This document shows positions 1 to 64,000 of a stretch of DNA of 64,000 bases, piece by piece (positions within the stretch are counted from its first letter, which is position 1; the number at the start of each line of letters is the position of its first letter). The position numbers were made by a program, and so were the translations under genes. The stretch is from Metallosphaera sedula DSM 5348 (GTDB lineage Archaea; Thermoproteota; Thermoprotei_A; Sulfolobales; Sulfolobaceae), in NCBI RefSeq assembly GCF_000016605.1, contig NC_009440.1, positions 248,001 to 312,000 on the forward strand, written 5' to 3'. The notes beneath the pieces were generated by a model, which worked only from the letters and a program-made list of their open reading frames with translations, searched no databases and was not told the origin of the DNA.

Positions 1-1
1 C

Positions 2-1306
2 GCTCTGACCATGGGTGCTTCATTCTTTGGCTATAGCCTCGTGAGCGACGTACTGGGAGTCAATGCAATAAACATCGGGGAAAGCCTTCTTGTGGGAACT
101 GGGTTCCCAGGTGCTTCCACTATTGCAAATTGGCTATTTGGACCCGGAGGTGACGCAGCTACAGCCAGTAACCCACTGGTTAAATCGCAGCTATTTGATA
201 GGCTTCTTGGCTGGCACATCATCATGGTGTTCCTGATAGGCCTTCTATTTGGTGTTCACTTCCTCATGTCAGAGAGATACGGTATGACTCCCTCTGCTAA
301 GGAAAAGCCCAAGGTTCCAGCATATTACACAAAGGAGGAGTGGTCTAAGTTCAACGAGTGGTGGCCCAGGAACGTGGTTTACATGCTATCAATCGTGCTG
401 ATGACCTGGGGAATTATCCTGTTTATCCCAGATCTACTAGCTAACATCAACGGCCTACCCATTGTGATCAATCCTTACCCTGCACCTGAACCCGGGACCG
501 CAGCAGCTCTTTCCACACAACCCTACCCACCTTGGTTCTTCCTATTTCTATACAAGTTTGTGGACTTTGAGCTTCCCAATGGACAGGCCATGAGTCCAGC
601 TCAGGCACTTTCAATACTAGTGGTTATTCTAATGGTGCTGATTCTAATGCCCTTCTTTGAGAACAGCGAATACATGTTCCTAAGGAACAGGAAGTTCTGG
701 ACGTGGATAATGACCGTAGCGTGGGTGTCCCTCATAGAGTTAAGCGTATGGGGATACCTAGCTCCAGGAGTTCCAGCTCCAACTAGCCAACAGGTGGAGA
801 TTCTCGGAATCCCAGCGGTAATAATAGGTCTTGTTATTCTTGCTACAGGTAGACAAAAAAGCTCAAAGTCAGCACCTTCTCTTAATGCACCAGAAACTGT
901 TCCAAAAATTGGACCAACATCAATCCTTGGAACTGCAATAGCCTCGCTACTGTTCGCCGGCAGTTTCGGAGTTTGGTTAATGCACCCTGTCATGATTAAC
1001 ATGATAATGATGATACCCTTTGGGGCATTAGCTGTTTACATGGTGTATAGGATGGCCTCTGGAATGAGGGTTAAAGTTGCCAAGCCCGCGGGTACAATGA
1101 CATGGGAGGAGGTTAAGTTTAGGAAAACAATTGCCTTGTTTGCCCTTCCAGCAATTCTAGTGGTAACAGCTATACAGACTGCAATAATGTGGAAACTTCC
1201 AAGTGTGGGACCACAGGCTACCTACGCTGGAATGGATCTAGGTATACTCCTGTTCCTATGGGGTGTGGCCATCCAGCTTTATCATTACATAGTTTATGTT
1301 AGGTGA
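2..1306 (+). CDS. soxC: Cytochrome b of a SoxABC-type terminal oxidase (5' partial)
   Basis: This is a membrane cytochrome b whose N-terminal part lies outside the window; the reading frame is open from base 2. The first residues include GYSL, which resembles the GYxLPW turn of cytochrome b. A helix then carries two histidines 14 residues apart (DRLLGWH ... GVH, followed by SERYG), the usual haem-ligand spacing of helix D. PPWFFLF replaces the PEWY quinone-site motif. About eight to ten membrane helices follow. In Sulfolobales the soxABC quinol oxidase carries such a cytochrome b, and a soxM locus lies about 25 kb away, as I recall for Metallosphaera. SoxN of the cbsAB locus is the main alternative. 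Confidence 0.82.
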   Translation, partial: ALTMGASFFGYSLVSDVLGVNAINIGESLLVGTGFPGASTIANWLFGPGGDAATASNPLVKSQLFDRLLGWHIIMVFLIGLLFGVHFLMSERYGMTPSAKEKPKVPAYYTKEEWSKFNEWWPRNVVYMLSIVLMTWGIILFIPDLLANINGLPIVINPYPAPEPGTAAALSTQPYPPWFFLFLYKFVDFELPNGQAMSPAQALSILVVILMVLILMPFFENSEYMFLRNRKFWTWIMTVAWVSLIELSVWGYLAPGVPAPTSQQVEILGIPAVIIGLVILATGRQKSSKSAPSLNAPETVPKIGPTSILGTAIASLLFAGSFGVWLMHPVMINMIMMIPFGALAVYMVYRMASGMRVKVAKPAGTMTWEEVKFRKTIALFALPAILVVTAIQTAIMWKLPSVGPQATYAGMDLGILLFLWGVAIQLYHYIVYVR

Positions 1307-1863
1307 GGATCTTGTTAAATTCCAAGTCAAAGGTTTTTTATGTTATGGCTTCAGTTGCCTTGATAGTTCTCACTGTAAACCCCTTCACGCTCGAGGCTTT
1401 GCCTAAGAATCCCCTAGTTCTCATGGCCTCCCATTATTCCCTGTACTTTGCAGGTGCCTTAGCGGGATTAGGGCTTTTCAGATTTAACAAGCTTTTAGCT
1501 ATCCCCGCAGTAATACCTCCCATCGTTTTTCATTTGCCCTATTTCTTTGTGGAATCTGGAGTGAGCCTGCCCTGGACATTTGTGGACTATTCCCTAACGG
1601 TCGTGGGAGGCATACTATTGGGAGGTTCAATGAGGCAAATGGGTAAGGTCATGAAGGGTTCTTTATTCGTACTTTATATGATTGGAGATACAACTCTTGC
1701 AATACTATTAATACTTGGCTTTCCGGTCTATTCTTCTCCAACAGTACCATTCTCTCCATATTCCACTACTCAACTAGTGGAAGTCTCCTATTTGATGTTC
1801 GGAGTAATGAATGCTATACTATTTGGAGTTCTAGGATATACTCTTAAGAAGTTACTTGAGTAG
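1303..1863 (+). CDS. Six-helix membrane protein, DUF1404-like, paralogue A
   Basis: A 186-residue membrane protein with about six hydrophobic helices. Its GTG start overlaps the soxC stop (GTGA), so translation is coupled to the oxidase operon. It shares a pattern with the proteins at 33575-34135 and 34152-34697: NP near residue 27, M-A-S-H-Y near residues 42-46, HLP in the next helix, GGxLxGGS, GDT, and PFSPYS near the end. I recall this as the archaeal DUF1404 type, but could not search. It sits where Sulfolobus has soxD but is far larger than that 39-residue protein. A role as an accessory subunit or assembly factor of the oxidase is inferred from position only. Confidence 0.75.
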   Translation: MRILLNSKSKVFYVMASVALIVLTVNPFTLEALPKNPLVLMASHYSLYFAGALAGLGLFRFNKLLAIPAVIPPIVFHLPYFFVESGVSLPWTFVDYSLTVVGGILLGGSMRQMGKVMKGSLFVLYMIGDTTLAILLILGFPVYSSPTVPFSPYSTTQLVEVSYLMFGVMNAILFGVLGYTLKKLLE

Positions 1864-2863
1864 CTTTCTTTTTTGTATCTACAACAAGGGATGATATGGC
1901 GAACGTGCTAGCGCCCACTATTATTGAAAAGTCGGAGTAGTCCATCATTGATGGGATAACAGGGTAGACAACTCCTCCAAGGGCCGCGGAGTTTATGGCG
2001 ATCCCCGAGTTGGTGGAATTAATTCCGTACCTTCTGGCAATCACGGGAGTAATGGAGTTTAGGCCTAATCCTGCCATGGTGAAGGGTAACAGGAAATAGA
2101 TGTAGCCGTCAAAAAAGAGGACGCCTGAGATAGAGGCTATCCCGGCCACAATCACTGTTAATACCCCTGGATTAATCTTCCTGCTCAGGGCTGGTAAAAC
2201 GAAGTACATGGGTATGGCCATCACGTATGATATTAATACGATATCCCACGAGTACCCATTTATCTCTAGGAAGTATGGCGCCAACGATAAGGAAAACGCT
2301 GGAACAAATGACAACAAATAGGTCAACACGCCCAGAGGAGAGGGTATCCCTGCTTTGGTCTTTCTAATCTTCATGTCTCCTCTAGATATCAATGGCAAAA
2401 GTAGGATCGATAAGGCTCCCGTTGATATGGCCAAAGTCCAGGATTTCAGTATCATTGAGGTTATCCCAGCAAGTGTCCAGCCAATGGCCCAACCCCCTAA
2501 AGTCCCACCAATGACCTTCCGATCGTTTATCTCCATTGCCTCATACATTGCCATGGACGACATTAAACCGAAGACCACTCCCACAATTAACCTTATTGTG
2601 ATTTCAGCAGGGAAACTGATCAAAAGTGCTGAAAGTAGTGAAAGGGATGCGGATGCCCCCAACATTAGCTTGTAAAACTCTGTCAGACTCAACGTGTGTC
2701 CGAACCTGGCGAACAAGATTGAACCCACTAGCCTTCCGCCATAGGGAATAGAGATTATCAGGAAAGATTGAAGGGGGGATAGCCCCAGAAAATTCACAAG
2801 GAATGAAGGTAGGACGAACACGTAAGTGGCAACAGCGTAACTTATTATTGGTCTTATCTTCAC
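1844..2863 (-). CDS. MFS-type transporter, short
   Basis: A 339-residue, very hydrophobic protein with about ten to eleven predicted helices in two halves separated by a basic loop (GDMKIRKTKAG, near residue 165). This is the layout of major facilitator carriers, though shorter than the usual 400 residues. A GxxVGSxLFxRFGH stretch in the loop after helix 2 resembles motif A. The substrate cannot be read. Its 3' end overlaps the tail of the converging DUF1404-like gene by 20 bases. It starts with ATG at 2863, and an A/T-rich stretch lies upstream (2885-2935). Confidence 0.75.
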   Translation of the reverse strand: MKIRPIISYAVATYVFVLPSFLVNFLGLSPLQSFLIISIPYGGRLVGSILFARFGHTLSLTEFYKLMLGASASLSLLSALLISFPAEITIRLIVGVVFGLMSSMAMYEAMEINDRKVIGGTLGGWAIGWTLAGITSMILKSWTLAISTGALSILLLPLISRGDMKIRKTKAGIPSPLGVLTYLLSFVPAFSLSLAPYFLEINGYSWDIVLISYVMAIPMYFVLPALSRKINPGVLTVIVAGIASISGVLFFDGYIYFLLPFTMAGLGLNSITPVIARRYGINSTNSGIAINSAALGGVVYPVIPSMMDYSDFSIIVGASTFAISSLVVDTKKKATQVTS

Positions 2864-2972
2864 TCTAGATCTATTGTATGAACTTATCTTGAAGAATATA
2901 AGCAGTAACTAGAAAAGTTTTAATCTTTCAAGAAAAGTTATGGATTGTCAATTGCAGAAGTAGGGCTTAAAG

Positions 2973-3485
2973 TTAGCACTCAGAGTAGGCTTCCTCTATG
3001 AGCTTTTTGGCTAGTGCCTCATCTACCTTCGCGTTCACCCTGTAGTTTTCATGTATTACGAGGACTTCCATGTTGGTGTCCCTTGAGTTCTCAAGGTCAA
3101 ATGTTAGGAACTGGACCGTGCTGAATTCCTCTCCCTGTTCCCTTCCTGCCTCTGGTTCGCCCTTGATCAGTTTGTTGCCCACTTTCATGAAGATGCTGTC
3201 GTAGATTTTTGGAAGGGTCTTGAATACCTTCCTCAGGTCATCCTCGTTCTCCGCGTATATGTATAGGCTTGCCTTGATCTTGCCATTGCAGGGTAAGAGC
3301 GAACTGTAAATATCTATTTCCCTCTTTATATCCTCAGGCTTGCTCAACTTGTCAAGGTATACCATCTCCTGGATCTGCTGAAGTACAGTATCCTTGTTCT
3401 CAAAGAGAATTGACATCCTGTCTCCAAGCTCTATCCTTCTACCCTTCTTCAGCTGAGCTGATCTCCTAACCCTCTCCATCCTCAC
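2973..3485 (-). CDS. DUF3501 family protein, start uncertain
   Basis: A 170-residue soluble protein in the DUF3501 family. The string RRIELG followed by LFENKDTV and QIQEM matches the family's core, and IDIYSSLLP matches its LDAYNPLIP segment. The function of the family is unknown. In bacteria it commonly sits beside rubrerythrin and a CCG-type Fe-S protein, exactly as here. The only in-frame start codon is GTG at 3485. However, the same frame upstream (3486-3518) encodes NEILPWYEYEK, which looks like the family's N-terminus and has no ATG, GTG or TTG. See the finding on a possible one-base deletion. It is the last gene of a three-gene minus-strand operon. Confidence 0.82.
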   Translation of the reverse strand: MRMERVRRSAQLKKGRRIELGDRMSILFENKDTVLQQIQEMVYLDKLSKPEDIKREIDIYSSLLPCNGKIKASLYIYAENEDDLRKVFKTLPKIYDSIFMKVGNKLIKGEPEAGREQGEEFSTVQFLTFDLENSRDTNMEVLVIHENYRVNAKVDEALAKKLIEEAYSEC

Positions 3486-3513
3486 TTTCTCGTACTCATA
3501 CCAGGGAAGTATT

Positions 3514-4713
3514 TCATTTACTTGGATTATTTTTGATCACCTCCTTGAGTAGTGAGATGGGATGGACAGCCTTCCTTCCCGAAGCCTTTTCTATCTGAAG
3601 ACCAGCGAGCGGGCACTCCGTGGCGAATATATCCGCCTTACTGTTAGCGAAGGCGTCCATCATCTTTGCCCCTACAACCTTGGCCTTGCTGTAATTTCTC
3701 AATCCCCAGCCTCCGTCTATGCCCGAGCATCCCATGTTGGACATCTCCACGTTGAGCTTCAGGGTTCTCATAGCCTGAACTCCGGGAAGCCCAACCTTCA
3801 GGTATTTTAGGTGACAAGGGGTATGGTAGAACACGTTCTTGGGAATCTCTCCATTCCAGCTGATCTTGCCATCCTTCCTCAACTTCATGAGATATTCCAT
3901 GACGTCATATACCTTGATTGGCTCCCTGTCCAGGATGTACTTGTACTCCTTGGTTAACATGAGCGTACACGTGGGTATTGGGGAGACAACGTCATAGCCC
4001 TTGTCCATGTATTCCTTCAGCATCTTGAAGTTCTTCTCAGCGTTTTTCTTAAGTTGAGTTGCATCCCCCACATCCAACATGGGAGCACCACAGCAAGCAA
4101 AGTTATCAGTGACTACCTCAATGTTGAGTGCATTTAGAACCTCGACCACATCCTCACCTATCTCGGGATAGAAGTTCTCCACTAGGCAGGTGTGGAAAAG
4201 AACGACCTTCGCAACGGGTTTCTCAATCTTCTTGGGCTTTACCGTTTTCAGGAAACTTCTGTCAGCTAGCCTCAGGGAAGGCGCGTCAGGACTAATCCCC
4301 ATGAACTGCTTTCCACCCTCCAAGAATTTCTTGGCAATTGGCCTAACAAGCGTGGCAGTATCCAGCATCTCAAATAGCCTATCCCTTAGGGTCAGCCCTG
4401 TCTTGCTCTTGTAATAGAGCCAGGCCCACGCCATTAGGTGGGGAAAGTCCATGTTAAACTCATGGGGCGGGGTGTAGGGACAGTTCACGTAACACATGTT
4501 GCAGTGGAAACAATCAGAAGCTACGTCGAATAAGTCCTCCAAGGTTAGCTTGGAAGGACCCTTCTTATCCGTGTACTGGAACATCTTCGGGAAGGCAGGG
4601 CAGTAATTGAAGCATAACCTACAACCGTGACATATAGTAGCTTGCCTGACAAATTCAGATTGTAACTTTGAAGAGTCAAAAAAAGCGGGATTATCTTTGT
4701 TTAGGGTGTACAA
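3514..4713 (-). CDS. Fe-S oxidoreductase with two 4Fe-4S clusters and CCG domains (GlpC/HdrB-like)
   Basis: A 399-residue protein. The N-terminal ferredoxin part carries two full 4Fe-4S motifs: C28, C31, C34, C38 (CHGCRLCFNYCP) and C68, C71, C74, C78 (CFHCNMCYVNCP). The C-terminal half has the two CCG-type repeats, FACCGAPM and the degenerate MGCSGIDGG, each preceded by a conserved Cys/His region (FHTCLVEN, PCHLKYLK). This combines HdrD/GlpC-like domains in one chain and suggests membrane-free electron transfer to a disulfide or quinone. It starts with TTG one base after the sulerythrin stop, and its stop lies 29 bases before the DUF3501 GTG. The partner oxidant or reductant is unknown. Confidence 0.88.
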   Translation of the reverse strand: MYTLNKDNPAFFDSSKLQSEFVRQATICHGCRLCFNYCPAFPKMFQYTDKKGPSKLTLEDLFDVASDCFHCNMCYVNCPYTPPHEFNMDFPHLMAWAWLYYKSKTGLTLRDRLFEMLDTATLVRPIAKKFLEGGKQFMGISPDAPSLRLADRSFLKTVKPKKIEKPVAKVVLFHTCLVENFYPEIGEDVVEVLNALNIEVVTDNFACCGAPMLDVGDATQLKKNAEKNFKMLKEYMDKGYDVVSPIPTCTLMLTKEYKYILDREPIKVYDVMEYLMKLRKDGKISWNGEIPKNVFYHTPCHLKYLKVGLPGVQAMRTLKLNVEMSNMGCSGIDGGWGLRNYSKAKVVGAKMMDAFANSKADIFATECPLAGLQIEKASGRKAVHPISLLKEVIKNNPSK

Positions 4714-4714
4714 T

Positions 4715-5146
4715 TTAGCTCCCTTTCAACATCTTGAGAGCGTTTGTGAACTTTTCAGCGTGGCTCTTCTCAGCCCTGGCTAGGGTTTCAAACCACTCTG
4801 CAGCCTCGTCAAATCCCTCTTCCCTAGCTGTCTTGGCGAAGCCTGGATACATTTGGGTCCACTCGTAGGTCTCTCCCGCTATGGCAGACTCCAGCATCTG
4901 CTCTATTGTGCCTATGGGTTTGTCAGTGGCCGGGTCCACTGATCCTCCCTGTCTTATGAAATCTAGGTGTCCGAAAGCGTGTGCTGTCTCACCTTCAGCG
5001 ATGCTCCTTAAGAGTTGAGCTAGCTCGGGGTATCCCTCCTCGTCTGCTCTCTTAGCGAAGTATAGGTACCTTCTGTTTGCCATGGATTCGCCCATGAAAC
5101 CATGTTTAAAGTTTTCCTCTGTTTTAGTTCCCTTTAGGCTCTTCAT
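4715..5146 (-). CDS. Sulerythrin (rubrerythrin without rubredoxin domain)
   Basis: A 143-residue ferritin-like diiron protein. The four-helix ligand set is present: E20, E53 with H56 ([10 protein letters not shown]), E92 (AGETYEW) and E126 with H129 ([10 protein letters not shown]). The C-terminal rubredoxin domain of classical rubrerythrin is absent, as in Sulfolobus sulerythrin, so electrons must come from another protein. The adjoining multi-cluster Fe-S protein is the obvious candidate (inference). Likely role: peroxide reduction or oxygen-stress defence in the cytoplasm. First gene of an operon with the Fe-S and DUF3501 genes; a strong TATA box lies about 26-37 bases upstream of the ATG. 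Confidence 0.93.
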
Positions 5147-5170
5147 AGTCTCTAAATTATACTGACAAAG

Positions 5171-5184
5171 GTATTATAAAAAAG
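5171..5184 (-). promoter_or_regulatory. TATA box of the sulerythrin operon
   Basis: On the minus strand this reads CTTTTTTATAATAC, an archaeal BRE/TATA-like element. Transcription would begin near 5151, giving a leader of only a few bases before the ATG at 5146. Confidence 0.7.
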
Positions 5185-5235
5185 TTTCGACTCCATTATT
5201 CGTTCTATTTAAGAATAACTCTAATTTAACCCCGT

Positions 5236-5439
5236 TTAAGGCCAGGGTTCCTCCCTATTCTCAGGCGATTTCGTGGAGAGTCCTATGAAGGATGCAACGG
5301 TTAACAGCAGGATACCTATGTATAGGGGTGCATCAGGTGAGTTGCTGAAATAGGCAATCTTACCCAGTAGACCTGCCACCATTACTAGGACTCCAATTAC
5401 CGCCAGACCGGTGCACGAACAGATTTCCTTGAGCTTCAT
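5236..5439 (-). CDS. Small two-helix membrane protein
   Basis: A 67-residue protein that I do not recognise. It has a basic start, a CSC motif at residues 7-9, two hydrophobic helices (about 11-30 and 37-55) and a charged C-terminus. The ATG is preceded by a TATA-like CTTATAAG (5469-5478 region) at a distance that would give a short-leader transcript, which supports a real gene. It lies between the sulerythrin operon and the molybdenum hydroxylase, in the same direction, but has its own promoter. The two cysteines before the first helix would face one side of the membrane. Confidence 0.6.
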   Translation of the reverse strand: MKLKEICSCTGLAVIGVLVMVAGLLGKIAYFSNSPDAPLYIGILLLTVASFIGLSTKSPENREEPWP

Positions 5440-5665
5440 CTTATCACAAGTAATTATAGAATGTTTGATCTTATAAGTTTTGCTATATTTGAGATAAACA
5501 AGACAAAACGAAATACAATCATGAGAAAATGTCTATGAAAGTAGTTATTTATGTATTCATGTTTACATGGCGTCGTTGCGTAAAATACCGTGAAGCGACA
5601 TTGGTTAAGTGTCCTAAGGGCTACGAATAACTTGGCCTCCAGGGTAAACAGAGGTAAAGTACCAG

Positions 5666-5681
5666 GAAAAACACGTTTTTC
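5666..5681. terminator. Perfect inverted repeat after the dehydrogenase operon
   Basis: Seven-base arms GAAAAAC and GTTTTTC separated by two bases form a palindrome about 50 bases beyond the stop of the large dehydrogenase subunit (5731). On the minus strand transcript it ends in a run of U, so it could help terminate that operon. Terminator function is inferred. Confidence 0.4.
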
Positions 5682-5730
5682 TTCAAGAACTCATAAGGGG
5701 AGAGCTCCGGTCACATGAGGGAAAAAGAGG

Positions 5731-7962
5731 TTAACTAAGGATATCCTCAGGAGTGACCGGCGTCTTGTTAAATCTCTTTCCTGTTGCGTTCTCTATGGCC
5801 CTTACTATGGCAGCTGGTCCCACAATGAGGGATGCCTCACCAACTCCCTTGCTCTTGGTAAGATAGTTTGAAGGATGATATTTCTCTGCGAAGTAGCTCT
5901 TGAACTTAGGTGCTTCCACAGCTGTTGGGACGAAATAGTCCGCATAGGTCACCGCTAATTGACCATTCTCGTTGATGATAGCCAGTTCATAGAGCGCCTG
6001 ACCCACAGCCTGCGTTCCTCCTCCATGTACCTGACCCTCAGCCAATGCAGGGTTTATGACCCTACCAATATCGTCATAGGCCCTATATTCCTTCACCCTT
6101 GCAATACCGTAATCGTCAACCTCAACTACCGCCACATGCACTCCATATGGGAATGTCACATCTCCCTCGAGCATAACGCTTGCTGAAATTCCAGGTTCTT
6201 TCCCCGAGTACGCCTCCCTCGCCACAGCATCCCAGCTCATCTTCTTGCCCTCCTTCTTGTGCACGAACTCTCCATTTCTATACTCTATTTCCTCTACGTC
6301 AGCCTTCATGGACCTGGCTGCCACGCGTTTCATCTTCTCGAGGGCTTGCCTGCTTGAGGTAATTGCAGCGCTTCCAGCTATGGCCAAAGTTCTAGACCCG
6401 TAAGTGCCTGTACCGGCTGGAATAGCCTCGCTGTCTCCCCAAGTAACCTTAATCCTCTCTATGGGTATCTGGAGCTCATCAGCTACCAGCTGAGCTATTG
6501 CCGTCTCCGTACCTTGCCCGTGTGGCGTACCTCCAATGGCCACTATAACGCTACCGTCTTCGTTCACCCTAGTCTCTGAATACTCGTATGGTCCGAAACC
6601 ACATATCTCAAGGTAGTAGGCTAAGCCAACGCCAACCTTCTTACCCCTCTTTCTTTCATTCTCTGCCCATTCCTTCAGCTTGTGGTACTCGAGAACTTTC
6701 ACGCCTTCCTTGAGCAGGGTTGGGTAATCACCTGTATCATACTTAAGGCCGAATGGGTTAGTGTAGGGCATTTGGTCCTCCCTCACGAGGTTCCTCATCC
6801 TCACCTCAACGTCGTCCATCTTGAGTTCATCAGCCACCGTACTCATTATTCTCTCAATGATGAAGGTTGCCTCGGGTCTACTGGCTCCTCTGTACATGGT
6901 GATAGGTATGGTATTGGTGTATATTGCCCTGCTTCTTATGGCCAAATCCCTAACCCTGTAGGGACCTGGAATCATTGGCGGGATAATGGTTGGCTGTAGA
7001 CCCTCTGTATAGGTTAGGTAAGCTCCAAGTTCAACGTCAAGAGTGCCCTTAATTGCCACGAGGGTACCGTCATTCTTGAAGCCTATTTCTCCTCTGAACA
7101 CGTTATGCCTCGAGTTGGTGGCAATCATCTCCTCCGTCCTTGTCGCTGTCCACCTAACTGTCCTCCCTAGCCTTATGGACGCAGCGATTACCGCGAGCTC
7201 CTCCGGTAGTATGTGAGCCTTACTTCCGAAACCTCCTCCCACATCGGGCATTATTACCCTGATCCGGCTTTCGGGTATGTTGAAGATCCTGCTGAATTCT
7301 GACCTAGCGAAATGGGGTATTTGTGTTGAGTACCAGATGGTGAGATTTGCCCCATCATACTGGGACACAATTCCCCTAGGCTCCATGGGGGATGGAATAA
7401 GACGATTATTAGCTATCTCCACCTCAACCCTCTTATCCGCACTTGAGAGTGCCTTTTCAGCGTCCCCTGCATTGAAGTCTCCAACGTATCCGAAGTTGGT
7501 TCCGAGTTCCTTATGCACAAGGATCTTATCCTCCTTTGCCTTCTCCATGTCAACTACGGCATCAAGGGGTTCTATATCCACGTTAACTGCCTCGGCAGCG
7601 TCCCTGGCAGTGTACTTGTCCTGGGCAATTACCATGGCAATGGGTTCACCGTTATACTTGGTCTCACCCTGGGCGAACCTCCACAGGGGTATCTTCCATG
7701 GCCTTGGATCGATGTAAGTGGTCCATGGACCTATTCCTCCCTTAATGATCTGATTAAGCTCCTCCCCGGTGAATACTGCAACAACACCCCTCATCTTCAG
7801 GGCGTCGTCCCTATGTATCCTCTTTATGACTCCGTGAGCAACATTGCTCCTCACGAAGGTGGCATATAACGAATTTACCTTGATATCATCAACGTAGGTG
7901 CTTCTACCAGTTACAAACTTATCGTCATATAGTCTTTTTACGGCCTTACCTGCGTAACTCAT
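5731..7962 (-). CDS. Molybdopterin-binding large subunit, xanthine dehydrogenase family (aldehyde dehydrogenase type)
   Basis: A 743-residue catalytic subunit of the molybdenum hydroxylase family. Visible motifs are GGGFGSK (Moco contact), [10 protein letters not shown] (the AYRGAGRPEA loop near the Mo), [12 protein letters not shown] and [10 protein letters not shown] with the catalytic glutamate (GVGEA). The form I CO dehydrogenase signature with an active-site cysteine (AYRCSFR) is absent, so this is not a Cu-Mo CO dehydrogenase. In Sulfolobales this three-subunit arrangement includes the glyceraldehyde oxidoreductase of the branched Entner-Doudoroff route, the most likely assignment though unproven. 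Its ATG overlaps the stop of the small subunit by four bases. Confidence 0.9.
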
Positions 7963-8447
7963 GCTCTCATCCTCCTAGAGGCGTCTAATATTGCGTTCAC
8001 TATGTTCTGATACCCGGTGCATCTGCAGATGTTACCGTGTATCATGTCCCTTACCTCCTCTTCTGTGAGTTCCTTCTTTTCCGAAAGGATGTAATGGGCC
8101 TGAACTATCATCCCTGCGGTACAGAAACCGCACTGAAGAGCAAAGTTGTCCTTAAACGCCTGTTGCACTGGGCTCAGTTTCGAATCACTTGACAGTCCTT
8201 CGATCGTGGTAATCTCCTTGCCGTTGGCTTGAACGGCAAGCATTGTGCAGGACTTAACTGATTTCCCGTTCACCAGGACAGTGCAGGCTCCACAGGTTGA
8301 GGTGTCACAACCTATCTTGGTTCCCGTGAGGTTGAGGTTTTCCCTTAGGAAATCCACGAGCAATTTCCTAGGCTCAACCTCGTCCTCGTAATATACGCCG
8401 TTTACCTTTACCCTTATTTTAACCCTTTGGTCCGGTTCAACCTTCAC
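7959..8447 (-). CDS. 2Fe-2S small subunit of molybdenum hydroxylase
   Basis: A 162-residue protein with two 2Fe-2S clusters. The N-terminal plant-type ferredoxin domain has [14 protein letters not shown] and a later C in VKSCTML; the C-terminal helical domain has CGFCTAG and [10 protein letters not shown]. It passes electrons from the Mo centre in the large subunit to FAD in the medium subunit. It overlaps the medium-subunit gene by 11 bases and the large-subunit gene by four, so the three are cotranslated from one cytoplasmic operon. Confidence 0.94.
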
Positions 8448-9279
8448 GTCTCATCTCCTCCAATGTGTTTCTTAATAACCTCTTCATGACCTCCCTTCTA
8501 TAGGATGAGGACCCCCTTGAATCAGACGGGGGATTTACCCCGGCCACAGCAAGCTCTGTGGCCTTCGAGATGTCACTATCACTGAGCTTTGTTCCCTTCA
8601 GGGCGTTCTCCGCCTCAAGTGGTCTGTGGGGCCTATCCCTTACCCCCGTAAATGCAATTCTAACGTCCTTTACCTCACCTGCCTCCATCTTGAGGAGGAG
8701 AGCCAGTCCTACTAGGGCATAATCCCCTGCTCTTCTGACCAGTTTCTTGTAGGTCTGCCTGTACCCCTTAAAGGCCTTAACCTTGACCTGCTCCAGAACC
8801 TCTGAAGGTTCCAGGGCAGTGGTGAATGCCCCCTTGAAGAACTCTCCAGCCTTTACTTCCCTCGTCCCCCTCCTTGACCTGATGACCATGGTGGCGTCCA
8901 GCGCCGTGAAAAGTGCAGGGTAGTCAGCGGAAGGGTCTGCGTTGCTTAGACTTCCTCCCACAGTCCCCATGTTCCTAACTTGGATATCCCCAACCTTAGA
9001 CGCAGTCTCCTGAATAATCTCAAGTCCCGGTATTTTCCTAGATGCTAGCTCCCTGTGTCGTGTGGTGGCACCAATGGATGTGGTCTCTCCCTCACGTATA
9101 AAGGACAGCTCACCAAGGTCTCCAATGTCCACGAGGTACCTGGGCTTCAGGATCCTCAGTTTCAGCATGGGTATGAGGCTTTGTCCACCCGCTAGAACTT
9201 TCGCCTCATTGCCTTCGAGAAAATCCAGGGCCTCATTCACAGAATCTGGTTTGTAATACCCAACTTGTGCAGGATACAT
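8437..9279 (-). CDS. FAD-binding medium subunit of molybdenum hydroxylase
   Basis: A 280-residue protein of the CoxM/CutM type. Two FAD-binding stretches are visible: [13 protein letters not shown] near residues 31-43 and [17 protein letters not shown] near residues 107-123. It is the first gene of the operon, encoding medium, small and large subunits in order. It begins with ATG 9279; a TATA-like CTTTATTAAC at 9301-9310 would place transcription start at the ATG. The physiological electron acceptor is unknown. Confidence 0.93.
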
Positions 9280-9300
9280 CTTAATATTGTTTAACTAATC

Positions 9301-9310
9301 GTTAATAAAG
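9301..9310 (-). promoter_or_regulatory. TATA-like element of the dehydrogenase operon
   Basis: Minus-strand CTTTATTAAC, centred about 26 bases before the ATG at 9279, fits a leaderless transcript. A second TATA-like GCTTATATAG lies further upstream (about 9339-9348). Confidence 0.5.
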
Positions 9311-9473
9311 AGTTACATTCCTTCTTAACCATTGTTACTATATAAGCTCAACATTTCCTATTCGTTAGGTTAGTGATAGATATCCTCGTAAAATCTTACA
9401 GAAAGGCTTAAATCATTTCTGTTTTATAAGAAATATTTATAGTGATTTTTATTTCTCCTCACGAAGGCAACAG

Positions 9474-9480
9474 TTTTAAT
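9474..9480 (+). promoter_or_regulatory. TATA-like element of the M1 aminopeptidase gene
   Basis: TTTTAAT centred 26 bases before ATG 9503; this would give a leaderless mRNA. Another TATA-like GTTTTATAAG lies at 9421-9430. Confidence 0.5.
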
Positions 9481-9502
9481 CGAGGAGCCATACAAGACTT
9501 TC

Positions 9503-11809
9503 ATGAGCTACGTTCCAGCCAGGGAAATGGAGCAGGTGAGAATTGGGAAAGGATATGTTCTAAAGGAGCACGAAAAGCATTACCCGGAAAATTACCCTTG
9601 TACTATTAACTCTGCCACCTATTTCCTCAAGGTAGATGGGAATAAGCTAGAGGGTAAGGCGAACCTGTCCATGGAATGCAGGAAGGGACAGATGATTCTG
9701 AACGGAAGGCATTTTACCGTGAAGGAGTTCTCAGTCAACGGAAGGGCAACGTATTACTATGATGGTAACACGTTCAGGTTTGATGTAGACTCTGGTCCCA
9801 ACTCGTTGACCATGTCTTATTCCGCCTCCTTAATGGGTTCGGTTCAGAGACTCGAAGAAATGAGCGAAGTCTCCACTACCGGTGAGACCGAGAACCCCAT
9901 CTACTGGATACCCTCCCTCGCGGAACCTACGATGAAGACCAAGACCGAGTTATACGTTCAGGTAAAGAAACCACTCATGGCTGTATCCAATGGGGAGTTA
10001 AGGGAAGTTAGAGACTTGGGAGATTGGGTTGAGTACCATTGGGTAATGGACTTTCCACATTCGTTTTATCTAACTAGCCTTGCTGTGGGAGAGTTCTCGA
10101 CGTTTAAGGAACAAGTGGACGGCGTCGTCCTGGAGTATTATCTACCCAAGGGTTTTGAGGATTACCTCTGGAACCTGGAGAGCACAAGGAGGGCCATGAA
10201 ATTCTTCTCTAGTTATACAGGGGTTGCCTACCCATTTAAGAGATACGCCCAGGTTGTGCTCTTTGGAATGAACGGAGGAATGGAGTATATAACCAGTACC
10301 CATTTAACTTGGAGGGTGTTGCACGATAGGAGGGCAGACGCAGAGTATAGTGCGGATTCCCTAATCGCTCACGAATTGGCCCATCAATGGTTTGGGGATC
10401 TCGTCACCACCAAGGATTGGCCAAATATCTGGTTAAATGAGGGTTTCGCAACATATTTTCAGGCCCTATTCACCGAGGCCGATAAGGGAAGAGAGGAGTT
10501 TCTCTATGACATGTACACGAAATTGAAAACCTACCTTGAGGAGACCGAGGAGTACACGAGGCCCATTGTGAGTAGATACTATAAGTGGCCTGATGAACTC
10601 TTTGACAGGCATACGTACCAGAAAGGAGCTCTAGTTCTTCATGCGTTAAGAAACGCACTGGGAGACGAGATCTTCAGGGAAGGTATCAGGACTTACCTGG
10701 AACAGCATGCAGGTAAATCCGTGGATACGGAGGACTTCAGGAAATCCATGGAGAGGGTCTCTGGACAGGACCTTTCGCAGTTCTTCGACCTTTACGTGTA
10801 TTCCGCAGGCCATCCAGAGCTCACGGTCTCTATTCAGTACAATGAAACCCCTGTAGTGGTGCTGGAACAGGGAGAACCTAGTTATCCCCTGGAACTTGAG
10901 CTTAAGATAGTGAGTAATTCTACGGCGGAGATTAGGAAAGTGAAGATGACATCTGCAAGGGTAGAGATACCCCTGCCCAGTCTGAGGTATGTCTGCGTTG
11001 ACCCAGAGTTCAAGGTATTTGCCGTGGTCAATGATAATCAACCGGAGGAAATGCTCGTCTCTGAGACCGAGGACCCCAGCATCATGTGCAGAATTAGATC
11101 TGCAAAGGGATTATCCAAGTACACGGACGAGAAAGCCATAAAGGCCTTGGGAAGGCTCTTGGATGACAGCTTCTGGGGAGTTGCGTATGAGGCTGCTGTA
11201 AGCCTTGGGAAAATCAAGACGCAGGAAGCGTTAAATGAACTATCCTCTCATAGACTCTCAAACCCAAAGGCCAGAAGAGGTATAGCTAAGGCCTTATCCG
11301 AGTTTAAGTACGACGAGAGGGCAGCGGAGCTTGCCATCTCCATGCTCAGGACAGAGGAAAACTACTACGTAAAGGCTGAGCTAATAAGGAGTCTCGGCAA
11401 GATAGGTATTCAGAAATACCAGGAGGAAGTGAAGAGATATTATGCAGAGGACAGCCATCTAGACGTGGTAAGGTCCGCAGTCCTAGAGGCATTGGCCCAG
11501 TTTGGATCTCAGGAGAACTACGACTTCATCCTGGAGAAGGCGTTCAAGGGGGAGAGCTTCCCAGTTAGGGAGAGTGCCACAAGGTGGTTGGGGAAGTTTG
11601 GGGACAGGGCTGTAGATCCCCTCTCAGTCCTTGTGAGGGATAGGTTACCTAGGGTAAGGTCGTCAGCTGTTGAGGCACTGGTCGAGACTTCCAGCCTGAA
11701 GGCACTACCCATACTTCAGTCAGTGATAAGGAACGAGGACGAAGATGGAAGAATAAGAGCTCTGGCGCTCAGGAAAACCTACTCCTTGGGGAAGATCCAA
11801 GCGAAATAG
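9503..11809 (+). CDS. M1 family aminopeptidase with C-terminal HEAT-like repeats
   Basis: A 768-residue zinc aminopeptidase. The substrate-anchoring GGMEY near residue 255 corresponds to GAMEN. The zinc site HELAHQWFG with LNEGFATY 18 residues on (near residues 290-313) is complete. The last roughly 240 residues contain HEAT-like helical repeats (KALGRLLDDSFWG, AKALSEFKYDERA, IRSLGKIG and others). It resembles tricorn-interacting factors F2/F3 of Thermoplasma and the high-molecular aminopeptidase of Sulfolobus, which trim peptides released by the proteasome. No signal peptide is seen, so it is cytoplasmic. Confidence 0.93.
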   Translation: MSYVPAREMEQVRIGKGYVLKEHEKHYPENYPCTINSATYFLKVDGNKLEGKANLSMECRKGQMILNGRHFTVKEFSVNGRATYYYDGNTFRFDVDSGPNSLTMSYSASLMGSVQRLEEMSEVSTTGETENPIYWIPSLAEPTMKTKTELYVQVKKPLMAVSNGELREVRDLGDWVEYHWVMDFPHSFYLTSLAVGEFSTFKEQVDGVVLEYYLPKGFEDYLWNLESTRRAMKFFSSYTGVAYPFKRYAQVVLFGMNGGMEYITSTHLTWRVLHDRRADAEYSADSLIAHELAHQWFGDLVTTKDWPNIWLNEGFATYFQALFTEADKGREEFLYDMYTKLKTYLEETEEYTRPIVSRYYKWPDELFDRHTYQKGALVLHALRNALGDEIFREGIRTYLEQHAGKSVDTEDFRKSMERVSGQDLSQFFDLYVYSAGHPELTVSIQYNETPVVVLEQGEPSYPLELELKIVSNSTAEIRKVKMTSARVEIPLPSLRYVCVDPEFKVFAVVNDNQPEEMLVSETEDPSIMCRIRSAKGLSKYTDEKAIKALGRLLDDSFWGVAYEAAVSLGKIKTQEALNELSSHRLSNPKARRGIAKALSEFKYDERAAELAISMLRTEENYYVKAELIRSLGKIGIQKYQEEVKRYYAEDSHLDVVRSAVLEALAQFGSQENYDFILEKAFKGESFPVRESATRWLGKFGDRAVDPLSVLVRDRLPRVRSSAVEALVETSSLKALPILQSVIRNEDEDGRIRALALRKTYSLGKIQAK

Positions 11810-11823
11810 TTTTAGGTTTTTCC

Positions 11824-12342
11824 TCATTGGTGTGCAAGTTCAATTCCAAGAATTCTCTTGATGGAGCTTTCATCGTTTTTCAGTATCTGAACCCTTTTGC
11901 CGTCACTGTAAACAAGGAATTTCTTTCCAAGTATTACTCGAGGTCTAGAAACGAATATGTACCCTTTACGGCAGTCATTTTCCTCGCATATTTCAAGGTT
12001 TGCGACAAACACTGAGTTATTGATTTCCCTATATGAGATTCTATTCCTCGCCAGAATCTCCTTTACCCTGTCAAGTGGTGACTGAGGGGCGACTTCACTG
12101 ACAGGGATCAATTCCTCTATCTCTCTTTCAAGTCTAGCTTCCTCCTCCTTGATGGAGGCAAGTCTATTCAGTAGATTAAGAGCCATGATTCCCTTGGGAG
12201 TTAAGTATAGCATTCTATCCTTTTCCTCTATGAGGTTCCAAGCCTCCAGTAGCGAGAGATATTTTTTCAAAAGATCAAAACTAATTCTTGCTCCTGCCAT
12301 AAGGCTTGTTTTCCTTATCCCATTCTGTGCAAGCTGAAGCAT
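11824..12342 (-). CDS. Winged-helix transcription regulator (HTH_45 type), N-terminus possibly frameshifted
   Basis: A 172-residue protein. Residues about 1-55 form a winged helix of the archaeal HTH_45 type (GIRKTSLMAGARIS, then LKKYLSLLEAWNLIE, then LTPKGIMAL). A short coiled segment (KEEEARLEREIEEL) and an unrecognised C-terminal domain follow, with EICEENDC. The ATG at 12342 leaves the first helix incomplete. The missing family-like residues KKRTTNDIIRD lie in the same frame just upstream, with no start codon, behind a run of nine A. One more A would open the frame from TTG 12383. It is convergent with the aminopeptidase gene. Target genes are unknown. Confidence 0.8.
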   Translation of the reverse strand: MLQLAQNGIRKTSLMAGARISFDLLKKYLSLLEAWNLIEEKDRMLYLTPKGIMALNLLNRLASIKEEEARLEREIEELIPVSEVAPQSPLDRVKEILARNRISYREINNSVFVANLEICEENDCRKGYIFVSRPRVILGKKFLVYSDGKRVQILKNDESSIKRILGIELAHQ

Positions 12343-12564
12343 GTCCCTTATAATGTCATTGGTAGTTCTTTTTTTTTAGCCAAAGCAATTCACTAATACT
12401 ACTGTGTGTAATACTATATTATAAGTATTTCCCACTTGCAAGAACCAGGTTTGAGTTTTGAGGTTAATATTGTGGCTCGTTGTTTATTTCTAGATTATTC
12501 ATTTCCATTTATCTGGGGGCCTCGTCGCTAGGTGTTCCCTCCATGAGGCAATTACTCAGGGGTC

Positions 12565-12924
12565 TTGATCTCCTTACTGCAAGGGGAACTTGAGGATCTG
12601 TACTGTAGGATAAGGAATGAAGAGATCGATCTAGTGACCAATGTGGTCAACCTTACAGAGGTATATTACGTTCTCTGCAGAAGACTAGGTGCTCAGAGGG
12701 CAGAGGAAATTGTTAATAGTATCGTAAAGTCCGGCTACTTCAGCGTCGTTGGCGTCTCCAAGAAGATATATAGGGAGGTATCTCTGTGTAGGTGTAAGCA
12801 TGCAATTTCCCTCTCTGATTGTTTCTCTATTGCCACCGCGAAGGCCCGTGGAATAAAGGCCCTGTTTAGAAGAGAGAAGGAACTTGAAGGTATTCGGAAG
12901 GAGTCTGTGGAGTTCGTTGATTAA
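12565..12924 (+). pseudogene. PIN-domain (VapC-like) protein lacking its first strand
   Basis: The 119-residue frame contains most of a PIN domain: NLTEVYYVL with the second acidic residue, and SLSDCFSIATAKARG with the third. The first strand, normally ending LDT or LDS before VLISLL, is missing: only GNYSG precedes VLISLL and a stop lies seven codons before the TTG. No VapB antitoxin is recognisable upstream. It is probably an N-terminally truncated or decayed toxin gene. A divergent PIN protein that has lost the first acid is less likely. Confidence 0.65.
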
Positions 12925-12953
12925 TTGATCTATAGTTATTTAATTTGAAGTGT

Positions 12954-12969
12954 ATGTGTCATAACACAT
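12954..12969. repeat. Inverted repeat ATGTGT-CATA-ACACAT
   Basis: Perfect six-base arms with a four-base spacer in the gap between the PIN remnant and the exchanger gene. It is centred about 185 bases upstream of the exchanger start and about 150 upstream of its TATA box. It could be an operator or an RNA hairpin; nothing decides. Confidence 0.5.
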
Positions 12970-12974
12970 CGTCA

Positions 12975-12997
12975 AGTCTGGACCAAGGGCTCAGACT
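12975..12997. repeat. Inverted repeat with AGTCTG / CAGACT arms
   Basis: Six-base perfect arms around an 11-base spacer that itself contains GGACC and GGGC, so the RNA could form a longer stem. It begins five bases after the preceding inverted repeat. Function unknown. Confidence 0.45.
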
Positions 12998-13114
12998 GCT
13001 CAAGTTTTATAGACTAGGCGATCAAACTCATTGTTAATCGCTGAACCTTTTTCATTTTCTAAGTCATCTTTCAAGGGAAAATTAATCAATTGTTCATCTC
13101 TAAATACTCAAAAG

Positions 13115-13121
13115 CTTATAG
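13115..13121 (+). promoter_or_regulatory. TATA-like element of the cation exchanger gene
   Basis: CTTATAG, centred 26-27 bases before GTG 13145. It is the reason for choosing that start rather than in-frame starts further upstream. Confidence 0.5.
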
Positions 13122-13144
13122 GGAATAAAGTCGTAATATTGAAT

Positions 13145-14002
13145 GTGTTAGTCACTGAGATAGCCTCCATACCTCTTTTCCTACTGGGCGTGGAGCTCAT
13201 CTACAGGGGGGCAAAGTTCTCTAGTCCTTACGTGATCGCCCTAATTTCAATTTTACCAGAGTTGATAATAACCTTGGAAGCGTCGTTCAGGTCAAACTAT
13301 TACGTGGCGCTCTCAACTGTACTGGGGAGCGTTATCTCCCTCTACGTAATTGGGGTTGCGTTCTTTGGAGTGGTCCATTTCATTAGATGGAAGAGCGACT
13401 TCAACGTAGGAATTCAGAGGGAATACCTCTTCATAGTTGTCGCCTCCCTCTTCATAGGTCTCATGGGTCTCACGGGTAGAATAGATGTTTGGTGGGGAGT
13501 TGTCCTATTTGGTTTATTCCTGGCATATAGCGTAATGAAAGTGAACAGGAGGGTAGTTAGGGATTCTAAGGCAATTCCAGCCCTACTTGTCGGTAGTGTT
13601 ATAGTCTGGATATCCTCATCCTGGCTTCTTCAAGACATCTTCTCGTTATCAGCAATGTTTCACGTGCCTCCGTATTATGTTGCCATACTCATAGTTCCCG
13701 TTATGTCCAACCTACAGGAAATCTCAACTGCCCTCAGATCAAGGAAGGAGAACGTGATGAGGGACCTGCTCCTTGGAGTGATAAATGAGAATCTTATGGC
13801 TTCCAGCTTGCTCCTTGCCATAATAGGGTTTGCGTCAGGGGTAAGCGGGATAGCCCTAGACTCTTTAACACCTCTTATTGAGGTCTCTTTCTTAGCGGGG
13901 ATCCTAGCATATTTCCTAATAAAGAATGGCCAAATCAAGCTCTACGATTCAATACTAATGATGTTAGGCGTGTTGGTATTCATTGGGATGTTCAGACTGT
14001 GA
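13145..14002 (+). CDS. CaCA-type cation exchanger-like membrane protein
   Basis: A protein of about 286 residues with roughly ten helices. Two inverted alpha-repeat motifs are visible: ISILPELIITLEASFRS followed by VLGSV, and MSNLQEISTALRSRKEN followed by GVINENL. These match the (G/A)TSLPELxTS...GNxxGSN repeats of Na/Ca exchangers (YrbG type), with the glutamates kept but the asparagines of GSN changed. The transported ion is therefore uncertain. The frame extends to 13031, but the upstream 38 residues are not membrane-like and the TATA box supports GTG 13145 (or TTG 13139). The gene stands alone. Confidence 0.75.
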   Translation: MLVTEIASIPLFLLGVELIYRGAKFSSPYVIALISILPELIITLEASFRSNYYVALSTVLGSVISLYVIGVAFFGVVHFIRWKSDFNVGIQREYLFIVVASLFIGLMGLTGRIDVWWGVVLFGLFLAYSVMKVNRRVVRDSKAIPALLVGSVIVWISSSWLLQDIFSLSAMFHVPPYYVAILIVPVMSNLQEISTALRSRKENVMRDLLLGVINENLMASSLLLAIIGFASGVSGIALDSLTPLIEVSFLAGILAYFLIKNGQIKLYDSILMMLGVLVFIGMFRL

Positions 14003-14034
14003 TCTTGTCTCTCCCCTTCCAGAGAACTAGTCTG

Positions 14035-14274
14035 CTAGCTATTACACCAAGATCTGATGTCCTTAGTTAGCTTTTCAATGCTTTCCTTTTCCAGGCTCTG
14101 TCCCAGGATGAATTCGGCCGTGCTTTCTATTAAGCTTCTAATCTCATCATCGGAGGAGGAACATACCCTCGTCTTATCCATTTCTGACGCGTGGCTCAGA
14201 GTTCCCTCCTTATCAGCTATCAACTTCGCCAGAAAATTTCTTATCAGTGCTGTTCTATAGAAATTGCTTTCCAT
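14035..14274 (-). CDS. Small hypothetical protein
   Basis: A 79-residue acidic, helical protein that I do not recognise. It contains two cysteines (RVCSSSDDE and the C-terminal WCNS) and no membrane segment. It is divergent from the Fe-S/membrane gene at 14334, and the 59-base gap holds A/T-rich promoter-like sequence for both. Codon use looks like its neighbours. It could be a shadow of noncoding DNA, but the divergent promoter region favours a gene. Confidence 0.5.
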   Translation of the reverse strand: MESNFYRTALIRNFLAKLIADKEGTLSHASEMDKTRVCSSSDDEIRSLIESTAEFILGQSLEKESIEKLTKDIRSWCNS

Positions 14275-14305
14275 AAAAAATGTTTAAATGTATAGGTAAT
14301 AAACC

Positions 14306-14314
14306 TTAATATTA
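14306..14314 (+). promoter_or_regulatory. TATA-like element of the Fe-S/membrane fusion gene
   Basis: TTAATATTA centred about 25 bases before ATG 14334, consistent with a leaderless transcript. Confidence 0.45.
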
Positions 14315-14333
14315 TTAGGCAAGACATTCAATC

Positions 14334-15548
14334 ATGGAAACCCTTAAGCTGAGTGACAGGGAACTCAGGCTCGGCTTCACATTCGATCACGACAAGTGCA
14401 TAGTCTGCGGAGCCTGCGTCGATGCCTGCAACAGGGCTTACGGTGGGAACTGGAGGGTACTCCCAGTCTTCGAGCTAGAAGGGGGCAAGACTGCCCTCTC
14501 CATGTCGTGCAATCATTGTGATAACCCCGTCTGCATGAAGTCCTGTCCTGCCGTGGCTATCTCCAAGAATGAAATGGGGATTGTCACCATAGACTCCAAC
14601 AAGTGTATAGGTTGCGGTTACTGTCAATGGGCCTGTCCCTATGAGGCGCTGCATTTCTCGAAGGATGGGACCATGGGTAAGTGTCACCTCTGCGTTGACA
14701 GGCTTGGAAAGGGAATGCCCTATTGCGTGGAGAGTTGTCCCACGGGGGCACTGACCTTTGGCTGGCTGGACAGGCCAGATGGCGAGGTTAACTACCTTGC
14801 GCCGGCGTCTATAACTAGACCGAGGTTAAAGATTGTTAATCCCAAGGAGATAAAGGCGTCTCCCCTGAAGGAAAAGAGAGAGGAGAATGCAACAGGTCTG
14901 ATTGCCTTCACCCTTGGGAGCGAGATAGCTCTGGTCTATTCCCTGTTGAGATTGCCATATTTTGCACTGATTGCCTTCGTGCTCCTCGCTGGCACCCTCC
15001 TTCTATCAGTGGGTCACGCCAAGGTCAATGTCAGGTCCATGAGGGTAATTCTCAATTTGTCCACCTCCTGGCTCAGCAGGGAGGTCCTCTTCGGTGGGCT
15101 CTCGGCGCTAGCCTTTCTCCTTTCAATGTTCATAGGGAACGCGTATTATGTGGCCCTACCCCTTCTAGTTCTCAGCGTGATCTCCTCGATAATGATTTAC
15201 ATGTTAAAGTCTAGGCCATCCTGGTATCATCCTGACACTCCAATGTCATTCCTTGGGGCAGGGTTCACGGTGGTGTCCCCTCTGGCCTACGTCTTCATTC
15301 ATAGTCCAGCGCTACTCGTGTTGGGGGCAGTGTTTGCGGTAGGCGAGATAATCACCGCCAGATCTAAGGCGAAGATGGGTTTCAAGGACAGGAGGATTCT
15401 CAATTTGCCGTACTTGGTACTCGAGATTGCGACTTTCTTCGTTCCCCTAGCAGGTGTTGTAACAGCAGTCGTGTCCATATTATCAGAGATAATACATAGA
15501 CGGGAATTCTTTCAAAAGGTAGTATACTACGGCGTTCCAACAGTTTAA
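14334..15548 (+). CDS. DmsB-like four-cluster ferredoxin fused to DmsC-like membrane anchor
   Basis: A 404-residue fusion. Residues about 15-150 hold four Cys groups of the DmsB/NrfC family (CIVCGACVDAC, CNHCDNPVCMKSC, CIGCGYCQWAC, CHLCVD with CVESCP), so four 4Fe-4S clusters. Residues about 185-400 form around eight membrane helices like DmsC or NrfD, which exchange electrons with quinone. No molybdopterin catalytic subunit is adjacent, so the partner is encoded elsewhere or is absent. It lies 50 bases upstream of, and in line with, the ferredoxin oxidoreductase operon, which raises the possibility of ferredoxin:quinone transfer (inference). Confidence 0.85.
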   Translation: METLKLSDRELRLGFTFDHDKCIVCGACVDACNRAYGGNWRVLPVFELEGGKTALSMSCNHCDNPVCMKSCPAVAISKNEMGIVTIDSNKCIGCGYCQWACPYEALHFSKDGTMGKCHLCVDRLGKGMPYCVESCPTGALTFGWLDRPDGEVNYLAPASITRPRLKIVNPKEIKASPLKEKREENATGLIAFTLGSEIALVYSLLRLPYFALIAFVLLAGTLLLSVGHAKVNVRSMRVILNLSTSWLSREVLFGGLSALAFLLSMFIGNAYYVALPLLVLSVISSIMIYMLKSRPSWYHPDTPMSFLGAGFTVVSPLAYVFIHSPALLVLGAVFAVGEIITARSKAKMGFKDRRILNLPYLVLEIATFFVPLAGVVTAVVSILSEIIHRREFFQKVVYYGVPTV

Positions 15549-15597
15549 ATTTTTCAGTAACAATCTTTATTAGACTAACAAGTTAATAGTAACGTGG

Positions 15598-16161
15598 GTG
15601 GAATCATCGCTTGAGATACGATTTCATGGAAGAGGCGGACAAGGCGTTGTTACGGCAGCCAATTTACTTGCAGAGGCTGCTGGTCTAGACGGGCTTTTCT
15701 CCTCAGCTTTCCCCATATATGGAGCGGAGAGAAGGGGAGCGGAGATAGAGTCTTATTGCAGGATTTCTGACTCGCAGATAAGAGAGACGTCCCCTATTGA
15801 GGAACCTGACGTAGTGGTTATTCTAGATCCCACATTGCTCAAGATTTCCAATCCCCTGAAGGGTTTGAAGAAGGACGGGAAAATTGTGCTTAACTGGAAG
15901 GGAAATCCGCCAGTCTCAGGTAGGATCTTCCTAGTGGACGCGACAGGAATAGCCATGGAACTGAAGCTGGTGAAATCTGGCTGGCCTCTCGTCAACATCT
16001 TAATGTTGGGCGCACTAGTTAAGGCAGTTGGGGTACCCTCCTTGGACTCAGTGAAGAAGGCCATAGACTCTGAGTTTAGCGGGAATGTGGCAGAGCTCAA
16101 CAAGAGAGCCGTTGAACTAGCCTACGAGAGCACAAGAGAGGTGAAGGAAATTGTCGCTTGA
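15598..16161 (+). CDS. porG: 2-oxoacid:ferredoxin oxidoreductase, gamma subunit
   Basis: A 187-residue gamma domain. FHGRGGQGVVTAANLLAEAA at the start and FPIYGAERRGAEIESY are diagnostic for the POR/VOR gamma subunit. Start is GTG 15598. It is the first gene of a gamma-delta-alpha-beta operon, the four-subunit arrangement used for pyruvate or branched-chain 2-oxoacids. The reaction is CoA-dependent oxidative decarboxylation to acyl-CoA with ferredoxin reduction. Most known Sulfolobus 2-oxoacid oxidoreductases are two-subunit enzymes, so this is an additional type. Substrate is not decidable from sequence. Confidence 0.92.
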   Translation: MESSLEIRFHGRGGQGVVTAANLLAEAAGLDGLFSSAFPIYGAERRGAEIESYCRISDSQIRETSPIEEPDVVVILDPTLLKISNPLKGLKKDGKIVLNWKGNPPVSGRIFLVDATGIAMELKLVKSGWPLVNILMLGALVKAVGVPSLDSVKKAIDSEFSGNVAELNKRAVELAYESTREVKEIVA

Positions 16162-16408
16162 TTATCAGTTTTTCCCGGTTTCCCACCCAAGCGAGGGAGC
16201 AGGGGGAAAGACCGGTAACTGGAGGGTGGTGAAGCCAGTTGTTGGCGATAGGTGTATTGGTTGTAATGCATGTTACCTATGGTGCCCTGAGGGCACCATT
16301 GGGGTTAAGGGGAAAAGGGCTGAGGTTAATTACGAGTATTGTAAGGGTTGCGGGGTCTGCGCGAACGTGTGCCCCGTTAAGGCGATTTCCATGGTGACCG
16401 AGTCATGA
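16151..16408 (+). CDS. porD: 2-oxoacid:ferredoxin oxidoreductase, delta subunit
   Basis: An 85-residue ferredoxin with two 4Fe-4S motifs, CIGCNACYLWCP and CKGCGVCANVCP, carrying electrons from the beta-subunit cluster to free ferredoxin. It starts at TTG 16151 inside the end of the gamma gene (11-base overlap), and its stop overlaps the alpha ATG by four bases. Confidence 0.93.
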   Translation: MSLDYQFFPVSHPSEGAGGKTGNWRVVKPVVGDRCIGCNACYLWCPEGTIGVKGKRAEVNYEYCKGCGVCANVCPVKAISMVTES

Positions 16409-17601
16409 TGAAGATTATTTCAGGGAATGAGGCTGTTGCCCTCGCGGTAAAGCTAGCGAGGGTTGGGGTTGTGGGGATCTACCCAATAACTCCTCAGACC
16501 ACCATAATCGAGGAACTGGCTGAGATGAGGGCAAGGGGGGAGATCTCCACAGATGTGGTTAGGGTGGAGAGCGAACACTCTGCCATGGGTGTAACCCTGG
16601 GGGCAGCCGTGTCTGGAGTAAGGGCGTTCACTGCTACCTCCTCCCAGGGACTTCTTTACATGCACGAGATGGTTTGGTGGGCTGCAGGGAGCAGGGCACC
16701 CATAGTGATGGTGGTAGCAACTAGGGCAGTGGGTGCTCCTTGGAACATCTGGAACGAGAACACTGACTTCATGAGTGAGAGGGATAGTGGTTGGATAATG
16801 GCCTTCGCCTCAAGCCCTCAGGAGGCGCTTGATCTAACCCTGCAGGCCTTCAGGATCTCCGAGGATCCTAGGGTTTTCGTTCCCATGATGGTGGGAATGG
16901 ATGGGTTCATTCTCTCCCATACCAAGACCAACGTGTATATTCCTTCGCAGGAGGATGTAGACGCATTTATTCCGCCCAGGAGGCAACCCTACGTTATAGA
17001 TCCGGAAACGCAGGAGAGCATGGGTAACATTTTCCAACCAGTCCATTACATGAAGCTAAGGCAGTCCATAAATGATGCCATAGCGGACTCGAAGGACGTG
17101 ATTAGGGAAGTCGGAAGGGAATACGAGAAGATAAACCCCCTAGCGGATTACAAGACCCTCAACGTAGAGTATAAGCTAGAGGATGCCGACTACGCCGTGG
17201 TTACCATGGGGGCTTGGTCCTTAGACGCGATGGAGGCTGTGGACAGGTTAAGGGAGAGAGGAATCTCCGTGGGACTTTATAGGGTGAGATACGTGAGACC
17301 GTGGGCTGAAGACGAGATATTAAGGGCACTGGGAGATAAGAAGGGAGTTATTGTGTTTGACAGGGCGACGTCGCTGGGCAGAGGAGGGCCTCTTTACCTG
17401 GAAGTGAAGGCGTCCCTGAATAACCCCGTAAAGGGGGTAGTTGCAGGACTGGGAGGTGTGTCCATGAACAAGAGGGATTTCATGGAGGCCATATCCACGT
17501 CCATCGAGGAAATGAAGCGTGGCTCCTTTAGGGAGGTAACCTGGTACTATCCGAGCGAGGTGAAAGAAGTTGAGCTTGGGACTCCGAGGTCTGCGATCTG
17601 A
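16405..17601 (+). CDS. porA: 2-oxoacid:ferredoxin oxidoreductase, alpha subunit
   Basis: A 398-residue alpha chain. YPITPQTTIIEELAEM near residues 26-41 and the SEHSAMGVTLGA motif are typical of POR/VOR alpha subunits, which bind the pyrophosphate and pyrimidine half of thiamine pyrophosphate. The C-terminal part, LGRGGPLYLEV, belongs to domain II. It starts ATGATG at 16405, overlapping the delta stop, and its 3' end overlaps the beta frame by 32 bases. Confidence 0.93.
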   Translation: MMKIISGNEAVALAVKLARVGVVGIYPITPQTTIIEELAEMRARGEISTDVVRVESEHSAMGVTLGAAVSGVRAFTATSSQGLLYMHEMVWWAAGSRAPIVMVVATRAVGAPWNIWNENTDFMSERDSGWIMAFASSPQEALDLTLQAFRISEDPRVFVPMMVGMDGFILSHTKTNVYIPSQEDVDAFIPPRRQPYVIDPETQESMGNIFQPVHYMKLRQSINDAIADSKDVIREVGREYEKINPLADYKTLNVEYKLEDADYAVVTMGAWSLDAMEAVDRLRERGISVGLYRVRYVRPWAEDEILRALGDKKGVIVFDRATSLGRGGPLYLEVKASLNNPVKGVVAGLGGVSMNKRDFMEAISTSIEEMKRGSFREVTWYYPSEVKEVELGTPRSAI

Positions 17602-18454
17602 GTCACTCCTTCCAGGGACGTCAGCCTGCCCTGGATGTCCTGAGAACATGGCCATGAGAATGGTGGGAATGGCCCTGGGTAAGAACGTTGCCATGGTTGT
17701 AGTGGCAGGGTGTTCCTCCGTAATTCAGGGGATAGGGCCCAAGAACGCTTACGGCTATCCTGTGCTTAATATAGCCTTCGCTGCCGGTCCCGCAGCAGCC
17801 TCAGGTATGTGGAGGGCCTTCAAACAGAGGAACAAGGACGTGACTGTGGTGGTCTGGGCTGGAGATGGAGGTACAGCGGACATAGGGTTTGCATCACTTA
17901 GCGGAGCTGCTGAGAGGAACGAGGACTTCATATACCTCTGTGTGGACAATGAGGCCTACATGAACTCCGGAGGTCAGAGGAGCGGTTCCACCCCCCACGG
18001 TGCCGTAACCACTACCACACCTGAAGGGAAGAAGGAGAACAAGAAGGAGTTACTCTTCATAATGCTTGACCATAACGTTCCCTATGTGGCCACGGCATCC
18101 GTGGGCTATCCCCATGACCTCATGGATAAGTTGAAGAGGGCCAAGGAAGTGAACGGATTTAGGTATATCCAGATCCTTACACCAGACCCTTATGGTTGGC
18201 TATTTGATCCCTCTAAGACCGCTGAGGTTGGCAAGTTGGCTGTGCAGACGTGTTATTGGCCCCTCATAGAGGTTATGAACGGGAAGGTTAGGGTAAGTAA
18301 TGAGTCGCTCCATTGCCTTAAGAAGGAGACCAGAAGGCCCTTGAAGGACTTCCTTTCTGTTCAGGGCAGGTACAAGAAGCTCCCGGAAAGGGATTACCTG
18401 GAACTAGAGAAGTTCGTGGATGACCTCTGGGAAAGGATAATCTCCATGAGCTAA
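17570..18454 (+). CDS. porB: 2-oxoacid:ferredoxin oxidoreductase, beta subunit
   Basis: A 294-residue beta chain. ACPGCPE near residue 20 and AGCSSV near residue 47 supply cysteines for the proximal 4Fe-4S cluster. GDGGTADIG followed by DNEAYMNSGGQRSG is the thiamine pyrophosphate/Mg site. The frame begins at TTG 17570, within the alpha gene; a start a few codons later cannot be excluded since the first 15 residues are not conserved-looking. Completes the four-subunit enzyme. Confidence 0.92.
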   Translation: MSLGLRGLRSESLLPGTSACPGCPENMAMRMVGMALGKNVAMVVVAGCSSVIQGIGPKNAYGYPVLNIAFAAGPAAASGMWRAFKQRNKDVTVVVWAGDGGTADIGFASLSGAAERNEDFIYLCVDNEAYMNSGGQRSGSTPHGAVTTTTPEGKKENKKELLFIMLDHNVPYVATASVGYPHDLMDKLKRAKEVNGFRYIQILTPDPYGWLFDPSKTAEVGKLAVQTCYWPLIEVMNGKVRVSNESLHCLKKETRRPLKDFLSVQGRYKKLPERDYLELEKFVDDLWERIISMS

Positions 18455-18490
18455 CTAAAGATTTTTTGTACGGGTCTCCATTTATCTGGC

Positions 18491-19591
18491 ATGAACTCGG
18501 ACGTCTACAAGATATCCTTTTCTGCCTTCTTTGCTGACCTGGGTTACCAGGCCGTGGTTGCGTCGTTCCCCATTATTCTAGTTTTCCAGTTTCACCTTCC
18601 AATTTACATCTACGGAGTTGTGGAAAGTGTGTCCTATGGTGTTGGGTTAATCTTTTCCTTTCTAGGTGGGGCTCTCGCGGATAGGTACGGGAGCAAGAGG
18701 GTTGCAATCTTTGGAAACCTCCTGATAACCTTGCTGTCCTTCACAGGACTGGCACAAAATAGCCTCGAGGCGATTGGTCTCTTCCTGTCAGGCTGGTTCA
18801 TGAGAAACTTCAGGAGCCCTGCCAGGAGAACCATGTTAGTTCAAGCGACCAGTGAGAACGAGAGGTCGAGGGCATTCGCCATTCTTCACTCGCTGGACTT
18901 CCTGGGAGGGTTGATAGCTGTGGTGTACCTCTCCGTTGGCCTTTACCTGAGGCTCTCGTTTGCTGAGATTCTACCCTTGACTGCAATCCCAATCCTGATA
19001 AGCTCGCTATTCCTTTACCTGTCCAGGCCTAGGGAGGGGAAGAGCACAGCTAGAAGGAGCGGGAAAGTCCTGGGCGCGGTGGCCCTTGCCTCCCTCCTCT
19101 TCGGGATCAGCACGTATAGTCCTGGATTCCCCATCATTACCGTGACTCAGTCTACCTCGCAGATCTACCTGGGCACCTTAACCTACGGGTTTTTTCTGGG
19201 CTCATCCTCAGGTTTCGGAATGTTATTATCTAGGTTGAGGATGAAGGACTACCTAGGCCTCACCCTGGGTTACCTGGTAACTGCGATCGCAAGTGCCGGG
19301 TTTATCTTCCTGTTTCCCTTCAGGGAGATAGGCCTTTACCCCATGGCAATTCTCCTGGGCGTCGGGAGCGCCTTCGCCGAGACCTTTGAACCCAGTATAG
19401 CGTCCAAGGTTGCAGGTCAGAACGTGGGAACAGGAATGGGGATACTTTCCCTGTCGAGGGGGATAGGTTACTTTGTGGGGAACTCCGTTATGGGCATTCT
19501 ATACTCTCTAAGTTACGTTTACGCATACGCCTTTGCATCATTGGTTGCCCTAGGTTCCACTGTGATAATCCTTGCCCTGGTGAGAAAATGA
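18491..19591 (+). CDS. MFS transporter
   Basis: A 366-residue carrier with about eleven to twelve helices. Motif A in the loop between helices 2 and 3 is clear (GGALADRYGSKRVAI), and RSPARRTMLVQAT with ENERSRAFA marks the loop of helices 4-5. The family exports or imports small solutes by proton coupling; the substrate is unknown. It lies 36 bases after the oxidoreductase operon and overlaps the next small gene by four bases. Confidence 0.85.
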   Translation: MNSDVYKISFSAFFADLGYQAVVASFPIILVFQFHLPIYIYGVVESVSYGVGLIFSFLGGALADRYGSKRVAIFGNLLITLLSFTGLAQNSLEAIGLFLSGWFMRNFRSPARRTMLVQATSENERSRAFAILHSLDFLGGLIAVVYLSVGLYLRLSFAEILPLTAIPILISSLFLYLSRPREGKSTARRSGKVLGAVALASLLFGISTYSPGFPIITVTQSTSQIYLGTLTYGFFLGSSSGFGMLLSRLRMKDYLGLTLGYLVTAIASAGFIFLFPFREIGLYPMAILLGVGSAFAETFEPSIASKVAGQNVGTGMGILSLSRGIGYFVGNSVMGILYSLSYVYAYAFASLVALGSTVIILALVRK

Positions 19592-19845
19592 CCCTGTTTC
19601 AGGAGGTTGATGGTCTCATTAAGGGGAACAGGCCACTATTTGCAATGATGCTAATCAAACAGTTCGTTGAGGACCACCAACTGGAGAACCCGTCAAAGGA
19701 GTGCGAGGAAATCTTCCGGGCCGTGAAGGTCATGCCGTGGATGAACGACGAGTCGTGGAGGTACTTTGCACCCTCGCTTCCAGAGGATGAAATAAAGACC
19801 CTGGCACTCAAGGTACAGGACTGTGCAAGGATATATGGAGACTAG
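19588..19845 (+). CDS. Small protein cotranslated with MFS transporter
   Basis: An 85-residue soluble protein, not recognised. It is rich in helix formers, with two cysteines (KECEEIF, VQDCARI) and WMNDESWRYF in the middle. The ATG overlaps the transporter stop (ATGA), so translational coupling supports a real gene. Function unknown. Confidence 0.6.
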   Translation: MTLFQEVDGLIKGNRPLFAMMLIKQFVEDHQLENPSKECEEIFRAVKVMPWMNDESWRYFAPSLPEDEIKTLALKVQDCARIYGD

Positions 19846-20183
19846 TTAGGGATCTAGTAAGAGTTCAATAGATAAAACCTAGCAGAGATCTAGCTTTCAA
19901 CGAAATATTTCTTTAATACAGTATCAAACTCTGATAATTTCGAATATTCTAGGGTTAAGTACATAAAAAGGTTATTCAAGAACGGATGAAGGCCTCTAAC
20001 TATACTTCTTTACTCTTCAAGCTAACCATTTTAAGGAACAATATGTCCAACTAACCTAATTTGAGGAATCCTTTAACCGATAGATCAGCGGATATGCGTT
20101 CACTATATAACTAGGTAGTCTCAACAGAGACGATCACCTTTACCCCTAAAATCAAGTTTTATTTTCCCTCGTACCTAGGAATC
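19846..20183. other. Intergenic region, 338 bases
   Basis: A/T-rich and without a convincing reading frame or RNA gene. The last part carries a TATA-like TTTTATTTT (20157-20165) placed to give a leaderless transcript from ATG 20184. The rest shows nothing I can assign. Confidence 0.5.
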
Positions 20184-21608
20184 ATGATGGACAAAAGGGG
20201 AAGGGAGGTCCTACTCCTCCTTGTGTGGGGCGACCTCCTCATAAACTACGTGGAAACCATGGTTGTCCCAGCAATTCCCACGATTCAGAGCGACTTCTCA
20301 GTGAGCTCGACCCTTGCCTCTTGGATAACCTCAGCCTTCATCATTGTGGGAGCGGTGGTCTCGCCGATCTTTGGTAAGCTTGCCGACATGTACGGAAGGA
20401 AAAGGATGTACCTCATCTCCCTTGGGGGTTACCTAGTTGCGGTAGCCTTGGCCGGCTTCTCACCCTCAATTTACGCACTCATTGCTGCCAGGGCAATTCA
20501 GGGAATAGGTTACGGGATCTTCCCCGTTGGGTTGGCCATAATCACCGACGTCCTCCCACCCCAGGACGTCGCAACGGCTCAGGGACTACTCTCAGGTTCC
20601 GTGGGTATAGGCACGGCCCTTGGACTCATAGTCGGTTCATACATAGATCAGAACTTTGGCTGGCAGTATGCCTTTCACACTGCCTTCATCCTCTCCCTTC
20701 TCTTCTTCCTGCTTATCCTGACCAAGCTTAAGGACACGGGCGTGAGGGTGAAGGAGAGCATAGATTACGTTGGAACAACCCTCTTAACCGTGGGTATGGT
20801 CCTCATCCTGGTTTACATAACCGAGGGACCTTCGCTGGGCTGGTTGAACGCCGAGAACCTTGTCCTGTTAACGTTGGGAGTCCTTCTAGTGCTCGTGTTT
20901 ATCCCTGTGGAGTTGAGGGTAAGGGAACCCCTGGTGGACATGAACCTCATGAGGATTAGGAACGTAATGGTCGCTAACTTGGTTGGGGTTGTGAGCAGTA
21001 TTGCCCTCATGATCATGTATTTCGGGATAATCTACTACGCCCAGTTACCTCCTCCCTTTGGGCTGGGACTTGACATATTCTCTGCAGGATTAACCCTGGC
21101 TCCAGCGACCGTGGTCATGTTCGTGGTGGGTCCAATCGTGGGTAAGCTCACGGGAGATGCGGGTCCGAAACCTCTCCTCGTGTTCGGTTCACTAACCTCG
21201 ATCCTTGGTTTCATCCTCCTCATGGTGAATAGGGGAACGTCGCAGGCACTGGTTGAGGACGTGATAGTGGCGGGGACTGGGATGATCTCGATCATTATTC
21301 CCCTCATTAACATGATAGCCGTCTCGCTTCCAGAAACTGCGAGGGGTATAGGCCTGGGAGTGAACACTCTCTTGCGCAATCTCGGGGCGTCCATTGGCCC
21401 AGTTCTGGCCACATCAATCATGTCGTCTTATAAGGACCCCTACGTCCTCATAGTAGACAACCAGTTCTTGATCTCGTTCTATCCGGGTAGCGAGGCCTTC
21501 AACGTTATGTTTGAAGTTGCAGTTCTGGTCATCCTCGTGAACCTGGGCATCTCACTGCTAACAAGAAACTATAAATTGAAAGGAAAAGGTAGAAATATTG
21601 TTTTATGA
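20184..21608 (+). CDS. MFS drug-export type transporter (DHA2, 14 helices)
   Basis: A 474-residue carrier with about fourteen helices. Motif A reads GKLADMYGRKRMYL; motif B region ARAIQGIGYGIFPVG and motif C GSVGIGTALGLIVGSYI are those of the EmrB/QacA drug:proton antiporters. It probably exports toxic organics, metals or metabolites; the substrate is unknown. It has its own promoter and no periplasmic adaptor partner, as expected for an archaeon. Confidence 0.88.
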   Translation: MMDKRGREVLLLLVWGDLLINYVETMVVPAIPTIQSDFSVSSTLASWITSAFIIVGAVVSPIFGKLADMYGRKRMYLISLGGYLVAVALAGFSPSIYALIAARAIQGIGYGIFPVGLAIITDVLPPQDVATAQGLLSGSVGIGTALGLIVGSYIDQNFGWQYAFHTAFILSLLFFLLILTKLKDTGVRVKESIDYVGTTLLTVGMVLILVYITEGPSLGWLNAENLVLLTLGVLLVLVFIPVELRVREPLVDMNLMRIRNVMVANLVGVVSSIALMIMYFGIIYYAQLPPPFGLGLDIFSAGLTLAPATVVMFVVGPIVGKLTGDAGPKPLLVFGSLTSILGFILLMVNRGTSQALVEDVIVAGTGMISIIIPLINMIAVSLPETARGIGLGVNTLLRNLGASIGPVLATSIMSSYKDPYVLIVDNQFLISFYPGSEAFNVMFEVAVLVILVNLGISLLTRNYKLKGKGRNIVL

Positions 21609-21671
21609 AAGCATATATTTAAAAATTTATATTCAAGTCTTTTTATAGGAGTATGACTCTTTTAAATAGTA

Positions 21672-23474
21672 ATGAAAAACATAAGTTCTATTCTAATAGT
21701 ATTGATTTTGCTTGTATTTTCCTCTCTAGGCTCGGGTCTAGTTTTGCAGGCCCAGGAATCCATGTACTACGTGCAGACGTCATCGCCCCAGTACTCAATT
21801 TTACCTGGATCACAGTTCGTGGAACCGCTTAACACTGGTCTTACGATCCCGATAGCCATATTGCTTAACTTCACGAACTATTCATCGCTGAACAGTGAGC
21901 TTCTATACGTGATTTCAAGTGGTCATTATTTAACTCCCTTGAAGTTCAGGGAATACTACTATCCCAGTCAGTCTTACGTGAACTCCCTTGAGAACTACTT
22001 GGAAGGGTACGGGTTTGTTCCCACAGGGAACTATGGACTCATACTCACCTTTAACGCCACAGTAGGCGAGATTGAGCAGGCGTTCCACACATATATAAAC
22101 GTGTACTATTACCCCTTCAAGGATATCTATTGGTTCGGTAAGGTCGGAGAGAAGAGAGTGGGACCATTCTATTACTTCACGAATAACGTTACGCCATCAC
22201 TTCCCTATGGCGTGGGTAAGTACGTGCTTGGGATTGTGGGTATAGATAATCTTGATCCACACGCGTACCAGGGATTGAGGCAGGCTTGGAATGTACCCAT
22301 GACCGAGGGGAAGGGATCCAGCAGTAGCGGGCTAATTTCAAGCGCAATATTCACTCCCAATACGATCCAGCAGTACTTCAACTTCTCGTCGCTCTACGCG
22401 CAGGGTAAGACGGGTTCAGGTTCCACGATCGCCATAGAGGGAGTGCCAGAGTGTTACGTGAATACCACGGACATATACTCGTTCTGGAGACTTTTCAACA
22501 TTCCTAGGACTGGGTCATTCAACGTTATCACCCTTGGAAATGATACCTCGGGAGGTCAATCGGGTGAAAACGAGCTGGACGCTGAGTATTCAGGGGCCTT
22601 TGCTCCAGGGGCTAATATCGCAATAGTGTTCAGCGATGGATATGTGGGCGGGAAAGCCCTTGTGGGAAACCTCCTAAACTACTATTATGAGTACTATTAT
22701 ATGGCAAACTATCTTAATCCTGACGTGGTCTCTATCTCAGTATCGTTACCAGAGAGCTATCTTGCAGCGTATTATCCGGCAATGTTGTACATGATACACA
22801 ACATCATGGTTCAGCTATCGGTGCAGGGAACCTCGGTCTTGGCTGCATCAGGGGACTGGGGATTTGAGTCCAATCATCCTCCGCCTAACTTCCACATTGG
22901 CGTTTACAACACCATATGGTACCCGGAAAGCGATCCACTGGTTACCTCGGTAGGCGGGATATTCCTCAATGCGACCTCAACGGGACAGATCTACTCCTTC
23001 TCTGGGTGGGATTACAGTACAGGAGGCAACAGCGTGGTGTTCCCGGTTCAGATATACGAGCTAACCTCCTTGATTCCGTTCACGCCTATCACAGTGAGAA
23101 CTTACCCTGATATCGCCTTCGTTTCAGCGGGCGGTTACAATATACCCGAATTCGGTTTTGGGCTACCCCTGATCTTCGACGGACAGCTGTTCGTGTGGTA
23201 TGGGACTAGCGGTGCAGCTCCCATGACGGCTGCGATGGTTTCGCTTGTGGGACAGAGGTTAGGCCCACTGAACTACGCGCTCTATCACATTTCGTACTCT
23301 GGAGAGGTAGTAACGCCCCATGGAATTATTAAGGGACTGTCAGCCTGGATACCCGTTACCTCTGGCAACAACCCAATGCCGGCCCACTATGGATGGAATT
23401 ACGTTACTGGACCTGGCACTTATGACGCGTACGGTATGGTCATGGACTTGGGAATGTATGCCGAGTATATCTAA
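21672..23474 (+). CDS. Secreted serine-carboxyl protease, S53 (sedolisin/kumamolisin) family
   Basis: A 600-residue preproprotein. Residues 1-26 are a signal peptide. Residues about 30-190 look like the pro-kumamolisin activation domain (YVNSLENYLEGYGF, LTFNATVGEIEQAF). The catalytic domain carries GENELDAEYSGAF (Glu and Asp near residues 301 and 305), the oxyanion Asp in AASGDWGFE (near 393) and the nucleophile in GTSGAAPMTA (near 514). S53 enzymes work at low pH, fitting an extracellular enzyme of an acidophile. The Ca-binding end of the domain is short. A TATA-like TTTTATAGG lies about 26-34 bases before the ATG. Confidence 0.9.
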   Translation: MKNISSILIVLILLVFSSLGSGLVLQAQESMYYVQTSSPQYSILPGSQFVEPLNTGLTIPIAILLNFTNYSSLNSELLYVISSGHYLTPLKFREYYYPSQSYVNSLENYLEGYGFVPTGNYGLILTFNATVGEIEQAFHTYINVYYYPFKDIYWFGKVGEKRVGPFYYFTNNVTPSLPYGVGKYVLGIVGIDNLDPHAYQGLRQAWNVPMTEGKGSSSSGLISSAIFTPNTIQQYFNFSSLYAQGKTGSGSTIAIEGVPECYVNTTDIYSFWRLFNIPRTGSFNVITLGNDTSGGQSGENELDAEYSGAFAPGANIAIVFSDGYVGGKALVGNLLNYYYEYYYMANYLNPDVVSISVSLPESYLAAYYPAMLYMIHNIMVQLSVQGTSVLAASGDWGFESNHPPPNFHIGVYNTIWYPESDPLVTSVGGIFLNATSTGQIYSFSGWDYSTGGNSVVFPVQIYELTSLIPFTPITVRTYPDIAFVSAGGYNIPEFGFGLPLIFDGQLFVWYGTSGAAPMTAAMVSLVGQRLGPLNYALYHISYSGEVVTPHGIIKGLSAWIPVTSGNNPMPAHYGWNYVTGPGTYDAYGMVMDLGMYAEYI

Positions 23475-23707
23475 GCAGGTTACATACGTCATCACTTTTT
23501 TATTTTAGGATTCAGATCTAAGATTGAACGTTGTGTTCATGTATTTCATCTCCTTCATTGCACACAACCTTTTCATCACGAGGCTCGGTCTCAAGCGACC
23601 TAGTGTTCCGCATCCAGCTAGGGCAATTTTGCGAGTCCATCTGGAGACACTCCATGATACTTTAGGCCCCATATTCTTTGACCATTTTCATGTCACAACG
23701 AGTCCCA
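23475..23707. other. Intergenic DNA without a convincing gene
   Basis: The first part of a 690-base gap between the protease and a transporter. It has a 73-codon frame (23524-23745, plus) rich in Phe and His that does not look like a protein. A T-rich stretch just after the protease stop (TTTTTTATTTTAGG) may end its transcript. Confidence 0.4.
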
Positions 23708-23832
23708 CTATGATATTCTCAATAGTATCTTTCCTGATTTTCTAATCCAGGTTTTCCCAACTCTTACCCATTCCTTCCTTTTCTCCACGTATACTTCTAG
23801 GACTTTTTCCTTAGAATTCGTCATCTTTTTCA
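23708..23832 (-). pseudogene. Gene remnant, possibly from a toxin-antitoxin pair
   Basis: A minus-strand frame of about 40 codons, from TTG 23832 or ATG 23823, encodes a basic, helical peptide (KEKVLEVYVEKRKEW and on). It directly follows the remnant at 23833-24001. By position it could be the start of a HEPN-type partner, but the similarity is weak. Confidence 0.25.
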
Positions 23833-24001
23833 ATTATTTTCTCTCCTCTATGATTTGCAGAATAAAAGGATCTGAAGAGTAAAGTTTCTTCAGGAAAACT
23901 TCGGTATTCATGAATAGTGCATCTACATCACCTGGAAACATGTTAACTACCTTTAAGTAGAGTTGGTTGTCCACCCTCTTCGGATACTTAGGAATATCAC
24001 A
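23833..24001 (-). pseudogene. Gene remnant resembling the C-terminus of a minimal nucleotidyltransferase
   Basis: An open minus-strand stretch of about 55 codons with no start codon ends in SSDPFILQIIEERK. This is like the DPxxxxVIEEG ending of MNT-family antitoxins. The catalytic GSxxxG part is absent. It looks like decayed coding DNA, not a functional gene. Confidence 0.3.
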
Positions 24002-24162
24002 TCAACATATAATAGCTCAACACGTGTATCACTTCATATACTATTAGAAGTTATCCGGGTCCTCCCTGAGTGAGATCATATCATTTCACACGATAGATAT
24101 TAAACTCAACTACCCAACCTAGAAAAGCATCTCTTTTATTCTCAAAAATCTGTCCCATCTCA

Positions 24163-25023
24163 ATGAAAATACTGAAATACCTGATCCCTTACATCGTCTT
24201 TGGGTCACTTCAGTATAAGTTCACGAAGGATGGGCTGACCTTTGCCTCACCATTCCTTTTCATGTCACTTAGATACTTCATAGGTGGACTAGCCCTTCTT
24301 CCCTTCGCCAAAAAGGTGGTTCTCAACAGAGACGTGATAATCCTGACCCTCCTAACAACTGCGAGCTCCGGTCTCTGGGCAATGGGTCTTAACTACGTTG
24401 CACCCTCCGAGTCTGCGGTCCTAAGCTACACGATGCCCCTCTTCTCAATCCCCATTGCATACCTTATCCTATCCGAGAGACCTAGGACCTTTGAGGTTGT
24501 GGGGGCGATCATCGGTTTCCTCGGGGTTACGGTGTACGGTCTATCCCTTTCAGGCAAACTTTCCGTCCTAGGTGGAATACTCACGGTGCTCAACGCAGTG
24601 TTCTGGGCCTCCTTCACTGTGTATTACAGGAAGTTGAGGTCCATGGACCCAGCAGTGGTTAATACGTCCCAAATGCTCCTTGGATCTCTCGTTTTCCTGG
24701 CCTTGACCCCTGTAGGTTTCAGGTTCGATCCATCCTTGAACTTCGTAGGAGATCTCCTGTTCTCAGCTTTACTTGGTGGTACTCTTCTCTTCTATCTCTG
24801 GAACGTAATGCTGAGGATGGAGAGGGTCGGTAAGGTGACCGTTATGGCCTTTTCTGTTCCAGTCACGAGCTCGATCATTGACGAGGTCACGGGGGAGGTA
24901 CAGCTCAATCATGAGAGTTACGCGGGAATGCTAACCATGATGGCTGGGATTATTCTTTCAAGAAAGGATGAGATATTCTCGAAAAAGAGGAAGGTTGCTG
25001 TGAAGACTGCGAAAACCTCCTAA
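24163..25023 (+). CDS. EamA/DMT family transporter
   Basis: A 286-residue protein with about ten helices in two similar halves, the EamA (drug/metabolite) arrangement. YTMPLFSIPIAYLILSERP in the first half and VTVMAFSVPVTSSIIDE in the second are the conserved glycine/proline helices before the E(R/K) loop. A paralogue is at 45842-46681. Substrate unknown. A TATA-like CTTTTATT about 26-30 bases upstream suits a leaderless transcript. Confidence 0.85.
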   Translation: MKILKYLIPYIVFGSLQYKFTKDGLTFASPFLFMSLRYFIGGLALLPFAKKVVLNRDVIILTLLTTASSGLWAMGLNYVAPSESAVLSYTMPLFSIPIAYLILSERPRTFEVVGAIIGFLGVTVYGLSLSGKLSVLGGILTVLNAVFWASFTVYYRKLRSMDPAVVNTSQMLLGSLVFLALTPVGFRFDPSLNFVGDLLFSALLGGTLLFYLWNVMLRMERVGKVTVMAFSVPVTSSIIDEVTGEVQLNHESYAGMLTMMAGIILSRKDEIFSKKRKVAVKTAKTS

Positions 25024-25384
25024 AAGGTTTTTAACTTTGACCTGATATAGTTCCTGATAAAGGTAAATAGTTGTAAACCTCCCTTTGGGAGGACAGTACA
25101 AGATTATAACAGCTTCTCATGATTCGTTTTTAAGCATGTTAGAAATGAGGCTAATTACCAATATCTGGATATGGAAAATTAATCTGAATACTTTTTAGTT
25201 ATTTAAACATATTTACGAGGAAGAAATACGGTAGTATCTTCGGAACTTGATTTGGAAACGCTACGCAGGAATTCTTAGGATCAAGGTTTTTCCAGACCAG
25301 ATTGCCCCAGAAGAACTTCGACGACACTATGCGGTCCCTCACGATCCAGTCATCTTTTTACACTAAGTGTACCAAGTATACGCC
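25024..25384. other. Intergenic region with a short hairpin
   Basis: About 360 bases. It contains a perfect hairpin at 25078-25092 and, on the minus strand (about 25200-25350), a 49-codon frame from GTG with many aromatic residues (SSKFFWGNLVWKN). That frame could be a gene fragment but has no recognisable relative. A TATA-like TTTTTAC near 25351-25357 serves the antitoxin gene. Confidence 0.4.
25078..25092. repeat. Perfect hairpin CCTCCC-TTT-GGGAGG
   Basis: Six G/C-rich pairs with a three-base loop, 55 bases after the transporter stop. It could be an RNA 3'-end structure for that gene; the T-run expected of a terminator lies before, not after it. Confidence 0.45.
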
Positions 25385-25621
25385 ATGAAAGTGATTAAGG
25401 TTTCAGATGAAAATAGACAGAAACTTCTTCAATTAGCCGGAGAGTTACAGGCCAAGGAAGGAAAGAAGGTAACCCTGGATGACGTCATCAAGGTTCTCAT
25501 AGACCACTATACGAAAGAGACAAAGAAATCCAGGCCTAGGTTGACGGAGTTACTCGAGAAATATCAATTTGAGGCAGAACCTGTTACCGTGGAGGAGATG
25601 GATAAGGAGATCTACAAGTGA
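25385..25621 (+). CDS. VapB-type antitoxin
   Basis: A 78-residue protein (MKVIKVSDENRQKLLQLAGE ...) of the short Sulfolobales VapB type: an N-terminal DNA-binding region with KKVTLDDVIKVLIDHY, then an acidic tail (EAEPVTVEEMDKEIYK) that would wrap the toxin. ATG 25385 is preferred over a frame start at 25367 because a TATA box near 25354 puts transcription start near 25381. Its stop overlaps the VapC GTG (GTGA). Confidence 0.82.
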   Translation: MKVIKVSDENRQKLLQLAGELQAKEGKKVTLDDVIKVLIDHYTKETKKSRPRLTELLEKYQFEAEPVTVEEMDKEIYK

Positions 25622-26033
25622 AGGAGATAGTACTCCTAGATACATCCTCCATCTACGCAATTTTCAACAAGGGAGATCCCAATCACGTGAGGGCTTCACA
25701 ACTGTTAAGAGAAATAGAGGAGTTGAGGTTTGGTCAACCCACCATCTGCGATTACGTGGTAGATGAGACGTTGACGCTGGTTTTTCAAGGCATGGAAAGA
25801 GTTATGCCTTCCTAGTGCTGAACGAGATATTGAACTTCATTATCGAGGGAGTTACTCTTGAGTTCGTTAGTCCTAACACGTTTGAAAAGGGGATTGAATA
25901 CTTCAGAAAGTATCAGTTAAGTTTCACGGATCACGTTCAGGATGCCCTACTCATGGGGCGAAGCAAGGACAGATACATAGCGAGTTTTGATAGGGGATTT
26001 GACCAGGTTAAGGGAATAGTGAGGATTAGTTGA
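25618..26033 (+). pseudogene. VapC PIN-domain toxin, frameshifted
   Basis: Two frames together make one PIN protein. The first (25618-25815) has LLDTSSIYAIFNKGDPNHVR with the first Asp and VVDETLTLV with the second acid. The second (ending 26033) has LSFTDHVQDALLM and IASFDRGFDQV with the remaining acids. The join is at the five-T run 25781-25785: with six T the frame continues as a PIN-like ...LVFSRHGKSYAFLVLNEIL. As written, translation stops 65 codons in and would give no active toxin, while the VapB frame is intact. Confidence 0.8.
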
Positions 26034-26099
26034 CTAACACGGGGGACTGGAACCCACACAGGAATAGCGTGATTTTCTCATCTCGTTAAAGCCACCGCC

Positions 26100-26837
26100 C
26101 TAGATGGTTTTACCCCTACCTCTCACGCTATCTGGCCTTGCCTCCCTCAGGGCACCCCCCACTCTCCTCGTGGTCCCATAGTTAATCCACAGGAATAGAG
26201 CAGTTATCATGGGCAATCCCACGTACACGGAGTCTAGGAAAGGAGAGAATGTTCCCAGCGCCAGCACAGGGGCATAGTAGGCTACGATTGTCGCAATTGA
26301 GATGCAACATGTACTCCCGCTAACTATTCCCAGAAGGGGCAGACCTACAAGGGAAAGGTTCCTCCTTAACCCGGTCATCCTCCTGAGCTCAATGAGGTTC
26401 CCAACCACCAGCAGGCCTATAACTAGTCCCATGACCAGGGAGAAAAACGAGAGATCGAGGTAGAACCAGGAACCGCCCAGAGATAGCGAGGGAGTGAAGA
26501 ATAGGCCTACCACGTTCTCTAGGTTCAGGGAACCCATCGGAGCATAGGTCACGGAGAACACGCTAGGGGGCGAGATTCCCAAGATCCTGTCTAGGAGTAG
26601 ACTATATGCCACGTAGTGCACGGTAAGATAGGACAGGAAGACTCCCCATGTCACCCTATCCCTCAGACAGGATACCACGCCCCTAAGAGGAAACCTTAGG
26701 AGTAAGTAACCAATTCCCAACCAGAATACCAATCCCCCTCCCAGCTGAAACGGGAACTGACTAGGAAAGATGGGGGAAATCAAGAAGAAGGCGAGCCCCA
26801 GAAGGCTCAGTAAAAAATAGAATAATTCAATCTTCAT
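26100..26837 (-). CDS. Membrane protein at the end of the soxEFGHI operon
   Basis: A 245-residue, roughly seven-helix protein that I do not recognise. Its ATG lies four bases after the soxI stop, so it is the last gene of the soxEFGHI strand. A helix-edge SGSTCCISIATIVAYYAP (near residues 171-188) places two adjacent cysteines in or near the membrane, reminiscent of metal- or thiol-handling membrane proteins. The basic C-terminal tail (TRRVGGALREARPDSVRG) should be cytoplasmic. By context, an accessory subunit or copper/haem insertion factor for the SoxM complex; this is inference. Confidence 0.75.
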   Translation of the reverse strand: MKIELFYFLLSLLGLAFFLISPIFPSQFPFQLGGGLVFWLGIGYLLLRFPLRGVVSCLRDRVTWGVFLSYLTVHYVAYSLLLDRILGISPPSVFSVTYAPMGSLNLENVVGLFFTPSLSLGGSWFYLDLSFFSLVMGLVIGLLVVGNLIELRRMTGLRRNLSLVGLPLLGIVSGSTCCISIATIVAYYAPVLALGTFSPFLDSVYVGLPMITALFLWINYGTTRRVGGALREARPDSVRGRGKTI

Positions 26838-26841
26838 TTCA

Positions 26842-27276
26842 TCAATCCCTGAAATATTCCTTGTATATCACGAAGATAAGAGACGAGAATAGTAGAATCA
26901 TTAAGCCTACCAGGAGACCCAGGTTGAACTGATATGCTAAAACGTCAGGGAAGTACTGCGATATGGCGTAGGCAAGTCCTATCCCGGAGACTAGGATCAG
27001 CGGAAGCACCATCTTCGACACGTCTGCCTTCCTAACCTGTTGTTCCTGGACTTCCGTATATCTGAACCTGATGGAGAAGAAAATCAAGGAGCCCATGAAG
27101 ACTCCAAAAACCCCAGAGGCACTTATGTACATTAGCCTCCAAAGGTTCTCGACGTACACCGAGATTGGGGACTGGGCTAGGTAACCAAGGTTCCCGAAGT
27201 CGCCAATCCAGAGGAAGATGACCGCCATGATCACCATGGTGAAGATCCACGCCGCTATATCCTTGGGCTTGAGCAT
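26842..27276 (-). CDS. soxI: SoxI-like small membrane subunit of the SoxM complex
   Basis: A 144-residue protein with four helices and short charged loops (FRYTEVQEQQVRKADVSK). It starts four bases after the soxH stop. In Sulfolobus acidocaldarius, soxI sits directly after soxH and encodes a hydrophobic subunit of the SoxM supercomplex; size, helices and position agree. No metal-binding motif is visible. The assignment rests on position more than on sequence. Confidence 0.7.
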   Translation of the reverse strand: MLKPKDIAAWIFTMVIMAVIFLWIGDFGNLGYLAQSPISVYVENLWRLMYISASGVFGVFMGSLIFFSIRFRYTEVQEQQVRKADVSKMVLPLILVSGIGLAYAISQYFPDVLAYQFNLGLLVGLMILLFSSLIFVIYKEYFRD

Positions 27277-27280
27277 GATA

Positions 27281-27724
27281 TCACCCCGTGGAGTTAGTGA
27301 CTATCATAATCCCCTTCATGGTGTAATGACCCGGCCCGCAGAACTCCGCGCACCATATGTTGTAAACTCCAGGTTGGTTAACTAGGACGTAAAGGTCATA
27401 GGTGTAACCTGGGATCGCCTGCATTTTCATTCCGAGCTGTACTATGTAGAAGGCATGAATCACGTCAGCAGAAGTTAGCTGGAACACGTAAGGTTTGCCT
27501 GCCTGAATCACAACCTTGTTGTATGACACGGTCCCGTTAGGGTAGACGAATTCCCACACGTACTGCTTAGCTATTACCTTGATCGGAATTGCGGTCTCGT
27601 TGCTGGGAATGTAGGAGCCATGGGAAATGTAACCTAGATACTGAAATGATAATGCCCCTAGGAACACGAGGATAGCTATGGCAAACACTATTGTGGAAAT
27701 TTCGGCTATTCTCTCGGCTTTCAC
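27281..27724 (-). CDS. soxH: Terminal oxidase subunit II with CuA site (SoxH)
   Basis: A 147-residue subunit II: one N-terminal anchor helix (residues 11-33) and an extracytoplasmic cupredoxin. The full CuA ligand set is present: H90 (HAFYI) and C125, E127, C129, H133, M136 in WCAEFCGPGHYTM. SoxH therefore accepts electrons from a soluble or membrane donor, in this cluster the sulfocyanin SoxE, unlike the CuA-less SoxA of the quinol oxidase. Its start overlaps the soxG stop by four bases. Confidence 0.95.
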   Translation of the reverse strand: MKAERIAEISTIVFAIAILVFLGALSFQYLGYISHGSYIPSNETAIPIKVIAKQYVWEFVYPNGTVSYNKVVIQAGKPYVFQLTSADVIHAFYIVQLGMKMQAIPGYTYDLYVLVNQPGVYNIWCAEFCGPGHYTMKGIMIVTNSTG

Positions 27725-29271
27725 TTCTCATCACCCCTTAAGGAATAGATCAGCACAAGGTAGGACAGAAGGAACATGTTAATACCTGCGAGTATCCCAA
27801 GCTCAAACTGGTCTAGGAGTAGGTTAGTCAACGTGAACATCTTAGCCGTAGTGTAAGCTATTAGGCCTAGGGTTGCCAAGATGCTTAGGTCAACCCCCAG
27901 GGATACTGGCCTGGGTAGCGTGATTGTGCTCACTTCCTGAGACCTCGACAGGGCACTCGCCAACCCCAACCTCTTCCCCAGGTTGAATGAGTCGGACCCT
28001 GACTCGGCCCTAGACTGCAACCACCTTAGGGCAGGGAAGATTGTGAGGAAGGACAGCAGAAATATTACGCCGTCTACCTCGATCCCTATGGGTCCTATAT
28101 CCCTCCCAGGAGTTAGATATGCCCAAACGCTATTAACCACGAAGGAGACGATGAAACCAACCCCTAGAGCCATGGAAGCAGGTCTCATTACGGGATTAGG
28201 AGACTCATGTCTGAACACGTACTCGTCCACGAACGGGAATAGGACTGTCACAGCTCCCCATGCCAGGAAAATGAGCGACGCATTTGACGGAGTCACAGAC
28301 TTATAGAAGAAGTAGATGAACAGGAAATACCAGTCAGGTATTGGGGGAGTCTGCGCAGCCAGTGCGGGATTATACTCTGGCATAATATACTTGATCGTAG
28401 AGCCGTCAACCGCGATCTGGAACGGGAAAGCTGAGGCTATCAGGAAGATGGCTCCAAATGTCATTAACATGGTAACCACTATTATCCCAAAGGTCCTGGT
28501 CAGGGGCTGAAGTTTCCAGTTCGGGTCATTCCTAAGCTTGTCCTGGTAATCATCTATGAGCTCGGATCTCCCCTTCTCCTTGCTTAGGGGTGGAGTTATG
28601 CCATGCTTCTCGAATATGTAAAGGTGAAGCCCTAGCACCAGAGCTATTAGGGCCCCAACTATCCAGTGGAACACAAAGAACCTATCCACAAGGGGATCTA
28701 CCCCGCTCGCAATTCCTGGTAGCTGGGGCAGAAGGGTCATGGCAGCTATTAGGTTGCTTAAACCTAGGGGCATGTAGGTAAAGAGGTTCAGTCCAGTCGT
28801 CGTCGCAGTCCAGGAGATCAAATTGTAAGGAAGCGAGTAGCCCAGGTAAGCCTCAGTCAACGTTAACCCTGCGAGCACTGTTCCCACCACCCACATTATT
28901 TCCCTAGGTTTCCTGTACGCTCCCACCAGAAAGTTCCTGGTCATGTGAACCAGGAGGAGAAATACCATGGCGTAAGCTCCCCAGCTGTGGAGACTAAAGA
29001 GGAGAGCTCCCAGGGGAACGTTAGATATCAGGTAGGAGGTTGACGCATAGGGATCAGCTGGAACGTAATATAGGGCCACAAGCATCCCAGTTATAACCTC
29101 AAACATAAAGGATGCTAAGACAAAGGAACCCAACCAAAAATCAAGCCTGTACGCATAACGCGGAGCTTGCCTTATGGTGTGACCATATAGACCTGTCCTC
29201 TCGTCGAGCCACTCCAGGACCCTGTCAAGCCAGGTCCCTTCCTGTTCCTCCAATAACTCACCCTCACACAT
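27721..29271 (-). CDS. soxG: Cytochrome b of the SoxM supercomplex (SoxG)
   Basis: A 516-residue cytochrome b. An amphipathic N-terminus (WLDERTG near residue 21) is followed by two haem-ligand pairs, H95/H109 (LHSWGAY, LVHMTRN) and H202/H216 (FHWIVGA, GLHLYIF). GYSLPYN and PDWYFLF (PEWY) mark the quinol site. With the Rieske protein SoxF it oxidises caldariella-type quinol and passes electrons to sulfocyanin. Its frame begins 100 bases inside soxF as read; the first ATG is 29271, and the WLDERTG helix shows that the start must lie near there. Confidence 0.93.
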
Positions 29272-29990
29272 GCAGGGTTTGAGGGTACCGAGTAACTGTA
29301 CCTAGGGTCGTAGATCAAGTTATCCCTTGGCCTTCTCCTGGGCACAGCCTCAGAGAAGTACGGGGCATTCGTCCCCACGGCATAAATGTCGCCAGTTGTT
29401 TCATCGTATTCTAGAAGAACCATTGGAAGGGGCCTAGGAGCTGGGCCACCTACCACCACCCCGCCCTGATCCAGTTGATACATGGAACCGTGACACGGAC
29501 AGTGCAGGATTGAGGTTGAAGGATTTAGCCCAGGGTCGCTAGAGCTTGAGACTAGGGCTTGCGCTGGAAGCTGGCACCCTAGGTGCACGCAAACCGCGGA
29601 GAAGGCGCATATCGAGTTCTTTGGTCCAACTCCTACAATGTCCTTAAAGTTGGTGTTAATCCTGAACTGGTTTGCGTAGGGATTCTTGAACTCCACATCC
29701 TTCATGTTATTTAGCTTGTTAAAGTCCACGAGAAAGCACGGCTCATCCGTGAGAGGATACGTAAAGAAGTAAACCGGACAGCTTCCCTGGAGCTGGCTTA
29801 TGTTGGCGACCTTGTACCTAGGAAACCCCTCTAATCCCTGTGAGTTGTTAGCCACGAGATACTTAGGCGAAATGGACTTCAGCTCTCCGTAATAGTATCC
29901 CATGTAATCTAGAACAGGGGTAATCAGGGGAGAGACCGCAATGGCCCCTCCCAGGATAAGACTCAACCTAAGAAAGTCCCTTCTGTCCAA
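29172..29990 (-). CDS. soxF: Rieske 2Fe-2S protein of the SoxM supercomplex (SoxF)
   Basis: A 272-residue Rieske protein. Residues 1-25 form a Tat-like signal/anchor ([14 protein letters not shown]). Cluster ligands are C134 and H136 in CVHLGC and C164 and H167 in CPCHGS, with C139 and C166 forming the usual disulfide. TTG 29990 is the only possible start; an in-frame stop lies three codons upstream. As written, the last 33 residues (after NPAC) are read over the start of soxG and are basic and Gly-rich, unlike a Rieske C-terminus. The natural end may be nearer residue 240. Confidence 0.92.
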
Positions 29991-30096
29991 TTCCCTTCAC
30001 TATGATATTAACAGCATTGAGTTACCTTTATGTATTCTATTAAAACTTTACTATATTTGAGTTTTAAATAAGAAAAAATTAATCATTATAAATTCG

Positions 30097-30684
30097 CTAC
30101 CCCACGGCGTAAGGGGCAGTGACGTTCTGGGATACGACGAGATTGACCCACATCCCTGATTCTGCATGACCTGAAATTCCGCAAGCTAGCCAATATGTTC
30201 CTGGTGCCATGGGTCCGTAAACACCCAATGCAGTCTGACCGGAGGAAAGTCCCTGAAGCGTATAGGCTGACGAAGTGGTCCCTACGTAAAGCAATATTTT
30301 CCCATCGCTGGCCAAGTCTGCTGCGTTAGGAGTGGCAGTGTTGTTCATAACCAGGAGAAGGTTGTGTTGAAGTGACTCCTGGTTGGTGAACTCTACCTCG
30401 ACGTTATAACCGGCGGGTATGTAAATCGTCATCTGCCCGAAAGAAGTTCCATTGAGGTTGAAGGTAGACGCTGAAGATAATGCGACCAGTGATATGACCA
30501 CTGTCTTATTTGACGAGATAACCGGGAGTGTCACCTTTGTGGGCCCTGAGCTCGTGGTATTAGTAGTGGAGGGAGAGGAGAGGGTGTGGAATTGATAAAT
30601 TGAAATGATAGCTGCAGACAATACTACCACAGCCACTATGAAAGCTACGACATAGGAAAACATGGGAGAGACTGCCTTACTCAT
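30097..30684 (-). CDS. soxE: Sulfocyanin, blue copper protein (SoxE)
   Basis: A 195-residue membrane-anchored blue copper protein. One helix (residues 9-31) anchors it, a Ser/Thr-rich linker follows, and the cupredoxin domain has ligands H107 (LQHNLLL), C168, H173 and M178 (WLACGISGHAESGMW). The long insert between strands (ATPNAADLASDG) is typical of sulfocyanin. It shuttles electrons on the outer face from SoxFG to SoxH/M. It has its own TATA box and is followed 106 bases later by soxF. Confidence 0.94.
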   Translation of the reverse strand: MSKAVSPMFSYVVAFIVAVVVLSAAIISIYQFHTLSSPSTTNTTSSGPTKVTLPVISSNKTVVISLVALSSASTFNLNGTSFGQMTIYIPAGYNVEVEFTNQESLQHNLLLVMNNTATPNAADLASDGKILLYVGTTSSAYTLQGLSSGQTALGVYGPMAPGTYWLACGISGHAESGMWVNLVVSQNVTAPYAVG

Positions 30685-30713
30685 ACGAAATCATCATGAT
30701 AGTTCACTTTTCT

Positions 30714-30723
30714 ATTTTATAAG
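30714..30723 (-). promoter_or_regulatory. TATA box of soxE
   Basis: Minus-strand CTTATAAAAT, about 30 bases upstream of the soxE ATG, giving a leader of roughly eight bases. Confidence 0.6.
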
Positions 30724-31110
30724 CATTTTTTCAAATGTTCCGCAATTCCAGAAAAACTGGTGTTTGAGCAGATCGCTTACGACCAGTACGTGAAGAATTA
30801 GAAAGTAACGAGAAAAGCGCCCCATTTTGATGGAAACTCGCGCAGATCTAAGTCAAGGCTAGCTTAACCTTCCCAAGACAGGTAATGAAGACGACACACA
30901 TCAGCAAATTTGCCCTAAATAGCCAGAGGGTTGTGGCGGTCAGAATCTGTACTGCTCATTTATACTGGAAAAAAGTAGGTAAGGATGTTTAATGAACAAA
31001 GTTAACTAAATAATAAAATATTTCTAAAAATTTTGACCATTTAAAAGAACTAAGGTTCAAACTATAAAAGGTTTTTCATTTTTTTATGATGGAAATACCT
31101 GATTAATGAA

Positions 31111-31120
31111 AAATATATAT
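31111..31120 (+). promoter_or_regulatory. TATA box of soxM
   Basis: AAATATATAT; transcription start is expected near 31141-31142, leaving a 23-base leader to the soxM ATG at 31165. Confidence 0.55.
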
Positions 31121-31164
31121 GTAAACATTAATTCCCGTTAAATGAATTTGTCATTGAGAATACG

Positions 31165-33570
31165 ATGGGAAAGTTAGGCAGAATTAAGGAAATTCTTAAG
31201 ATAGCCCTAACCACTACAAGTGCCCACGACATAGGAATCATGTACATTGTGCTAGGTATAATAAGTCTTATCACAGGTTCCGCTTACGCAGCGCTGATCA
31301 GGGATCAACTAACGTTGAATAACGTGGGTGCGGTTGACTACTATAATGCCGTGTCTCTACACGGCATATTTATGATCTTCTTCATGGTGATGCCGATCTC
31401 GACTGGTTTCGCTAACTACCTAGTTCCTAGAATGATTGGTGCGCACGATCTGTACTGGCCCAAGATAAATGCCCTGTCCTTCTGGATACTGGTACCGGCA
31501 GTCTTCATGAGCATAATTGCGCCCCTGTTCGGGCCTATAAACACTGGATGGTACATGTATGCGCCTCTAAGCACAGACCTTCAGGTAAACGGGGGTTTCG
31601 GCGTTACTCTCGTTGAGGTAGCGTTAATGATAGCGGGGGTATCTTCTACTCTTACGGGGATAAATTTCCTCATGACAATCCTTAGACTGAGGAAAATCCC
31701 CTTCTTCAAGATGTCTCTTTTCACTTGGTCATGGTTTGCGACCTCTATTCTTCTAATGGTAGCCCTGCCACCCTTAACAGCAGGTCTAGTCATGGCGTTT
31801 CTGGAGAGGATGTGGAACCTTCCGTTCTTCAATGCTGCCCTTGGTGGAAACCCGCTCCTGTGGCAGAACGTATTCTGGTTCTTCGGACACCCAGAGGTAT
31901 ATATTCTCATTTTGCCGGCCATGGGGCTGGTCGGTGAGGTTCTTCCAAGGGCCGTGGGAAGACAGATTTACGGATATAAGGCGTTAGCCCTATCGTCAAT
32001 GGCAATAGCCTTCCTGTCAGTTCTGGGAGTTTGGATGCATCATATGTTCACGGCAATAGATAGTGATGTGGTAAGGGAAATAGCTGCGGCAACGACCATG
32101 GCCATTGCCATACCCTCTGGAGTAAAGGTGGTGAACTGGACTATTACCTTCTATGGAGGGAAAGTTAGGTTCTCAGCCCTAACCATAGGAATGATAGGTT
32201 TCATCACGCTGTTCCTGGTGGGTGGAATCACAGGAGTCTTCTTCCCGCTTATACCTGTGGACCTAGCCTTCAATGGTACCTATCTAGTAGTGGGACATTT
32301 CCATTACATGGTCTTTGCCATACTCGTGGGTTTGTTAAGCGGTTTGCTCTACTATTTCCCCTACTTCACTGGGAAGTGGTTTGATCAGGAACTGGCCAGG
32401 ACCTCAATGTTCATGATAGTTGTTGGGGCTTTCGTTGTAGCCACGGGAATGAGTATTGACGGAGTCTTGGGCATGCCCAGGAGATACGCCGTGGTGCCGG
32501 CCCCTGTCTATCAGCCCTTCCAGAATCTAGTCACGGTAGGAGGTTTCGTGGAGGGGATTGGTCTACTGCTAGCCTTCGGGACTCTACTCTACGCCTGGGT
32601 TAGGGGGCCCCCTGTTAAGAACCTGGATCCCTGGAATTCAGAACAGCTCATAGGGATACCAGACTTCACGCTCAGGCCCATTGCCCTACCGCTATCCTTT
32701 GGGAAGGAGATGGATGGCACAACCCCTGAGCATAGGCATGGCTCCTATTTCCCTTCACTGTTGGGGTTGCTGTTGTGCTTCCCACCACTGGGCTTCATGT
32801 TAATCCTAGCAGGTATAACTATCCCCGGAATTTTCATGGTTTTAGCCTTCATAGGAGTGGGAATGGCTTGGCTATATAACGACTACTTCAGGCAAATTAA
32901 GCCAATGCCAGGGCTTGGGGGTTTCGGACTAACCAAGATGTTGAGCTCAACGCCAACAGGGTCCACTGGTGCCCTGGGAGGGGTTGAGAACCCAACGATC
33001 CAGGAGAACGGGGTCGAGATCGCCAGGAGGGCGAAGACGCCTGTCCTCTTCTTCATCATAGCTGAGATATTCCTATTTGGAAGCTTCATAGGCGGTTACA
33101 TCTATGACGTGAACGAGACTCCGACGGTGGCTAGCCTACCAAGGTTACCTGTAGATTGGTATCCTCTTCCCCTGATCATGACGGTGGTTCTATTATCAAG
33201 TTCGATTCCAGCTCATCTCGCGTATCATAACTTCCTAAAGGGTAGGATCAAGATGTTCAAGATACTGGGTGCATTGACTACCCTGATGGGATTCTCGTTC
33301 CTAATGGGACAGGTATACGAGTTCACGCATATAGTCAAGTTCACTCCACAACAGGACGTATACTCAGCATTCTTCTTCAGCATAGTGTCACTCCACGCAT
33401 TTCACGTTATAATGGGGCTAGTTCTCTGGACAATTACCCTACTTAGGACCAGGATCACCATCCCATACCAGCTATCCACAGGGGCATCCTACTACTGGCA
33501 CTTCGTTGACGCTGTATGGGTGGTCGTATTCACTATGCTTTACTTGCAACTACCAATCTATCACCCGTGA
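31165..33570 (+). CDS. soxM: Fused haem-copper oxidase subunits I and III (SoxM)
   Basis: An 801-residue membrane protein. Residues 1-520 are subunit I: haem ligand H66 (SLHGIFM), the HPEVY Cu-B/Tyr site (H243, Y247), Cu-B ligands H293 and H294 (WMHHMF), and H379 and H381 (GHFHYMVF). After a linker, residues about 610-801 are subunit III, with IAEIFLFGSF, SLHAFHVIMGLV and YWHFVDAVW. The I-III fusion is the mark of SoxM. The enzyme reduces oxygen with electrons from sulfocyanin through SoxH. It is divergent from the soxEFGHI operon and five bases upstream of a DUF1404-like gene. Confidence 0.96.
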   Translation: MGKLGRIKEILKIALTTTSAHDIGIMYIVLGIISLITGSAYAALIRDQLTLNNVGAVDYYNAVSLHGIFMIFFMVMPISTGFANYLVPRMIGAHDLYWPKINALSFWILVPAVFMSIIAPLFGPINTGWYMYAPLSTDLQVNGGFGVTLVEVALMIAGVSSTLTGINFLMTILRLRKIPFFKMSLFTWSWFATSILLMVALPPLTAGLVMAFLERMWNLPFFNAALGGNPLLWQNVFWFFGHPEVYILILPAMGLVGEVLPRAVGRQIYGYKALALSSMAIAFLSVLGVWMHHMFTAIDSDVVREIAAATTMAIAIPSGVKVVNWTITFYGGKVRFSALTIGMIGFITLFLVGGITGVFFPLIPVDLAFNGTYLVVGHFHYMVFAILVGLLSGLLYYFPYFTGKWFDQELARTSMFMIVVGAFVVATGMSIDGVLGMPRRYAVVPAPVYQPFQNLVTVGGFVEGIGLLLAFGTLLYAWVRGPPVKNLDPWNSEQLIGIPDFTLRPIALPLSFGKEMDGTTPEHRHGSYFPSLLGLLLCFPPLGFMLILAGITIPGIFMVLAFIGVGMAWLYNDYFRQIKPMPGLGGFGLTKMLSSTPTGSTGALGGVENPTIQENGVEIARRAKTPVLFFIIAEIFLFGSFIGGYIYDVNETPTVASLPRLPVDWYPLPLIMTVVLLSSSIPAHLAYHNFLKGRIKMFKILGALTTLMGFSFLMGQVYEFTHIVKFTPQQDVYSAFFFSIVSLHAFHVIMGLVLWTITLLRTRITIPYQLSTGASYYWHFVDAVWVVVFTMLYLQLPIYHP

Positions 33571-33574
33571 GTTT

Positions 33575-34135
33575 ATGAAAGGAAAGACTGTTTTTTTGGG
33601 AATTTTCCTTACACTATTGATAGTTAACCCACTTTTTGAGAAAATATATGGAAAAAATGCCGTGCTCTACATGGCCTCCCATTACGCCCTGTTTGCCTTG
33701 GGAATGTGGATTGGCTTGGCTATGGTCTCGAGGAAATATTGGGTGGGTAAGCTAGTTGTGGGCTCCGGATTAGCGGTACTGGCTCACATACCCTTGATAT
33801 TTGATGTTTCCGCATATAGTGAACCAGTGAGACTGATCCTGGAGCTAGGCTTGGTACTAGGAGGCTTCCTAGTTGGCTCCTCATTTCAGGCGGGAGGTAA
33901 CATGGTAGGTTATACCTTGTTGGGAGGATGGATGGCTGGGGACACGGCCCTCTCAATCGCTTTCCTTCTTGGTGACAGCGGGTATACCTTCCCCTCCTCT
34001 CCCTATCCCACGTGGCAAATCAAGGATGCTGGGGTGTTCATGTTCCTTCTAATGAATGTTGTGGCTTTCTTCATTATCATGAGGATCTTTATAAGATTCC
34101 TTGAGAAGGGCGAGCTATACCCTGAGAGTAGATGA
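33575..34135 (+). CDS. Six-helix membrane protein, DUF1404-like, paralogue B
   Basis: A 186-residue protein, the same length as paralogue A beside soxC. ATG 33575 lies five bases after the soxM stop; frames extending upstream overlap soxM coding and are not used. Shared features: NP at residue 18, MASHY near residue 33, HIP in the third helix, GGFLVGSS, GDTALSI, FPSSPYP and MN in the last helix. Two histidines (MASHY and HIP) are kept in all three copies. Position suggests a subunit or assembly factor of the SoxM oxidase; no biochemical role is known to me. Confidence 0.78.
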   Translation: MKGKTVFLGIFLTLLIVNPLFEKIYGKNAVLYMASHYALFALGMWIGLAMVSRKYWVGKLVVGSGLAVLAHIPLIFDVSAYSEPVRLILELGLVLGGFLVGSSFQAGGNMVGYTLLGGWMAGDTALSIAFLLGDSGYTFPSSPYPTWQIKDAGVFMFLLMNVVAFFIIMRIFIRFLEKGELYPESR

Positions 34136-34151
34136 TACAAGATGTGCACCA

Positions 34152-34697
34152 TCATAGTCCTCTTAACACACTTCTAAAGGCAAGATATATCACGGTGGCT
34201 AATATTACGTTCATCGCCACTATCATGAAAATCCCAGCTAAGGGGAGAGACTCAGGAGAATAAGGGGAGAAAGGATAAACCTTATTGCTGTACTCGGGGC
34301 TTCCAATGACTAGAAGAATACTAAGCACAGTATCTCCCAACATGTAAAGGGCGAAGAGGCTAATCTTACTCCACTGTGGAAGGGCGTGTATGGACGAGCC
34401 CAAGAGGAAACCACCTAAGAGTAGTGAAACGTCTAGAAGGACCCTAAACTCAAGGATTCCCGCCCCCAGGGAGAAGGGTAAGGGTAAGTGCCAGAATATC
34501 ACGGGGACCACTCCAATAACAGAAAATTTCCAGTCGTTCCTTAAGAGAAGGTATCCCAGTATGAAGCCTGAGGAAACAACGGCGTAATGCGATAACATAT
34601 ATGCAGTTGCCGAGTGAAATTCGAGTTCCTCGGTCGCGGGGTTCAACCCTACGACGGCAAGTATTAGACCCAATGCGAGCATCTTCTTGTTCATCAA
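34152..34697 (-). CDS. Six-helix membrane protein, DUF1404-like, paralogue C
   Basis: A 181-residue protein convergent with paralogue B (16-base gap). It has NP at residue 19, MLSHY near residue 34, WHLP in helix three, GGFLLGSS, GDTVLSILLVIG, YPFSPYSP and MN, so it is closest to paralogue A in the second half. It begins with ATG 34697 (or 34694) and is preceded by A/T-rich sequence. Having B and C tail to tail suggests an inverted duplication, long diverged. Confidence 0.75.
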   Translation of the reverse strand: MMNKKMLALGLILAVVGLNPATEELEFHSATAYMLSHYAVVSSGFILGYLLLRNDWKFSVIGVVPVIFWHLPLPFSLGAGILEFRVLLDVSLLLGGFLLGSSIHALPQWSKISLFALYMLGDTVLSILLVIGSPEYSNKVYPFSPYSPESLPLAGIFMIVAMNVILATVIYLAFRSVLRGL

Positions 34698-34973
34698 TCA
34701 AGATTTGGGCCTGGGGTTTAAAACATAGGCATAAATTAGTAATTTATTCTTCCCAGAATATAATCTCTTTTCATTAGAAAAGAGTTTAATATTTTCCATC
34801 GTTCATGGGTTATAGGATTAAAATAAAGGTTAATAACGACGAAATATCATATCAAGTTTATAACTTATTATATCTAAGACCCGCGTATTCTTAAAAACTT
34901 TTAATCTACTAACTTATCTACTTGTAAATATTCGAGGAATACATGCGTATGAAGTCCTTCAGAGCAAGTCTCC

Positions 34974-35252
34974 CTAGAGGAGTGTCAACATATTGGATAA
35001 ATCGGCTATTGCGAACAAGCCAACTAAAACCAGCGCAGGTAAAATCACGGATCTTCTCACCAGGAAAGCAGAGCCCACAATCGCCACAACCTTTAGTAGA
35101 GTCATCACTAGGAGCAGAGTCAACGGATTTCCTTGAAGTAAGTGAAGTAACGCGTTCTGTTCTGTATATCCTGCCTGAACGCCCACATAGGTAGTAAGAA
35201 TATCAATTAGTCCTAGACCGCCAAGTAATGGAAGCAGTATTCTCTGAATCAT
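34974..35252 (-). CDS. Small membrane protein, DUF5658-like
   Basis: A 92-residue, three-helix protein (PLLGGLGLIDILTTYVG, then QNALLHLLQGNP, then LLKVVAIVGSAF). Patterns D(I/L)xTTxxG and (E/Q)xNxLLxxL are seen in small archaeal and bacterial membrane proteins annotated DUF5658; I could not verify this. A TATA-like CTTTTAATTT (35273-35282) about 26 bases before the ATG suits a leaderless transcript. Function unknown. Confidence 0.6.
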   Translation of the reverse strand: MIQRILLPLLGGLGLIDILTTYVGVQAGYTEQNALLHLLQGNPLTLLLVMTLLKVVAIVGSAFLVRRSVILPALVLVGLFAIADLSNMLTLL

Positions 35253-35413
35253 AGGTTATTATTGATATCTAAAATTAAAAGTTGCATATGTTTAAGTTTA
35301 TCGTTATATATAGAAACAACTAAAGAAGTAGACTCTTTTATACATTTATCTACATATCAACATAAAGTTTATTACCCATATTTTGTTAATAGGTATAATA
35401 ATGGTGAAAAAGT

Positions 35414-35917
35414 TTGAACACTGGTCTAAAGATAGGTGAGGTTGTAGCCATAGTGCTTATCGCAGGGGCTCTCTCCCTGGGATTCTTGGGAGGGAATGTG
35501 AGCGCTCAGGTTCCCTCAATCCCATCGGTCTCGGTCCTTGATCATTACACTGGCTTAAGTTGGTCGCTCGTTAGCTCATTCAAGGGAGTTGCGGATAGTT
35601 CTCCCACCGCATTCTTGCAGAGTTTCGGATCATATGCGATATCCTACGCTAATCTCACTGATAGTGGAGGAGATCTGCTCACAGTCCTTCAAGTTTACTT
35701 CCCGTCAGCCCACTCCGCGTTATCATACCTCGAATCGGTGGCTCCCTCAAGCCCTCAGTTGATAAATGGTGTATGGGTCTCCACGTATTCACTGGGCCAA
35801 ACGGAGATTGTGTACATGGTTAGCGGGTCTCATTTCGTTCAGATTTCGTATGTAGGTAGCTCTGGTGCCCTCCCAAGCCTCAGTTCGTTAGAGCAACTAG
35901 GCTCATCCCTGCTTTAG
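35414..35917 (+). CDS. Secreted or membrane-anchored hypothetical protein
   Basis: A 167-residue protein with a signal peptide (residues 1-31, ending near VSAQ) and a soluble domain of about 135 residues rich in Ser, Leu and Tyr, without cysteines. Not recognised. TTG 35414 is preceded by GGTGA six bases upstream, a good Sulfolobus ribosome-binding site. A nearer-to-promoter ATG at 35401 runs only 12 codons in another frame. It probably acts outside the cell. Confidence 0.65.
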   Translation: MNTGLKIGEVVAIVLIAGALSLGFLGGNVSAQVPSIPSVSVLDHYTGLSWSLVSSFKGVADSSPTAFLQSFGSYAISYANLTDSGGDLLTVLQVYFPSAHSALSYLESVAPSSPQLINGVWVSTYSLGQTEIVYMVSGSHFVQISYVGSSGALPSLSSLEQLGSSLL

Positions 35918-36046
35918 CAAGCCTTTTTGACATCTTTCCTTCATTGACTGATTTTCCTCTTTTTATTTTTAGCCAGTGAGAGATCGCACTTTTGTTATGG
36001 AGAAATTAAAAAAGGGTTAAGGTAATTTATATTCACGGGAAATGTT

Positions 36047-38536
36047 GTGGAGAGACCAAGCTTCAAGGCTATCTCAATGATCTATATTCTATTTGTCGTC
36101 TATCTGCTTATCTTCTTCGTCATGGATTCTCACATTTCCGTCCAAAACTTATTAGTTGGTCTCTCCATTCCACTTTCATGCATACCCCTTGCCCTCCCTA
36201 GAGCAAATCTTTACGTTGTTCCCGTGTATTCAATTACCCTTTTCCTCCCTCTGTTTCTTTATCTCTCAAACTTGGATTTGGTGGTTGCAATCCTACTAGT
36301 TGTTTCGTCGCTTGGAGTGCCCTTATCCGCTGGCGATCTAAGGAGATTAGTTGTAGTACCCTTCATGGCCTTCCTAGTCATGTTTGGTATTACCTATTCC
36401 GTTGCAGGAATTATTCTAGTTAGTTCAGGGGCATATTCATGGTTCCCTGTTCTAGCTGGGGTACCTCTCTTCATATCTCCTGTCATGAAACTGGTTCAAA
36501 GCAAGTGGAATGTTGTGCCGGGCATTGCGTTGGTGTTTATTTCACAGTTCCTAGAGAGTGGTCTTAATTTCTTGGGTTTGAGCCTTACAAGTTTCCTTTC
36601 AATATCCTCGATCTCGGTGATACTTTGGGGAGTTTTGGCCTTTCTCGTTTCAGTTTCTTTCCTGGCTCTGGGCTTCAAGAGATCAATTCCTCTGATATTC
36701 TTGGGGCTATCGGCATTAGTGTATCTTCTAGGTCCTACACAACTGGCATTTCTCCCCCTCGAGGCAGGATCAGTGAGCATAGTGAATAGAGAGGAAAGCA
36801 AGGAACTAGAGGTAAGGGCTGAGGGAAACAAGATAGTTGTGAAGTTTCGTCCAAGGGGCACGAAGACTACTCTCCTTGTGGACTCTCTTCCCCAGAAATT
36901 CTCGTGTAACAATTCGGAGTGCATCTCGACCATATTCACACGTCCTGGATCACATGAGGTGAAGCTCTGTTTCGCTGGTGAGTGTATCTCACAGAACATC
37001 GTTACCACTCAGCACGTAGCTTCAACGCCCATCAAAATAGAGAGTATGGTGAACGGTAATAAGTTGAATATAGTGGTGAAGGTTACTGGTAAGGTTAACT
37101 CGCTTGAGGTATCAGTTAATGGGGAGCCAGTGAAACTTCAGGAGAACGGGAGGGAATTCACTGGAGAGTACTTGATTCCAGCTCCAGGGAAATATGTAGT
37201 GGAGGCAACGGCAAGTATCAGAAATAACACCATTTCAGTGTCAAGGGAGGTTGAAGTCAAGTCCCTAAATCTAGAAATCAATCTTAAGGTTGATCAAAGA
37301 TGGCCTGATTTGATTATTACAGCTGAAACTATTGTGGACGGTTCTAAATCCCCTGTAGATAAGATAAGGATAAGGGTAAATGACGAAGATCTCTCCTTCA
37401 ATAACCCAGAGGCTGGAGTTTACACCGCGACGGTTACATCCCTAGAAGGGAAGACCTATGAGGTGGTAGTCGAGGCTCAAAAGGGCGAGATAACTAGGGT
37501 AGAGAGAAGGAAAGTGACCATATCTCCGCCTCTTCTCAGCTCCTGGGATCCCAAGATCTGGATAGGGAGGACTATCTACGGTTACGACGTGGAGAGCATT
37601 CTAGGCATTGGGGGAACCTCGTATGTGCTTCTAGGGAGGAGGGAGAACAAGAAGTATGCAATAAAGATAGCCAACGTTTCTCCTTCATCCTCAAGTTCCT
37701 CAACTAGGCTAGGAATCTCTACGTTCTCTGACCTCAGTAAGGAATCGTCAAAACTCCAGGAGATATCTGAGCGCTCCAATGACATCGTTAAACTGTATGG
37801 GGTCTACGCTGACGTTAATACCATCAGGGAGATCCTGGAGGGAAAGTCCTTCCTATACCTTACCAATCCCCCTGCTATAGTCATGGAGCTAATGACCGGC
37901 GGGACAGCGGAGGACCTAGTGAAGAAGGAGGCAGTGTTTCTCTCATCCAATTGGCCCTCCGTGGTAAGGATTATCTTCATGAGTACAGCGAGGGCACTCT
38001 CAGTGGTTCACAGGGAGAACTACGTTCACCTAGACGTTAAGCCCAGGAATATCTTTTTCAGTGAACCGCCAGGGAACACTGGTGGAGAAGTTCTGAACAA
38101 TCTGGTTAACGGGAAGACTGCGGTAAAGCTTGGGGACCTGGGTTCTGCTAGGAGGAGAGGAGAGAGGATCACCGAATATACAGCCGAGTACTGCCCTGTG
38201 GATCAAGTTGAGGACATGTTATTGGGAAGAGGTGCCAGGCCAGACATGGACGTTTTCGCGCTTGGGGCAACAATTTACAGGTTAATAAACGGGACTTCAC
38301 TTAATCCGCCAGAGGTGGTCAGGGAAATGGACGGAGCTGTAGACGCTTTTCTGAGGAGGGGTGACTTTAGGGCTAACCTAGATAGGGCGAGGAGGGCATA
38401 TTCTGCAGTCCATTCTAGTTTAAGATTGAGCAGGTTCCATGAAGTCGAAGGTCTGGTGAAGAAAATGACGGATCCTGATCCGACAAGGAGACCCTCCATA
38501 CAGGAGGTCCTTAACGAGTTAAATGCGATAAAGTGA
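36047..38536 (+). CDS. Membrane Ser/Thr protein kinase with internal Ig-like repeats
   Basis: An 829-residue protein. Residues 1-240 contain about eight to nine helices. Residues about 245-500 form two or three beta-sandwich domains (PGSHEVKLCFAGEC, PGKYVVEATASI, AGVYTATVTS). Residues about 505-829 are a eukaryote-type kinase: glycine loop ILGIGGTSYVLLG, the Lys of YAIKI, catalytic HLDVKPRN (near 660), LGDLGSARR for DFG, and TRRPSIQEVL near the end. All catalytic residues are present, so it should be active. The kinase must face the cytoplasm; the side of the beta domains is uncertain. Start is GTG 36047. Sulfolobales kinases of this class control archaella and stress responses. Confidence 0.9.
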   Translation: MERPSFKAISMIYILFVVYLLIFFVMDSHISVQNLLVGLSIPLSCIPLALPRANLYVVPVYSITLFLPLFLYLSNLDLVVAILLVVSSLGVPLSAGDLRRLVVVPFMAFLVMFGITYSVAGIILVSSGAYSWFPVLAGVPLFISPVMKLVQSKWNVVPGIALVFISQFLESGLNFLGLSLTSFLSISSISVILWGVLAFLVSVSFLALGFKRSIPLIFLGLSALVYLLGPTQLAFLPLEAGSVSIVNREESKELEVRAEGNKIVVKFRPRGTKTTLLVDSLPQKFSCNNSECISTIFTRPGSHEVKLCFAGECISQNIVTTQHVASTPIKIESMVNGNKLNIVVKVTGKVNSLEVSVNGEPVKLQENGREFTGEYLIPAPGKYVVEATASIRNNTISVSREVEVKSLNLEINLKVDQRWPDLIITAETIVDGSKSPVDKIRIRVNDEDLSFNNPEAGVYTATVTSLEGKTYEVVVEAQKGEITRVERRKVTISPPLLSSWDPKIWIGRTIYGYDVESILGIGGTSYVLLGRRENKKYAIKIANVSPSSSSSSTRLGISTFSDLSKESSKLQEISERSNDIVKLYGVYADVNTIREILEGKSFLYLTNPPAIVMELMTGGTAEDLVKKEAVFLSSNWPSVVRIIFMSTARALSVVHRENYVHLDVKPRNIFFSEPPGNTGGEVLNNLVNGKTAVKLGDLGSARRRGERITEYTAEYCPVDQVEDMLLGRGARPDMDVFALGATIYRLINGTSLNPPEVVREMDGAVDAFLRRGDFRANLDRARRAYSAVHSSLRLSRFHEVEGLVKKMTDPDPTRRPSIQEVLNELNAIK

Positions 38537-38571
38537 GGAAAAGTTTCAACTGGATCCTCAAGGAAAACGAC

Positions 38572-40599
38572 TTATCTTACCTTTAATCCTATAATTATCG
38601 CTACGGCTAGGAAGATTATGAGAGTTATTACCTTGACATAGAAAGATGATATAGTTAGTATCTGTGCAGGTTGAGTCGTAGAATTCTCACCGAGAGAACT
38701 AACGTTAGAGGATGGTGGGATAGTCGTTCTTGTTAGGTTGAGAGTGTTTCTCGTAACGTTTTCACTTTTCGTGAAGCTAACCGTGAGCGATGAGTTGAGC
38801 GGGACCACCACCTTCAAGGGGTAGGTCACGTTATAGCCATTGGGCGGCGAAACCTTAACGTAGTACAAGCCTGGATATAGGTAGAGGGTAGAATTTCCAG
38901 TCACGTTGTAGGGCGTTCCGTTCAGGTTAAGGGTGAACGGGATTTGGCTTTCCACGCGTAGCGGGAACCTCTCCTCGGTGAAGTTGATCTCGACGTAGAG
39001 CGAGACGTTGCGATATGTCCTCCCGTTCAAGGTCACCGCGTTAGAGGAGGGGGTTACGGTTACCTTTCCCTGAGAAAGTTGACCAGTTATGACCTTGACG
39101 GTGTAGTTGTAGTATTCTGGAGGGATTACGCTGAACCCGTAAACTCCCACAGACTCGCTCAGGACCACTAGTCCCGTCGAGTTCACGAGGTGACCGTCTA
39201 TCTCCAGGCTCCAGTAAGGCGCACCGAAGCCCACGATTAGTAGAGTGTAAAGCGATTTGACTGGGGTAAGGAGTAGGGTCGAATTGGTGGGAGAGATCTC
39301 CCCCGTGATCACGTTGTACCCGGGCTCGGGCCTCACGGTGAAGGTGTACTCTCCTGACGGGAGGGTCAGAACTAGGGTTCCCGTGACGTTAACTTCAACG
39401 TTGCCCAGCTCGAGGACCCAATACCCTGGGTAGTTCAGGGTTATGGAGGCCGTGAAGCCGGGAGACGAGGCAGAGTACACGTATACCTGGTCGTTGACCA
39501 AGGTGTACAGGAGGATCCCTCCCTGGAATGGGACGAAGCCTACCAGGTTACCCTGGATCGGGGTCGAGGACACCTCCCCCGTGAAAAGATTTATCTCCTC
39601 AAGGCCTTGCGACAGGAGGTAGGCTGTCCCCTGGCTCTCGTATAGGAGGGATGAGGCCGAGAAGGTGATTGAGGACACCAGGGTTGACCCCCTCACAACA
39701 TAGGTCTGATCCCCAGACACAACGTAGGTCACATTGAAGGGTCCAGGAATCGCGAGTTGACCCGGAGACGGGAGCGGGATCATGGAGACGCTGGAGGAGG
39801 CTATCACCAGGCTAGAGCCGTTCAGGATGAGGGCAGTGTTGCCGTCTATCCAGGCAGAGTTAACCTCGGTTAGGCCAGGGACGTACAAGACCTTGCCCGA
39901 GTCGGTGATGATGTAGGACTGAGGGCCCTCGATTATTAGCCCGCCATGTACCTTGATGAGCTTACCTGGAGACGAAACAAGTGCGGTTGGGGGACCTGAT
40001 AGGAGGGTTCCAGAGTACACGAAAAGTTGTTCCAGGCTGACCTGTACTATTCCACCGTTGACAGACCATATCAAAAGGTTGGCACTATCTGCCGTGGAGT
40101 TCAGCATTTCCACCCCAACTTTCCCCTGCCCCAGGTAGACGCTAACGCCCACGAATTTCCCGGTACTCATGTTAAGGGCTGTGACGGAAGACCCAGAACT
40201 AGAGTTATACTCCAGGAATAGGTAATCCCCCACGTTCCCCACAAGCGTGTAGTTCGTCGAGATCGGAATCTCAATCTCTCTATTGTTCACCACGTTAAGG
40301 ATCCACATCCTCAGGAAAGGCGTTCCGTTCACGACCACATACCCCTCAATCACGACGTAATTACCCTCTAGTCCCGCACTTCCAATCACCCCTTGCCCCA
40401 TCAGGACCAGACTGGTGTTCTCCCAGACATACACGTCTCCCTGAAAGCATCCAACCATGTAATTTTCGTTTGTAACATTGGAGTGGAACACCCCCTTCAC
40501 ACTCTGCACGTTATATATCACGTTCTGGATAAGGGCCTGCGAACTGGTTAGCGGAACCAAGGCGAACAACAAAAGGGCAACGAGTAGAACTACTCTCAT
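38572..40599 (-). CDS. Large surface protein with C-terminal membrane anchor
   Basis: A 675-residue protein: signal peptide (1-20), a long beta-rich region (about 20-380) of possible propeller type, three similar repeats (about 385-605, each with YWVLELG / YWSLEIDG / PFTLNLNG, then Asn-rich strands and a Tyr-containing turn), a Thr/Ser/Asn-rich stalk and a final helix (about 652-672). There are many N-glycosylation sites (NVT, NST, NLT). The repeats resemble those in thermopsin-like and other Sulfolobales surface proteins, but no protease residues are seen. It is convergent with the kinase gene. Function unknown. Confidence 0.75.
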   Translation of the reverse strand: MRVVLLVALLLFALVPLTSSQALIQNVIYNVQSVKGVFHSNVTNENYMVGCFQGDVYVWENTSLVLMGQGVIGSAGLEGNYVVIEGYVVVNGTPFLRMWILNVVNNREIEIPISTNYTLVGNVGDYLFLEYNSSSGSSVTALNMSTGKFVGVSVYLGQGKVGVEMLNSTADSANLLIWSVNGGIVQVSLEQLFVYSGTLLSGPPTALVSSPGKLIKVHGGLIIEGPQSYIITDSGKVLYVPGLTEVNSAWIDGNTALILNGSSLVIASSSVSMIPLPSPGQLAIPGPFNVTYVVSGDQTYVVRGSTLVSSITFSASSLLYESQGTAYLLSQGLEEINLFTGEVSSTPIQGNLVGFVPFQGGILLYTLVNDQVYVYSASSPGFTASITLNYPGYWVLELGNVEVNVTGTLVLTLPSGEYTFTVRPEPGYNVITGEISPTNSTLLLTPVKSLYTLLIVGFGAPYWSLEIDGHLVNSTGLVVLSESVGVYGFSVIPPEYYNYTVKVITGQLSQGKVTVTPSSNAVTLNGRTYRNVSLYVEINFTEERFPLRVESQIPFTLNLNGTPYNVTGNSTLYLYPGLYYVKVSPPNGYNVTYPLKVVVPLNSSLTVSFTKSENVTRNTLNLTRTTIPPSSNVSSLGENSTTQPAQILTISSFYVKVITLIIFLAVAIIIGLKVR

Positions 40600-40819
40600 T
40601 TTAACTCCCTTATTACACCACTTTTTTAACCTTGTCCTAACTTCCGCGACGATTAGACCTACTCGATGTCCTCCTCAATCTCCCTTCTCCAGGAGAACAG
40701 AAACAATACTGAAATAGTACAGTCGTGACGCGTGGTGATTTAGTCATAACACCTTAATTCATTTAGAGCAATGTTCTGTAATTATATGATTCTATATATC
40801 ATTGAACTCCAAAGATACT

Positions 40820-40827
40820 AATTTATG
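40820..40827 (+). promoter_or_regulatory. TATA-like element of fixABCX
   Basis: AATTTATG centred about 26 bases before ATG 40850; it supports that start for fixA and a leaderless operon mRNA. Confidence 0.5.
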
Positions 40828-40849
40828 TTTCCCTAGGGTAGTTATTATC

Positions 40850-41572
40850 ATGTCAGTAGTCGCTTGTTTCAAAGTGGTACCAGACGATACGTCTGTTCGC
40901 GTTATAGGCGGGAAAGTCGAGACAAACGTTCCCGTCAAGATAAGCACCTACGATAAGAACGCTATTGAGGAGGCCGTTAGATTGAAGGAGAAGCTGGGAT
41001 GGAAGGCCATAGGCGTTACCGTTGGTAATACTGACAGGAAGAGCATCAGGGATGCCCTCTCCATGGGATTAGACGAGGTTGTGGCAATATCCACAGGTTA
41101 CCTAGACGTAGCAGGGACGGCCATGGCACTTGCCGAGACCGTGAGGGGAATATCACCCAAGCTTGTGTTAATGGCTGAAACCACTACTGACAGCAGTACT
41201 TCTGCGCTTCCCCCTTACCTAGCACAACTGTTGGGTTATCCTCTCATCTCCTATGTTAGATCTCTTACGATTCACGACTCAACGATCACGGCAGAGAGGA
41301 GTGTAGGTGACGTAGAGGTCGTGGAGGCGCCTCTCCCAGCCGTGGTGTCTGTGACCGGGGAAATTAACACACCTAGGACGCCCTCAGTGAAGCAAATAAT
41401 GGAGTCGGCGAAAAAACCTGTGAAGCAGGTTAATTTCTCGTCTCAACCCTTAGCTGAGCTGGTTGAAGTTCAACCCTTCGTCACAACGAGGAAGAAGGTG
41501 ATAATCGAGAAACCCATGGCTGAGGCCGTGGATCAGCTCATAAACTACCTGAAGGGGGAGGGAGTGCTATGA
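40850..41572 (+). CDS. fixA: Electron transfer flavoprotein beta subunit (FixA)
   Basis: A 240-residue EtfB/FixA protein. CFKVVPDDTSVRV at the start, YDKNAIEEAVRLKEK and the later TVGNTDRKSIRDALSMGLDE are typical of the beta subunit, which carries AMP or, in bifurcating types, FAD. The frame is open from 40802, but the TATA box and homology support ATG 40850. First of four tightly overlapping genes fixABCX that form an electron-transfer complex between NADH or acyl-CoA dehydrogenase, quinone and ferredoxin. Confidence 0.92.
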   Translation: MSVVACFKVVPDDTSVRVIGGKVETNVPVKISTYDKNAIEEAVRLKEKLGWKAIGVTVGNTDRKSIRDALSMGLDEVVAISTGYLDVAGTAMALAETVRGISPKLVLMAETTTDSSTSALPPYLAQLLGYPLISYVRSLTIHDSTITAERSVGDVEVVEAPLPAVVSVTGEINTPRTPSVKQIMESAKKPVKQVNFSSQPLAELVEVQPFVTTRKKVIIEKPMAEAVDQLINYLKGEGVL

Positions 41573-42432
41573 GAATCCTAGTCGTTTCAGAGGACCCAGA
41601 CTTCTTCAGATCCTCATCGTGGATCGCACAGCAACTTGGAGGTGAAATACTTGGGATCCATCCCTCGGAGAGCAGGTATGTGGACAAGTTGTTCATTCCA
41701 ACCCTGGAGGGAGCGTGGGAACTACCCCTCTCCGAGTTTGCATACACCCTAAAGCCTGATGTAGTGATAGCTGGAGGTACCAAGAGGGATAGAACCTTCG
41801 CCTTCTCGCTTGCGGGTAAGCTCAAGGCCTCAGTCGCCTCAGATGTGATGGAGGCCAAGTTTGAGGGACAGTCCCTTCTGGTAAAGAGACCAGTTTACAG
41901 CGGTGTGGGAATAGCTACCCTCAGGCTCAAGTTGCCCGCAGTTATCACGGTTCAGAAGAACACGATGGAGCCTAACCTCCTCAAGGGAGAGGTAGAGAAG
42001 GTTACCTTGCCTAGCTCCAGTGTTGTCTTGAAGGAGAGGAAGCCCGCACAACAATCGGTTAGTCTTGACAAGGCCAAGATAATCGTGTCAGTGGGAAGGG
42101 GAATGGGATCCAAGGAGAACGTCAAGTATGCCGAGGAATTGGCCAAGTTGTTGAATGGCGCAGTGGGAGGTAGCAGGCCTGTGACTGCGGAGATGGGTTG
42201 GCTCCCTGAGGACAGGCAAATAGGCCTATCAGGGAACAAGGTTAGACCTCAGCTCTACATAGCCCTGGGAATTTCGGGTCAGCCTCAACATATAGCCGGG
42301 ATCAGGGACTCGAAGATAATAGTGGCGGTCAACAAGGACAAGAATGCCCCGATTGCCGAGAACTGCGATTACCTAGTTGTGGGGGACGCAATAGAATTCT
42401 GTAAGGTAATGATCGGGAGGCTTTCAAAATGA
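41569..42432 (+). CDS. fixB: Electron transfer flavoprotein alpha subunit (FixB)
   Basis: A 287-residue EtfA/FixB. The C-terminal FAD domain is clear: SVGRGMGSKENVKYAEELA, GGSRPVTAEMGWLPEDRQIG and SGQPQHIAGIRDSKIIVAVN. The N-terminal domain is short compared with bacterial EtfA. ATG overlaps the fixA stop by four bases, and its own stop overlaps fixC by four. Confidence 0.93.
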   Translation: MRILVVSEDPDFFRSSSWIAQQLGGEILGIHPSESRYVDKLFIPTLEGAWELPLSEFAYTLKPDVVIAGGTKRDRTFAFSLAGKLKASVASDVMEAKFEGQSLLVKRPVYSGVGIATLRLKLPAVITVQKNTMEPNLLKGEVEKVTLPSSSVVLKERKPAQQSVSLDKAKIIVSVGRGMGSKENVKYAEELAKLLNGAVGGSRPVTAEMGWLPEDRQIGLSGNKVRPQLYIALGISGQPQHIAGIRDSKIIVAVNKDKNAPIAENCDYLVVGDAIEFCKVMIGRLSK

Positions 42433-43634
42433 GCTTTGATGCAGACGTTATAGTTGTGGGCGGAGGCCTCGCTGGCCTATCAGCTGGGATAACCGCGAAC
42501 AGGGAAGGTCTGTCCACCCTAATCCTGGAAAGAGGTGAGTACTCTGGAGCAAAGAACGTTAGCGGGGGGAGGATGTATGTTCACGCACTTAAGAGCCTAG
42601 TTAACCTTGAGGAGGCTCCCCTTGAGAAGCCCATCGTTAGGGAGACGTACGAAATTACCTGCGGGGAGAAGAGACTCACCTTCTCTTTTTACGATCCGAA
42701 CACAAGGAATAGCTACTCGGTGTTGAGAGCTAAGTTTGATCCATGGCTCGCAAAGAAGGCAGAGGAGGAGGGGGTTTTAGTTATGTATGAGACCTTGGTT
42801 CATGATGCAGTGAGGGAGAATCAGGGTATCACCGTGAGAACCAGCAGGGGAGATCTTAGGGCTAAGTTAGTGATTGAGGCAGATGGAGTGACCGCAGGCG
42901 TGTCTAGGTACCTAGGACTGAGGAGTCTCTCCCCCGACTCACTCATGCTGGGAGTAAAGGAAGTGATAAAGCCTGACAGCGTTCCTGAGGAGGGTGAGGC
43001 GAGGGTACTAGTGGGGTACCTGAACGGCCTACTTGGAGGTGGTTTCATGTACGTGAACAAGGACACTTTGTCGATAGGTGCCACAGTCAAGGTCAATTCC
43101 CTGCAGAAAGAGAGAGTCTTGGCCAGGGATATAGTGGAGGATCTAAGAACCAAACTGGGAGTTGAGGGTGAAATACTTGAGTATTCGGCTCACCTTATCC
43201 CCTACTATGGTTATACTAAGCTTCCCCCTCTTACCGCACCTAACCTGCTCGTTACAGGTGACGCGGCGGGTTTCCTGATTAATGACGGATTTGTCATAAG
43301 GGGAATGGATCTGGCCATTGGGTCAGGGATTGTGGCCGGAAGGGCTGCCAAAAAGATACTGGATCTAGGGGATCCCTCTAACACGAAAATTTATGAGGAT
43401 ATGCTCCAGGAATCCTTCGTGATGAAGGACCTTAAGACAGCCAGCAGGGCTTTTCAGCTCATGAATAACGAGAGGTTGTTCAAGGTTTACCCAGAACTGT
43501 TCTGCAGGGTCCTTTCAAGAATGTTCACAGTGGAGGGAGAGAGGAAGACTCTCATGACCGTCTTCCAAGAGGAAGTGAAGAGAGATGGTCTCACCCTGAC
43601 GCAGGTAGTGAGGGACTTGACGAAGGTGATGTGA
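42429..43634 (+). CDS. fixC: FAD-dependent ETF:quinone oxidoreductase-like flavoprotein (FixC)
   Basis: A 401-residue FixC. The N-terminal Rossmann motif GGGLAGLSAGITANREG, the ERGEYSGAKNVSGG segment and VTGDAAGFLINDGFVIRGMD near residue 275 are those of FixC/ETF-QO. It takes electrons from FixAB and passes them to quinone with the help of FixX. Together with fixX it makes the complex quinone-linked. Its stop lies directly before the fixX TTG. Confidence 0.93.
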   Translation: MSFDADVIVVGGGLAGLSAGITANREGLSTLILERGEYSGAKNVSGGRMYVHALKSLVNLEEAPLEKPIVRETYEITCGEKRLTFSFYDPNTRNSYSVLRAKFDPWLAKKAEEEGVLVMYETLVHDAVRENQGITVRTSRGDLRAKLVIEADGVTAGVSRYLGLRSLSPDSLMLGVKEVIKPDSVPEEGEARVLVGYLNGLLGGGFMYVNKDTLSIGATVKVNSLQKERVLARDIVEDLRTKLGVEGEILEYSAHLIPYYGYTKLPPLTAPNLLVTGDAAGFLINDGFVIRGMDLAIGSGIVAGRAAKKILDLGDPSNTKIYEDMLQESFVMKDLKTASRAFQLMNNERLFKVYPELFCRVLSRMFTVEGERKTLMTVFQEEVKRDGLTLTQVVRDLTKVM

Positions 43635-43898
43635 TTGGATCTAGTTAAGAGGCTTTCACTCAATAAGTACCGAGTTGACAGGGAACCACACATTAAGGTT
43701 AACCTAGAGGTATGCAGGACCTGTGCCGAAAAACCCTGCGTTAAGGTGTGTCCTGCCGGAACCTATGAGAGATCCGGTGACGTTATAGAAGTACATTACG
43801 AGAGGTGTCTAGAGTGTGGTGCCGCCCTCGTAGCCTGTCCCTTCGGCGCCATATCCTTCAAGTTCCCTGAGGGAGGAGTTAGCTTCAGATATGGTTAA
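43635..43898 (+). CDS. fixX: Ferredoxin-like protein FixX
   Basis: An 87-residue FixX: CRTCAEKPCVKVCPAG and CLECGAALVACPFGAI. The second motif lacks one of the four usual cysteines, so a single 4Fe-4S cluster is expected, as in other FixX. It starts with TTG immediately after the fixC stop. Completes the FixABCX set. Confidence 0.93.
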   Translation: MDLVKRLSLNKYRVDREPHIKVNLEVCRTCAEKPCVKVCPAGTYERSGDVIEVHYERCLECGAALVACPFGAISFKFPEGGVSFRYG

Positions 43899-43920
43899 CT
43901 TCAGGGACGGTTCATTGCTA

Positions 43921-43928
43921 TTTATAAC
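43921..43928 (+). promoter_or_regulatory. TATA-like element of the vWA gene
   Basis: TTTATAAC centred 26 bases before ATG 43950. It supports that start and a promoter separate from fixABCX. Confidence 0.5.
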
Positions 43929-43949
43929 TTGCATTTGTATCTTTTTATT

Positions 43950-45134
43950 ATGGTCCTTTCTCTACGGCTAGAGGGCTCTCACTTATTTTCGTGGAATGGG
44001 GAGCTCAAGTTTGCGTTTCGAGCGACCATAGTCCCGGAGAGAGTGAAACCTGTACCCCTTGACCTCTTCATAGTCCTTGACGTGAGCGGTTCCATGGGTA
44101 TTATTGATAACCCTCCTGAGGTAGACGATAGCCTGATTGCAGGCACGGCCGAGGTTGATGGACACGTAGTTAGGTACTTGAAGGACGACATAGGCGTTAA
44201 CAACAGGTTAGAGGTGGCACTCGAGGCCATAAGGAACCTTTTGGAGAACGCTGATACTTCCACAAGGGTTACGATTATCACGTTCTCGGACCACGTGAAC
44301 GTTCTCTGCAGGAGGGTTACACCTAGTACGGCCCTGGAGCACTTAGAGGAAATAGTCCCTGACGGAAACACTGCCCTCTACTCCGCAGTCAAGAAGGCCA
44401 TTTCCCTCATTGACGAACATCCAGCCAGAGTATTACTCATCACCGATGGCTATCCCACTGATGTGGAGGATGAGACGGAGTACTCTAAGCTAGAGGTCCC
44501 TAGATTCTCGCAGTTCATTCCCATTGGCGTAGGCGAGTATAACGCGAAAATCCTACGCAGTTTGGCAGACCTTAGTAACGGACGCTTCTATCACGTGAAT
44601 GACGTGAGCGAGATCTCAAGGATAATGGAGGAAGAGAGGGCGAAGCCATCTGGTGGAGTGAAGGTCAGGGTAGACGTCCTCTCTAAGTTTCCCGTGAATT
44701 ATGTGAACTACACCCCTCCGATCTACATTGGTACAGTTGAGGGTGTCACAAGGATTTACGGTTTCATTCAAGTGCCCCCCAAATACTCTGGCGAACTCGT
44801 GAGGGTTAAGTTAACCTACACAGACACGCTTGATGACAGGGAGTATTCCCTAGAGAAGTTCATCTCCGTAATCCCAGCGACGGACAGTGCGCAGTTCGTC
44901 TCTGGGCTAAACAAGTACCTTCTATGGGAGGCAGAATATTACGAGAAGATGAAGGAGATATCCAAGCTCCTGGAGTCGGGCATGCAGGTCGAGGCAACCA
45001 GGAAGATGCAGGAGCTTAAGGATATTGCAGAAAGGACGAGAAAGGCAGATCTGATTGAGGCTACGAAGAAGTTGATGAATTCGAGCGACGAAAAGGAGAT
45101 AAGTAGTGAAATAACGAGGAAAATGAGATCATGA
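43950..45134 (+). CDS. Von Willebrand factor A domain protein
   Basis: A 394-residue cytoplasmic protein. A vWA domain (about 40-225) has an intact MIDAS: DVSGS (D44, S46, S48), a later Thr in DGNTALYSA and Asp in ITDGYPTD. A beta-sandwich (about 230-320) and a C-terminal helical region with KMKEISKLLESGMQVEATRK follow. The layout is like ArnB, the vWA partner of FHA protein ArnA that restrains archaellum expression in Sulfolobus, but no arnA-like gene is near. A frame start at 43929 is possible. Its stop overlaps the crotonase ATG by four bases. Confidence 0.87.
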   Translation: MVLSLRLEGSHLFSWNGELKFAFRATIVPERVKPVPLDLFIVLDVSGSMGIIDNPPEVDDSLIAGTAEVDGHVVRYLKDDIGVNNRLEVALEAIRNLLENADTSTRVTIITFSDHVNVLCRRVTPSTALEHLEEIVPDGNTALYSAVKKAISLIDEHPARVLLITDGYPTDVEDETEYSKLEVPRFSQFIPIGVGEYNAKILRSLADLSNGRFYHVNDVSEISRIMEEERAKPSGGVKVRVDVLSKFPVNYVNYTPPIYIGTVEGVTRIYGFIQVPPKYSGELVRVKLTYTDTLDDREYSLEKFISVIPATDSAQFVSGLNKYLLWEAEYYEKMKEISKLLESGMQVEATRKMQELKDIAERTRKADLIEATKKLMNSSDEKEISSEITRKMRS

Positions 45135-45850
45135 AGGTCCTCTACGAGGAAAGGGATGGAATATCCTGGATAACCTTCAATAGACCTGAGAAACTCAACG
45201 CCTTAGATGCAGAGAGTTGGAAACTCCTGGGGGATCACGTGAGGCGTGGGGATTCCTCCGACTCGAGGGCTATCGTCATCACTGGGAATGGGAGAGCCTT
45301 CAGCTCTGGGGATGACATTGGGTCCATGACCTCCCTTAACGATCAAAGGGAGGCTGAGGACTTCTTTAACGCGTTACTCTACGCGGTGGATGGGCTAATC
45401 TACACCAACAAACCCGTGATAGGAGCAGTTAACGGGTTAGCTTACGGTGGAGGGTGCGAGATACTTCTCTTCATGGATGTCGTAATCTCAACTAGGTCAG
45501 CGAGATTCTCAATCCCCGAGGGAAGACTAGGCCTTATCCCTCCGATGGCATTATCCGTTGGATATAACTCGATTGGACGTTCAGTTGCATGGCTAGCCAT
45601 CACAGGTGAGGAGATAGATGCCATGAGGGCGAAGGAAATAGGCCTTGTTGATATTGTGGGAGATGACCTCAACCTAGAACTGGAAAAGGTAATGGCCAGG
45701 ATTTCGTCCATGGATCAAGGCTCCATAAAGGTGATCAAGGCCTGGTTGAGAAAGAGTAGGGAACCGATCAGGGAAGCGATTAGGGAACTGTCCTTTATGT
45801 CACTATCGACTCAAGCAAAGGAAAGGATGAAACGATTCCTTTCACGATAA
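45131..45850 (+). CDS. Enoyl-CoA hydratase/isomerase family protein
   Basis: A 239-residue crotonase-fold enzyme. The CoA/oxyanion site appears as FSSGDDIGSM and NGLAYGGGCEILLFMD; the second catalytic Glu position is in FSIPEGRLGL. It probably hydrates or isomerises an acyl-CoA, in fatty/amino acid breakdown or in part of the 3-hydroxypropionate/4-hydroxybutyrate cycle; several paralogues exist in Metallosphaera. It is coupled to the vWA gene and close to FixABCX, which takes electrons from acyl-CoA oxidation. The 3' end overlaps the converging transporter gene by nine bases. Confidence 0.88.
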   Translation: MKVLYEERDGISWITFNRPEKLNALDAESWKLLGDHVRRGDSSDSRAIVITGNGRAFSSGDDIGSMTSLNDQREAEDFFNALLYAVDGLIYTNKPVIGAVNGLAYGGGCEILLFMDVVISTRSARFSIPEGRLGLIPPMALSVGYNSIGRSVAWLAITGEEIDAMRAKEIGLVDIVGDDLNLELEKVMARISSMDQGSIKVIKAWLRKSREPIREAIRELSFMSLSTQAKERMKRFLSR

Positions 45851-46681
45851 CTTTCTAGTGTTTATTCCTGGAATAAAGGTAAGGAATATTCCGAAGAGGG
45901 TTACCGCTGATCCCACGGCCTCCTCCAAGGTGGGAATTTCCCCTAGGAGCAGATAGGAGAAAAGATAGGAGGAAACAGGGACGAGGAGGACGATGGTACT
46001 TGCCCTCACTGGTCCAATGGACTTGACAGCGTTGAACCATAGGATGAATCCAAGGGCCTGTGCCGTGACTGACACAAGTAGGGCTAGCCCTATTCCCTCC
46101 AGATTAGGCGTGAACCTAGGCTCAACCAAGGAAACTGGTGCCAGGAAGAGTCCAGAGAAAAGCGACATATACGCATTTAGGGCGAGAACGTCCCTATCCC
46201 TCAGGTAGACCCTGTAGTAAATGGTTCCCACGGCCCACGTTAATCCTCCCAGGAGGGCAATTACGCTTCCCAAATCAAAGTTCGAGAGTCCCACCGAGGC
46301 TATGACGCCAGTGAAGGCCAACACTATTCCAAGAACTTGAAGAAGGTTTATTCTCTCCTTCAGGACTAGTCTAGATAGTATGAGAACGAATACCGGTTGC
46401 GTGTAGATCAAGGTTGAGGCAAGTCCTGGGTTGGCCGAATACTGTATCCCCAAATTGAGAAGAACCAGGAAAATTCCTATATTTAGTAAGGCGGAGATCG
46501 ACTCCTTCACGCCATATGCCAGTTTCCTCACAACAAGAAATAACAGGGTTCCTCCAACTGTCACCCTGATAAGGGCTATAATGAAGGGTGACATAAACTG
46601 TAGGGTAATCTTTATGATGGGGAAAGCTGATCCCCAGAACAATATCAGTAATATTAAGCCCATGTATTGCTTGGGTGGCAC
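45842..46681 (-). CDS. EamA/DMT family transporter
   Basis: A 279-residue protein with ten helices in two EamA halves (YTQPVFVLILSRLVLKERI in the first, VLLVPVSSYLFSYLLLGEIP in the second). Starts at GTG 46681; an alternative ATG lies six codons later. A TATA-like CTTTTAAG at about 46703-46711 suits the GTG. Similar in type to the transporter at 24163-25023 but not a close duplicate. Substrate unknown. Confidence 0.86.
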   Translation of the reverse strand: MPPKQYMGLILLILFWGSAFPIIKITLQFMSPFIIALIRVTVGGTLLFLVVRKLAYGVKESISALLNIGIFLVLLNLGIQYSANPGLASTLIYTQPVFVLILSRLVLKERINLLQVLGIVLAFTGVIASVGLSNFDLGSVIALLGGLTWAVGTIYYRVYLRDRDVLALNAYMSLFSGLFLAPVSLVEPRFTPNLEGIGLALLVSVTAQALGFILWFNAVKSIGPVRASTIVLLVPVSSYLFSYLLLGEIPTLEEAVGSAVTLFGIFLTFIPGINTRKLS

Positions 46682-46777
46682 AGTTGCTACTCCGTTAAAT
46701 GCTTAAAAGTTCATTTGTGAAGATAATATATCTCTAGATAGAGAAAGACGTTAATATGTATACAATCTCCTCACGTT

Positions 46778-47176
46778 TTACCTCTCAACTTCATCAAGGG
46801 AAATCACGTTAACTATCCCCTTTTTCCCTATCTTTCTCCTCAGTTTCTCATCCTCAGTCACCAGTTGGACGTTGAGGTCACTGGCTAAGCTAACGAATGA
46901 TGCGTCGTAACAGGTTATGTCGTTGGAAATGGCAATCATTTCGGTCCTAACCATGTTTACCTCGGCAATTATCATGGCGTCTAAGACATTTTCTATGTAT
47001 GTAGTTAATTTCAGGCCCTCTTCCTTCGTGAGATTCTTCCTTAGACTTACTTCCTTCCAGATTATGTTCCCTAGCTCGAATCTGGCCAGTGGCGCAGTAT
47101 AATTTCCTCCTAGGAGGTCAACCCTTCTCTCGAGAATTGCCCTATAAATTGAGGAAGAATCGAAGAGGTAACTCAT
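46778..47176 (-). CDS. VapC toxin, PIN-domain ribonuclease
   Basis: A 132-residue PIN protein with all acidic positions: LFDSSSIYRAI (D6), ARFELGNIIWKE (E), CYDASFVSLAS (D) and TEDEKLRRK (D/E). Such toxins cleave RNA and are held inactive by VapB. The start overlaps the vapB stop by four bases. Unlike the pair at 25.4 kb, this operon is intact. Confidence 0.9.
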   Translation of the reverse strand: MSYLFDSSSIYRAILERRVDLLGGNYTAPLARFELGNIIWKEVSLRKNLTKEEGLKLTTYIENVLDAMIIAEVNMVRTEMIAISNDITCYDASFVSLASDLNVQLVTEDEKLRRKIGKKGIVNVISLDEVER

Positions 47177-47403
47177 CTACTTTCCCTATCTTCCCTAATC
47201 GATGAGACCCCTTCCCTCGTTGATAACTTGCTCAGGATGTGATCTATTTTGTTAAGTTCCATGTTGAGTTCCCTGGCCTTGGCCCTTTTCACCTCCATCA
47301 TTAGAGCCCTCCTAATAACCTCAGCCTCGTTAATCCCGTACTTCTCCAGTTCCCTCTTCAACTCCTCAGGTATCCTAGCCGATACGGTAACAGTCTTACT
47401 CAT
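47173..47403 (-). CDS. VapB antitoxin, ribbon-helix-helix type
   Basis: A 76-residue protein: ribbon KTVTVSARIPEEL followed by helices ELEKYGINEAEVIRRALM, the CopG fold that binds operator DNA. The polar C-terminus would block VapC. TATA-like CTTATTTTC at about 47428-47436 lies about 26-30 bases before the ATG; the VapBC complex probably represses there. Confidence 0.9.
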   Translation of the reverse strand: MSKTVTVSARIPEELKRELEKYGINEAEVIRRALMMEVKRAKARELNMELNKIDHILSKLSTREGVSSIREDRESR

Positions 47404-47489
47404 GGATATAAACTATATCACTGTGAAAATAAGGTTTACTCTTTGTAAACAGTAGAGTGTAGGGTTAAACTTATTCCCCTTGTACCCAC

Positions 47490-48098
47490 ATGATCGTGAT
47501 GCATTCAATTGTACTGCATGGAAAGGGGTCGTCACCATCAAAGGTAGAGTGGTTGTCAGTTCCTCTCAAGAGGTTCGGCACTGTTGAGGTTCCAAACTTT
47601 GATTATGATGTGGAGCAGGGACTAGAGATCGTGTTGAAGACCGATTTTCAGTTGATCGCAGGTCACTCAAGGGGAGGTACCGTTGCGCTTCTCGCTGGAG
47701 CTAGGAGGGGTGTACCAGTGATTGCGGTCTCTGCCCCCACCGATAGGTTGCTCCAGCTGGAACACCTTTCCAAGTTTCCGGAGGACAGTGAACAGGGGAA
47801 ACTCTACAGGTATCTTTCCTCCTTCCCCCGGGAAAAACTCCTCGAGACGTCACCAATAGCCCACGCCTCTTCCCTTAGGAACATACTTCTAATACACGGA
47901 GAAGGCGACGACGTAGTTCCCATCATTCATTCGGAAAGGCTGTGTGATAAGGTGAGAGAGGCCGGGAACAGCTGTGAGATTGTGAAGCTTAACATGAGAC
48001 ACTCACCACCTAAGCACCTGTATGGCGAGATAGAGAACGTAATCGTCAACTGGGTTAATTCACTATGTAAAAAAGGAGTACTGTCTTGCTCTACGTAA
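47490..48098 (+). CDS. Alpha/beta hydrolase
   Basis: A 202-residue single-domain hydrolase. LHGKGSSP provides the oxyanion loop, GHSRGG the nucleophilic Ser, HGEGDDVVP the Asp and NMRHSPP the His. The size and GHSxGG motif are like small RBBP9/dienelactone-type esterases. Start ATG 47490; ATG 47499 is equally possible. Substrate unknown; no signal peptide. Confidence 0.82.
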   Translation: MIVMHSIVLHGKGSSPSKVEWLSVPLKRFGTVEVPNFDYDVEQGLEIVLKTDFQLIAGHSRGGTVALLAGARRGVPVIAVSAPTDRLLQLEHLSKFPEDSEQGKLYRYLSSFPREKLLETSPIAHASSLRNILLIHGEGDDVVPIIHSERLCDKVREAGNSCEIVKLNMRHSPPKHLYGEIENVIVNWVNSLCKKGVLSCST

Positions 48099-48103
48099 CC
48101 TTG

Positions 48104-48679
48104 TCAAGATATTCCTGACAAGATCTCTTCCATTTGTTGCTGAGATGCGGTGAAGTTCACTAGATTGATCTCTATCAGGGTGTTGTCCTTGTAAGCTAGA
48201 AGGTATGTATGCGGGTAGAAGAAGGAGTTCTCGGCATAGATTACGGTGTATCCGTCGTAGGTGGTCACGTTATATCCGAAGATATGATGGAATAGGCCTC
48301 CATGAAATCCCAACATCATTCCGTGAGCCCAGAAGCTTATGTTGGAGGTAAATGTTATGACGTTTACGCGCATCACCACCTTAGTCCCGTTGATGTTACC
48401 CACAAGCACCTCGTGGTCCACAGACTTAACTTGATGAGGGTATGGAACAGTGACGTTAGTCCCGTTAGCATAGTATATCGAGATGGTGCTGGTCGGATAT
48501 TCCTTAAGGTAAGTTTGGTTTTCGAGAACCTGCCATGAGCCTCCTAGGGTAGATTGAGCTGTCGAGGCTGACAAGACTACAGGCGTGGGATTTGCTAGCG
48601 CTAGGTAAATCGGTATTGAGATGACCAGAGCAGCAACAACAGCTATTCCGGCTAGAAGGAGAGCGAATTTCCTTTTCAT
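48104..48679 (-). CDS. Membrane-anchored extracytoplasmic hypothetical protein
   Basis: A 191-residue protein with an N-terminal anchor helix (6-29) and an outer domain rich in Tyr, Asn and Thr with several glycosylation sites (NQT, NGT, NVT). A His-rich stretch WAHGMMLGFHGGLFHH (near residues 118-133) could bind metal. Not recognised. TATA-like AGTTTAAAAGT (48700-48710) sits for a leaderless transcript. Convergent with the hydrolase gene. Confidence 0.7.
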   Translation of the reverse strand: MKRKFALLLAGIAVVAALVISIPIYLALANPTPVVLSASTAQSTLGGSWQVLENQTYLKEYPTSTISIYYANGTNVTVPYPHQVKSVDHEVLVGNINGTKVVMRVNVITFTSNISFWAHGMMLGFHGGLFHHIFGYNVTTYDGYTVIYAENSFFYPHTYLLAYKDNTLIEINLVNFTASQQQMEEILSGIS

Positions 48680-48957
48680 GATTTCAACCTAGATCGAGTA
48701 CTTTTAAACTTTATCGAAATATCGATTGAGAAAAGGTCTGTTGTCTGAAAATTAGACTAGGATCAGTTGAGTTTTTAGAGTCAAATCTCCATTTTATGTC
48801 TAATGTGTTTATACGTAAGCGATACCTCATGATTTGTTCGCAAGTGGAAAAGGTGGTGAGTGTTACAGGGTCTCATGCGCCCACAATGGCTTGTTTAACT
48901 TGCGGTTGTCGAGCACTTCCATGTTAGCTTTTAAAACTAGGTCCAGTCACTCTCCCC

Positions 48958-49230
48958 ATGGAGACAGCTGTAGTAGTCGTGATAGGGGCTGATAAACCGG
49001 GAATTGTGGCAGGCATATCGTCAAAGCTCGCAGAGAAGAACGTGAACATCGTAGACATCTCACAAACCGTGCTAAGGGGAATTTTCTCCATGATCATGAT
49101 TGTGGATTTGGATACCGGGCACATTTCGGTGGGCCAACTCAGGGATGAATTGCAGAGGAGAGGCAAGGAGCTTGGAGTAGAGGTATTGGTTTTCCATGGT
49201 GAGGTATTCAAGTACATGGAGAGGATCTAG
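48958..49230 (+). CDS. ACT-domain regulatory protein (UPF0237 type)
   Basis: A 90-residue ACT domain: VVVIGADKPGIVAGISSKLAEKN then IVDISQT is the ligand-binding first half, as in GcvR-like and UPF0237 proteins. It probably senses an amino acid. ATG 48958 follows a TATA-like CTTTTAAAAC by about 26 bases. The next gene begins immediately after its stop; the two are found together in many genomes. Confidence 0.88.
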   Translation: METAVVVVIGADKPGIVAGISSKLAEKNVNIVDISQTVLRGIFSMIMIVDLDTGHISVGQLRDELQRRGKELGVEVLVFHGEVFKYMERI

Positions 49231-50571
49231 ATGAATTACTCCGCAGAGGAGATAGCTGAAGTAATTAACATGCTCACGCACGAGGATCTAGATATAAGGT
49301 CAGTCACATTGAGCGTCAACACTCTGTTCGCTGTATCTGATGTCCCTGAAAGAGCCCTGGAGAAGCTATCGTCTCTGAGGTCTGCATTCTCTAGGTTTTC
49401 CGAAGTGGTCAACTCAGTGCAGGATAAACTTGGGGTTAAGATCGTAACTAAGAGAGTTGCTGTTTCCCCAGTTCAGTACTTTCTCGAGCCCTATCCAGAC
49501 GTGAAATATGCGATAAAGCTAGGGGAGTTCCTAGATACCCTAGCTAGAGAGTCGGAGATTGACTACATTGGGGGATTCTCAGCGTACGCTGATAGGGGGA
49601 TTAGTAGGGGGGCCCACGTAATGTTGCAGAGCTTAGCAGATACCATGAACTCTACCTCAAGGTTGTCCAGTATGCTCAACGCAGCTTCCACTCAGGAAGG
49701 TCTCAACGTGGACGCTGTCAAGCTATTTACCTCACAGTTATTGAGGATGTCCTCCCACGCCTCTTCTAGGGTGGCAATAATGGCTAATTCACCGCAGGAC
49801 TCACCCTTCGTTCCCTCGGCACATCATGGCCGTGGGATGCCCAACTCATCCATTAACATAGCCGTGAGTGGGCCTGGGGTCGTCGCGGGGGCCATAAGGA
49901 GAGCCAAGCCTGCCACTTTTCAGGAGTTATACGAGGTAATCAAGAAGGCTTCATTCAAGGTTACGAGGCTTGGGGAGCTCGTGGGGAGGATGGTGTCGGA
50001 GGAACTAGGTGTGGCCATGGGTTCCGTAGACCTATCGCTTGCCCCATCCCCAAAGGTAGGCGATAGCGTTGCAGAGATCCTGGAGGTTATGGGAATCTCC
50101 AAGGTAGGTGGACATGGCTCTCTCACGGCTCTAGCCATACTTATGGATGCTGTGAAGAAGGGTGGATCCATGGCAACAAACCTAGTGGGAGGACTTAGCA
50201 GTGCCTTCATACCTGTGAGCGAGGACTCCATCATGGCCCTGAGAATGAGGGAGGGTTATCTAGAGCTCAATGACCTGCTAGCAATGTCGGCCGTCTGTAA
50301 CAGTGGAATAGATATGGTTGGGGTTCCCCGAGACGCAGGACAGGACAAGATTACTGCCTTAATTCTCGATGTTCTCTCTCTTGGGCTAATGCTTAACAAG
50401 ATCGTTGGAGTAAGGGTGATCCCGATAGAGGGTAAGCCTGGGCAGGAGGTGGATCTGGGAGGACTCCTTGGAAAAGTGGTCGTGGCCAAGATGAAGGATG
50501 TGGATAGCTCTGAGTTCACATCTAGGGCAGGGTTCATTCCCACACCAGTCAAGAGGCTAGAGTTGGGTTAA
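49231..50571 (+). CDS. DUF711 / UPF0210 family protein
   Basis: A 446-residue member of UPF0210 (DUF711), which has a PFL-like fold but unknown reaction. Diagnostic strings are [13 protein letters not shown] near the start, [33 protein letters not shown] and [17 protein letters not shown]. The start codon directly follows the ACT gene stop. The pairing suggests that the ACT protein regulates or forms part of the enzyme. Confidence 0.9.
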
Positions 50572-50618
50572 TAACATTCTTGTAGACATTCTTTTTATCT
50601 ACCTTGGCACCTTCCTAT

Positions 50619-52067
50619 ATGCTTCAAGAAATTCTTGAAAAGTACAAGAGGGTCTGGTCCCTGAACTACTCTCAAGCCCTTCTAGCGTGGGATCTGGAAA
50701 CCTACATGCCAGAAGAGGACTCAGCGTTAAGGGGAGAAGTACTGGCTAACATCTCCACCATGATCAGGGAAATGACCATGGCACTTGAACCTGACGTGGA
50801 AAAGGTGAGGGAAGAGGACTTAGACGACTTCGGGAAGGGCGTAATTCGGGTACTGAGGAGGTCACTTAGGTTCTACAAGCTTGTCCCCAAGGAGATCACA
50901 GAGGAACTGGACAGGTTAACCTCCCAAAGCGTGGTAGTATGGAGGGAGAGTAAAAGGAAAGGGGACTTCAACCTGTTCAAGCCTTACCTGGAGAGGATAG
51001 TGGAGCTTCAGAGGAGTATTGCTGAGAAACTGGGTTACGAGGGACATCCCTATAACGCGTTAGTTGATCTCTACGAGGAAGGGATAACGGTGACCGATCT
51101 AGATGCCGTGTTCTCTCAGTTACTTCCAGATCTGAGGACCATCCTGGAAAAGGTGTTGGCCGAGGGCTATTTTCCCTCTAATCATCCGCTCAAGGAAATG
51201 AGCTATGACCCAAAGGTTATGGAGGAGGTGAATAGGGAGGTCCTGAAGATTCTCAACATGCCCACGAAAACGTTTAGGATGGACGTATCCGCACACCCGT
51301 TCACGATTAGAATATCATCTAAGGACGTAAGGATTACGACCCGATATGAGGGGATAGACTTCAGGAGTACCATATTCTCGGTAATACATGAATCAGGACA
51401 TGCCATGTACGAGCTTATGGTTGATCCTGCATATGAGATGACTCCAGTTGCCGGTGGAGCCTCAACAGGGATTCATGAGTCTCAATCGAGGTTCTGGGAG
51501 AACATAGTGGGTAGAAGTAGGGAGTTCACTAACATCCTCTACCCCATCCTTAAGAGTAAGCTCCCAATCAAGGATGACCAGGAGTCGCTGTACAGGTACT
51601 TCAACATGGTGTCGCCAAGCCTCATTAGGGTAGATGCAGACGAAGTCACATACAACTTTCACATTGCCCTCAGGTACGAAATTGAGAAGAACCTTATCTC
51701 CGGTAAGCTGAGCGTAAGCGATCTTCCGTCAATGTGGAACGACTTCATGGATAAGTACCTGGGAGTCAGACCCAAGCATGATGGAGAAGGGGTTCTGCAG
51801 GACATCCACTGGTCACAGGGTAGTTTCGGCTACTTCCCGACGTACACCTTGGGAAACGTTCTAGCTGCGACCATCTACCATTTCATAGAGGACTTGCCTA
51901 CGAAGGTGAGCAGGGGAGACGTGAACGGAATAAGGGCTTTCCTGTCGGAGAAGATATGTAAGTATGGGGCTGTTTATCCACCTAAGGTTCTCTTAACCAA
52001 GGCATTCGGTGAGGTCTATAACCCAAAGAGACTATCGTCCTATCTTGAAAAGAAATACATAGCCTAA
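50619..52067 (+). CDS. M32 family metallocarboxypeptidase
   Basis: A 482-residue carboxypeptidase Taq family enzyme. The metal site HESGHAMYE (near residue 257) and GIHESQSRFWENIVGRS are conserved, and the C-terminal KYLGVRPKHDGEGVLQDIHW with GSFGYFPTYTLGN is diagnostic. It removes C-terminal residues in the cytoplasm. The frame reaches back to TTG 50604, but a TATA-like TCTTTTTATC (50588-50597) favours ATG 50619. Confidence 0.93.
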   Translation: MLQEILEKYKRVWSLNYSQALLAWDLETYMPEEDSALRGEVLANISTMIREMTMALEPDVEKVREEDLDDFGKGVIRVLRRSLRFYKLVPKEITEELDRLTSQSVVVWRESKRKGDFNLFKPYLERIVELQRSIAEKLGYEGHPYNALVDLYEEGITVTDLDAVFSQLLPDLRTILEKVLAEGYFPSNHPLKEMSYDPKVMEEVNREVLKILNMPTKTFRMDVSAHPFTIRISSKDVRITTRYEGIDFRSTIFSVIHESGHAMYELMVDPAYEMTPVAGGASTGIHESQSRFWENIVGRSREFTNILYPILKSKLPIKDDQESLYRYFNMVSPSLIRVDADEVTYNFHIALRYEIEKNLISGKLSVSDLPSMWNDFMDKYLGVRPKHDGEGVLQDIHWSQGSFGYFPTYTLGNVLAATIYHFIEDLPTKVSRGDVNGIRAFLSEKICKYGAVYPPKVLLTKAFGEVYNPKRLSSYLEKKYIA

Positions 52068-52085
52068 TGCAAAGCGGCTCTTAAG

Positions 52086-52832
52086 TCATAGCGAGTGGGT
52101 TAAGTTATCAACCCTTCCTCCATCTGCCACTATAATTTGTCCGGTAACATATCTAGCCTTTTTGCTTGCTAAGAAGCTAACAATGTTAGCAACGTCCTCA
52201 GGCTTCCCTGTGGTGTGAAGAACTGTCTTATTCCTGAACGTTTCCCTTAATTTCTCCGCCTCTTCAGGAGTCTTCCCTCCTAGAGTCATGTCAGTCTCTA
52301 TCCAGCCTGGTGCCACAGCGTTAACCCTTATGTTATATTTACCTAACTCGAACGCTAGTCTCCTTGTTAGGATTATTACCCCTGCTTTGGTTATGGCGTA
52401 AAAAGTTGTTCCCTCAGCGGCTGTCCCAATACCTGCATTGCTGGCTATGTTAATAATCGATCCATTTTCCGACCTCTTAAGAAGAGATAGAAATTCATAC
52501 GTGACGTAAATTACCCCGTTAAGATTAACCTTTAACATGGCGTTGTATTTTTCCTCATCGAAATTCTCGAAGGGCATCAGATACCATATACCAGCATTGT
52601 TCACGAGCACGTCCAACCTGGGAAAATCTTTCTCGAGCTCTTCCCTAGCCTTCCTCACCTGAGATCGATCTCCCACATCACATTTCACAGTAAGCACTCC
52701 TTTTTCTTTCAATTCTTTAGCTTTTTCATCAGAGCCGTGATAGAGTATTGCAACCTTATATCCTTCATTCACGAAGGTCTTAGCTATTTCCCTTCCTATA
52801 CCCCTTGAACCTCCAGTAACTAGGGCATACAT
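52086..52832 (-). CDS. Short-chain dehydrogenase/reductase (FabG-like)
   Basis: A 248-residue SDR. TGGSRGIGREIA is the NAD(P)-binding motif, NNAG follows, and the catalytic Ser/Tyr/Lys are in IINIASNAG and YAITKAG. WIETDMT and the C-terminal VTGQIIVADGG are FabG-like. Cofactor preference is not clear (LYHGSDEK at strand 2). Oxidises or reduces a hydroxyacyl or other alcohol. A TATA-like ACTTTAAAACG lies about 26 bases before the ATG. Confidence 0.92.
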   Translation of the reverse strand: MYALVTGGSRGIGREIAKTFVNEGYKVAILYHGSDEKAKELKEKGVLTVKCDVGDRSQVRKAREELEKDFPRLDVLVNNAGIWYLMPFENFDEEKYNAMLKVNLNGVIYVTYEFLSLLKRSENGSIINIASNAGIGTAAEGTTFYAITKAGVIILTRRLAFELGKYNIRVNAVAPGWIETDMTLGGKTPEEAEKLRETFRNKTVLHTTGKPEDVANIVSFLASKKARYVTGQIIVADGGRVDNLTHSL

Positions 52833-53044
52833 AATGTGGAAGATGGAGAGGATCGTTTTAAAGTTTAATAATTTTGAGTAAAATTTACAATAATAACATT
52901 GTACAGGGACATATATGACGATAATGGAAGCTTGGAAATTAGAGTTCGGTGACGTCTTCCCATATGTTGTCCTGATGATCCAACGTTCAAATGGAAGGAA
53001 AAATCTGGTAATTGTTTTTAAGTTCCTATGAATTCACTTACACG

Positions 53045-54040
53045 TTGAAGAGACTAGTCTTCTTCGCCATAAATTCAGTCGCTCCCTTAACCTTGATGAC
53101 CCTGCACTCCTCACTTAGGGATGCAATTCTCTCCTCGCTAATTATCTCTCCCTTGGGGATATCCCTTTACCTTTACCTGAGAAGCTCATGGCCTAAAACA
53201 GGTTTGTATGACGCGATCCAAGGATCTAGGCTTGGAAAGGTACAGCTATACTCCTGGGTAGTTAGTTACTTCCTTTACCTGTCCTACACTCTCGATTATG
53301 CAGTATTTTACGATCTGAACCTCCACGGAGTTGTGGCCTACTCCTTACTGGGTCTACTTACACTCCTCACAGGATTGGTCCTTCTGGGAAGAGCCGAGAT
53401 GCTCTTGATCCCTCTTGCCCTGGGGCAGTTGGGATTGGCATTCCTGTACTGGACTCCTAGCCCTGCTCAGGCACAGCACACAATAGACTTTCTCGACATC
53501 CTTAACTCCTCCCTACTCCTTGTTTGCATGACCCTGATCCCATATGCCGATGGGGAGCCTAAGATGGCGTGGGTGGTTCCCATATCCCTTGGGGTGGGAG
53601 TGGGTTCCTTGATAGCAGGCTCCTTCTTAGTAACTCCCCTCTCGCAGATATACGGGTCAATCTCCATGATAGGTCTAGTAATGGTGGAGGGTCTCGCTCT
53701 CAACAGGGTATTTAGGTCTCAAAAGGTGAACCCAATGTTTCTCTTGACTGGGTTCCTTGTCTCGGTCTTAATTAGCCTAATATCTCCCCTAACCTACTAC
53801 AATCTCACCATAGCTCCCTCCGTAGCCCTTCTCTATCTTTCTCTCTTCCTTGCATTCGCCTATCTCCTTACTGGTGTAGGACGTATTTTTTCGTGGGCAT
53901 CGGCAGGTCTAATGATGTACGGCCTTTACAACTCATTTTTGGTGGGCGATTTGATTCAACAGGTCTCAATTCTTTTGGCCATTTTCGTGATAGTTTTGGT
54001 AGGTTTGACTCTGAAGAGGAAAGGAGCTTCAACGCCCTAG
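53045..54040 (+). CDS. Multispanning membrane protein of unknown function
   Basis: A protein of about 331 residues with about ten helices and few charged residues. I recognise no family motif. The frame is open from TTG 53012, but a TATA-like TTTTTAAG (53014-53021) lies inside that extension, so TTG 53045 is more likely the start. Separately transcribed from its neighbours. Confidence 0.65.
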   Translation: MKRLVFFAINSVAPLTLMTLHSSLRDAILSSLIISPLGISLYLYLRSSWPKTGLYDAIQGSRLGKVQLYSWVVSYFLYLSYTLDYAVFYDLNLHGVVAYSLLGLLTLLTGLVLLGRAEMLLIPLALGQLGLAFLYWTPSPAQAQHTIDFLDILNSSLLLVCMTLIPYADGEPKMAWVVPISLGVGVGSLIAGSFLVTPLSQIYGSISMIGLVMVEGLALNRVFRSQKVNPMFLLTGFLVSVLISLISPLTYYNLTIAPSVALLYLSLFLAFAYLLTGVGRIFSWASAGLMMYGLYNSFLVGDLIQQVSILLAIFVIVLVGLTLKRKGASTP

Positions 54041-54082
54041 ATGTTGTGAAAAGATTTATTATAGATTAATCTATTATTATGT

Positions 54083-54478
54083 ATGGCACTCTTTAAAAAA
54101 GAAAAATTGTATAAAGTGAATGGAGATTTGCAGGAGATAGCCTCAAAGTTCATGCAATATCTTCAGATGGACGGATGGAAGGTTCAATCCAAGACTGAGG
54201 GCGACAAGGTGGTTATTCAGGCGCAGAAAGGAGGAATACTTCGAGACATTGTAGCAGCAAACCGGGCTCTTACCTTCCTCATGGAGAAGACGCAGGATGG
54301 AATAAAGGTAACAGTAGGGGTTGGAAAGTGGATTCAGAACATTGCTGTAACTGCGATTGAGGCCCTTCTCCTGTCTGAACTTTTCCTAGTTGTTGACGTG
54401 CCAGAGATGCTATGGAACGCTCATGTAGAGGATAAGTTACTCAAGGAGTTGGACAACATAGTTGGTATCTCCACGTGA
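54083..54478 (+). CDS. Small hypothetical protein with an amphipathic C-terminal region
   Basis: A 131-residue protein. The N-terminal half (FKKEKLYKVNGDLQEIASKF, then GWKVQSKTEGDKVVIQAQKG) looks like a small alpha/beta domain; the C-terminal half has one hydrophobic segment (AVTAIEALLLSELFLVVDVP). TATA-like TTTATTATAG about 26 bases before the ATG. I do not recognise the family. Confidence 0.65.
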   Translation: MALFKKEKLYKVNGDLQEIASKFMQYLQMDGWKVQSKTEGDKVVIQAQKGGILRDIVAANRALTFLMEKTQDGIKVTVGVGKWIQNIAVTAIEALLLSELFLVVDVPEMLWNAHVEDKLLKELDNIVGIST

Positions 54479-54561
54479 GGCGGGATTTTACAAGTTAGGT
54501 CACTTTTTCCAGCCTTGTTTCAATACATCAAGTTAAAATCTCACGCAACAATATTACCTCA

Positions 54562-55098
54562 ATGAAATCTCTCAAGTATACCATACCAGTGGCACTGGCC
54601 GTTTGGTGGATACCCATTCTCAACGGAATAATTGTGGGAGCAGTGGCCGGATTTTCAGAAAGGAGAAGAGATACTTCCATGGTCTCCTCAGGTGTAGCGT
54701 CCCTTATTGCATCAGCACTTTACCTCTATCTGGCCTTTAAGGTACTGGTAGTCCCTATTTTCGGCAATCTACTTCCAGTGTTAGCGGTCATCTTCTCCAT
54801 AGTGGGTATCTCCCTGGGTCTTCTCGCATCATACACGATATCTAACAGGACCACGGTTTCAGTTGTTACCCCAGAGGGAGCTGAGATGGAGTTTTACGCA
54901 AAGAATAACGACGAAATAGAACAGAAGTTGAGCTCCCTAACTCAAGGTTGCGGAAATCCTTCCTATAACGTGATTGATGAAAACAACATGATTGTAACGA
55001 GGAAGTGCAACGGATATGAGCTTCAATACCAGGTGAGAAAGGAGGGGAGAGGATACAGGGTAAACATTAAGGTAAAAACCAACTTCGACCGGGGATGA
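54562..55098 (+). CDS. Membrane protein with cytoplasmic C-terminal domain
   Basis: A 178-residue protein. Three hydrophobic helices (about 7-30, 43-63, 68-92) with a glycine-rich, DUF5518-like membrane part (WIPILNGIIVGAVAGF), then a soluble domain of about 80 residues with two cysteines (TQGCGNPS, VTRKCNGYE). The soluble part resembles in layout the N-terminal half of the preceding protein. It abuts the converging ABC permease gene without a gap. Function unknown. Confidence 0.65.
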   Translation: MKSLKYTIPVALAVWWIPILNGIIVGAVAGFSERRRDTSMVSSGVASLIASALYLYLAFKVLVVPIFGNLLPVLAVIFSIVGISLGLLASYTISNRTTVSVVTPEGAEMEFYAKNNDEIEQKLSSLTQGCGNPSYNVIDENNMIVTRKCNGYELQYQVRKEGRGYRVNIKVKTNFDRG

Positions 55099-55821
55099 TC
55101 ACTTTTCTCTCCACCTAGATGTTTTCATGGCTAGAAGTACGAAGAGAGGTCCCTCAACAAGGAATAGGAGCAAGGCAATTACGTTGAAGTTTGTTAACCC
55201 TGTTACTCCTTGCGTAATAACTGAGGCAGGCGATGAGGGAATTACTAGGGACAGATAGGCCACAATTCCATGTAATTCAGAATATGGATAATATATTGGC
55301 GGTATTATTGTGAAGACTGTCCCTAGAACGCCTGAGATAGCCCAGGAATGACGCGTGTATGGGACAAAGGTGCCAATGATAAACGCTAATCCTGTCATGG
55401 AGTAGTTCAGGTAACAGGCTATCAGGAAACTGATCAGGGCACTAGTTATGGAGAATACGTGAAGGATTAGGCCCAGAATCACGTATACTATCATTCCCAC
55501 AGACGAGAAGATTAGATTCGCCGTTGCCAACCCTAGCATGTATTCGGCGGGTCCTATCCTAGTGGCCACAAGCATATCCTGTAACTTCATTTCCTTCCTC
55601 AACATGACTACGTCAGAAAGGCTTACCACAGAGTTCGTGGCTACCACGGAGATCAATCCTCCCACAACAGCGTACTGGAGCAGAGCTCCCCTGGAAAGTA
55701 CGTACACTAGGAAAAGGATTGAGAGCGGGGTAATCAGGTAGCTGAAAACGTAGGTGTACCCTCTTTTCAGGAACGAGTAACCATAGAACCACGCAAACGC
55801 CAGTACATACCTCAGGTTCAA
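55099..55821 (-). CDS. ABC-2 type transporter permease
   Basis: A 240-residue protein with six helices, of ABC-2 type ([10 protein letters not shown]-like cytoplasmic loop, reading [19 protein letters not shown], and the YYPYSELHG segment before the last helices). Its ATG overlaps the stop of the ATP-binding gene by four bases. With that protein it forms an exporter for an unknown drug, lipid or polymer. Confidence 0.87.
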
Positions 55822-56639
55822 TTCCCATCCTCCCCATGAAGAATAAAGAGGTCCTCCAGCGAAACTGGTTTAATCACTGCCTTACCCACGATCTCCTTGG
55901 CCTTGTTCTCATCCATATAGGAAATCTGGGTTTTGCCAATTAACCTGTCCCCAATTCCCTCTATCCTTACCTTTCCGCGAAGGGGAGCAAGTAACTCTTC
56001 CTTGGTTCCCTTGGCTATGACCTTTCCCTTTCCCAACATTACTATGTCCTGTGATAGTTCCTCAGCCTCTTCCATGTAGTGAGTCGTGAGAACTACTCTA
56101 GAGCTGATGTTCTTTATCACAGACCATACCTCGAGCCTGGATATGGGATCCAGACCCGTCGTAGGCTCGTCGAGAAAGATGAGATCAGCATTTGACGCCA
56201 AGGCCATGGCCACGAATACCTTCCTTTTCATGCCACCCGACAAATCGTCGCAGGGCTTGTCCCTAACTTCCCAAAGTCCTATTTCCTTGAGTGCTCTCCT
56301 GGACTCCTCCAGTGCAGATTTAATGGACTCTCCCCTAGCAGTGAGAAACATGGTGAGGTGTTCCAGGGGACTCGCGAATCCCACCGGCTTCGCCTCTTGA
56401 GGTATTGAGACTATTCTCGTTCTGAGCTTCTCGGCCTCTGAGATCACGTCAAGTCCAAGTATCCTAGCTGTCCCGGAGGACGGGAGAAGTTGAGTGGACA
56501 GAATTCTCATCATCGTGGTTTTTCCTGCCCCATTCCTTCCTAGAACGGATAAGACCTTGGCATTAGATTGGAAGGTCACGTGATCAAGCGCAACTGTGCC
56601 ATCCCTGTAAACCTTTGTTAATCCGTCAACCTCTATCAT
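55818..56639 (-). CDS. ABC transporter ATP-binding protein
   Basis: A 273-residue ATPase. Walker [12 protein letters not shown]-loop [10 protein letters not shown], signature [10 protein letters not shown], Walker [16 protein letters not shown] and the switch His in [12 protein letters not shown] are all present. The C-terminal extension ([14 protein letters not shown] ...) is the DrrA-type regulatory tail. Upstream gene of the exporter operon; a TATA-like TATTTAAGC lies 25-35 bases before the ATG. Confidence 0.94.
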
Positions 56640-56822
56640 AAATCAGGAATAGATCTCTAAAGCTTAAATAGTCAACACAATTTGTGGGTTATTTCCATGT
56701 ATTTAAATGAGGACTAACCTGGCTTTTTTAGTTATTTGATTATTTATGTTGTCCACGAATTAACAACTGTTTAGTATTCTCGAACATAAATACTTAAATA
56801 CTTAAACTGCTTAAAGTTCTTA
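56640..56822. other. A/T-rich intergenic region with four spaced CTTAA elements
   Basis: Contains CTTAA at 56793, 56801, 56810 and, just past it, 56820 (spacings 8, 9 and 10 bases) before a small reading frame. One copy, ACTTAAATA, is placed as a TATA box for that frame. Otherwise nothing is recognised. Confidence 0.4.
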
Positions 56823-56987
56823 ATGAAGTCGTATTTCACTATTAAACAAACATCCAATTGTCCCACAAATTACGGATTATATGAGTGCAGTATAACCAGC
56901 GAAGGAGAAAATTGTAAGTTATTGGCGTGTGTATTACCAAGATTAGCTACTCCCTTCAACTTAGATGATACGAGACCTCTTTTTTAG
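56823..56987 (+). CDS. Possible small cysteine-rich protein
   Basis: A 54-codon frame from ATG. It encodes a soluble peptide with four cysteines at residues 13, 22, 31 and 36 (TSNCPTNYGLYECS, ENCKLLACVLPRL), spacing compatible with a zinc or disulfide knuckle. A TATA-like ACTTAAATA lies about 26 bases upstream, fitting a leaderless transcript. It lies alone in a 450-base gap. It is not recognised and could be chance, but the Cys pattern and promoter position favour a gene. Confidence 0.45.
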   Translation: MKSYFTIKQTSNCPTNYGLYECSITSEGENCKLLACVLPRLATPFNLDDTRPLF

Positions 56988-57092
56988 ACCTATTAAGCTA
57001 TGTGATTTTTAATCTTAAATAGCTAAAAATTATATCACTTTCTATATCAGAAATACTCCTAGAACCAGCGTTAAAAAGAGGTTAAGAAAAGA
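56988..57092. other. Intergenic gap before the sulfur operon end
   Basis: A/T-rich; nothing recognised beyond short T runs that may serve as terminators. Confidence 0.35.
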
Positions 57093-57995
57093 TCAGGCCT
57101 TGAAGTTCTTGCCTACTATCTTTAACATGCCCATCATTACTCCTAGCCCCCTCTGGATATCAGGATCCTTCATCATAGCTATTAGCTTTCCAAGTGTGAC
57201 GTTCTCCGGGTTAGCCAGGACCTTCCTTGCCTCTTCGCTCGACCAAACCTCAATCAGGGAGCTCAGGGGTGGGGACGTTGCCTTATTTAGGAACTCTAAT
57301 CCCTTGGGTAAGAACTCAAATATCAGCGAAAGGGTAGTTCCTAGATTTGTGATGGCATCATCGTTGAGCGCATCCCTCAATGACTTCAGGGCATAGGACA
57401 TGTTTATTAACACGTCTAAGGTGCCGCTGTTCTTTAGATCCATGACCCTATTCAAAACCTCATTCAGTGCTGGAGCCTTGTCTATTATCTGCTTTAGTCC
57501 ATCTGAAGTCTTGGGATTCATGGAGCTAAGGACTTCCATGAGATTACTGAGGGTAGAGCCTAGGTTCATGATGGCATCATCGTTAAGAGCTTCCCTCAAC
57601 GACTTCAGGGCATAGGACATGTTGACAATAACGTCAAGGGTTCCGCTATCCCTCAATGCCTTCAACCTCATTAGGGCATCTTTCAATGCGTCTGCATTTT
57701 CAAGAATTTGGGCAATGTCGTTTTGTTTATTCTTCATCTCACCCGCAATTATCATGAGATTGGAAAGCATGTCGGCTATGCTCTGTATGGCATCATCGTT
57801 GAGCGCATCCCTTAGTGACTTGGCCCCGTAACTGAAGTTAATTAGAACGTCAAGGGCACCGCTATCCTTTAGTTGACCTATCTTTGTGAGGACCTCATTT
57901 AACGTAGAGACGTGATCGAGGAAGTTAGCTAGTTCCTCCATCTTCTTTTCGTCTAGTTTCGTAAGTACCTTATCCAGGTTTACCTCTGTAGCCAT
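57093..57995 (-). CDS. DUF1641 protein with three tandem repeats
   Basis: A 300-residue helical protein with three copies of a 48-50 residue unit at about 32-80, 103-152 and 177-224. Each has LKxSGTLDVLINMSYALKSL or close, then (R/E)DALNDDAI and a Leu-rich helix. DUF1641 proteins usually have one such unit and occur near formate dehydrogenases or sulfide-quinone reductases. No cysteines or membrane segments. Fourth gene of the TusA-SQR-DsrE operon, four bases after the DsrE stop. It may scaffold the flavoprotein; function is not known to me. Confidence 0.85.
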   Translation of the reverse strand: MATEVNLDKVLTKLDEKKMEELANFLDHVSTLNEVLTKIGQLKDSGALDVLINFSYGAKSLRDALNDDAIQSIADMLSNLMIIAGEMKNKQNDIAQILENADALKDALMRLKALRDSGTLDVIVNMSYALKSLREALNDDAIMNLGSTLSNLMEVLSSMNPKTSDGLKQIIDKAPALNEVLNRVMDLKNSGTLDVLINMSYALKSLRDALNDDAITNLGTTLSLIFEFLPKGLEFLNKATSPPLSSLIEVWSSEEARKVLANPENVTLGKLIAMMKDPDIQRGLGVMMGMLKIVGKNFKA

Positions 57996-57999
57996 GGTA

Positions 58000-58377
58000 T
58001 CACCATATGCTTATGATCTGTCCTCCCTCAACTTCCATGGAGAAGGAGGTAATCCCAACTATGTCATCGACCAGGTCCCCATAGTCATCCTTGTCTAGGC
58101 CATGGATCTTGCTTGCGTAGGAGCAGGCCAATATCTTCAGTTTTCCCGATTTCTTAGCTTTCCTGAAGTGTTGGAAAACATCCTCATTACTTTCCCTTAT
58201 GGTCTTGGAGGTTCCTGATTCGACCCTTAGATCCGGATTCTTCAGGAAGGCCTTAACTCCGTCCATTGTGGCAAAAAGAACCACTTCGTTGTCTAGGGTG
58301 GCTGAGATTAGGGCGTGCATACCCGCATAGGCTACTCGGTCCAGCTCATTGGAGCCCAAAATAATTCCAACTTTCAT
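58000..58377 (-). CDS. DsrE-family sulfur-relay protein
   Basis: A 125-residue DsrE/DsrF-like fold protein: MKVGIILGSNELDRVAYAG at the start, a central ATMDGVKAFL and a single cysteine in LKILACSYASKIHG (near residue 85), which is the position of the persulfide-carrying Cys in DsrE-like proteins. It would carry sulfane sulfur between TusA and a thiol or flavoprotein. It lies six bases after the flavoprotein stop. Confidence 0.87.
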   Translation of the reverse strand: MKVGIILGSNELDRVAYAGMHALISATLDNEVVLFATMDGVKAFLKNPDLRVESGTSKTIRESNEDVFQHFRKAKKSGKLKILACSYASKIHGLDKDDYGDLVDDIVGITSFSMEVEGGQIISIW

Positions 58378-58383
58378 GGCCTG

Positions 58384-59538
58384 TCACACTATGGCCTTGG
58401 CGGTCACTGTCCAGTACAACTTGTTGTACATTAGTTTGCCCCACCAATGTACGTAGGAAGGTGGTGGAGGTACTGGAGGTGCTGCGTAGTTAAATCTGAT
58501 ATAGGTCCCAGAGTCAAGTCCCGTGGCAATGTAGCAGAACACTGACCCATCATATGTCTTCTTGAGTCCGTTACCCCTTATCTCGTTCGTAACGTTGTTT
58601 GCAATTACGTAGGATTCAAAGTCCGCAGTTGACCCGGCCTTGGAAATTGGAATGTCCGTGGTATCACCTATTACGAATACGTTGGAGTGATCCTTCATTC
58701 TCAAGGTGAACTTGTCGGTTGGAATCCAGTTCCTCTTGTCCCCAATGCCGGACTTCCCTATAACATCAGCACCTGTGTGCGGTGGCACCCCTATGGCGAG
58801 GTCGAACTTGATTTTCTCCCCCTCTTGAGATTCCATCACCTTATCCTTCGCATTAACGTTGGTTACATTGAATGGAGAGATTATCTTTATTCCTCTTTCT
58901 TGAAATATCTTTATCATAACGTCGTTTGTGGTCTTGATACCGAATATCCCAGGTACAGGATAGGTGTAGATAATCTCTGTCTTGTCCCTGATTCCCCTCC
59001 TCTTTAGGTAATCGTCCAGCATCAAGGCAATCTCCATGGGCGCTACGGGGCACTTATGGGGTAACTTGGCAACGTTAATCACCACTGTTCCTCCACTAAA
59101 TTGATCCAATGCTTCCCTCAGTTTTAACGCACTCTCGTATTCCCAAGGGGAGTAGACGGCGTCCCTATAGCCCGGTACTTCATCCCATCTTAGATGTGAA
59201 CCAGTAGCTATAACCAGATAGTCGTAGGAGTGGGAAACCCCGTCAGCTGTTGTAACGGAGTGGTTAGCCGGGTCTATCTTAGAAACTTCTCCCTTTTGAC
59301 CGTGAAGAAACTTAACTCTATGATCTAACAGCTCCCTCTCCGGTCTGATTAGCTCCATGGGATCTTGAACGTTAAAGGGAACTAGAGCTTGGCCTGGTTG
59401 ATAGGTATGTTTCTCGTTCTTGTCCAGGACCACTATCTCTGCGTCTCCCCTCTCCAGCTCCTCTGGCATCATTCTAGCCATTCTGTTGGCTACGATTGTT
59501 CCAGCTATACCTCCACCTACGACTATAACTCTCTTCAT
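58384..59538 (-). CDS. Sulfide:quinone oxidoreductase-like flavoprotein
   Basis: A 384-residue FAD protein: [14 protein letters not shown] at the N-terminus, [16 protein letters not shown] and [16 protein letters not shown]. Two cysteines, C163 ([11 protein letters not shown]) and C335 (VFCYIATG), sit where SQR has its redox-active pair; a third catalytic Cys is not seen. The tail ([15 protein letters not shown]) is amphipathic, for membrane binding. It most likely oxidises sulfide or a persulfide and reduces quinone; type II NADH dehydrogenase is less likely because of the cysteines. Its start overlaps the tusA stop by four bases. Confidence 0.87.
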
Positions 59539-59774
59539 TTTGTGATCACCAGTGTGAACTTACCACCCTCATTTTTCTCGGAAACGACCTTGTAACCCTT
59601 CTTAGTTACAAATGCTACCACGTCCTTCTTGGTAGCTTCATCCCCTAAGATAGCCTCTACTGCCTCCCCTGGACTTATCTCCTCTAGGACTCCAGAGAGT
59701 TCTCCTAGAGGTCCTGCGCAAGATTGACCCGTTAGATCCAACTTTTTATATATCTTTAAGGACATTTTTATCAT
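59535..59774 (-). CDS. tusA: TusA-like sulfur carrier
   Basis: A roughly 80-residue TusA/SirA-like protein. [20 protein letters not shown] holds the sulfur-carrying Cys (C19 from this start); CAGP replaces the usual CPxP. First gene of the operon. Possible ATGs at 59783, 59774 and 59765; the TATA box at 59793-59802 puts transcription start at about 59773, so 59774 is chosen. In Sulfolobales TusA passes thiosulfonate-type sulfur to DsrE3 and the Hdr-like complex. Confidence 0.9.
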
Positions 59775-59792
59775 TACATACATCTTACCCAA

Positions 59793-59802
59793 GGTTATAA
59801 AC
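59793..59802 (-). promoter_or_regulatory. TATA box of the tusA-SQR-dsrE-DUF1641 operon
   Basis: Minus-strand GTTTATAACC, 25 bases before the chosen start of tusA. A second promoter for the divergent ATPase gene must lie in the same 95-base gap. Confidence 0.6.
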
Positions 59803-59888
59803 TTTTATTTAAAAGTGTTTATAATGGATTATTCCATAAAAACTAAATTAAATAAAGGGAAGTGATATCGGGCTCTGAGCCTTAAAAG

Positions 59889-60641
59889 ATGAGTATAACC
59901 CAGTCTTATTACATGGATTTAGGAACACTGACCCTAGAGAAGGATCAAGTAATTAGAAAGTGTATAGCTATCCTAGGAATAAGAGGATCAGGAAAATCAA
60001 ATACTGCGAAAGTGTTCGCTGAGGAACTCATCAAGGAGAAAGTTCCCCTAGTTATAGTGGATCCAGACGGTGAATATAGGGGGCTTGAGGCTATAATTTT
60101 TGATAAATTTAACGTTGATCCAGAGGAAGTGGTTAACCTTCTTATGGTTGGTAAAAGCGTGGTCCTTGATGTTAATGACTGGAACGAGGAAGTATTCAAG
60201 TTCCTGACCACCTTCTTCAACATCCTTTGGGAGACTTCCAAGATTTATAGGAGGGACATCTTCGTCCTCCTAGAGGAGGCACATGAGTTTATCCCCCAGG
60301 GAACAAGAACCCCGCTTAGCGACGTCTTGGTGAGGATTGCCCTTCGAGGGAGAAAGAGGGGGATTGGGATGATCCTGGTGAGTCAGAGATCAGCCAAGGT
60401 AAACAAGGATGTCCTTACCCAGAGCGAGATCTATTTCCTCCACAAGGTGGTTCACCCAGTCGACGTAAGGGTTTACAAGGAAATACTACCTCTAAAATCC
60501 AGGGAAATTGAGGCTGAGATAAAGGCCATGGAAACTGGAGATGCGATATTTTACAAGGATGGGGAACTAAGAAAGGTTAGAATTAGAAAGTTTGATGAGT
60601 TTCCGTCGGTCATCCAGAGCGGTGAAAAGGCGGAAATATAA
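59889..60641 (+). CDS. HerA-like ATPase (DUF87 type)
   Basis: A 250-residue P-loop ATPase. Walker A GIRGSGKSNT (near residue 31), VIVDPDGEY, Walker B FVLLEEAHEF (near 125-134) and LVSQRSAKV with the sensor region are typical of short HerA/DUF87 proteins. It lacks the N-terminal HAS-barrel of HerA proper, so its role is probably not DNA-end resection with NurA. It ends one base from the converging rhodanese gene. Partner unknown. Confidence 0.86.
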   Translation: MSITQSYYMDLGTLTLEKDQVIRKCIAILGIRGSGKSNTAKVFAEELIKEKVPLVIVDPDGEYRGLEAIIFDKFNVDPEEVVNLLMVGKSVVLDVNDWNEEVFKFLTTFFNILWETSKIYRRDIFVLLEEAHEFIPQGTRTPLSDVLVRIALRGRKRGIGMILVSQRSAKVNKDVLTQSEIYFLHKVVHPVDVRVYKEILPLKSREIEAEIKAMETGDAIFYKDGELRKVRIRKFDEFPSVIQSGEKAEI

Positions 60642-61445
60642 CTACCTTTCCACTGGAACTCCAACCATGTTTCCCCATTCCGACCATGAACCGTCGTAAA
60701 GTCTCACACGGGGAATGTTCAGAAGGTATTTCAGGTAAAACCATACGAGGGAGGCCCTCGCCCCAGTTCTACAGTATACCACAGTGTCGTCCCTAGACAC
60801 GGATATCTCAAGCTTATCCGGCGGAAGAAGTTCTTCCGTGATGGGATCAAAGAACTTGTTCCATGGCACATTCACAGCCCCGGGGATGTGACCCGTTACT
60901 TGAGATTCCTCGTTGGGGTGTTCAGGCGGGGTACTTGCCTCTCCCACATATTCTTCACGGTATCTAACGTCGAGAAGCTGAAATTTCTCCCCCCTATTGA
61001 TCTTGGGAAGTAACTCCCACACCATGATCCTTTGACTCCAGTCAGGTTCCAAGGCTTCATATTTGCAGGCTGGTCGACTCCTCACCTCTGTCTCTCTTGG
61101 AAACTCCTTGATCTCCCACGCGACCTTTCCGCCATCCAGAACGCTCATCTCCCTGTGGCCGAAAGCCCTCAATATCCAGAACGCGTAAAATGCATACCTA
61201 TTGTTGAAGTCACTGTACAAGACCAAGGGATCTTCGTGGGAAATTCCAAGTTCGCCTAATCTCTTCTCAAGAATTTCCCTAGTGGCGAAATCCCTTTTCA
61301 CGGGATGCCTTAGGTATCTCCAGGGGAGCCTGATGGCGTTGGGAATGTGCCATTCAACGTAGGAATCGTCATAGAAAGTGACCTCAACCACCTTATAATC
61401 GTGAAGGTCCTCTAGTAATTTTGGTGCGGAAATCAAGTATTTCAT
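60642..61445 (-). CDS. Sulfurtransferase with two rhodanese domains
   Basis: A 267-residue tandem rhodanese. The inactive N-terminal domain (1-120) has VEWHIPNAIRLPW and SVLDGGKVAWE. The C-terminal domain has LLDVRYREEY, GHIPGAVNVPW and the active loop YCRTGARAS (Cys near residue 229). CRxGxR loops favour thiosulfate or 3-mercaptopyruvate as sulfur donor. Fits with the nearby TusA-DsrE sulfur carriers though on a separate transcript. TATA-like TATTTTATTACC about 30 bases upstream. Confidence 0.92.
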   Translation of the reverse strand: MKYLISAPKLLEDLHDYKVVEVTFYDDSYVEWHIPNAIRLPWRYLRHPVKRDFATREILEKRLGELGISHEDPLVLYSDFNNRYAFYAFWILRAFGHREMSVLDGGKVAWEIKEFPRETEVRSRPACKYEALEPDWSQRIMVWELLPKINRGEKFQLLDVRYREEYVGEASTPPEHPNEESQVTGHIPGAVNVPWNKFFDPITEELLPPDKLEISVSRDDTVVYCRTGARASLVWFYLKYLLNIPRVRLYDGSWSEWGNMVGVPVER

Positions 61446-61557
61446 TTGAGAGAGACATCATACATTAGGTAATAAAATATTCGATAATATCACAGAAAAT
61501 TTTAATTTTAACTGTCTTAAGGGCTTCTTTAACGATTAGACCGCAATCATGTAATTC

Positions 61558-61566
61558 TTTTTATTA
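61558..61566 (+). promoter_or_regulatory. TATA-like element of the ClC gene
   Basis: TTTTTATTA centred 26 bases before ATG 61589, consistent with leaderless transcription. Confidence 0.5.
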
Positions 61567-61588
61567 TACAGTAAACCAACATTCTTTC

Positions 61589-63355
61589 ATGTCTGGAAGG
61601 CTGTCGTCTTTGCCTTACTTCGAGAAGTGGCTCATCCTGGGCATCTTGCTCGGGGTGGTTGCAGGCTTTGCCTCTACAGTTTTCTACCTTTTGCTTCATG
61701 TGTTCGAGTATATCTTCATTACTAGATTTGTGGGTATGTCTTATCCTCACCCCCTGGGAGAGGGAGGAACTCTGAACTTCACGTTTCACCCTGGGAATTT
61801 CATCCTAGTGCCTGTTTCCCTCATGATAGGCGGACTCATATCAGGTCTTGTGGTATATACCTTCGCCCCCGAAGCAGAGGGCCACGGTACTGACGCTGCC
61901 ATTAAGGCATATCATTATCTCCAAGGAAAGGTCAGATGGGTTGTAATTCCCGTTAAGATATTCGCTTCAGCGGTAACAATAGGATCGGGTGGTAGCGCTG
62001 GAAGAGAGGGCCCCACAGCTCAATTTTCCTCAGGGGTAGGATCGGTTATTGCGGACTTACTTAAGCTTTCGCCAGAGGACAGAAGGAGGGCGTTAGCTGT
62101 GGGTATAGGAGCAGGAATAGGGACTATATTTAAGACGCCCATAGGTGGTGCGCTCCTAGCGTCGGAGATACTTTACAAGAGGGACTTGGAACCCGAGTTA
62201 ATTTACCCTGGACTAATTGCCTCCTCGGTGGGATACACGATCTTCGGCATCATTTTTGGTTTTACTCCCGTTTTCGGGTATTATACGGGAACTTTCAATC
62301 CCATGAGGTTACCCTTGTACGCCTTGCTCGGGGTAATATCAGGGCTGTTGGCCATCCTTTACGTTAAGTCCTTTTACGGAATATCGGGATTATTCAAGAG
62401 ACTAAAGCTTCCCAATCACGTTAAGCCCATGATTGGGGGAGGACTTGCTGGGCTCTTGACCCTTCTTTTTCCCGAGGTTATGGGTACAGGATATGGGTGG
62501 ATAAATCTGGCTGAATTCGAGAGATTCTCGTCCTTCTATTCACCTGTATTACCTGTTCTACTTCTGTTGGCACTACTTCCCCTCGTGAAGATTCTAGCTA
62601 CCTCGCTCTCTATAGGATCAGGAGGAAGCGGAGGTGTCTTTGCCCCTGGCCTATTTATCGGAGCGTTCTTGGGAGCAGATGTGGGTCTGATTTTTCATTA
62701 TCTATTTCCTTCCCTTGTGCCCAACATCGCTCCCTTCGTTATAATAGGCATGATGTCGTTTTTCGCTGCTGCCGGAAAGGTTCCACTATCAGTGATAGTG
62801 ATGGTAACTGAAATGACCTCAAGTCTTCAACTACTTCCAGGGGCCATGATAGCCGTGGCCATCTCCTACTTGGTTTCAGGAAATTACACGATCTACAGAA
62901 GTCAAGTCCCAACAAGGAGGGATTCTCCAGCCCATAAGAGCGAGTACGAGATCCCCGTCATGCAGAGGCTGAAGGTGGGACAATGCAAGAGATACGACAT
63001 ACGAGTGTCTCCCTCAACTACGGTAGAGGTGGCTCTCAAGGTCATGTTAGACAACAACTTTCTGAGCCTCCCAGTCGTGGACGAATCGAGCAGGTTCATA
63101 GGTATAGTGTATTACAGGGATATCGAAGGGAAGAATCCTTTGGATCAGGTAGGTCGCTACGTGATGAGAGGCTCTCCTCACGTTTCACCTCAATCTTCTC
63201 TGGAACAAGCTTGGGAGATAATGGCTCTAAACAGGAGCAGATGGGTAGCTGTAGTGGACAAGGGAATCTTCCAGGGCATGGTTACCATGGATTCCCTCTT
63301 GGCACTCTATGAGCATGAAGTTAGGGCCCTAACAGATACTTCGCGTGATACATGA
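61589..63355 (+). CDS. ClC-family chloride channel/exchanger with CBS domains
   Basis: A 588-residue ClC protein. The chloride-site motifs are [11 protein letters not shown] (near residue 133), [18 protein letters not shown] and [19 protein letters not shown] contains the gating Glu. The C-terminus has two CBS domains (about 460-580; [14 protein letters not shown]-like [15 protein letters not shown] and [12 protein letters not shown]) that bind nucleotides. In acidophiles such exchangers take part in extreme acid resistance. Own promoter, single gene. Confidence 0.94.
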
Positions 63356-63523
63356 ATTTAGCCCTTGAGGGGTACATCGAGAGTTGAGGATATTTGTCTA
63401 AAGGGGCAGAGTAGTCCCAGCCCTCGCCAGCATCTTAACATCAAGAATGTCAAACTGAACAGTAGATAAAGGTTGTATTCTAAGGTATATTCTCTAGATG
63501 AATTGCCGAAACTAGCCACATAG

Positions 63524-63530
63524 TTTTTAA
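63524..63530 (+). promoter_or_regulatory. TATA-like element of the glycosyltransferase gene
   Basis: TTTTTAA centred about 29 bases before ATG 63557. Confidence 0.4.
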
Positions 63531-63556
63531 GCTCCCCTTTATCATGTTAAACCCGA

Positions 63557-64000
63557 ATGAATCAACTAGATGCATTTTATTTAATATTTGGATCGCTAAC
63601 CTTATTCCTTTCACTGGTTTACTTTATTCTAAATTCCTACTTCTCTATTAACGTAAGGATGCCCAGAAGAGTAGACTCGAACAAATTATCTGACGTGACC
63701 GTTCTAATCCCCGTGTATGGGGAAAAGGCGTCAGTGTTTGAGAGAGTGATCTCTGCAGTTGCGGAGCAGGACGTGAAGTTTCTAGTTGTGGGAGACGGTT
63801 GCGATGAGCCCTATAGGTCAATCACCTTTAGGTATGGTGGAAGATTTATCAAGACACCTGCCAGGTCAGGGAAGAGGAATGCCCTAGCCACTGGTATATC
63901 CCACGTGGACACGAAGTTTGTTCTCTTCCTGGATAGCGACACCGTATTGCCCAGTGACGGAGTAAGAAGGATGTTGTCCCTCATGGACGAGGGAGTAGGT
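63557..64000 (+). CDS. GT2-family glycosyltransferase (3' partial)
   Basis: The first 148 residues of a membrane glycosyltransferase, open to the window edge. One helix (about 7-27) is followed by the GT2 fold: VTVLIPVYGEKASVFERVI, LVVGDGCDEP, RSGKRNALATG and the DxD motif FLDSDTVLP. The family makes surface or extracellular polysaccharide from UDP- or dolichol-linked sugars. The product cannot be told from this part. Confidence 0.88.
   Translation, partial: MNQLDAFYLIFGSLTLFLSLVYFILNSYFSINVRMPRRVDSNKLSDVTVLIPVYGEKASVFERVISAVAEQDVKFLVVGDGCDEPYRSITFRYGGRFIKTPARSGKRNALATGISHVDTKFVLFLDSDTVLPSDGVRRMLSLMDEGVG

Follow-up and report, generated by a model that had tools for sequence, protein, structure and literature searches.

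DUF1641 repeat protein of a tusA–sqr–dsrE operon in Metallosphaera sedula: a probable quinone-coupling subunit of SQR

Gene order and features of the locus

The window, a stretch of 64,000 nucleotides of the genome of M. sedula, a thermoacidophilic archaeon, carries on its minus strand four open reading frames in the order tusA–sqr–dsrE–DUF1641 (Table 1). The tusA and sqr genes overlap by 4 nt, whereas the sqr–dsrE and dsrE–DUF1641 gaps measure 6 and 4 nt, respectively, which confirms the four-gene operon with gaps or overlaps of 4–6 bases proposed in an earlier note on this DNA. The centre of the TATA-like element lies 24 nt ahead of the tusA ATG at 59774, a spacing as in leaderless archaeal transcripts and, as judged from the sequence, consistent with a single promoter for the operon; the intergenic gaps are too short for a second promoter, while an intragenic one is possible. 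A sigma-70 promoter scan found no match, as expected in an archaeon, and neither did an Rfam search. One gene from tusA, beyond a divergent HerA-like ATPase gene, the minus strand encodes a two-domain, 3-mercaptopyruvate sulfurtransferase-like rhodanese (window 60642–61445). The same 2.2-Mb genome yields 10 TusA-like and 8 DsrE-like matches, a rich set of sulfur carriers.

Table 1. Genes, promoter element, and DUF1641 segments of the operon (window coordinates).
Feature	Position	Strand	Basis
tusA-like sulfur carrier, CAGP motif	59535..59774	-	Pfam TusA 1.2e-16, 60.8 bits
Type III SQR-like flavoprotein (provisional)	58384..59538	-	NCBIfam SQR_III 366.7 bits; Pfam Pyr_redox_2/FCSD_central
DsrE-like sulfurtransferase (DsrE4 group by position)	58000..58377	-	Pfam DsrE 1.3e-8, 35.4 bits
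DUF1641 protein, 300 aa	57093..57995	-	Pfam DUF1641 (PF07849) 6.4e-14, 52 bits
TATA-like element TTTATAA upstream of tusA	59795..59801	-	direct sequence reading
Repeat unit 1 (aa 35–87)	57735..57893	-	unit HMM 59.7 bits
Repeat unit 2 (aa 106–159)	57519..57680	-	unit HMM 64.2 bits
Repeat unit 3 (aa 179–231)	57303..57461	-	unit HMM 63.9 bits
C-terminal DUF1641 motif DPD(I/V)..G (aa 259–296)	57108..57221	-	Pfam PF07849

A tusA–sqr–dsrE4 cluster has been published for Metallosphaera cuprina (Mcup_1722–1724; PMC4175335), in the paper that defines the DsrE4 group. Its three genes and their order are those of the window, and the genus is shared; however, the passages on this cluster mention no downstream DUF1641 gene and report no functional assay.

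Cys19 of TusA (codon 59718–59720) sits in CAGP and not in CPxP, just as the earlier note had read directly from the sequence, and the protein passes the Pfam TusA threshold; TusA partners outside Sulfolobaceae mostly have CPGP. The sole cysteine of DsrE, Cys85 (58123–58125), is invariant (75/75 homologues). The flavoprotein has exactly two cysteines, Cys163 (59050–59052) and Cys335 (58534–58536), which align with the cysteines of KCAGAP and SCPLVTG of human SQR and are nearly invariant among 21 homologues, in agreement with the two SQR-type cysteines claimed earlier. Its closest PDB relative is human SQR (5.6e-42), the NDH-2 matches in the PDB search being much weaker (about 1e-7). Its NCBIfam score lies under the SQR_III cut-off of 525, which belongs to a model built for a selenoprotein subtype, that is, for an exception, and the type III assignment of the operon SQR is for this reason provisional.

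The DUF1641 protein is free of cysteine by sequence count, which rules it out as a persulfide carrier of sulfane sulfur. A low-confidence model predicts it to be all-helical. Its AlphaFold model, built from 15 sequences, is poor (pLDDT 42) and was left unused, and the good model obtained for a relative with a single unit (pLDDT 85) gave no Foldseek match against PDB. The chain contains three tandem units with a period of 72–73 aa, whose conserved core spans about 53 aa; the unit HMM has 54 positions. Self-comparison yields shifts of 72, 73, and 145 residues, with the top score of 193 versus a maximum of 55 in 200 shuffles. The units are 44–62% identical to each other, with 21–27 of 36 residues shared in the best part. 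Thus, from the earlier description of three near-identical 50-residue repeats, the three tandem units stand, whereas the 50 residues are the core of a longer period. The Pfam DUF1641 region is a separate 39-residue motif, present only once (its score compares with a cut-off of 21 bits), and the repeats are not copies of it. A profile of the repeat unit only matched no solved structure in PDB (best 0.03), while matches of the repeat protein to ADH_zinc_N_2, AbbA, MurU, and similar Pfam and NCBIfam models were taken as chance helical matches.

Genomic partners of DUF1641

The complete host genome (2,191,517 bp) contains four DUF1641 genes. The window gene shares its operon with sqr, with dsrE in between; L003 overlaps the gene of a type V SQR; and L004 lies after a gene for a ForC-type formate dehydrogenase, the best PDB relative of which is ForC1 of B. 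subtilis, and before fdhD. A standalone DUF1641 repeat protein of 417 aa (L002:376–1629, at ~1.512 Mb) is encoded between PIN-like and histone-deacetylase-fold genes; most Sulfolobaceae have conserved this type, and no oxidoreductase is an obvious partner for it.

Across Sulfolobales, 67 of 83 DUF1641 loci are directly downstream of SQR III (22), SQR III–DsrE (15), SQR V (16), or ForC (14); some Sulfolobaceae DUF1641 proteins stand alone; and operons with two flavoproteins or SQRs have a DUF1641 gene for each (L096, L098, L099). The Sulfolobales DUF1641 tree sorts by partner, with 6 label changes versus 41.3 in shuffles (as given by a short alignment and a quick method), so that a separate DUF1641 lineage goes with each type of partner. 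Elsewhere in the phylum, SQR precedes DUF1641 in 18 of 21 loci and dsrC in two, while one DUF1641 gene stands alone. In two Thermoproteota loci (L146, L148), DUF1641 comes directly after DsrC, in a cluster with a protein of ~700–800 aa (with an NPCBM_assoc domain in L148) and two unassigned genes. In Ignicoccus, DUF1641 and an adjacent FAD oxidoreductase rise together in the proteome (PMC3149612).

A search from the SQR sequence alone, free of the bias that a DUF1641 query would bring, covered many phyla of bacteria and archaea: DUF1641 is the immediate downstream neighbour in 55 of 79 SQR loci. Of these 55, 36 also have TusA or DsrE, and 19 have neither. An iterated HMM underlies part of the bacterial DUF1641 assignments, and ORFs in GC-rich contigs were called mechanically; among 20 cases from bacteria and haloarchaea, most exceed the cut-off of the Pfam DUF1641 model. 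DUF1641 is not recognised in the other 24 of the 79 loci. A more distant SQR-like clade lacks DUF1641; immediately after the SQR-like gene there is instead a DsrC/TusE-like gene of ~103 aa with a conserved C-terminal Cys, and a gene of ~170 aa often comes next (L205, L214, L215, L216, L221, L222, L226, L227, L232, L233, L235, L238). In Myxococcales, one ORF after SQR joins DUF1641 and DsrC domains by Pfam (L208:5741–6745), and may, as far as its sequence tells, be a natural fusion of the quinone-coupling subunit with a sulfur carrier.

The 24 loci of the Cytobacillus order have as neighbours ForC (16), SQR (3), NDH-2-like flavoproteins (3, among them a verified YjlD with a match at 5.5e-198), hypA from a hydrogenase operon (1), and a persulfide-dioxygenase-like protein (1), that is, ForC, SQR, or NDH-2 adjoin DUF1641 in 22 of them. 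One DUF1641 gene (L278:1462–1860) lies 64 nt upstream of the gene for a metallo-beta-lactamase plus rhodanese protein (3–1397), persulfide dioxygenase-like, of the CstB type. The operon of a Huc-type hydrogenase in Parageobacillus also contains a DUF1641 gene (PMC12976888).

Solved relatives of DUF1641

A profile of 24 DUF1641 proteins, built from one-unit homologues, retrieves from the PDB as its top hits, in this order, ForE1 (4.5e-11), HucM (2.4e-4), and YjlC (0.012, also 0.026); the HucM and YjlC matches are weak, and amphipathic designed helices come up at 0.11 in the same search. The window protein alone reaches just 0.025 with ForE1, while the YjlC homologue L276 matches YjlC at 4e-48 and ForE1 at 0.0054. 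A plasmid search with a ForE-like protein gave no match.

ForE1, HucM, and YjlC are accessory subunits of soluble quinone-reducing enzymes. ForE1 from ForCE of Bacillus subtilis (PDB 8rqz/8rr0/9gzq), whose match spans one unit plus the motif, is likewise a DUF1641 protein beside such an enzyme; its partner is, however, a Mo-formate dehydrogenase, and it has one unit versus three in the window protein. Formate:menadione activity and the retention of menaquinone depend on ForE, as does full catalysis with an artificial acceptor (PMC8808070). HucM of the Huc hydrogenase (PDB 7uus) shares the C-terminal DPDV..G motif, in which its match ends and which is also present in ForE1. It forms an alpha-helical stalk on the membrane, hydrophobic inside, through which menaquinone travels 94 Å between membrane and enzyme, and it is needed for the Huc oligomer; in contrast to the window protein, it is a tetramer of single chains, with a [NiFe] hydrogenase as a partner (PMC10017518). 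YjlC (PDB 9pxk–9pxm, 9snk), deposited as an "NDH-2 membrane coupling protein", is of the DUF1641 type and has as its partner a flavoprotein of the SQR superfamily, but it is encoded upstream of that partner; no paper on YjlC was found in the open-access literature.

Proposed quinone coupling and unit number

By analogy with these relatives, DUF1641 is probably a quinone/membrane-coupling subunit of SQR, tandemly expanded here, and the operon a sulfide (or persulfide) oxidising unit; we infer the binding to SQR, the delivery of quinone, and the role of the repeats. SQR would oxidise sulfide at Cys163/Cys335 and FAD, the sulfane sulfur would probably pass to Cys85 of DsrE and then to Cys19 of TusA, and the electrons would go to a quinone whose delivery or docking DUF1641 would assist. 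The amphipathic helical units of DUF1641 might lead the quinone tail out of the membrane and up to the flavoenzyme, or else hold the enzyme at the membrane; the model here is the role of HucM in Huc hydrogenase, with ForE and YjlC placed likewise for formate dehydrogenase and NDH-2. As to sulfur, the earlier note had it released by the flavoprotein and loaded on DsrE and TusA. This view is upheld as a reading of the sequences: given both SQR cysteines, the invariant DsrE cysteine, and the TusA/DsrE genes that flank related SQR genes in numerous bacteria and archaea, a relay from SQR to DsrE to TusA is plausible. Genes for sqr-alt, sirA, and dsrE are among the sulfur-responsive ones of related species (PMC11323534).

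The earlier note inferred that DUF1641 acts as a scaffold. Such a scaffold would unite SQR, DsrE, and TusA for channelling of sulfane sulfur, and the tightness of the operon, the TusA/DsrE genes adjoining SQR in 46 of the 79 scanned loci (36 with DUF1641), and the Myxococcales fusion to DsrC agree with it. We consider this role quite improbable, because 19 SQR–DUF1641 loci have no TusA/DsrE, because formate dehydrogenase, type V SQR, and NDH-2 have DUF1641 next to them where sulfur carriers are absent, and because the protein has no cysteine and its solved relatives belong to quinone enzymes. As DUF1641 accompanies enzymes without sulfur chemistry, quinone is the common denominator, and as the solved family members couple soluble enzymes to the quinone pool, DUF1641 probably feeds quinone to SQR rather than serving as a scaffold. 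A structural contribution to SQR assembly, like that of HucM to Huc, is possible by analogy; that DUF1641 is just a structural or oligomerising subunit, there to stabilise the flavoenzyme and with no quinone role, is unlikely. The need of the Huc oligomer for HucM and of full activity with an artificial acceptor for ForE (PMC10017518, PMC8808070) fit such a subunit, as do helical repeats, which are typical assembly elements, but the partners have little in common except quinone reduction, and ForC1 without ForE loses both menaquinone and menadione activity (PMC8808070). Finally, the flavoprotein might be an NADH:quinone or other oxidoreductase, and the operon not serve sulfide, as its score under the SQR_III cut-off could suggest; with both SQR cysteines present and conserved, SQRs as the nearest solved relatives and NDH-2 far behind, and TusA/DsrE as neighbours, this is very hard to credit.

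Against a quinone-coupling role weigh the standalone DUF1641 proteins, the SQR loci with no recognised DUF1641, and a possible membrane anchor in SQR itself. The operon SQR retains a W/Y-rich C-terminus resembling membrane-binding tails, and the Acidianus SQR (type V) is described as membrane-anchored (PMC8551704), so that an extra quinone subunit may be unnecessary; the Sulfolobaceae relatives of the Acidianus enzyme are linked to DUF1641. The idea that DUF1641 is needed only by SQRs without a C-terminal anchor was dropped, since short and long SQRs both occur with and without it.

It seems unreported in the open-access literature that the fourth gene groups with ForE, HucM, and YjlC, that the SQR link extends over both bacteria and archaea, and that the unit has multiplied in tandem; the SQR–DUF1641 linkage may have been mentioned outside that literature. 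How soluble or loosely bound dehydrogenases reach membrane-buried quinone is a question that HucM and ForE only began to answer. Quinone coupling by DUF1641 would extend their family to sulfide oxidation in archaea and bacteria, predicts a function for a widespread protein of "unknown function", and, if true, means that many annotated SQR operons hold an unnamed partner subunit of SQR.

A survey of repeat number in homologues, proposed in the earlier note, gives one unit (unit HMM) with formate dehydrogenase (ForC) and one to four with SQR: with SQR III, one in most Sulfolobales outside Sulfolobaceae and two to four in Sulfolobaceae; with SQR V, two to four. A tentative extension, which may well not hold, is that the tandem ~53-aa units make in a single chain the conduit for which members with one unit, HucM among them, have to oligomerise, DUF1641 being a general quinone-conduit module for formate dehydrogenase, hydrogenase, NDH-2, and SQR, multiplied separately in the SQR lineages of Sulfolobales and of betaproteobacteria/Acidithiobacillus; with its one to four units, the series offers a way to test the conduit idea. 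In the window protein, helix three of every unit shows significant amphipathicity (p 0.008, 0.004, and 0.001), which a hydrophobic-lined conduit would need, but amphipathic helices are common. Near-identical tandem units are also present in betaproteobacterial and Acidithiobacillus SQR operons (L194, L202, L225), and the amplification is therefore recurrent.
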